Under the pieces are notes generated by a model that saw nothing but the letters and a program-made list of their open reading frames with translations, was not told the DNA's origin and did no database searches. From a virus, in the IMG/VR virus record IMGVR_UViG_3300045968_000078, positions 1 through 20,161 of that record: DNA of 20,161 nucleotides; one strand, given 5' to 3'. Positions 1 to 20,161 of this stretch are shown in pieces. Both the position numbers and the translations under genes were made by a program. Position 1 is the stretch's first letter. The number at the start of each line of letters is the position of its first letter.

Positions 1-1
1 C

Positions 2-628
2 AGGTTTCCGTCAACACGGGCTCGTCTGCTTCGACGCTCTACGGAGTCACTTATCGGTATCTGTAGCGGCATGCTTGCCGACGGAAAGCTGACCGACGAC
101 GAAATCCTGTTCCTCAACAACTGGCTCGCCGAAAATGGAGAAATCGCCGGTACGTGGCCCGGTGACGTACTTTTCCGTCGGGTCCAGAAGGCTCTTTCGG
201 CCGGTAGAATTTCTGACGCCGAACGGGCGCACTTGCAGGAGACTTTGTCCGATCTCATCGGCGGATCCTTACCAGAAACCGGCGCGGTGAGTGGCGGCTC
301 CACGCGCCTGCCTCTGACACGCTGCCGGGAAATCATCATTCCTCAACGCAATTTCTGCTTCACCGGGCAGTTCCTGTTCGGAACGCGCGATGAGTGCGAA
401 GAGGTTATTTCGGCGCGCGGTGGTTACACAACCCCGCGGGTAACGAAGAACCTTGACTATCTTGTTATAGGCCAGCTCGCCAGCCAGGCGTGGAGCAGCT
501 CCAGTCACGGCCGGAAGATCGAGAAAGCGGTTAGCTACCGCACGGATGGCTGTGCGATTGAGATAGTCGACGAGGCAATGTTCGTCGCCGCGATAGTTGC
601 GGTCACTCTGACCGTCACAATTTCCTGA
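2..628 (+). CDS. BRCT-domain protein, 5' end outside the window
   Basis: The reading frame is open from base 2, so the ATG at 71 is probably internal and the gene starts left of the window. The residues before it (RSTESLIGICSGMLADGKLT) fit the same N-terminal domain, a helical segment of the kind seen ahead of BRCT domains in phage and bacterial proteins. Counting from the ATG at 71, residues about 92-178 look like a BRCT fold: NFCFTGQF, then GTRDECEEVISARGG, then VTKNLDYLVIG, then KIEKA and a final IEIVDEAMF helix. BRCT domains bind DNA ends or phosphopeptides, and NAD-dependent DNA ligase carries one. Here there is no ligase or nuclease domain beside it in the visible part. The last residues (AAIVAVTLTVTIS) look frayed. 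The role is unknown; a DNA-repair or replication accessory is an inference. Confidence 0.75.
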   Translation, partial: RFPSTRARLLRRSTESLIGICSGMLADGKLTDDEILFLNNWLAENGEIAGTWPGDVLFRRVQKALSAGRISDAERAHLQETLSDLIGGSLPETGAVSGGSTRLPLTRCREIIIPQRNFCFTGQFLFGTRDECEEVISARGGYTTPRVTKNLDYLVIGQLASQAWSSSSHGRKIEKAVSYRTDGCAIEIVDEAMFVAAIVAVTLTVTIS

Positions 629-680
629 CACCTGAGCATCGCCCCCGGCGGATCAGCCGGCGCTGATCAATTTCTGCCGA

Positions 681-724
681 CTGAGTATTTTTATACTTGA
701 CCTTACGCGCCAGTTGAGTATTAT
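681..724 (+). promoter_or_regulatory. Early promoter with operator-like inverted repeat
   Basis: TTGACC at 697-702 and TATTAT at 719-724 are separated by 16 bases and make a good sigma-70 promoter pointing into the early operon. An inverted repeat AGTAT-tttt-ATACT (684-697) touches the -35 box. A third half-site, GAGTAT, overlaps the -10 box at 716-721. A repressor bound to these copies would shut the promoter. No repressor gene is visible in the window. The predicted transcript start, about 730, is only a few bases before the first ATG at 735. Confidence 0.55.
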
Positions 725-734
725 TCTGCTCGAC

Positions 735-887
735 ATGGCATCAGACCTCCTCACGCTCGAGCTCGACTACGTCCGCCGCGACATGGCGCGCGACCAAAGG
801 TTAACTGTCCTCGAGCGCCGGATATTCGAACTCCGCGCTGAGCGACTGAAGCGGCGCCGACTGCTGCCCGTACCGGTGGTCCGCTGA
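735..887 (+). CDS. Small basic helical protein, unknown function
   Basis: This 50-residue protein is the first gene after the promoter at 697-724. It is charged and probably a single long helix, with an Arg-rich C-terminal half (ERRIFELRAERLKRRRLL). No Shine-Dalgarno sequence precedes the ATG at 735, and the promoter position would leave a leader of only about five bases, so the start would be leaderless. A later in-frame ATG at 783 is the alternative. The stop overlaps the next start as ATGA. Function unknown; phages often carry such short coiled-coil peptides in early operons. Confidence 0.55.
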   Translation: MASDLLTLELDYVRRDMARDQRLTVLERRIFELRAERLKRRRLLPVPVVR

Positions 888-991
888 TGGTCCTGGCCTT
901 CGAGCTGCTCGCCCTGGTTGCTGCCGGCTGCGGATTCTTCGCGGTCGCCGGTCTCGTCGTCGAACTCGCCCTGTGGCTGCGCTCGCGATGA
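887..991 (+). CDS. Small single-span membrane peptide
   Basis: A 34-residue peptide that is almost entirely one hydrophobic helix (residues 2-30, rich in Ala, Leu, Val), ending in Arg-Ser-Arg. It starts on the ATGA overlap with the gene before and overlaps the next gene by four bases, which suggests translational coupling. Function unknown. It would sit in the inner membrane. Confidence 0.5.
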   Translation: MVLAFELLALVAAGCGFFAVAGLVVELALWLRSR

Positions 992-1335
992 GCGAACCGG
1001 CAGCGTTCTACAACACGACCCTCGAAACGAAGCCCGAGCTCACGCGCTATCGGGACATCGCCCGCACCCAGGAGGAACGCATCCAGTGGTTCTTCGAGAA
1101 CGCGGCGGAGTTTTTGTATACGCCGTCGCAGATCCTCGACTACGTGTTTCCCGGCGAGCGTGTCCCGCTGACCAGCGTCCGGCGGGCAATGACCAACCTG
1201 ACCGCCCGCGGCGTGCTCCTGAAGACCGATCGCAAGCGCCCCGGTGCATTCGGCCGGACCGAATACTGCTGGCGCCGGCTGTTGCCGAGCCGCCGGCAGG
1301 GCGAGTTGTTCGAGCCGAGCTTCGAACTGACATGA
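988..1335 (+). CDS. Winged-helix DNA-binding-like protein
   Basis: 115 residues. The ATG at 988 overlaps the previous stop and is preferred to the in-frame GTG at 973. After a short N-terminus (FYNTTLETKPEL), residues about 23-90 read as a winged helix: QEERIQWFFENAAEFLYTPSQI, then PLTSVRRAMTNLTARGVLLKT as recognition helix, then a wing ending in GRTEYCWRR. The SVRRAMTNLT-x-G-x-L-x-KTDRKRPG pattern occurs in small phage early proteins. A role as regulator or replication-associated DNA binder is inferred from the fold only. Confidence 0.7.
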   Translation: MSEPAAFYNTTLETKPELTRYRDIARTQEERIQWFFENAAEFLYTPSQILDYVFPGERVPLTSVRRAMTNLTARGVLLKTDRKRPGAFGRTEYCWRRLLPSRRQGELFEPSFELT

Positions 1336-1370
1336 ACGCTCCGCAGCGTCATCTGCGGATACGCGCCTGA
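1332..1370 (+). CDS. Possible 12-residue leader peptide with hairpins downstream
   Basis: An ATGA overlap with the preceding stop opens a 12-residue frame (MNAPQRHLRIRA). It contains the inverted repeat CCGCAG-cgtcat-CTGCGG, and a second, stronger hairpin (CGCCGGGG / CCCCGGCG, 1387-1408) lies between it and the ribosome binding site GAGGAAGG of the gene at 1427. The arrangement resembles a leader peptide with an attenuator. The hairpin is followed by A residues, not T, so it is not an intrinsic terminator on this strand. It may equally be chance. Confidence 0.2.
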   Translation: MNAPQRHLRIRA

Positions 1371-1386
1371 CGGAAATTCAGGTCGG

Positions 1387-1408
1387 CGCCGGGGCCGGTA
1401 CCCCGGCG
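1387..1408 (+). promoter_or_regulatory. GC-rich hairpin ahead of the 1427 gene
   Basis: An 8-bp perfect stem (CGCCGGGG with CCCCGGCG) with a 6-base loop lies just upstream of the Shine-Dalgarno GAGGAAGG at 1417-1424. It could protect or gate the downstream message. There is no T tract after it. Confidence 0.35.
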
Positions 1409-1426
1409 AAAAAACGAGGAAGGAAA

Positions 1427-1804
1427 ATGGAAAACTCGTTGTTTGTACCCGTCATCAAGGCAAAAGACGGGGACTCCCTGCGGACTTCGAAAGCCGCGCT
1501 GCGGGCTCTGTTCACGACGCTGTTACACAGTCAGTCGTGTGCAGCCGCAGTTGCAAAGTTCAAGTCCAACGGGAGCGTTCTCGGTCACAAAGTGCTGGAC
1601 GATTCAGCGGCGGTTGAGGCGCTGAAGGAATCGGCTCCACCGGAGCTGGCAGCACAGATCGAGGCGATATCGCTCACACAGTGGGACAAGTGCCAGGTGT
1701 TGAACTCGGTTCTGCGCCGGTACTACGAGATGGACAAGCGCGGCAAGCTGACGGGGCAACCGTCGAAGCGCGTGATGTTGTCTCAAAGCACGACAACTGC
1801 GTGA
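1427..1804 (+). CDS. Phage early protein of unknown function
   Basis: 125 residues starting at an ATG with a strong Shine-Dalgarno (GAGGAAGG, 7 bases away). It is soluble and mixed helical, with no motif I can assign. Residues 26-60 (LRALFTTLLHSQSCAAAVAKF) and 75-110 (PELAAQIEAISLTQWDKCQVLNSVLRRYYEMD) look like amphipathic helices. It is the first gene after a non-coding gap with hairpins, so it may begin a separately controlled part of the operon. Function unknown. Confidence 0.65.
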   Translation: MENSLFVPVIKAKDGDSLRTSKAALRALFTTLLHSQSCAAAVAKFKSNGSVLGHKVLDDSAAVEALKESAPPELAAQIEAISLTQWDKCQVLNSVLRRYYEMDKRGKLTGQPSKRVMLSQSTTTA

Positions 1805-1812
1805 GTGCCTGG

Positions 1813-1839
1813 GTGGCAGGGGCCGTAATCCCCTGCCGC
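1813..1839 (+). promoter_or_regulatory. Stable hairpin between genes
   Basis: GGCAGGGG (1815-1822) pairs with CCCCTGCC (1830-1837) around a 7-base loop, and the stem can be extended by two pairs. The sequence after it (GCCCTCTTTCG) is only weakly T-rich, so this is at most a poor terminator. It may be an mRNA-processing or stability element. Confidence 0.4.
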
Positions 1840-1859
1840 CCTCTTTCGAGGATTATTCC

Positions 1860-2906
1860 ATGACCGGAGCCACAGTAAAACAGGACAACGTCGACTATGC
1901 CGTCCAGGCGAAGTCGGCCCTCGCCGCCGTTGAACGCCTGACCGCCGACATCGACGACGTGCCACGCAAGACCACGATGTGCCGGGCGAAGTGGCGGGAC
2001 TACGGCGCCGCGCTTCTGGCGCAGCGCCTGCTCATGCCGAGCAATCAGCAATTCGGTAAGTGGGTCAAGGATCACGGACTCGATCAGGGATTGGCGTCCA
2101 ATCCGCCAACACGATCGGACGCGATGTGGATGGCAGAACACTGGAATGACATTTTAGGGATTCCCGAAAATGCCACGTATCACAATCCGACAGACCTGCG
2201 AAAACAGTGCCGAGACGCCGGCCACGAGTGGGCAGGCGAGACCGAGCACCAGAAAGAGCGGAAGGCGAAGTCGGTACGAAAGAAGGCGAAGGCCAAGCAG
2301 TACAGTTGCATCGACGTCATGGCCGACGAGGGATTGATGCCATCCGTCAAGCAAGGCGGATCTGCGCAAAAATGGAAGGCGGTCATCGCCGAACGGTTTC
2401 CGGTTGTCGACCTGAAGGATCCAGAGCAGGAGGGCGACCTCCGCCGGGCGTGCCAGATACTGCTTGCAGAACGGCAGCCTGAGATCGTGCACTCGGTCGT
2501 CGTGGAGGCGCGCGCGACCGTCAACGAATCGGCCAGAGCGCGCTTCGACAAGGCAGTCGCGAAGATCACGGCCTCGTTCGAGGGTAAGTACCAGGCGCGC
2601 CTGGGCGCGCTGCAACGTGACTACGAGTCCACGGTGCAGAAGGCGGTCGCCGAGCGGGTAGCACAGTTACTGGAAACGGAAAGGGAGCGCCTGCGCGAGG
2701 CCATCGACCGTAACAACAGCATGATGAAGAACTTCCTCGCCCGCCGCGATGGCATCAAGCAGGCGATGACGAAGAAGGAATTTCAGCTGCTGCTGAACTG
2801 CCTGCACCCGGACCGGGCGCCGGCGGACCGTACCGACCGATTCACGGAAGCCTTTCGCATCGCGAAACGATTGCAGCCCTACATCGACAGCTTTGAGGAC
2901 AAGTAG
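1860..2906 (+). CDS. Coiled-coil protein with J-domain-like C-terminus
   Basis: 348 residues, the largest early protein here. The N-terminal ~110 residues (containing WRDYGAALLAQR, then NQQFGKWVKDHGL and DAMWMAEHW) form a helical domain I cannot name. A Lys-rich linker follows at about 130-148, then a segment around 150-200. A long charged coiled coil runs from about 225 to 300. The last ~45 residues (KKEFQLLLNCLHPDR, then FTEAFRIAKRLQPYIDSF) resemble helix II, HPD loop and helix III of a DnaJ J-domain. J-domains stimulate DnaK, and phages use them in replication and assembly. Whether this one does is inferred. The start ATG follows a GAGG ribosome binding site, and the stop codon overlaps the next GTG. 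Confidence 0.65.
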   Translation: MTGATVKQDNVDYAVQAKSALAAVERLTADIDDVPRKTTMCRAKWRDYGAALLAQRLLMPSNQQFGKWVKDHGLDQGLASNPPTRSDAMWMAEHWNDILGIPENATYHNPTDLRKQCRDAGHEWAGETEHQKERKAKSVRKKAKAKQYSCIDVMADEGLMPSVKQGGSAQKWKAVIAERFPVVDLKDPEQEGDLRRACQILLAERQPEIVHSVVVEARATVNESARARFDKAVAKITASFEGKYQARLGALQRDYESTVQKAVAERVAQLLETERERLREAIDRNNSMMKNFLARRDGIKQAMTKKEFQLLLNCLHPDRAPADRTDRFTEAFRIAKRLQPYIDSFEDK

Positions 2907-3271
2907 TGACCACCCGAACCTGCTGGCACCCGCATTGCCATCGAGAGCTGCAGCGCGGCCGGTCCGTTTGCCCGCCGCACTGGCACGCGCTCGATGACGA
3001 GCTGCGCGCCCGCCTGAAGGCCGACGAGCACGACGAGCAGCTGCGCCTCGACATCGACCAGTACTTCCGGTCACGCCTGATTGGCGACCACGAGATTGTG
3101 TACTGCCGGCACCGTGACTGCGGCGCCGACATCGTGTTCCTGGTCACGAAGGGCGGCAAGAACATCCCGGTGAACGCCGACACGGTGTGGGCCGAGGACG
3201 ATCAGTTCGTCTACGGCCGGCACGTCGCGCATTTCACGTCGTGCCCTGGCGCCGAAGGGTTCCGGCGATGA
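2906..3271 (+). CDS. Cys/His zinc-binding phage protein
   Basis: 121 residues starting with GTG that overlaps the previous TAG by one base. It has two likely metal sites. The first is N-terminal: CWHPHC at residues 6-11, then C22 and nearby His (PPHWH). The second is C-terminal: CRHRDC (about residues 67-72), followed by a segment with the sense 'IVFLVTKGGKNIPVN' and closing with HVAHFTSCP. The second pattern (CxxxxC, K-x-IPVN, HF-x-x-CP) is a recurrent small domain of phage early proteins with unknown function. Role unknown; nucleic-acid binding is the usual guess for such a fold. Confidence 0.7.
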   Translation: MTTRTCWHPHCHRELQRGRSVCPPHWHALDDELRARLKADEHDEQLRLDIDQYFRSRLIGDHEIVYCRHRDCGADIVFLVTKGGKNIPVNADTVWAEDDQFVYGRHVAHFTSCPGAEGFRR

Positions 3272-3363
3272 GGCGCGGCGACGAGCTCGCCGGGCAGTTC
3301 GTCCTGGCCATGCTGTGCCTCGGCGTGTTGCTCGTTTTCATGCTGCTGCTGGAGGGGGTCTGA
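3268..3363 (+). CDS. Single-span membrane peptide
   Basis: 31 residues, starting on an ATGA overlap with the preceding gene. Residues 9-28 are one hydrophobic helix (FVLAMLCLGVLLVFMLLL) with a positively charged N-terminal end (MRRG). Function unknown. Coupled translation with both neighbours is likely because of the spacing. Confidence 0.5.
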   Translation: MRRGDELAGQFVLAMLCLGVLLVFMLLLEGV

Positions 3364-3364
3364 C

Positions 3365-3550
3365 ATGCCCAGAGTGAGAATCATTCGGCAAGTGCGTGCA
3401 GCCGAAAAGCCGCTTCTCGAGGCGGACGAACAAACGAAACAGCAAACCGACGTAGAGCGTGCGGCGCCGTCGTGCCGGTTGATATGCGGGCTCTCCTGGG
3501 CTTTGTGGCTCCTGACGACGATCGTGATCTGGGCAGCGTGGGCGCCGTGA
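3365..3550 (+). CDS. Small membrane-anchored protein, unknown function
   Basis: 61 residues beginning one base after the previous stop. The N-terminal 36 residues are charged and soluble. Residues 40-59 form one membrane helix rich in Trp (LSWALWLLTTIVIWAAW), so it is probably a C-tail-anchored or type II protein. The stop overlaps the next start as GTGA. No family recognised. Confidence 0.5.
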   Translation: MPRVRIIRQVRAAEKPLLEADEQTKQQTDVERAAPSCRLICGLSWALWLLTTIVIWAAWAP

Positions 3551-4110
3551 GGACACGGACTCTCGATTCTCTGCGGCCGGTGCAGGAGCTCGCCAGGGAC
3601 AAGCCGCACGGCAACCGCATCAAGTACATGGGCGGATGCCGGTGCCAGGAGTGCAGGCGCGCAAACACGGCATACGAGCGGGAGCGTGCGGCACGGCGCA
3701 GAGCTGGTGAGTGGAACGGCCTCGTTTCGGCGGACGCCGCCCGCAAACACCTGGCTGAACTTCGCTACCAGGGCGTGGGGCGGCGCGCGGTGAACCTCGC
3801 GACAGACGTCTCGGATACGGTGCTGCAGGACATCATTGCCGGGAGAAAGCAGCGGATCCGCGCCCGCACGGCCCGGCTCATATTGGCGGTAGACGCGAAT
3901 GCCGCCCAGGACGGCGCCTATATCTGCGCAAGGCGCACCTGGCGCCAGGTGCACGAGCTACTTACCGAGGGTTTCACGAAGGCCCGGATCTCGGCCGAGA
4001 TCGGCCAGGACGGACGCGCGCTGCAGCTCGGCCGGAAGCGCGTGACGGTTCGAAGCGCCGGCGCGATCGACCGCTTGTGGCGTAGGTACATGACGCCGGC
4101 AGGCGTTTGA
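3547..4110 (+). CDS. Phage protein with GCRCxxC motif and helix-turn-helix-like regions
   Basis: 187 residues from the GTG at 3547, which overlaps the previous stop; an earlier in-frame start at 3472 would bury the upstream gene and is rejected. Residues about 20-45 carry HGNRIKYMGGCRCQECRRAN, a motif found in small phage DNA-binding-like proteins (GCRCxxCR followed by a basic helix, YERERAARRR). Further on, two segments look like helix-turn-helix units: DVSDTVLQDIIAGRKQRIRART (XRE-like) and WRQVHELLTEGFTKARISAEIG. A transcription factor role is inferred. It lies directly upstream of the integration module. Confidence 0.65.
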   Translation: MRTRTLDSLRPVQELARDKPHGNRIKYMGGCRCQECRRANTAYERERAARRRAGEWNGLVSADAARKHLAELRYQGVGRRAVNLATDVSDTVLQDIIAGRKQRIRARTARLILAVDANAAQDGAYICARRTWRQVHELLTEGFTKARISAEIGQDGRALQLGRKRVTVRSAGAIDRLWRRYMTPAGV

Positions 4111-4658
4111 TGACGCAGATCTTCCTCACTGGTGAGCAGCTCGTCGAGCTGACCGGCGCCAAGCAGGCGCGGCGGCAGATTCAATGGCTCACCGACAACG
4201 GGTATCACTTCGACGTCGGCCTGGACGGCCGCCCAAAGGTGTACCTTCGCGACCTGTACGCGAGGCAACTGAAACGAGAAGTACCGGAGCGACCCGACTA
4301 CTCAGGGATAGACAAACCACGGGAGCGACGTGCCCCGGTGAAGCGAACGTCTGACACGGAAGGCCGGGGCGAACGACGGAAGTACTGGCTGCGAGAGAAC
4401 CGGGCATTGATAGCAGCACATGCCAATAAGCGCCGGGCTCTGCGACTGAACGCCACGCCACCCTGGGCAGACCTCGATGCGATCGCTGAGTTTTACCGTG
4501 AAGCGGCCAGACTCACCCGGGAAACCGGGACTCGCCACGTCGTAGACCACATCATTCCGTTGCGAGGCAAGTCTATCTCTGGCCTGCACGTCGAAACGAA
4601 CCTGCGAGTGATTACGGAATCCGAGAACCTGCGAAAGTCGAACCGGTTCGAGCCATGA
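4110..4658 (+). CDS. DUF4224 domain fused to an HNH nuclease domain
   Basis: 182 residues from the ATG at 4110, overlapping the previous TGA by one base. Residues 1-52 match the DUF4224 pattern (IFLTGEQLVELTGAKQARRQIQWL, then DGRPKVYLRD). This is normally a stand-alone protein of about 70 residues encoded just before a phage integrase. A linker follows. Residues 90-180 are an HNH-type nuclease: RRKYWLRENR, TPPWADL, then the metal-binding core with D146-H147, PLRGKSISGLH (H160), N164, and N173 in SENLRKSN. This HNH type is usually found alone or with a Cys-rich N-terminus. The core residues look intact, so catalytic activity is plausible. The stop overlaps the excisionase-like gene by ATGA. 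The job of the fusion is unknown; see findings. Confidence 0.8.
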   Translation: MTQIFLTGEQLVELTGAKQARRQIQWLTDNGYHFDVGLDGRPKVYLRDLYARQLKREVPERPDYSGIDKPRERRAPVKRTSDTEGRGERRKYWLRENRALIAAHANKRRALRLNATPPWADLDAIAEFYREAARLTRETGTRHVVDHIIPLRGKSISGLHVETNLRVITESENLRKSNRFEP

Positions 4659-4831
4659 TGCAGTGGGTGACGCTCAAGAAGTACTGCCAGGACTCCGGCG
4701 AGACGCCTGAGGCGGTCCGGAAACGCCGACAGAAAGGAATCTGGCTTGACGGGCTGCACACCAAGGTCCGTAATCGTCGCCTGTGGGTCAACACCAAGGC
4801 GGCAGAACAATGGGTCTTGAAAGACTCGTGA
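4658..4831 (+). CDS. xis: Excisionase-like protein (recombination directionality factor candidate)
   Basis: 57 residues starting on an ATGA overlap and running 22 bases into the integrase gene. The sequence has the small winged-helix pattern of phage excisionases: WVTLKKYCQDSGETPEAVRKR (HTH), then KGIWLDGLHTKV and LWVNTKAAEQW (wing). Such proteins bend attachment-site DNA and tip the integrase toward excision. It was too short for standard ORF calling but is well supported by context directly before the integrase. A paralogous domain is found in the gene at 5985. Confidence 0.8.
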   Translation: MQWVTLKKYCQDSGETPEAVRKRRQKGIWLDGLHTKVRNRRLWVNTKAAEQWVLKDS

Positions 4832-5997
4832 AGATCGCCGACGGCCTCTACGCACGCTATTACCCGTCGGGGAGACGGGCACTACAGGTGCAGTTCTTCT
4901 ACCGTGGCGCGAGGAACAGGGAGACGCTCAAGGGCCTGGATCCGGAGAACCGGACTCACATCCGGATGGCACGCCATCGGGTCGGCGCGATTCAGGATGC
5001 AATCCGCCGCGATACCTTCGACTACCGGGAGTTCTTTCCGGAGTCACCACGGGCGCGATTCTTCGGCCTGCCGCGGTCCAGGACCGTGAAGGAGATCGGC
5101 ACGTCCTGGCTTGCGGACATGAAACTCTCGAAGCCACACAGCACCTATCGCAGCTACGAGGGCCCGATGGAGCGGTTCGTGTTCCCGGCGATTGGCGCCA
5201 TGAAGGCCGTCGACGTGACGCCCGAGCATATCCGGGATCTGTTCCGGAACGCCGACATCACGCTCAAGACGGCTCGCAACTACTCGATCCCCCTGGTCGG
5301 ACTGTTCCGCCGCGCGATGGGAGATGGCGACATTCGTTCGAATCCGATGGACAGGGTTGTGGTGAAGGAACTGATACCGCTACGCAAGCACACCTCCGAG
5401 TACGAGCCGGATCCGCTGTCCGAAAAGGAGATTGCGGCTTTCCTCGCCGCCTGCAGAAAGCATCGGCCGAAGTGGGTCAACTACTTCACGTTCGCGTTCT
5501 ACACCGGCCTGCGCACGTCGGAGCTGTATGGCCTGCAGTGGTCGGACTGGCGGGACGATCGCCTGGACGTCGTACGCGCCGTCGTCGAGCGCCAGGCGAA
5601 GGGACCGAAGACCCGGAGCAGTCAGCGGACGATCTATGTTTGCCCTGCGGCGGCGGTGGCGATCGAGGCACAACGCACGCAAACCGCGTTCCGGGAGCAC
5701 GTCTTCTGGAACCCGAACACGCAGGGCCCGCTCGTTGACTACGAGGTATCCCAACGGGCGTTCGACTACGTTGGCAAGAAGGCCGGCCTGCGGCGGCGCA
5801 ACCAGTACCAGACCCGGCACACCTACGCGAGCAACCTGTTCCTGGCCGGCGAGAATCCGTTGTTCATCGCCCGCCAGCTCGGTCACAAGGACCTGCAGAT
5901 GCTGCTCCGGACCTATGCCAAGTGGATTCAGGACGAGGATCCCACTGCCACGTACAGGCCCAAGAGTGACTTCGGGAGCAAGCCATGCGCTGGGTGA
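4810..5997 (+). CDS. int: Tyrosine-family phage integrase
   Basis: 395 residues from the ATG at 4810; an in-frame GTG at 4783 is less likely because homologues begin near this Met. It catalyses site-specific recombination between attP and attB. Residues 1-75 are an arm-type DNA-binding domain of the DUF3596 kind (ALQVQFFYRGARNRETLKG, then DTFDYREFFPES). A core-binding SAM-like domain spans about 90-185, and the catalytic domain about 200-375. Visible catalytic residues are R235 in TGLRTSE, K267 in the KGPKTR hairpin, R336-H337 in YQTRHTYAS, H359 in GHKD and the nucleophile Y369 in RTYAKWI. All are intact. It overlaps the excisionase-like gene upstream by 22 bases and the Xis-nuclease gene downstream by 13. 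Confidence 0.95.
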   Translation: MGLERLVKIADGLYARYYPSGRRALQVQFFYRGARNRETLKGLDPENRTHIRMARHRVGAIQDAIRRDTFDYREFFPESPRARFFGLPRSRTVKEIGTSWLADMKLSKPHSTYRSYEGPMERFVFPAIGAMKAVDVTPEHIRDLFRNADITLKTARNYSIPLVGLFRRAMGDGDIRSNPMDRVVVKELIPLRKHTSEYEPDPLSEKEIAAFLAACRKHRPKWVNYFTFAFYTGLRTSELYGLQWSDWRDDRLDVVRAVVERQAKGPKTRSSQRTIYVCPAAAVAIEAQRTQTAFREHVFWNPNTQGPLVDYEVSQRAFDYVGKKAGLRRRNQYQTRHTYASNLFLAGENPLFIARQLGHKDLQMLLRTYAKWIQDEDPTATYRPKSDFGSKPCAG

Positions 5998-6485
5998 AAC
6001 TGTGGCGGTATTGCACCAACCATAAAGATTTGCCGTCATACGTACACCGGCGGGTGAAACGGGGCATCTGGACCGAAGGCATACACACCAAGACCGTGGA
6101 GGGTGAGACGTGGGTCGACCTCGCGGAGGCCGTACCGTGGCTGAAGCGAGAGAAGCGCGCCACGTATGTGTACATCGTCGGTGAGGCCGGCGCTGACAGA
6201 CCGATCAAGATCGGCATTGCCGACAACCTTGAGAAGCGCCTCATTGGATTGCAGATAGGTAATGCCCGCCGGCTGGAGATTCGCCATAGTTTCCTGTTCG
6301 ACTCGGTCAAGCTCGCCCGAGACGCCGAGCTGGCCGCCCATCGACATTTCAAGAACTCGGCGCTCTGTGGGGAGTGGTTTGATATCGATGATGCGGTTGC
6401 GGCCGCCTGGATCACTGCCACGTACGCGTCACGTGGACAGCTTCGGCGCCAAAGGTCCCGGAATGAAGTTGTTTACGATGAATAA
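5985..6485 (+). CDS. Excisionase-like domain fused to a GIY-YIG (T5orf172-type) nuclease domain
   Basis: 166 residues starting inside the end of the integrase gene. Residues 1-54 resemble the small excisionase at 4658 (MRWVKLWRYC; RGIWTEGIHTK against KGIWLDGLHTK; then WVDLAEAVPWL). Residues 60-145 are a GIY-YIG-superfamily domain of the T5orf172/MUG113 type: YVYIVGEAG at 61, IKIGIA at 75-79, R85, LQIGNA, E115, H119 and GEWFDI at 129-134. The positions expected for the catalytic Tyr, Arg and Glu are occupied. A conserved tail (SRGQLRRQRSRN) is basic. It is encoded between integrase and attP, the place usual for excisionase or attachment-associated functions. Whether it cuts DNA is not known. 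Confidence 0.8.
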   Translation: MRWVKLWRYCTNHKDLPSYVHRRVKRGIWTEGIHTKTVEGETWVDLAEAVPWLKREKRATYVYIVGEAGADRPIKIGIADNLEKRLIGLQIGNARRLEIRHSFLFDSVKLARDAELAAHRHFKNSALCGEWFDIDDAVAAAWITATYASRGQLRRQRSRNEVVYDE

Positions 6486-6636
6486 CTTAGAAGAATTTTC
6501 AAAGCTGAGCACGTGGAGGTTCAAGTCCTCTTCTCGGCACCACGTCACTCAAGAGATACAACAGGTTTCGCGCCATTCGAGCGCACCTGATGACGCCCTG
6601 ATACACCCTTCAGTGCCACGTGGACGCCACGTGGCG
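6413..6636. repeat. CACGTGG-family repeats around attP (candidate Int/Xis arm sites)
   Basis: Six copies of CACGT in about 220 bases: GCCACGTACG (6417), TCACGTGGAC (6429), GCACGTGGAG (6509, inside the tRNA-like core), ACCACGTCAC (6539), GCCACGTGGA (6615) and the perfect palindrome CGCCACGTGGCG (6625-6636). They flank the core on both sides, as arm-type integrase sites do. The 13-base string CACTGCCACGTAC occurs at both 5943-5955 and 6413-6425. Function is inferred from position and density. Confidence 0.5.
6504..6542 (+). other. attP core: 3' end of a tRNA gene
   Basis: Bases 6515-6531 form a T-arm: GGAGG, loop TTCAAGT, CCTCT. Bases 6532-6538 (TCTCGGC) are an acceptor 3' strand, followed by discriminator A and CCA (6540-6542). 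No matching 5' half (GCCGAGA plus D-arm) is found upstream, so this is not a complete tRNA gene. Phages whose integrase uses a tRNA as attB carry exactly such a 3' fragment. The acceptor and variable-arm remnant (GCACG-T) are Leu-like, but the isotype is uncertain. It lies 19 bases after the Xis-GIY-YIG gene. Confidence 0.8.
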
Positions 6637-6827
6637 AGTGTCGTGCTGCGTTTGCTCGCTGGCACGCGCCTGTGCAGTAGGCAGGTATTCGAACCGCGCC
6701 AAGCCCCTGAAGCCTCACCACATTCCGCCCGCGAACTGGGACATATGTTTCCCGGATTTCGCGCGATATCCCTTTGTTTCTCCGTTTTTCGGCCGATTTT
6801 ATTTCCCAGTTTTGAGGAGGACTGACC
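6543..6827. promoter_or_regulatory. Non-coding right arm of attP and leader of the accessory genes
   Basis: A 285-base gap without a convincing gene. Its left part carries the CACGTGG repeats. Its right part is A/T-richer, with a weak promoter candidate (TTGTTT at 6774-6779, TTTTAT at 6797-6802, 17-base spacing). It ends in a very strong Shine-Dalgarno, GAGGAGG, at 6814-6820 before the ATG at 6828. A partial T-arm lookalike on the minus strand at about 6690-6705 was rejected. An integration host factor site may be present but none is clear. Confidence 0.4.
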
Positions 6828-7121
6828 ATGAGCGCTTTGGATTCCCTGCCCGAGGTTTTGATGAGCCCGACGAACCCGAATGGATGGAAGCTCGAAACCC
6901 TGTTGGTGCACCTGCGACTCGAGGTGTTGCACAAGTCGAACAAAATCGAGAACGACCCACGCATCGAGGCACAGACGGTGCTCAACAACAACCGTCAGAT
7001 CATGGGCCTGTTGCAACAGGCCGAGGGTCTGCAGCGTCAGTCGTACGCGATCCTCGACCGCATGGCGCCGAACGAGGGGCCGCTTGGCACGCCCCGGATC
7101 GGAGTCGGCAGCGATGGTTGA
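6828..7121 (+). CDS. Helical phage protein of unknown function
   Basis: 97 residues with a strong ribosome binding site (GAGGAGG, 7 bases away). It is mostly helical. Residues 20-80 carry heptad-like spacing (HLRLEVLHKSNKIENDPRI, AQTVLNNNRQIMGLLQQAEGLQRQSYAILD), so it may oligomerise as a coiled coil. The C-terminus APNEGPLGTPRIG is a Gly/Pro tail. Similar proteins occur in phages, with no assigned job. It begins a run of small genes and overlaps the next gene by 8 bases. Confidence 0.7.
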   Translation: MSALDSLPEVLMSPTNPNGWKLETLLVHLRLEVLHKSNKIENDPRIEAQTVLNNNRQIMGLLQQAEGLQRQSYAILDRMAPNEGPLGTPRIGVGSDG

Positions 7122-7428
7122 CCAGGCAACCGGCTTCCACGCCGTCGTTGAAATCATGGGACACAAGCGCTATGCCGGCTTTGTCAGCGAGCAGGTGCTG
7201 GGTGGAGCATCGTTCGGCCGTGTCGACGTACCGGCGCAGGGTGAGCGGGCGGCGTTCTCGAAGCTCTTTGGAGCAGCGTCGATCTACTGCATCACGCCGG
7301 TATCGGAGGACGCGGCGAACATCGCGGCCTCGAAGCTCGATGAGCAACCATTGACGGAATGGGACCTGCCGCAGGCATGGCGTCAGGCCCTGAATCAGGG
7401 GCGCTTGTCCTACGACGTTCCGGTATGA
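7114..7428 (+). CDS. Phage protein of unknown function (VVEIMGHKRYAG family)
   Basis: 104 residues from the ATG at 7114, overlapping the previous gene by 8 bases; an earlier in-frame start would extend further into that gene. The N-terminal 65 residues (FHAVVEIMGHKRYAGFVSEQ, GGASFGRVDVPA, FSKLFGAASIYCITPV) look like a small beta-rich domain seen repeatedly in phage accessory regions and left unannotated. The C-terminal half ends in a helical LDEQPLTEWDLPQAWRQAL stretch. No catalytic motif is evident. Confidence 0.7.
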   Translation: MVDQATGFHAVVEIMGHKRYAGFVSEQVLGGASFGRVDVPAQGERAAFSKLFGAASIYCITPVSEDAANIAASKLDEQPLTEWDLPQAWRQALNQGRLSYDVPV

Positions 7429-7523
7429 CCGAGCCCGAGTGGCGAGAACACCGCGCCCTATATACGGGCCTGTTCATCGGGGTGGCGGTCGGGCTCGCCC
7501 TGGGCGCGGCGCTTTTCGTGTAG
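7425..7523 (+). CDS. Single-span membrane peptide
   Basis: 32 residues starting on the ATGA overlap with the previous gene. Residues 12-32 form a Gly/Ala-rich membrane helix (LYTGLFIGVAVGLALGAALF) with GxxxG-like spacing that favours helix packing. The N-terminus is charged. Function unknown. Confidence 0.5.
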   Translation: MTEPEWREHRALYTGLFIGVAVGLALGAALFV

Positions 7524-7538
7524 ACGGACGACGGGCGA

Positions 7539-7574
7539 ATGAATAGGACGGAGCTAATGAATAGGACGGAGCTA
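7539..7574 (+). repeat. 18-bp tandem duplication spanning a start codon
   Basis: Two perfect head-to-tail copies, 7539-7556 and 7557-7574, each beginning ATGAATAGGACGGAGCTA. The GGACGGAG inside the first copy lies at Shine-Dalgarno distance from the second ATG. The duplication has therefore doubled both the start codon and the six N-terminal residues (MNRTEL). Confidence 0.95.
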
Positions 7575-7742
7575 ACCTTTGTAATCGAACAGTGGGACGC
7601 CGTAGTAGACGGCAAAGAGTTCTACCGGGTTTGGCGCTCCGATGATCCCGAAGGCGCGGTATCGGGAACCAGCGTGCGAAATTGCATCTTGTACCTGATC
7701 GCGCCGCCCAACTCTACCGCCGACCGAGGACGGACGAAATGA
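7539..7742 (+). CDS. Small phage protein with duplicated start region
   Basis: 67 residues from the first ATG, or 61 from the second at 7557. The second start has the better ribosome binding site because GGACGGAG of the first repeat copy precedes it. The body (FVIEQWDAVVDGKEFYRVWRS, then GTSVRNCILYLIA) looks like a small alpha/beta protein. No family recognised. It overlaps the next gene as ATGA. Confidence 0.55.
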   Translation: MNRTELMNRTELTFVIEQWDAVVDGKEFYRVWRSDDPEGAVSGTSVRNCILYLIAPPNSTADRGRTK

Positions 7743-7924
7743 TGTCGATTTGTTGCATGTTTGGCTTTCACCGGTTCCGGTGGGTCTACAAAGACCCATG
7801 CAGCCAACACCCTGTATCAGTCACGCGCCCGAACGGAAAGACCGTGCGAATGGCCGGTCGGGATTACGATGACATTGATTTACTAACCCGCTGCGCACGG
7901 TGCGGTGTGGAGCGTTGGCGCTAA
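7739..7924 (+). CDS. Small Cys/His protein, probable zinc ribbon
   Basis: 61 residues (MM start on the ATGA overlap). Cys5-Cys6 and GFHRF at 9-13 near the N-terminus and RCARCG near the C-terminus could make a zinc site, together with Cys21. The layout, an N-terminal C-x-x-GFHRF element with a C-terminal CxxCG, is common in phage accessory proteins of unknown function. Confidence 0.5.
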   Translation: MMSICCMFGFHRFRWVYKDPCSQHPVSVTRPNGKTVRMAGRDYDDIDLLTRCARCGVERWR

Positions 7925-7944
7925 TCGCGCCGAGCGAGGGCGGG

Positions 7945-8175
7945 ATGCGTAAGCCGAACACATGGGGTTCAATCTACCGCAAGGCACTGGCCAGGGGTTT
8001 GGACCACGGGTTACTTGGCCGACAGATGGGAGGAAAGATGTACGCGAAAATCTACCGCTGGCTCACGTGGGCAACAGTCGAGGAAGCCTGTGCACCAGAA
8101 GGGCGTATAGCGTGGCACAAGAAGCTGGCGCGTCGGTTGCTACCGACGCCACGGGCGCGAGGACGGGATGCGTAA
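7945..8175 (+). CDS. Small basic phage protein
   Basis: 76 residues from the ATG at 7945, which follows a GAGGGCGGG ribosome binding site. It is Arg/Lys-rich and helical (SIYRKALARGLDHGLLG, then MYAKIYRWLTWATVEEACAPEG and HKKLARRLL). No family recognised. Its start region is almost identical to that of the next gene at 8168, and the two overlap by 8 bases. Confidence 0.5.
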   Translation: MRKPNTWGSIYRKALARGLDHGLLGRQMGGKMYAKIYRWLTWATVEEACAPEGRIAWHKKLARRLLPTPRARGRDA

Positions 8176-8326
8176 GAATTGGACAAAGGAATTTGAGGAA
8201 TGGTGGAGCAGGGCTGACGTTGTTATCCCAGGCCTCGAACCTTGGCAGCATGAGCGCGTGAAGCGTATCGCCTTTAGTGCTTGGCGGCGTTCCCGCGCCT
8301 TGAGAGGACTGCCATGCAAACCGTAA
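8168..8326 (+). CDS. Small phage protein (MRKNWTKEFEEWW)
   Basis: 52 residues, too short for usual ORF thresholds but with a good ribosome binding site (GAGGACGG) and an 8-base overlap with the previous gene. It is Trp- and Arg-rich (EFEEWWSRADVVI, EPWQHERVKRIAF, AWRRSRA). It overlaps the next gene by 13 bases. Function unknown. Confidence 0.5.
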   Translation: MRKNWTKEFEEWWSRADVVIPGLEPWQHERVKRIAFSAWRRSRALRGLPCKP

Positions 8327-8520
8327 CAGCGACACTACGCGAGGCAGGCAACATCGAGGTTACGGACGGTGAGCGCACGCACGAATACAAGGTGGCGCTC
8401 CTGCTGTCGTTCGACAGCGTCGAGGACCTAAAGGCGGCCATGACCGCAACCAAGAATATCCGCGTTGAATGGTGCGTGGCAGATGACTCGCCCGTTCCCG
8501 AAGAACGGAGTGAGAAGTGA
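8314..8520 (+). CDS. Small acidic phage protein
   Basis: 68 residues from the ATG at 8314 with a GAGAGGA ribosome binding site; the longer frame from 8281 lacks one. The sequence alternates strands and a helix (TVTATLREAGNIEVTD, EYKVALLLSFDSVEDLKAAMTA, IRVEWCVADD), like a small alpha/beta domain. Function unknown. Its stop overlaps the next GTG as GTGA. Confidence 0.55.
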   Translation: MQTVTATLREAGNIEVTDGERTHEYKVALLLSFDSVEDLKAAMTATKNIRVEWCVADDSPVPEERSEK

Positions 8521-8738
8521 CTGACCAATTCGTAATCAACAAGAGCCGAGAGGCGGCCCGGGGGATTTTAGACTTGTCCGCCGCTGTTGCTGAGCGCAGC
8601 GGCCTGAGTCTGGAAGATGTCCTGATGGAGAGCATATCAGGCTACCTAGTGCCACTGTTCGAGCGCCTCGGGGAGTTGTCGGGCGCATCGCCCGCCCCCG
8701 ACACACAGGAATCTACAGCTTCAGGTAAGCAGGAATGA
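8517..8738 (+). CDS. Small helical phage protein
   Basis: 73 residues from a GTG start on the GTGA overlap. Residues 5-52 are helical (INKSREAARGILDLSAAVAE, SLEDVLMESISGYLVPLFERL). The C-terminus is a low-complexity Ser/Ala/Pro/Thr tail, so the last 20 residues are probably disordered. It overlaps the next ATG by four bases. Function unknown. Confidence 0.5.
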   Translation: MTDQFVINKSREAARGILDLSAAVAERSGLSLEDVLMESISGYLVPLFERLGELSGASPAPDTQESTASGKQE

Positions 8739-9160
8739 AACGTAACACTGAACACGACGACGATTGCTACTGCGCGCAATGTGAGATTCAGCACCTGCGC
8801 AACGAGCGCGCCGCATGGTATCGCCGGTACGAGCGCGAGGCTGCCGAGGTCAAGCGATTGCAGTGGCTGATAGATGGCGCGTCGGCTGAGAGCAGTAGAC
8901 TTCGCGAGGCGCTGGAGAGGATCTGGATCGGCAGCGGAAGCCGTGACTGGTACCACGGGATAGCTTTTTCCGCACTGTCTCCCAACCGACATGAATGCCA
9001 GCACCCACAGATTAGTCAGCGCAACTATGGGTCTGGGTTCATTGAGCCGCCGCGGTGCAACGTATGCGGCGCCGAGATTGACCAGGGCGAGTTTGATGAC
9101 CTATGCGCCAAGGCCATGCCGCTGCCAATAACCTCGCCGGATCAAGTGAATGACCCCTAA
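8735..9160 (+). CDS. Coiled-coil protein with Cys clusters
   Basis: 141 residues. An N-terminal acidic CYCAQC site (residues 11-16) is followed by a coiled coil at about 18-70 (HLRNERAAWYRRYEREAAEVKRL, SAESSRLREALERIW). A C-terminal CNVCG at 109-113 and C128 follow, with HECQH near 87. The two CxxC clusters suggest metal binding at both ends. This is a composition common in phage accessory genes without known function. Confidence 0.6.
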   Translation: MKRNTEHDDDCYCAQCEIQHLRNERAAWYRRYEREAAEVKRLQWLIDGASAESSRLREALERIWIGSGSRDWYHGIAFSALSPNRHECQHPQISQRNYGSGFIEPPRCNVCGAEIDQGEFDDLCAKAMPLPITSPDQVNDP

Positions 9161-9314
9161 CCAAGACGCGGGAGTCGTGCGGCGACTTCAGAACAGTCCG
9201 CTCACTCGCTGGTTGTGGCGGATGTACCAGCACGACGAGACCGGGCGCGTGGTCATTATGCCACTGTTGAGGCACCCCGGACGGCGTTGGCGTCCGGTGG
9301 CTTGGAGAGAGTGA
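9150..9314 (+). CDS. Small basic phage protein
   Basis: 54 residues, starting within the end of the previous gene (11-base overlap) and ending on the ATG of the next. It is Arg- and Trp-rich, ending HPGRRWRPVAWRE, and has a short hairpin-like middle (WRMYQHDETGRVVIMP). Its overlaps on both sides support it being real, but no homologue family is recognised. Confidence 0.45.
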   Translation: MTPNQDAGVVRRLQNSPLTRWLWRMYQHDETGRVVIMPLLRHPGRRWRPVAWRE

Positions 9315-9529
9315 TGCTGCCTGAACTAGACAGAATCAAGGAGCTGGAGGCAGCTATCGACTGGTGCCTGGAGAACGGCGCCATATACAGCCCATATCGC
9401 GACTGCGTTGATGATTCCGGCTGTGGGTGCTGCGCTAACACAATCGAAACGACGAAGCTGCCTCAGCCCGTAATTGAAGCGATGCGGCGGCTCCGCCCTA
9501 CGGAGGCGGGCAACCCCGATGCCGATTAA
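9314..9529 (+). CDS. Small Cys-rich phage protein
   Basis: 71 residues from the ATG at 9314 (TGATG overlap). An N-terminal helix (LDRIKELEAAIDWCLENGA) precedes a Cys-rich loop, CVDDSGCGCCANT, and a closing helix. The Cys pattern (C-x5-C-x-CC) could bind a metal. Similar short proteins starting with 'ELEAAIDWCLENGA' and a 'GCGCC' segment occur in phage genomes, with unknown function. Confidence 0.55.
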   Translation: MLPELDRIKELEAAIDWCLENGAIYSPYRDCVDDSGCGCCANTIETTKLPQPVIEAMRRLRPTEAGNPDAD

Positions 9530-9872
9530 ACCGGAAAATCGTTACCGCTACCCGAGCGACTGGAAAGAGATCGTCGAGCGGGTGCGGGAGCGTTCCGGTA
9601 ATTGCTGCGAAGGGTCGCCGGCATATCCGGATTGTCGGGCCGCGAACGGCGAACCGCATCCGGTTACGGGCAGCACCGTCGTGCTGACAACCGGCCACCT
9701 TGACCACACTCCGGAAAATTGCGACTTGGAGAACCTCATGCACTGGTGCCAGCGATGTCACCTGACCTACGACGCGAAGCACCACGCGCAGTCGGCCTAC
9801 ATGACGCGGCGATGCGACCGAACGGTCGAAATGTTCGCCAGTTCCGCAGATACGGAAGAGTCCGATGGGTAA
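9519..9872 (+). CDS. HNH-like zinc-binding protein
   Basis: 117 residues from the ATG at 9519. Cys30, Cys39, Cys77 and Cys80 are placed to hold a zinc. The core reads HLDH at 60-63, N72 in LENL, then CQRCH ending at H81 and HH at 88-89, which is the HNH arrangement. Its small size and lack of a DNA-recognition domain leave open whether it is an active nuclease. It differs from the HNH domain at 4110. Its last residues (DTEESDG) and the DNA encoding them recur at the end of the next gene. Confidence 0.7.
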   Translation: MPIKPENRYRYPSDWKEIVERVRERSGNCCEGSPAYPDCRAANGEPHPVTGSTVVLTTGHLDHTPENCDLENLMHWCQRCHLTYDAKHHAQSAYMTRRCDRTVEMFASSADTEESDG

Positions 9873-10370
9873 ATTGGCCTGCCCGTGCGGCAACGTGATC
9901 TCAAATGTAATGGACCCGTGTCTATACGTTGGCTGGCTGCTGACGGATACCGAGATGGACCGCAGCATGGAGCAGCCAATCGACTCGCTTCGATTCATGG
10001 ACCTGGCTACCGATGTCTGGGAATGCGGCGAATGCGGGCGACTGGCTGTCAATTGGCCGAATATCGGCGACGGCACTGTCAAGTGGTACAGGCCAGAGGA
10101 CGGCGAGCCCGGGCACTTGATGAAACGCCGCCCGAACGATACGGCGGAGTCCGATGGGTCATAGGCAGCCATTATTCCGGCGAGTCGAGGCGCTGCTGGG
10201 CGACAACGACAAGGCGCGGGCATGGTTCCGAACCGAGAATCCGCTGCTCGGCGGCGTGTCGCCAGACTGGATGCTGGAAAACGGGCGGGCCATGCGCCTG
10301 CGGAAGTTCATAGATGAGGCGGAAAAACTCCGCTGCTCAACCGGATCGAACGATACGGGAGACTCGCATG
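9849..10370 (+). repeat. Repeated gene-junction sequence (three copies)
   Basis: The 22-base junctions at 9849-9870 and 10138-10159 differ at two positions; both contain GATACGG, GAGTCCGATGGGT and the ATG of the following gene. A shorter diverged copy, GATACGGGAGACTCGCATG, is at 10352-10370. As a result three consecutive proteins end in related residues (DTEESDG, DTAESDGS, DTGDSHEG). Confidence 0.8.
9865..10164 (+). CDS. Zinc-ribbon-like phage protein
   Basis: 99 residues starting inside the repeated junction. CPCG at residues 6-9 and CGECG at about 54-58 (WECGECGRLAVNW) are two Cys pairs that could form one zinc ribbon. The stretch between is rich in acidic residues and Met. Function unknown. 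The gene ends in the second copy of the junction repeat, overlapping the next gene by 11 bases. Confidence 0.6.
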   Translation: MGKLACPCGNVISNVMDPCLYVGWLLTDTEMDRSMEQPIDSLRFMDLATDVWECGECGRLAVNWPNIGDGTVKWYRPEDGEPGHLMKRRPNDTAESDGS

Positions 10371-10378
10371 AAGGGTAA
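10154..10378 (+). CDS. Solo MbcA/ParS/Xre-type antitoxin toxin-binding domain (DUF2384)
   Basis: 74 residues. Residues 10-57 match the toxin-binding domain of Xre/MbcA/ParS antitoxins: VEALLGDNDKARAWFRTENP, then LLGGVSPDWMLENGRAMRLRKFI, with the characteristic A-x-x-W, NP-x-LGG-x-(T/S)P and final helix. In ordinary toxin-antitoxin pairs this domain masks a RES-type NAD-degrading toxin and is joined to a DNA-binding domain. Here there is neither an N-terminal HTH of usual size nor a RES toxin nearby. A role in neutralising a host toxin is possible but inferred. It overlaps its neighbours on both sides. Confidence 0.75.
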   Translation: MGHRQPLFRRVEALLGDNDKARAWFRTENPLLGGVSPDWMLENGRAMRLRKFIDEAEKLRCSTGSNDTGDSHEG

Positions 10379-10493
10379 GCAGTTGTGCCGCTGGTGCCTG
10401 CGCATGCTGTTCCTGCGCGCCGACAAGACGACGTACTGCCGGCACTGCATCACAGCCTATAGATCTTCACAGGATGGAAGATCGTACGACTGA
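10368..10493 (+). CDS. Small zinc-finger-like protein
   Basis: 41 residues, starting inside the third junction repeat. CRWC at 7-10 and CRHC at 24-27 form a four-Cys site. It is the last gene on the plus strand and its 3' end overlaps the converging minus-strand gene by 37 bases. Function unknown. Confidence 0.55.
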   Translation: MKGKQLCRWCLRMLFLRADKTTYCRHCITAYRSSQDGRSYD

Positions 10494-10810
10494 CTGGTGA
10501 GCTTTCGGTACTGTTCGAGAAGCTTGGAGACGCGCTGCGCCCAGATCTTGCGCATTTCACCGGTCGATTTGCATTGCTGGACCTTGGCATCGAACAACTG
10601 CCCGGCGATCGATTCGGCCCGGCCGTCGCGGACCTCGTCCTTCAGCAGCGAGACATCCTGTTGCAGCGCGGCAAGGTCGTCCTTGCGGGCGAAGCCCTCC
10701 TCGCTGTGCGCCCACGACACCCAGGCAATGAGCCCGGCCAGCGATAGCACGGTCGCCGGTGTTGGGCTTTTCTTGACGAACTCCAACAGTTCACGCAGTA
10801 CAAACACCAT
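10457..10810 (-). CDS. Membrane-anchored coiled-coil protein, spanin-like
   Basis: 117 residues, last gene of the late operon. Residues 18-34 form a membrane helix (PATVLSLAGLIAWVSWA) preceded by Lys residues. A charged coiled coil follows at about 40-70 (KDDLAALQQDVSLLKDEVRD) and a helical tail (KIWAQRVSKLLEQYRKL). An inner-membrane anchor with a periplasmic coiled coil is the architecture of i-spanins (Rz), and the place in the lysis cassette agrees, but the sequence itself is not diagnostic. A ribosome binding site (GGAGGCGAGG) precedes the start. The 3' end overlaps a converging gene. Confidence 0.5.
   Translation of the reverse strand: MVFVLRELLEFVKKSPTPATVLSLAGLIAWVSWAHSEEGFARKDDLAALQQDVSLLKDEVRDGRAESIAGQLFDAKVQQCKSTGEMRKIWAQRVSKLLEQYRKLTSQSYDLPSCEDL
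10461..10484. terminator. Inverted repeat at the convergent gene junction
   Basis: GATCTTC (10462-10468) pairs with GAAGATC (10477-10483) around an 8-base loop, exactly where the plus and minus transcription units overlap. There is no T tract on either strand, so an intrinsic terminator is uncertain. Confidence 0.3.
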
Positions 10811-10831
10811 CCGCCTCGCCTCCGGGCCGTC

Positions 10832-11023
10832 CTAAAGCTGGTCTAGAGCCGCCCGCGCCTCGTCGATGAAACGCTGGCGCTCCTCGTCGGTGAGCTCCCG
10901 GCCCTCGGCCTCGGCCTGCGCCTGTGCTTCGATGACCTCGCGGAAGTTGATGCCGAGCGTGTTCAGGAGTCGTATCCCGGCGAGCAGTACGTTGATGGCT
11001 TCCAGTATCGCGGCAGTGTTCAT
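10832..11023 (-). CDS. Small helical protein of the lysis cassette
   Basis: 63 residues. An N-terminal amphipathic or weakly hydrophobic helix (AAILEAINVLLAGIRLLNTLG) is followed by an acidic helical part (VIEAQAQAEAEGRELTDEERQRFIDEARAALDQL). The second part resembles a helix found in several phage holin-neighbour proteins. It overlaps the lipoprotein gene by ATGA. Function unknown; a lysis-related role rests only on position. Confidence 0.55.
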   Translation of the reverse strand: MNTAAILEAINVLLAGIRLLNTLGINFREVIEAQAQAEAEGRELTDEERQRFIDEARAALDQL

Positions 11024-11373
11024 TGCATGCCCTCCAGGACGGTCTTGACCATAGTGAGCAGTGACTCGGCCCGTTTCAGATAGTTGCCGGCGTCAATGTC
11101 GTTGTCATTGGCCAGCGCCGCGTCGGCGAGCTCGAGCGATGAGTACGCCTCCTCGAGGTGCCGCTTCAGTCGGTCACGGGTCTCGGTCGAAATCTGCCCC
11201 GTGCATTCACCACCAGCGATGCCGGCACCGCACAGCGCCGCCACTTCCTGCGCAGCGGTCTCGAGTGCGGCAGCCGTGTAGGCGATGCCGTCTCCCAGGC
11301 TATCGACCTTGGGTTGCTGGAATACGCCGCAGCTGGCAAGCGTTGCTGCGACAAGTACCGTCAGCAGCCTCAT
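11020..11373 (-). CDS. Lipoprotein of the lysis cassette
   Basis: 117 residues from the ATG at 11373, chosen because it begins a lipoprotein signal: MRLLTVLVAATLASC with lipobox LASC at 12-15, and because it overlaps the holin stop as ATGA. The mature part is helical and charged (LKRHLEEAYSSLELADAALA, YLKRAESLLTMVKTVLEGM). It could be an outer-membrane spanin (Rz1-like) but is longer than usual for that role. Its Cys pair C40/C47 may form a disulfide. Confidence 0.65.
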   Translation of the reverse strand: MRLLTVLVAATLASCGVFQQPKVDSLGDGIAYTAAALETAAQEVAALCGAGIAGGECTGQISTETRDRLKRHLEEAYSSLELADAALANDNDIDAGNYLKRAESLLTMVKTVLEGMQ

Positions 11374-11564
11374 GGCGACACCGGAGGCTTGTTCGGGACC
11401 AGCCACACGAGAGCCGGCGTGATCAGTAGCAGGATGTTCTCCACCCACTCCTTGGTCAGAAACTCCGGCAGCGCAATGCCGTTGTCGACGAGCAGAATGA
11501 AAACGGCCCCCGCAATGGCCACGAAAGCCTTGCGGTAATAGTTGATTCTGTCAGCGATGGTCAT
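11370..11564 (-). CDS. Holin with two membrane helices
   Basis: 64 residues. Two hydrophobic helices, about 13-27 (AFVAIAGAVFILLV) and 41-56 (VENILLLITPALVWLV), are separated by a short polar loop, with a charged N-terminus. This is the class II holin layout, and it sits between the endolysin and a lipoprotein. A ribosome binding site AGGAG precedes the ATG. The holin sets the time of inner-membrane disruption so that the endolysin can reach the wall. Confidence 0.75.
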   Translation of the reverse strand: MTIADRINYYRKAFVAIAGAVFILLVDNGIALPEFLTKEWVENILLLITPALVWLVPNKPPVSP

Positions 11565-11617
11565 TGGTTAATCTCCTGTTGAACTTGCATAAAACTGAAG
11601 TACGGGCCGACGCGAGC

Positions 11618-11959
11618 TCAGGCGTCCTTTTTTAGCTCGTAGTGATTGCCATCCGGCCGTGTGAACCGTCCACCCCACCGGCAGTCCGGGTGCATTCGCT
11701 CCCAGAACTCACCGAGCGGCCGGTGGCTCTCGGAGTCCTCCCGGTAGCTTCCGCTGATGAACAGGTTGAGATCGATCGCCAGGCGTTCTGTGTGCAGGCT
11801 GTTCGCAATACCGGTGCCGGCCTGGGCATTGCGGGCGGCCTCAGCGGGCGAACGCCAGGCCTCGCCGAAGGTGAGGTCGTAGCCGAGCTCAAGCGTTGCG
11901 TACTGGATCAGGTCCGCGACCAGCTGTACGAACAGCGACTGGCGCTCACGTAGCGTCAC
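11618..11959 (-). CDS. Endolysin, M15 (VanY/L-Ala-D-Glu type) peptidase
   Basis: 113 residues from the GTG at 11959, which overlaps the upstream stop as GTGA; the GTG at 11974 would lengthen it by five residues. The zinc ligands and catalytic residues of M15 peptidases are visible: H56 and D63 in SLHTERLAIDL, then WGGRF at 95-99 and the H106 of DGNHYE. The family cleaves peptide cross-links in peptidoglycan, and many phage endolysins of this size, without signal peptide, belong to it. The 53-base gap to the holin holds only the holin's ribosome binding site. Confidence 0.85.
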   Translation of the reverse strand: MTLRERQSLFVQLVADLIQYATLELGYDLTFGEAWRSPAEAARNAQAGTGIANSLHTERLAIDLNLFISGSYREDSESHRPLGEFWERMHPDCRWGGRFTRPDGNHYELKKDA

Positions 11960-12114
11960 CGCCGTTCGCACCACGGATGCGTGTCGAAATGATCGCCGGT
12001 GCTGGCCGTGTAGGCGGCCCTGCAGGCGCGCTCCCGCTCGAGCTCAAGGCGCAACGGGTTCGCGTGGTTCGCCGTTGCACAACCGGCGAGAAGCAGGAGC
12101 ACCAGGTACCTCAT
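11956..12114 (-). CDS. Very small lipoprotein (o-spanin candidate)
   Basis: 52 residues from the ATG at 12114, overlapping the stop of the tail gene by ATGA. The first residues MRYLVLLLLAGC are a lipoprotein signal (lipobox LAGC, C12). The mature peptide is about 40 residues with two more Cys. Size and lipobox agree with an outer-membrane spanin (Rz1), though it lies before the endolysin and apart from the candidate i-spanin at 10457. Too short for usual ORF listing but well supported by coupling. Confidence 0.6.
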   Translation of the reverse strand: MRYLVLLLLAGCATANHANPLRLELERERACRAAYTASTGDHFDTHPWCERR

Positions 12115-15100
12115 GGCGTTTCGATGGCGGTATAGCCGCGTGCCGGGGAAATTTCGAGCAACTGTCCGCCCGTGGCTGCGCTGTAGAATTTGAACTGGAC
12201 CGCGAACGTGACTGCCACGGTCGCGCCGACTGCCGATGAATCGACGACCCAAGTCCGGGTGCTGTTTAGCTGCAGGCGAGTATTGAATCCACTGTTCGAC
12301 GCGAACGTGCCGCCGCCAGTCGGTCCCGTCATCAACTCGGCCTCGACCCAGACGTTGGAAGATGAACCAGATATCAGCCAGGTGCCGGAGAATTGTGGCG
12401 AGCTAAAGTTGACGCTCGTGGCATTGGCGTTCGTGGTTTCCCAGTCCCCGCCGGACGTGAGACGGACTCCACAAAATGAGTTTGTCGGCACGGTGTTCGT
12501 GCTGGTCGCGCCGACGAGATCGAACAGAGAAACCTCCGCCGGCGGCGTGGCCGGGGTGCCTTGGGTGGCCTTCGCGATCGAATAGACCTTGTCGATCGTG
12601 ACGCCCGCATAGACCGCGCGCAGCGTGAAATTCTCTGCGCTCGAAGTCCACGAACCACCCGACAGGCTGTACACGCCGGTGCCGGAATTGATCGACATCG
12701 TCAATCCGTTCTTGGTGGCGCTGCCCTGCACCGAGAATGTCGCGCTGGTTGTAACGTCCGTGGTTCCGTCCAGGACCACGAACGTCCCGCCGGAGCCGGT
12801 CAGCGAGTACCCGGTGCCGTCGCTGGCCGCCGAGACGACGTGCGATTCGTTGGTCAGGAGTCCGGTGATCCCGTCCAAGCCCTCGACCCTGAGCGGCGTT
12901 TCCCAGGTCCAGTTTTGCCCAGCGTTCGCCCGCGTGCCAACACTCGACCACATCGGGTTATCACTCGCCGGTACCGAGTTGACGTCCGAGAACCAGGTCG
13001 CCGGGACGCCGGACGACGCTGCCGGCGTCGTGGGCTGAGTCGCCGAGCGCTTGAATATGATGTCGACGGCAGAGCCATCCTGTGTGACCTGTACCGTAGT
13101 CGACCAGGTCAGAGCGCTGTCGATGCCGGTTATGCCCTGCACGGCGGCCACGGTGCGTGAAGTCCAGAGCGGGCTGTTGCCGGTCGGTACATTCGAGGTC
13201 CAGCCGCCTGCCGGTGGCGTTAGCGTCAGGGTGCCGAAGTTGTACGAGCCGCCCGTCGGTGTCGCCGGCTGGGTTTCCGACCGGCGGAACACGCCGAGCT
13301 CGGCGATCGAGAGACCGTCCGTACCGCCACCCGGCGCGTCCAGGGCTTCGCCGATGACCGTGGTCGTTACCGTGTCAGGCGTGTAACCACTGATCCGCTG
13401 CGTGCTGATGTTCTTATTGCGCGCCCAGTAGTAGGTGACGGTGTCCGGGTCCGGAATGTGCACGAAGTAGCCGGAAGTGCTCCCGCCCACGTTCACGGAA
13501 TCGCCCCTGTCGTTCGTGGCAGACGCAAAGTACTCCGTGACCGTGTTGGCCGGCGGAATGGTGTTCGTCAGAACGTGTGCTGACTCAGCGGCATTCGTCT
13601 GTACCGCGAAGTCGGTCGGCACCGGGACCAGGACGTCCTCCTCCGGATCGGCCTGGCCGGCGATGCGCTGCACCCGGTAGGCGGATTCCGAGATGTCGCC
13701 GCTGATCGAGGTGTTGAACCCGGCCCGCGGCGTGCCTGCGGTCCAGAGCACGGACGCGGAACTTTCGCCGGACGGCGTGTTGCCGGCCGACGGTATGCTG
13801 CCGTAGGTGGCGATAAAATCCACGTCCGGCAGGCTCGGGGCCGAGCCGTCGATTACTATGAAGAGCGCGCCAGGGCCGCCAGGCGCGCCGGAGCCTGCGT
13901 TGTACGTGGTCCCGCTGATCAGCTCGTCATCGCCGAGAGTGCTGTCGGCTCCGGACAGGTCAATCTCGCCGGAGATGCCGGTTGCCGCCCCGCGGCAGAT
14001 GATCGCAAGGCCCGCGCCACTGTCGCCGCCGTCGCCGGCGTCAGCCAGGATTGCCTCACCACCGATCAGGGTCGTGATCCGCCCACCCCGGCTGCCAGAG
14101 GTTCCCCGAAGGTCAAGCGGCAGGCCGGACAGCGAGCCGCCAGTAGCGAGGAGTTCTATATAAGGAAAGCTCGAATTGAGCCCGGTCACCGTCCTGGCGA
14201 TGGTCCGGCGGAACCAGGTTGACGAGAAGGCGCTGTACTGCTGCAGGCCCTCCCAGCCGCGGGTCGAGCCCACAAAGCCACGGAGGCCAACGTTCTGGTT
14301 GGCGAGAACCCCGTCCTCGACGCCGCCCGCCTGCCCGCGGCCGATTCCGTCGATGTCGCCGTTGATCGTGAAGAAGCCGCGCACGCGCAGCTGCACGTTA
14401 TTATTGACCGTCAGGGTCGCGCCGGAGGATAGCTCGAGGTCCCCGTTGTAGTAGTAGATCGCGTTTGCGTGGTTGAGCTCCGCATGCCCGGTCAGGTTGT
14501 ACGTGCCCGCCTGGATCACGCCACCCACGATCGTGCACACCGTGGAGAGGTTCGTGCCCTGGCTCGTGTACCAGGCGTCGTCCAGGGCGGGCCCCGCCGC
14601 CGGCGGGATTACTGACGCGCGCTGCGAGCTCCCGAACAGGTTGACGGATACCTCCCCCGTCACCTGGTCAATGGCAATCCGCTGGACCTCGAATGACCGG
14701 TCTATGGGACCGACGGCGCCCGTGTAGTCGCGGACGTGCGCGAGCTGTACGCGGACGACGTCGCCGACCTCGAGCGTGTTATACCGGTGCAGGAGGGTGC
14801 CGGAGAGACGGAGCGGCGGCGCGGCGTAGCGGTCGCGCAGAGCGTCGATCCGCTGCTGCATCGCTGCGTCCGTATGCCGCGAGCCGTGCATGCCCTTCCA
14901 TTCGAGGTTCTTGTACTCGCCTTCGCCGTGTACATCGATGGAACCCTGGTCGATGACGATCTTGCGGCGCGTGAGCTCGTCCGACAGGAAATCGTAGTTC
15001 CAATCTATCGAGATGACGTTGATCAGCGAACCATAGTCATGCTGCAGGGCGCCAACCTGGACGAAGCTGTCCTCGTTCAGGAGCACCACGTAGGGCGCAT

Positions 15101-15392
15101 CGGCCAAAATCGGGTTCATGCGCCGGAGCCCGATGCTACCGTCGGCCAGGATCGGCGAGTACAGGCCGAGCGGCTGGTAGATCTGCTCCTCGAGGAAGCG
15201 CTTGCCGTCGGTCTTCTTCAGGCCGGTAAAGCGCAGCACGACCGAGGCATCGTCGTCGGTCGTGTCCCAGAGGTCAGGGCCGATGATCGAAAACGAATCG
15301 ACGGTCGCAGGCCCCGGCGGCGCGGCCTCGAAAAAGAACTGGCCGAACGGGGCGCCTGGAGACCCAAGCTGACCGAAAAGAACGTCAGCCAT
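12111..15392 (-). CDS. Tail tip/fibre protein, 1093 residues
   Basis: The largest gene of the window. The N-terminal ~300 residues belong to a tail-hub type domain (contains DVVRVQLAHVRDY and IDQVTGEVSVNLFGSSQRAS) typical of the central tip protein made after the distal-tail proteins. Residues about 310-560 are Gly-rich and beta-repetitive (SGATLTVNNNVQLRVRG; GDGGDSGAGLAII; GAPGGPGALFIVIDG). From about 590 there are fibronectin-like or fibre modules, with two related blocks near residues 701 and 779 (FRRSETQPATP and FKRSATQPTTP). The C-terminal 150 residues form a beta-rich unit. It probably contacts the host surface. Host-range specificity is an inference. Confidence 0.85.
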   Translation of the reverse strand: MADVLFGQLGSPGAPFGQFFFEAAPPGPATVDSFSIIGPDLWDTTDDDASVVLRFTGLKKTDGKRFLEEQIYQPLGLYSPILADGSIGLRRMNPILADAPYVVLLNEDSFVQVGALQHDYGSLINVISIDWNYDFLSDELTRRKIVIDQGSIDVHGEGEYKNLEWKGMHGSRHTDAAMQQRIDALRDRYAAPPLRLSGTLLHRYNTLEVGDVVRVQLAHVRDYTGAVGPIDRSFEVQRIAIDQVTGEVSVNLFGSSQRASVIPPAAGPALDDAWYTSQGTNLSTVCTIVGGVIQAGTYNLTGHAELNHANAIYYYNGDLELSSGATLTVNNNVQLRVRGFFTINGDIDGIGRGQAGGVEDGVLANQNVGLRGFVGSTRGWEGLQQYSAFSSTWFRRTIARTVTGLNSSFPYIELLATGGSLSGLPLDLRGTSGSRGGRITTLIGGEAILADAGDGGDSGAGLAIICRGAATGISGEIDLSGADSTLGDDELISGTTYNAGSGAPGGPGALFIVIDGSAPSLPDVDFIATYGSIPSAGNTPSGESSASVLWTAGTPRAGFNTSISGDISESAYRVQRIAGQADPEEDVLVPVPTDFAVQTNAAESAHVLTNTIPPANTVTEYFASATNDRGDSVNVGGSTSGYFVHIPDPDTVTYYWARNKNISTQRISGYTPDTVTTTVIGEALDAPGGGTDGLSIAELGVFRRSETQPATPTGGSYNFGTLTLTPPAGGWTSNVPTGNSPLWTSRTVAAVQGITGIDSALTWSTTVQVTQDGSAVDIIFKRSATQPTTPAASSGVPATWFSDVNSVPASDNPMWSSVGTRANAGQNWTWETPLRVEGLDGITGLLTNESHVVSAASDGTGYSLTGSGGTFVVLDGTTDVTTSATFSVQGSATKNGLTMSINSGTGVYSLSGGSWTSSAENFTLRAVYAGVTIDKVYSIAKATQGTPATPPAEVSLFDLVGATSTNTVPTNSFCGVRLTSGGDWETTNANATSVNFSSPQFSGTWLISGSSSNVWVEAELMTGPTGGGTFASNSGFNTRLQLNSTRTWVVDSSAVGATVAVTFAVQFKFYSAATGGQLLEISPARGYTAIETP

Positions 15393-16255
15393 TACGCCAC
15401 CAGTGCAGAATCAATTTCGAGACACCAGTGAGGCGGCAGGAACGCAGCATCGCCCTCGAGCTCACCGGTCAGGATCGCCCTAGCCATCTTCGGGCCGGGC
15501 AGTTCCAGGTAGATGAACTCCTCGACCTTGGGCTGCCGCTCGTCGGCGGCGTCAGGATCGACCTTGTGAGCGGCCGCAATGGTGTTGAAAACACCGCGGG
15601 TACAGCCAGTGAACGTAATCGAGGTCTTGCCCGTGTACCGGATCACCTCGTCGTCGATGCGGACGTAGCCGACGGTCTGGTTCGGAGCATCCGAATAGCT
15701 CGGCCCGTGGAAGACCGTCTGGAAGTTGGTCGTGCTCTGCACCGGGATTGTCGTGTCGTTGTCATCGACTGACAGACGCAGGTTCGTGACCTTGGCGTCG
15801 AAGATCGTCTTGCGCATGATGCGCTGGATATCGGCACAGGTGACGTTGTAGGCCCCGTCCTGGTATTCGGGCGACGTGACCACCTGGGTCATCACAGGGA
15901 CCGTGTCGTTGTAGTCGGCCGTATAGCCGAACCGGAGCTGCACGGTTCGTCCGCGCAGGTCCTGCATGTTCGTCTGCAGCTGGTCCCGGAGTTCGCTGCT
16001 GACCTGGCTTTCCAGATCGACCAGAGAGAACGACAGGCTGCCGATCGTCGCCCGGCCCTCGTCCGGGTGTATCTCCTGCGACACTCCGGACACGTTCTGG
16101 ATGCAGCCGAGTATCGGGACGCCAGGTACGTTGACCATATTCGGGTCACTCGTGGCGTAGATCGACTCGACGTCGAACACGAGCCGGACCACCAGGCGCA
16201 TGGACTTCGCCGGCGCCGCGTTCTGCGCCGCGAACTCCGCTGAATCGATGCGCAT
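15392..16255 (-). CDS. Distal-tail / tail assembly protein, 287 residues
   Basis: 287 residues between the 138-residue tail gene and the tail-tip gene, the position of lambda L or K-type proteins. The N-terminal ~100 residues (LVVRLVFDVESIY, ISFSLVDLES-like beta strands) suggest a tail-tube-like domain. The C-terminal part contains VRIDDEVIRYTGKTSITFTG and CTRGVFNT, a beta-barrel motif seen in phage tail tip complexes. Its start overlaps the previous stop (TAATG). No catalytic motif is visible. Assignment rests on order and length. Confidence 0.7.
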   Translation of the reverse strand: MRIDSAEFAAQNAAPAKSMRLVVRLVFDVESIYATSDPNMVNVPGVPILGCIQNVSGVSQEIHPDEGRATIGSLSFSLVDLESQVSSELRDQLQTNMQDLRGRTVQLRFGYTADYNDTVPVMTQVVTSPEYQDGAYNVTCADIQRIMRKTIFDAKVTNLRLSVDDNDTTIPVQSTTNFQTVFHGPSYSDAPNQTVGYVRIDDEVIRYTGKTSITFTGCTRGVFNTIAAAHKVDPDAADERQPKVEEFIYLELPGPKMARAILTGELEGDAAFLPPHWCLEIDSALVA

Positions 16256-16671
16256 TAAATGAACTCGATGGCAAACGAGTAGCGCATCAGGTCGTTACCC
16301 TCTCCTGCTACCCGCCCGTAGCGGATGACGGTATAGGCGGACAGCATCACGGCATTGCGAGGATTTGCGGGTGCGCCCGCGCGGCCCCACCTATCGAACA
16401 CGAACGGCTCGCCGCCCGAGACAGAGTCGAGAAACTCGATCACGGCGGCGCTCTCGGTGCTGACTTCTGGGTAAGAACCGATAGTGATGTTCAGGCCGTC
16501 CCGTCGATTCCAGACGAGCACCTCGCGGCGCCCGCTCAATGCCTGCTGGTCGCTGCGCTGTACCAATCTCGTCGGCTCGGCGTCGATCATGCGAAGGTCC
16601 AGCGAGTAGTCGCTCGAGGCGGAGTGCCCAGGCAGGATCGACTGGCTCGCCGTGTAGATAACCGCCGTCAT
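16255..16671 (-). CDS. Minor tail protein, 138 residues
   Basis: 138 residues immediately after the tape measure gene (4-base overlap). A beta-rich protein with a segment SGGEPFVFDRWGRAGAP and a closing strand LMRYSFAIEFI, the pattern expected for a distal-tail adaptor (lambda M-like position). Function is inferred from synteny. Confidence 0.7.
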   Translation of the reverse strand: MTAVIYTASQSILPGHSASSDYSLDLRMIDAEPTRLVQRSDQQALSGRREVLVWNRRDGLNITIGSYPEVSTESAAVIEFLDSVSGGEPFVFDRWGRAGAPANPRNAVMLSAYTVIRYGRVAGEGNDLMRYSFAIEFI

Positions 16672-18608
16672 ATTCCATTCCGGATTGTGCTGGCCTGGCG
16701 GGAACCGCCCTTGATGACCACGTCGTCGGAATCGAACAGGTCCTGCAGAATTTTCTTCACGCTGTCGGAACCGGCCACCGTGCCGTTGATGGTGACTTCG
16801 ATGATTCGGTTAGGCTCTCGGGTACTCGTGCCGCCAGCCGTAGAGGACTGTGACGGCAGCGGCTGACCGCCCAGCGTCGGCGTAGATCCGACGGCGCTCG
16901 GGGTAGATCCGGAGCCGAAAGAGGTCGATCGGATCGCGGAGATCTGTGCGGCGCCGGCGGCAGCGGTGATTGCGGCCAGCGCAATGTTGAACGGCGGCGG
17001 TGCCGCTGCTAGCGCCTTCGTTATACCCTCATGGATGTTTACAATGGCGTTTCCTATCGCCGCGGCCTTATTGAGCGCAAACATACGTTTGTCATGCGTG
17101 GCGACGCCGGCGGTAAGGCTCTGAAGGCTCCCTAGCACGAACTTCGCCTTGGAAATTGCGGCCGCCTTCTCCCACTGTTCCCTGGTCGCGATTCCCTCTT
17201 CAACGGCTCGGTTGATCTCTTCCTGCTCATAGCGCGCCAGGTCAATGCGGAACTGTGCCCGCGCCTGGTCGTTCGCGAGCAGGAGCGCGTCGCGCTCGAT
17301 ACCCGCATCCATGTTGTCGCGAATGATCTGGTCGCGACGGGCGAAGGCCTCGAGCTCGATCTGTTCCCGCGTCTTGAACCCCTCGCGGATGGCGTCGAGT
17401 TCGGCGGCGCGCCGTTCGGCATCACGCCGGGATGCTTCTGCCTCGGCTTCCTCGCGCCGGAAGATGCCCTCGAGCTCGGTGTCGAGAGCTTTCTGACGTT
17501 CCGCCGCAAATCGATTCAGTGCGGCCTGGTTCCCGGAGTTGTCTTTCCGCTGCGGCAGGGATCCCGGCAGGATTTCGGAGAGCTCCGTTTCGCCGCCGCC
17601 CGCATTGATCTCACGAATGCGGCTCTGCGCCTCGGCGAGCCGCTCGTTCAGGCGGTTGATTTCGTCGCTCAAGCGTTCCAGTTGGCGGCCGCGGCCCGGG
17701 ACGAGGGAAGGCAGGTTCACCGTCTTCTCGTACTCGACGCGCATCTCGGCGATCTTTTCGGTGAGCAGTTCGGTGGTGGCACCGAGTTCGGACAGGTTCT
17801 TGCTTTGTATGCTGGTTTCCAGGAACAGAAACCGCTCGGCAAAGAAGGTAAGCGCCGATATACCCTCATTCACCGTCGCGATGAAGTCGGCGATGTTGTT
17901 CGCGGCCTCGGTAATCACGGGCGCGAAACGGGCGGCGAGCTGCATGGACAGCCCCTCGGTGGCTGTCTTCACCCGGTCGATCGCATCGCCCGCATTGTCG
18001 ATCTGCGTCGCCTGTACACGGGACAGGGCGGTGCCGAATTTCTCTGCCTCCCGGGCCGCCTGATCGAGGCCGGCAGCGCCAAGGTCCAGGGTTCGCAGGA
18101 TGTCCGTATTGCGACCAAAGATGTCGACTGCTAGCCGTGCCTTGTCGCCCTGCGTTCCTACCTTCGAGAGTTGCTCGGCGATCTTGGCAAACTGCTGATC
18201 CGGCGTAAGCCGGTTTAGTTCCGCCGCCGACAGTCCGAGCTCTTTCAATGCCCCGTTCGCCGCGCCGCTGCCACTCGCGGCCTCCGCGATGCTCCGGGTC
18301 ATCTTGCTGAGGGTGGAGTCGAGAGTTCCGGCCTCGACACCTGTCAGCCGCGCAGCGTGCCGCAGTCCCGCCAGTGCTTCAGTGGTGATGCCGAGTTTTG
18401 CCGAAGACTCTGCCAGCTCCGTGCCCAGCTTGATGCCGGCAGCGGTGAGAACCGCCAGGCCGCCAATCCCGGCGGCCGCCACGGACGCAACGCCCGTCAG
18501 GCTAATCTGCTTTTTCAGCCGCTCTAGGTTCGAGTTCGCGGAGTCGACGCCTTTTTTCGTTTTGTCGTCGGCGACGATCTCAAACTTGGCTTTTGGGAAA
18601 ACGGGCAT
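16668..18608 (-). CDS. Tape measure protein
   Basis: 646 residues. This protein sets tail length and is injected ahead of DNA. It is almost entirely helical. Residues 38-62 hold a hydrophobic segment (ASVAAAGIGGLAVLTAAGIKLG). The 65-220 region carries the phage tape-measure pattern (ITTEALAGLRHAARLTGV, LSKMTRSIAEAASG, LGLSAAELNRLTPDQQFAKIA). A second hydrophobic block lies at 530-575 (AIGNAIVNIHEGITKALAA, NIALAAITAAAGAAQISAI), usual in the C-terminal third of this family. A coiled coil runs between (about 370-480). At 646 residues it would fit a short to medium tail. It starts one base away from the frameshifted chaperone ORF. Confidence 0.9.
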   Translation of the reverse strand: MPVFPKAKFEIVADDKTKKGVDSANSNLERLKKQISLTGVASVAAAGIGGLAVLTAAGIKLGTELAESSAKLGITTEALAGLRHAARLTGVEAGTLDSTLSKMTRSIAEAASGSGAANGALKELGLSAAELNRLTPDQQFAKIAEQLSKVGTQGDKARLAVDIFGRNTDILRTLDLGAAGLDQAAREAEKFGTALSRVQATQIDNAGDAIDRVKTATEGLSMQLAARFAPVITEAANNIADFIATVNEGISALTFFAERFLFLETSIQSKNLSELGATTELLTEKIAEMRVEYEKTVNLPSLVPGRGRQLERLSDEINRLNERLAEAQSRIREINAGGGETELSEILPGSLPQRKDNSGNQAALNRFAAERQKALDTELEGIFRREEAEAEASRRDAERRAAELDAIREGFKTREQIELEAFARRDQIIRDNMDAGIERDALLLANDQARAQFRIDLARYEQEEINRAVEEGIATREQWEKAAAISKAKFVLGSLQSLTAGVATHDKRMFALNKAAAIGNAIVNIHEGITKALAAAPPPFNIALAAITAAAGAAQISAIRSTSFGSGSTPSAVGSTPTLGGQPLPSQSSTAGGTSTREPNRIIEVTINGTVAGSDSVKKILQDLFDSDDVVIKGGSRQASTIRNGI

Positions 18609-18772
18609 CAGGACTTCACTCGCAGGGGTTCACCGGTCAGGATGAAATACGCGCACCAGCTGTCGAACTCGTCGGCGTCCATATCGTCGATGCAGGACAG
18701 CGGGGCGGTTACGCCAATGCCCAGCCGATGCGCCACGGCGTAACTCTCGAACAGGGCCGCATCGGCCTTCAT
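18608..18772 (-). CDS. Tail assembly chaperone, -1 frameshifted second part (T-like)
   Basis: 54 residues (MKADAALFESYAV to LTGEPLRVKS), too short for standard ORF calling. It has the position and length of the T part of lambda GT-type chaperones. Its reading frame is exactly the -1 frame of the upstream gene, which ends in an A_AAA_AAA slippery site. Ribosomes that slip would read on into this frame and make a fusion of about 168 residues. Its stop overlaps the tape measure start (TGATG). Confidence 0.7.
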   Translation of the reverse strand: MKADAALFESYAVAHRLGIGVTAPLSCIDDMDADEFDSWCAYFILTGEPLRVKS

Positions 18773-18780
18773 TTTTTTAG
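18769..18780 (-). promoter_or_regulatory. Programmed -1 ribosomal frameshift site
   Basis: On the minus strand the codons CTA AAA AAA TGA contain the canonical slippery heptamer A_AAA_AAA (18778-18772) directly before the stop. A one-base backward slip puts the ribosome into the frame starting ATGAAGGCC (18772), the second chaperone part. This is the lambda G/GT arrangement. Confidence 0.8.
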
Positions 18781-19113
18781 GGTTTCGGAGAATCCCTTCC
18801 GGTCGTTCGCGCTGAGGTAGACGTCAACAATCAGGTTCAGCGGCTGGTTGCTGATCCACTCCACATCAGCCAGGTCGAAGGCGAGCTCACCGTGCTCGGT
18901 GCGGGCGTTGAACACGATGAAATAGACGTACTCCATCTCCCGAGACTGGTCCGACAGTCCCTTGACGTGGGCGCTGATCTTCTTCGAGTCGTTGATCGAG
19001 AGCGGGTAGAAGTAGAGCGCCAGCGGCTCTCCGTCCTCGCCCCACTCCGCGACCTCGATCTTTTTCGCGAGCCGCTCGAGGCGGCCCCGTACCTGGTCCC
19101 CGAGCTTGCTCAT
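18769..19113 (-). CDS. Tail assembly chaperone (G-like)
   Basis: 114 residues. It lies between the major tail protein and the tape measure, where G-type chaperones are found. The content is a helical N-terminus (LGDQVRGRLERLAKKIEVAEW), then beta/helix segments ending ANDRKGFSETLKK at the slippery site. It binds the tape measure during tail assembly in related phages; that role is by analogy. The start overlaps the major tail protein stop by ATGA. Confidence 0.8.
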   Translation of the reverse strand: MSKLGDQVRGRLERLAKKIEVAEWGEDGEPLALYFYPLSINDSKKISAHVKGLSDQSREMEYVYFIVFNARTEHGELAFDLADVEWISNQPLNLIVDVYLSANDRKGFSETLKK

Positions 19114-19502
19114 GGCACCGTATCGAAGGTGACCGTGCCCTCGGACAGCGAGTAGTTGAAGGTGTGCGGCTGGATCGCGTCGATGGCCCCGCTGCGGCTC
19201 CGGCCGGTGATCTGGGCGGTGAGCGAGATCCGCTCATTGCCGGTCGAGTTCCCGTCCGGGTAGAGCACGAGGTCGACGGTCTGGCCAGGCAGGAGCGAGT
19301 TCTGCCCCGCGTCCGCGTGGTCGGCGTGACATTCGATCTGCCCGTTGGCGCTCGGCATGCCGCTGCGGCTCGTCTTGTACGTGTCGCCCATTGCGGTGTC
19401 GTCGATCTGTTCGGCGTTCATTTCGAGCGACCACGACTTGAGCTCGGCAATCGCCGTGCCATCGGCCGTGAGGTAGCCCTGGTTGCCAGTTCTGGTCGTC
19501 AT
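19110..19502 (-). CDS. Major tail (tube) protein
   Basis: 130 residues. Beta-rich, with features of a small tail-tube subunit: N-terminal TGNQGYLTADGTAIAELKSWSLEMN, a loop with DDTAMGDTYKTSR, and the strand GQTVDLVLYPDGNSTGNE. It is directly upstream of the chaperone gene, the normal order. A ribosome binding site (AGGAAT) precedes the ATG at 19502, which lies only 21 bases after a strong terminator. Confidence 0.8.
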   Translation of the reverse strand: MTTRTGNQGYLTADGTAIAELKSWSLEMNAEQIDDTAMGDTYKTSRSGMPSANGQIECHADHADAGQNSLLPGQTVDLVLYPDGNSTGNERISLTAQITGRSRSGAIDAIQPHTFNYSLSEGTVTFDTVP

Positions 19503-19523
19503 GGTTTCTGATTCCTATGCGCG

Positions 19524-19549
19524 AAAAAAAACCCGCCTTTCGGCGGGTT
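19524..19549 (-). terminator. Intrinsic terminator inside the late operon
   Basis: On the minus strand: AACCCGCC, tetraloop GAAA, GGCGGGTT, then a run of eight T. The stem is 8 bp and perfect, with a GNRA-type loop. It is transcribed after the 19576-19983 gene and before the major tail protein gene. Confidence 0.9.
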
Positions 19550-19575
19550 CGGGATTGGCTTACGTTGTGGGCTGA

Positions 19576-19983
19576 TTACGCGACAGCGCCCGCGGCAGCT
19601 ACGCCACTGGTGCAGAGTCCGAGCTTGATATTCGCGGCAGTGACGCCTACACCGATCACCGTTACAAACTCGGAGCCGGCGATATCGTCGACCGGCGCAA
19701 TCGCGCCGCTCGTCGACAAGACGTAGACCTTGCCGACCGCAACCGTGGCGCCGATGTTGATCGTGCCGGTGGTCTGGTAAGCGAGCGGCTGGTTGTCCGA
19801 GGCACCATGCAGTGCAATGCCGGCAACGGCCGCGCCCGCAGCGCTTGCGTCGGTGGCGGCAATAAGCTCATTGCTCGAAAACCGGACCGGCTGTCCAGCC
19901 GTGACGGTGCCGCCGGCTACGCCGCGGCGAACGGTACCGTCAACGGTGACGACGTTGGCGGGGGTAACTGATAGGTCGGCCAT
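19576..19983 (-). CDS. Small decoration-like virion protein
   Basis: 135 residues, very rich in Ala, Val, Gly and Thr, with short beta strands (VTAGQPVRFSSNELIAATDA, AYQTTGTINIGATVAVGKVY, FVTVIGVGVTAANIKLGL). This composition suits a phage head decoration or other small capsid/tail beta protein. It lies between the tail completion gene and the major tail protein and has its own strong terminator, which suggests high expression. I cannot tell head from tail use. Confidence 0.6.
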   Translation of the reverse strand: MADLSVTPANVVTVDGTVRRGVAGGTVTAGQPVRFSSNELIAATDASAAGAAVAGIALHGASDNQPLAYQTTGTINIGATVAVGKVYVLSTSGAIAPVDDIAGSEFVTVIGVGVTAANIKLGLCTSGVAAAGAVA

Positions 19984-19992
19984 GTTTGCTCC

Positions 19993-20160
19993 TCAAAGCG
20001 GCGACGACGGATAGTGCGATGTCGTGTGGTAAGTGATTCGAAAATTCAGGGTGATGGCGGCCACCGGTATGTCGTCGATCTCTGAGAACTCCTTTTCCGT
20101 GGATTCCAGGATCGTCAATTTCGCACGGCCGCCATGCGTGTCCGTGATGTGCGTTTCGAT
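19993..20160 (-). CDS. Tail terminator/completion protein, N-terminus outside the window
   Basis: Only the last 55 residues are present (ETHITDTHGGRAKLTILES to YHTTSHYPSSPL); the gene continues beyond base 20161. The C-terminal pattern, a strand with NFRITYHTT followed by a short Pro/Ser tail, and the place before the major tail protein gene fit tail-terminator or head-tail joining proteins. Assigned by order and shape only. Confidence 0.5.
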   Translation of the reverse strand: METHITDTHGGRAKLTILESTEKEFSEIDDIPVAAITLNFRITYHTTSHYPSSPL

Positions 20161-20161
20161 C

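Follow-up and report, generated by a model that had tools for sequence, protein, structure and literature searches.

Domain-shuffled nucleases that are directed to their target by a DNA-binding part are already known, and Odn (gp88) of Vibrio phage ICP1 is one of them. This protein joins a RepA_N domain, 42% identical to a satellite RepA, to a T5orf172 nuclease, and cuts the origin of the satellite whose replication initiator its N-terminal domain resembles (PMC8263062). Proteins similar to Odn have arisen repeatedly, and a published survey, in which an excisionase domain goes unmentioned, found zinc fingers in 200 of 229 T5orf172 proteins (PMC10448857). Free-standing phage homing endonucleases (T5orf172 and HNH; F-CphI, PMC6083498) follow a shuffled design as well, and are usually targeted by zinc fingers or AP2 domains. 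Furthermore, winged-helix domains occur joined to HNH or GIY-YIG nucleases in m6A-dependent endonucleases (PMC11037411). What appears to be new in the locus described here is that the DNA-binding domains are those of an integration module.

The window, by which we mean the whole stretch of 20,161 bases that was analysed, is an IMG/VR virus record (IMGVR_UViG_3300045968_000078) of a tailed phage, as indicated by its tape-measure gene. Four plus-strand genes follow one another head to tail, each overlapping the next: a DUF4224-HNH fusion of 182 aa (4110–4658), Xis1, a stand-alone excisionase-family protein of 58 aa (4655–4831), a tyrosine integrase of 395 aa (4810–5997; PF00589, E=2e-16; Arm-DNA-bind_2, E=3e-12), and an Xis2-GIY-YIG fusion (Xis2-GIY) of 166 aa (5985–6485). 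Both fusions are single intact ORFs. The xis1 gene shares 22 nt with the start of int and xis2-giy shares 13 nt with its end, while directly 5’ of DUF4224-HNH a plus-strand ORF of the phrog_1590 family (3472–4110), of unknown function, ends in a stop/start overlap of 1 nt. Because of the gene overlaps, co-expression of the fusions with the integrase is predicted. The sequence-only reading had presented the integrase as bracketed by two accessory proteins that both carry a nuclease. The fusions themselves were seen correctly, but the unfused Xis1 between DUF4224-HNH and the integrase was overlooked, and with it the claim that all accessory proteins carry nucleases fails. The putative attP core at 6509–6542 was overlooked as well. 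The whole window is also found at 100% identity inside a 45.8-kb IMG/VR contig, which may come from the same sample and hence is not independent evidence against an assembly artefact.

The union of DUF4224 with an intact-looking HNH, and that of an excisionase with a T5orf172-type GIY-YIG, were both borne out by profile searches. In the first fusion, residues 5–44 match PF13986 (E=1e-15; 57.6 bits, the cut-off being 22), and the structure model, with a mean pLDDT of 79, predicts a helix-helix-strand-strand-helix fold, winged-helix-like in its order. Residues 62–67 read PDYSGI, which resembles the PD[FY]S- or PNF-like C-terminal tails of many stand-alone DUF4224 proteins. As such, the HNH seems to have been added to a DUF4224 protein in its entirety. 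Domain, length and tail are common to this part of the fusion and to the integrase-adjacent proteins of the family; what sets it apart is the attached HNH and the position of Xis1 between the gene and int, so that the integrase is the second gene downstream and not the direct neighbour. The nuclease part, of EndoVII/HNH type (residues ~104–179), matches phrog_26577 (E=1e-24), and the Pfam HNH model alone gives only 12 bits, under its cut-off. All expected active-site residues are there (D146, H147, H160, N164, N173 and N178), and the DH..P, GLH..N and N..K.N motifs are kept in an alignment of 28 sequences. Across the HNH half the pLDDT is mostly 80–98 in blocks; Foldseek returned no significant match for the model.

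Xis1 belongs to phrog_2917 (E=1e-10), a family of excisionases that lie beside phrog_1-type integrases, and it takes the canonical xis position, running into int. The excisionase part of Xis2-GIY (residues 1–58) matches the same family (E=7e-10, residues 8–58). It is 38% identical to Xis1 across 53 residues and, compared with other phrog_2917 excisionases, is a diverged extra copy, placed after int and fused, unlike a typical excisionase gene. It may have arisen by internal duplication or by capture, between which a tree of Xis domains, with long branches and a support of 0.74, does not decide. Only a few linker residues join this domain to the GIY-YIG part (residues 61–143), which matches MUG113 (PF13455, E=3e-8) and T5orf172 (PF10544, E=2e-7). 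The residues expected of such a nuclease are present: Y61/Y63, K75-I76-G77, R85, the catalytic glutamate E115, and GEWF at 129–132. The structure model of this protein has a mean pLDDT of 71 with a poor N-terminal half, and the plausible structures that it resembles are those of Slx1 GIY-YIG nucleases, which is supportive only, with probabilities up to 0.84 and E-values of at least 0.3. In both fusions taken together, GC3 is lower in the nuclease segments than in the DNA-binding segments (0.67 vs 0.77, Fisher P=0.04), a weak sign that the two kinds of segment may have separate origins.

The putative attP core (6509–6542, plus strand) lies 3’ of the GIY gene and corresponds to the 3’ end of a tRNA-Leu gene, CCA included. 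An unrelated phage contig (L310) carries 33 of the 34 nt of the core segment adjoining its own integrases. Around the core, sites of the hexamer CCACGT cluster more than those of any other hexamer in the window, 11 out of 21 falling within 5948–6634. Two 34-nt repeats, each holding two CACGT motifs 11 bp apart, lie ~100 bp from the core at roughly equal distances, one per side: the putative P-arm pair at 6412–6445 and the putative P’-arm pair at 6610–6643 (both plus strand), 74% identical to each other. A third, partial copy (CACTGCCACGTACAGGCC, 5943–5960, plus strand) is found at the 3’ end of int. We read the CACGT repeats around the core as arm-type sites of the integrase. Since the P-arm repeat is embedded in the final codons of xis2-giy, the P arm of attP is taken up by this gene. 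Moreover, CACTGCCACGTAC occurs both at the 3’ end of int (5943) and near the 3’ end of xis2-giy (6413), so that its copies nearly bracket the Xis-GIY unit.

How unusual is it for these families to be fused? DUF4224 was stand-alone in all 48 other cases in IMG/VR, and every readable match in 399 Pseudomonadota genomes was a small protein. In those genomes an ORF of ~340–370 aa lies directly 3’ of most DUF4224 genes, and ten out of ten such ORFs tested were tyrosine integrases. Likewise, 78 of 79 viral Xis relatives are genes of 57–64 aa that run into int, as Xis1 does, and the 79th ends at a contig edge. These surveys uphold the view that DUF4224 proteins and the phrog_2917 relatives are small and otherwise stand-alone, and support their being integrase partners; no description of a DUF4224 function was found in the literature searched. 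Leaving the identical contig aside, no second DUF4224-HNH fusion was found in INPHARED, IMG/VR or the 399 Pseudomonadota genomes, and no second Xis2-GIY fusion in these collections or in plasmids, which were searched for the latter only. The searches used single sequences or few patterns, to which distant relatives are lost, and the rarity holds for these collections at that sensitivity. At that level, the double fusion was seen in a single phage lineage, and the literature searched yielded neither this arrangement nor any paper on excisionase-nuclease fusions, in line with the sequence-only reading, which knew of no description. A PADLOC search gave nothing convincing for the fusions. Two sets of candidates were rejected. 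Seven Synechococcus matches, 28% identical to DUF4224-HNH over 93% of its length, were taken as HNH similarity: a DUF4224 domain was not demonstrated in them, and their genes are flanked by gp55 and gp47, without an annotated integrase in the vicinity. Enterobacterial partial matches to Xis2-GIY, up to residue 78–93, are no fusions either: they continue past the stop codon of the Xis gene.

Seen from the nuclease side, the HNH family (phrog_26577-type) is common in environmental phages, with at least 566 viral relatives. The best 80 of these were examined, a set that does not include DUF4224-HNH and its twin; N-terminal zinc knuckles are present in 54 of them, DUF4224 in none. Among 50 records of the best relatives, six hold an integrase anywhere, and in only one (L277) does it adjoin the HNH gene. 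For 30 T5orf172 loci from genomes, models of Xis, integrase and DUF4224 found no such neighbour, the integrase model being narrow. These comparisons show DUF4224 or Xis at the place where each nuclease family usually has another targeting domain; by sequence, both nuclease families here have an unusual N-terminal domain from integration modules. The exception among the HNH records, a 28-kb contig, carries an Xis (phrog_9668, 1e-15), an integrase, a tRNA/tmRNA-like 3’ end (TTCAATTCCCCCCGCCTCCACCA, recognised by eye), and then the HNH-family protein. The N-terminus of this protein has no family match. Against an Xis profile it scores 21.0, where other family members tested reach at most 15.8 and 100 shuffles at most 15.1, and the match is weak by HHalign (probability 21%, E=0.001). 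It is possible that L277 represents a further Xis-like-HNH case, independent of this phage. In another record (L288, 44 kb and without an integrase) HTH_17 is joined to the same HNH family, which means that helix-turn-helix swaps onto this HNH need not concern integration.

Odn is, by analogy, the closest experimentally tested precedent for reading the fusions as directed nucleases. Like Odn, Xis2-GIY combines a T5orf172 nuclease, catalytic glutamate included, with a DNA-binding domain homologous to that of a mobile element. However, the domain of Odn is of the replication initiator type and resembles a satellite protein, whereas that of Xis2-GIY is of the excisionase type and its quoted identity is to the phage’s own Xis1. 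Unlike odn, the xis2-giy gene lies in the int operon of a temperate phage, beside attP, and a second, unrelated nuclease in the same operon has been treated similarly. Our preferred reading, which we hold tentatively and at somewhat less than even confidence, is that the fusions are domain-shuffled, site-directed nucleases that probably cut the integration modules of other elements and so exclude competitors. DUF4224 and Xis2 would guide the nuclease to elements with related recombination modules, at their attachment or regulatory sites, the nuclease would cut the foreign site and the competitor would be excluded, much as Odn does at satellite origins, while the unfused Xis1 would carry out the phage’s own excision. 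Domain make-up, the order of the genes, the position of attP and the intact catalytic residues are observed, whereas DNA binding, cleavage and target are what we infer. We take the target to be foreign, since a phage would damage itself by cutting its own att and since the unfused Xis1 has been retained; with 62% of its positions different from those of Xis1, Xis2 may not bind the phage’s own sites. Searches of IMG/VR, INPHARED, plasmids and genome contigs turned up no element that carries a close relative of Xis2, and a target element of matching Xis2 or DUF4224 specificity was not found.

The main rival is homing, to which we give roughly one chance in four: guided by the Xis or DUF4224 domain, the nuclease would cut related int-attP modules without the gene, repair would copy the gene in, and the carrier would be protected since the gene interrupts its own site. 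Both T5orf172 and EndoVII/HNH domains are of the kinds found in homing endonucleases, where DNA-binding domains are shuffled (PMC10448857, PMC6083498), a nuclease with a modular DNA-binding domain in a small gene of its own is what such endonucleases look like, and the place of xis2-giy inside the P arm, nearly bracketed by the repeat copies, would suit a homing gene, as would the lower GC3 of the nuclease segments. Yet that GC3 gap is weak, and the repeats can also be explained as integrase arm-type sites, a third copy lying across the core. The fusions here also carry DUF4224 or Xis and overlap the int operon, unlike free-standing homing endonucleases; the tight overlap with int and the full-length accessory domains rather suggest integration into the operon. 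Furthermore, no close relative of the int-attP module was found beyond the identical contig, and a relative with an empty site was not found either. The sequence-only reading had raised both homing and the exclusion of competitors, and either may be right.

A role in the phage’s own cycle we consider unlikely. Here Xis2 and DUF4224 would bind att or the int promoter of the phage itself, where the nuclease would nick or remove attP, attL or excised DNA in order to enforce direction or timing. The fusions do lie in the int operon adjoining attP, and proteins of the Xis type, which bind att DNA, can also serve as promoter regulators (Apl, PMC7498355), but cutting one’s own att DNA is costly, and related Xis and DUF4224 proteins function without nucleases. 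The earlier suggestions that attB is cut, or that DNA is broken near att in favour of integration, found no direct support here, and own-att cutting would be self-destructive unless the specificity differs. Slightly less probable again is that the nuclease folds do not cut at all and merely add DNA-binding or dimerisation parts, which would make the fusions additional excisionases or regulators. T5orf172 and HNH proteins can be inactive, which weighs against the preferred reading as well, nuclease activity is here predicted from sequence, and the Pfam HNH model by itself stays under its cut-off; against this, the expected catalytic residues are conserved in both fusions, confidence in the predicted HNH fold is high, and Slx1 nucleases dominate the plausible structural matches of Xis2-GIY, even if none is significant by E-value. 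Modification-dependent, type IV-like restriction, after the manner of winged-helix nucleases that read Dam methylation, is very improbable: a winged helix with HNH or GIY-YIG is a known broad architecture and the nuclease classes are alike (PMC11037411), but the helix-turn-helix domains here belong to the DUF4224 and Xis families, the only family matches seen, and PADLOC offered nothing convincing. An assembly or frame artefact is the least credible of all, given that each fusion is one unbroken frame, that starts and stops overlap in register and that the domain ends are preserved, even though the sole second copy is identical and perhaps of common sample origin.

Returning to the directed-nuclease reading, it is conceivable, if rather doubtful, that temperate phages repeatedly join Xis or DUF4224 to homing-type nucleases and thereby obtain att-directed weapons or homing devices, with two such cases here and L277 as a probable third. 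If the preferred reading is true, Xis-type domains would aim nucleases, and such fusions would supply compact nucleases of new specificity. The principle of Odn, in which the DNA-binding domain comes from a rival’s essential protein, would extend from replication origins to recombination sites. As such, integration modules would be targets in the conflict between mobile elements, and prophages would compete, in one form, by attacking the attachment site of a rival.

A member of the HNH family found in the window is also encoded by the 28-kb contig L277, where an integration module (441-2448) is arranged in the order Xis, integrase, tRNA/tmRNA-like 3' end and HNH protein, the latter having an Xis-like N-terminus. 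As such, L277 possibly represents a second integration-module nuclease, in a phage other than that of the window. In the 44-kb record L288, the same HNH family is fused to an HTH_17 domain, an AlpA/excisionase-type helix-turn-helix (2701-3216), and this record lacks an integrase. The sequence L003 encodes a larger, regulator-like protein containing a T5orf172 domain (2283-3290), with a tyrosine integrase gene about 750 nt away.

Within the window itself, the phrog_1590 gene (3472-4110) overlaps the start of DUF4224-HNH by 1 nt, and may be part of its operon. Further upstream, positions 71-628 encode a BRCT-domain protein (PF00533, 4e-5; phrog_3989, 2e-56) that is similar to the end of NAD-dependent DNA ligases.

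A tyrosine integrase gene lies on each strand of the phage contig L310 (52-2181), and the beginning of one of these genes coincides with, or contains, a tRNA-Leu attP core. This core shares 33 of 34 bases with that of the window phage, even though the two phages are unrelated. In E. coli phage LLS (L071, 3852-4726), whose attP is a tmRNA pseudogene, a gene likewise lies between int and attP, and cargo between int and att is therefore not confined to the window.
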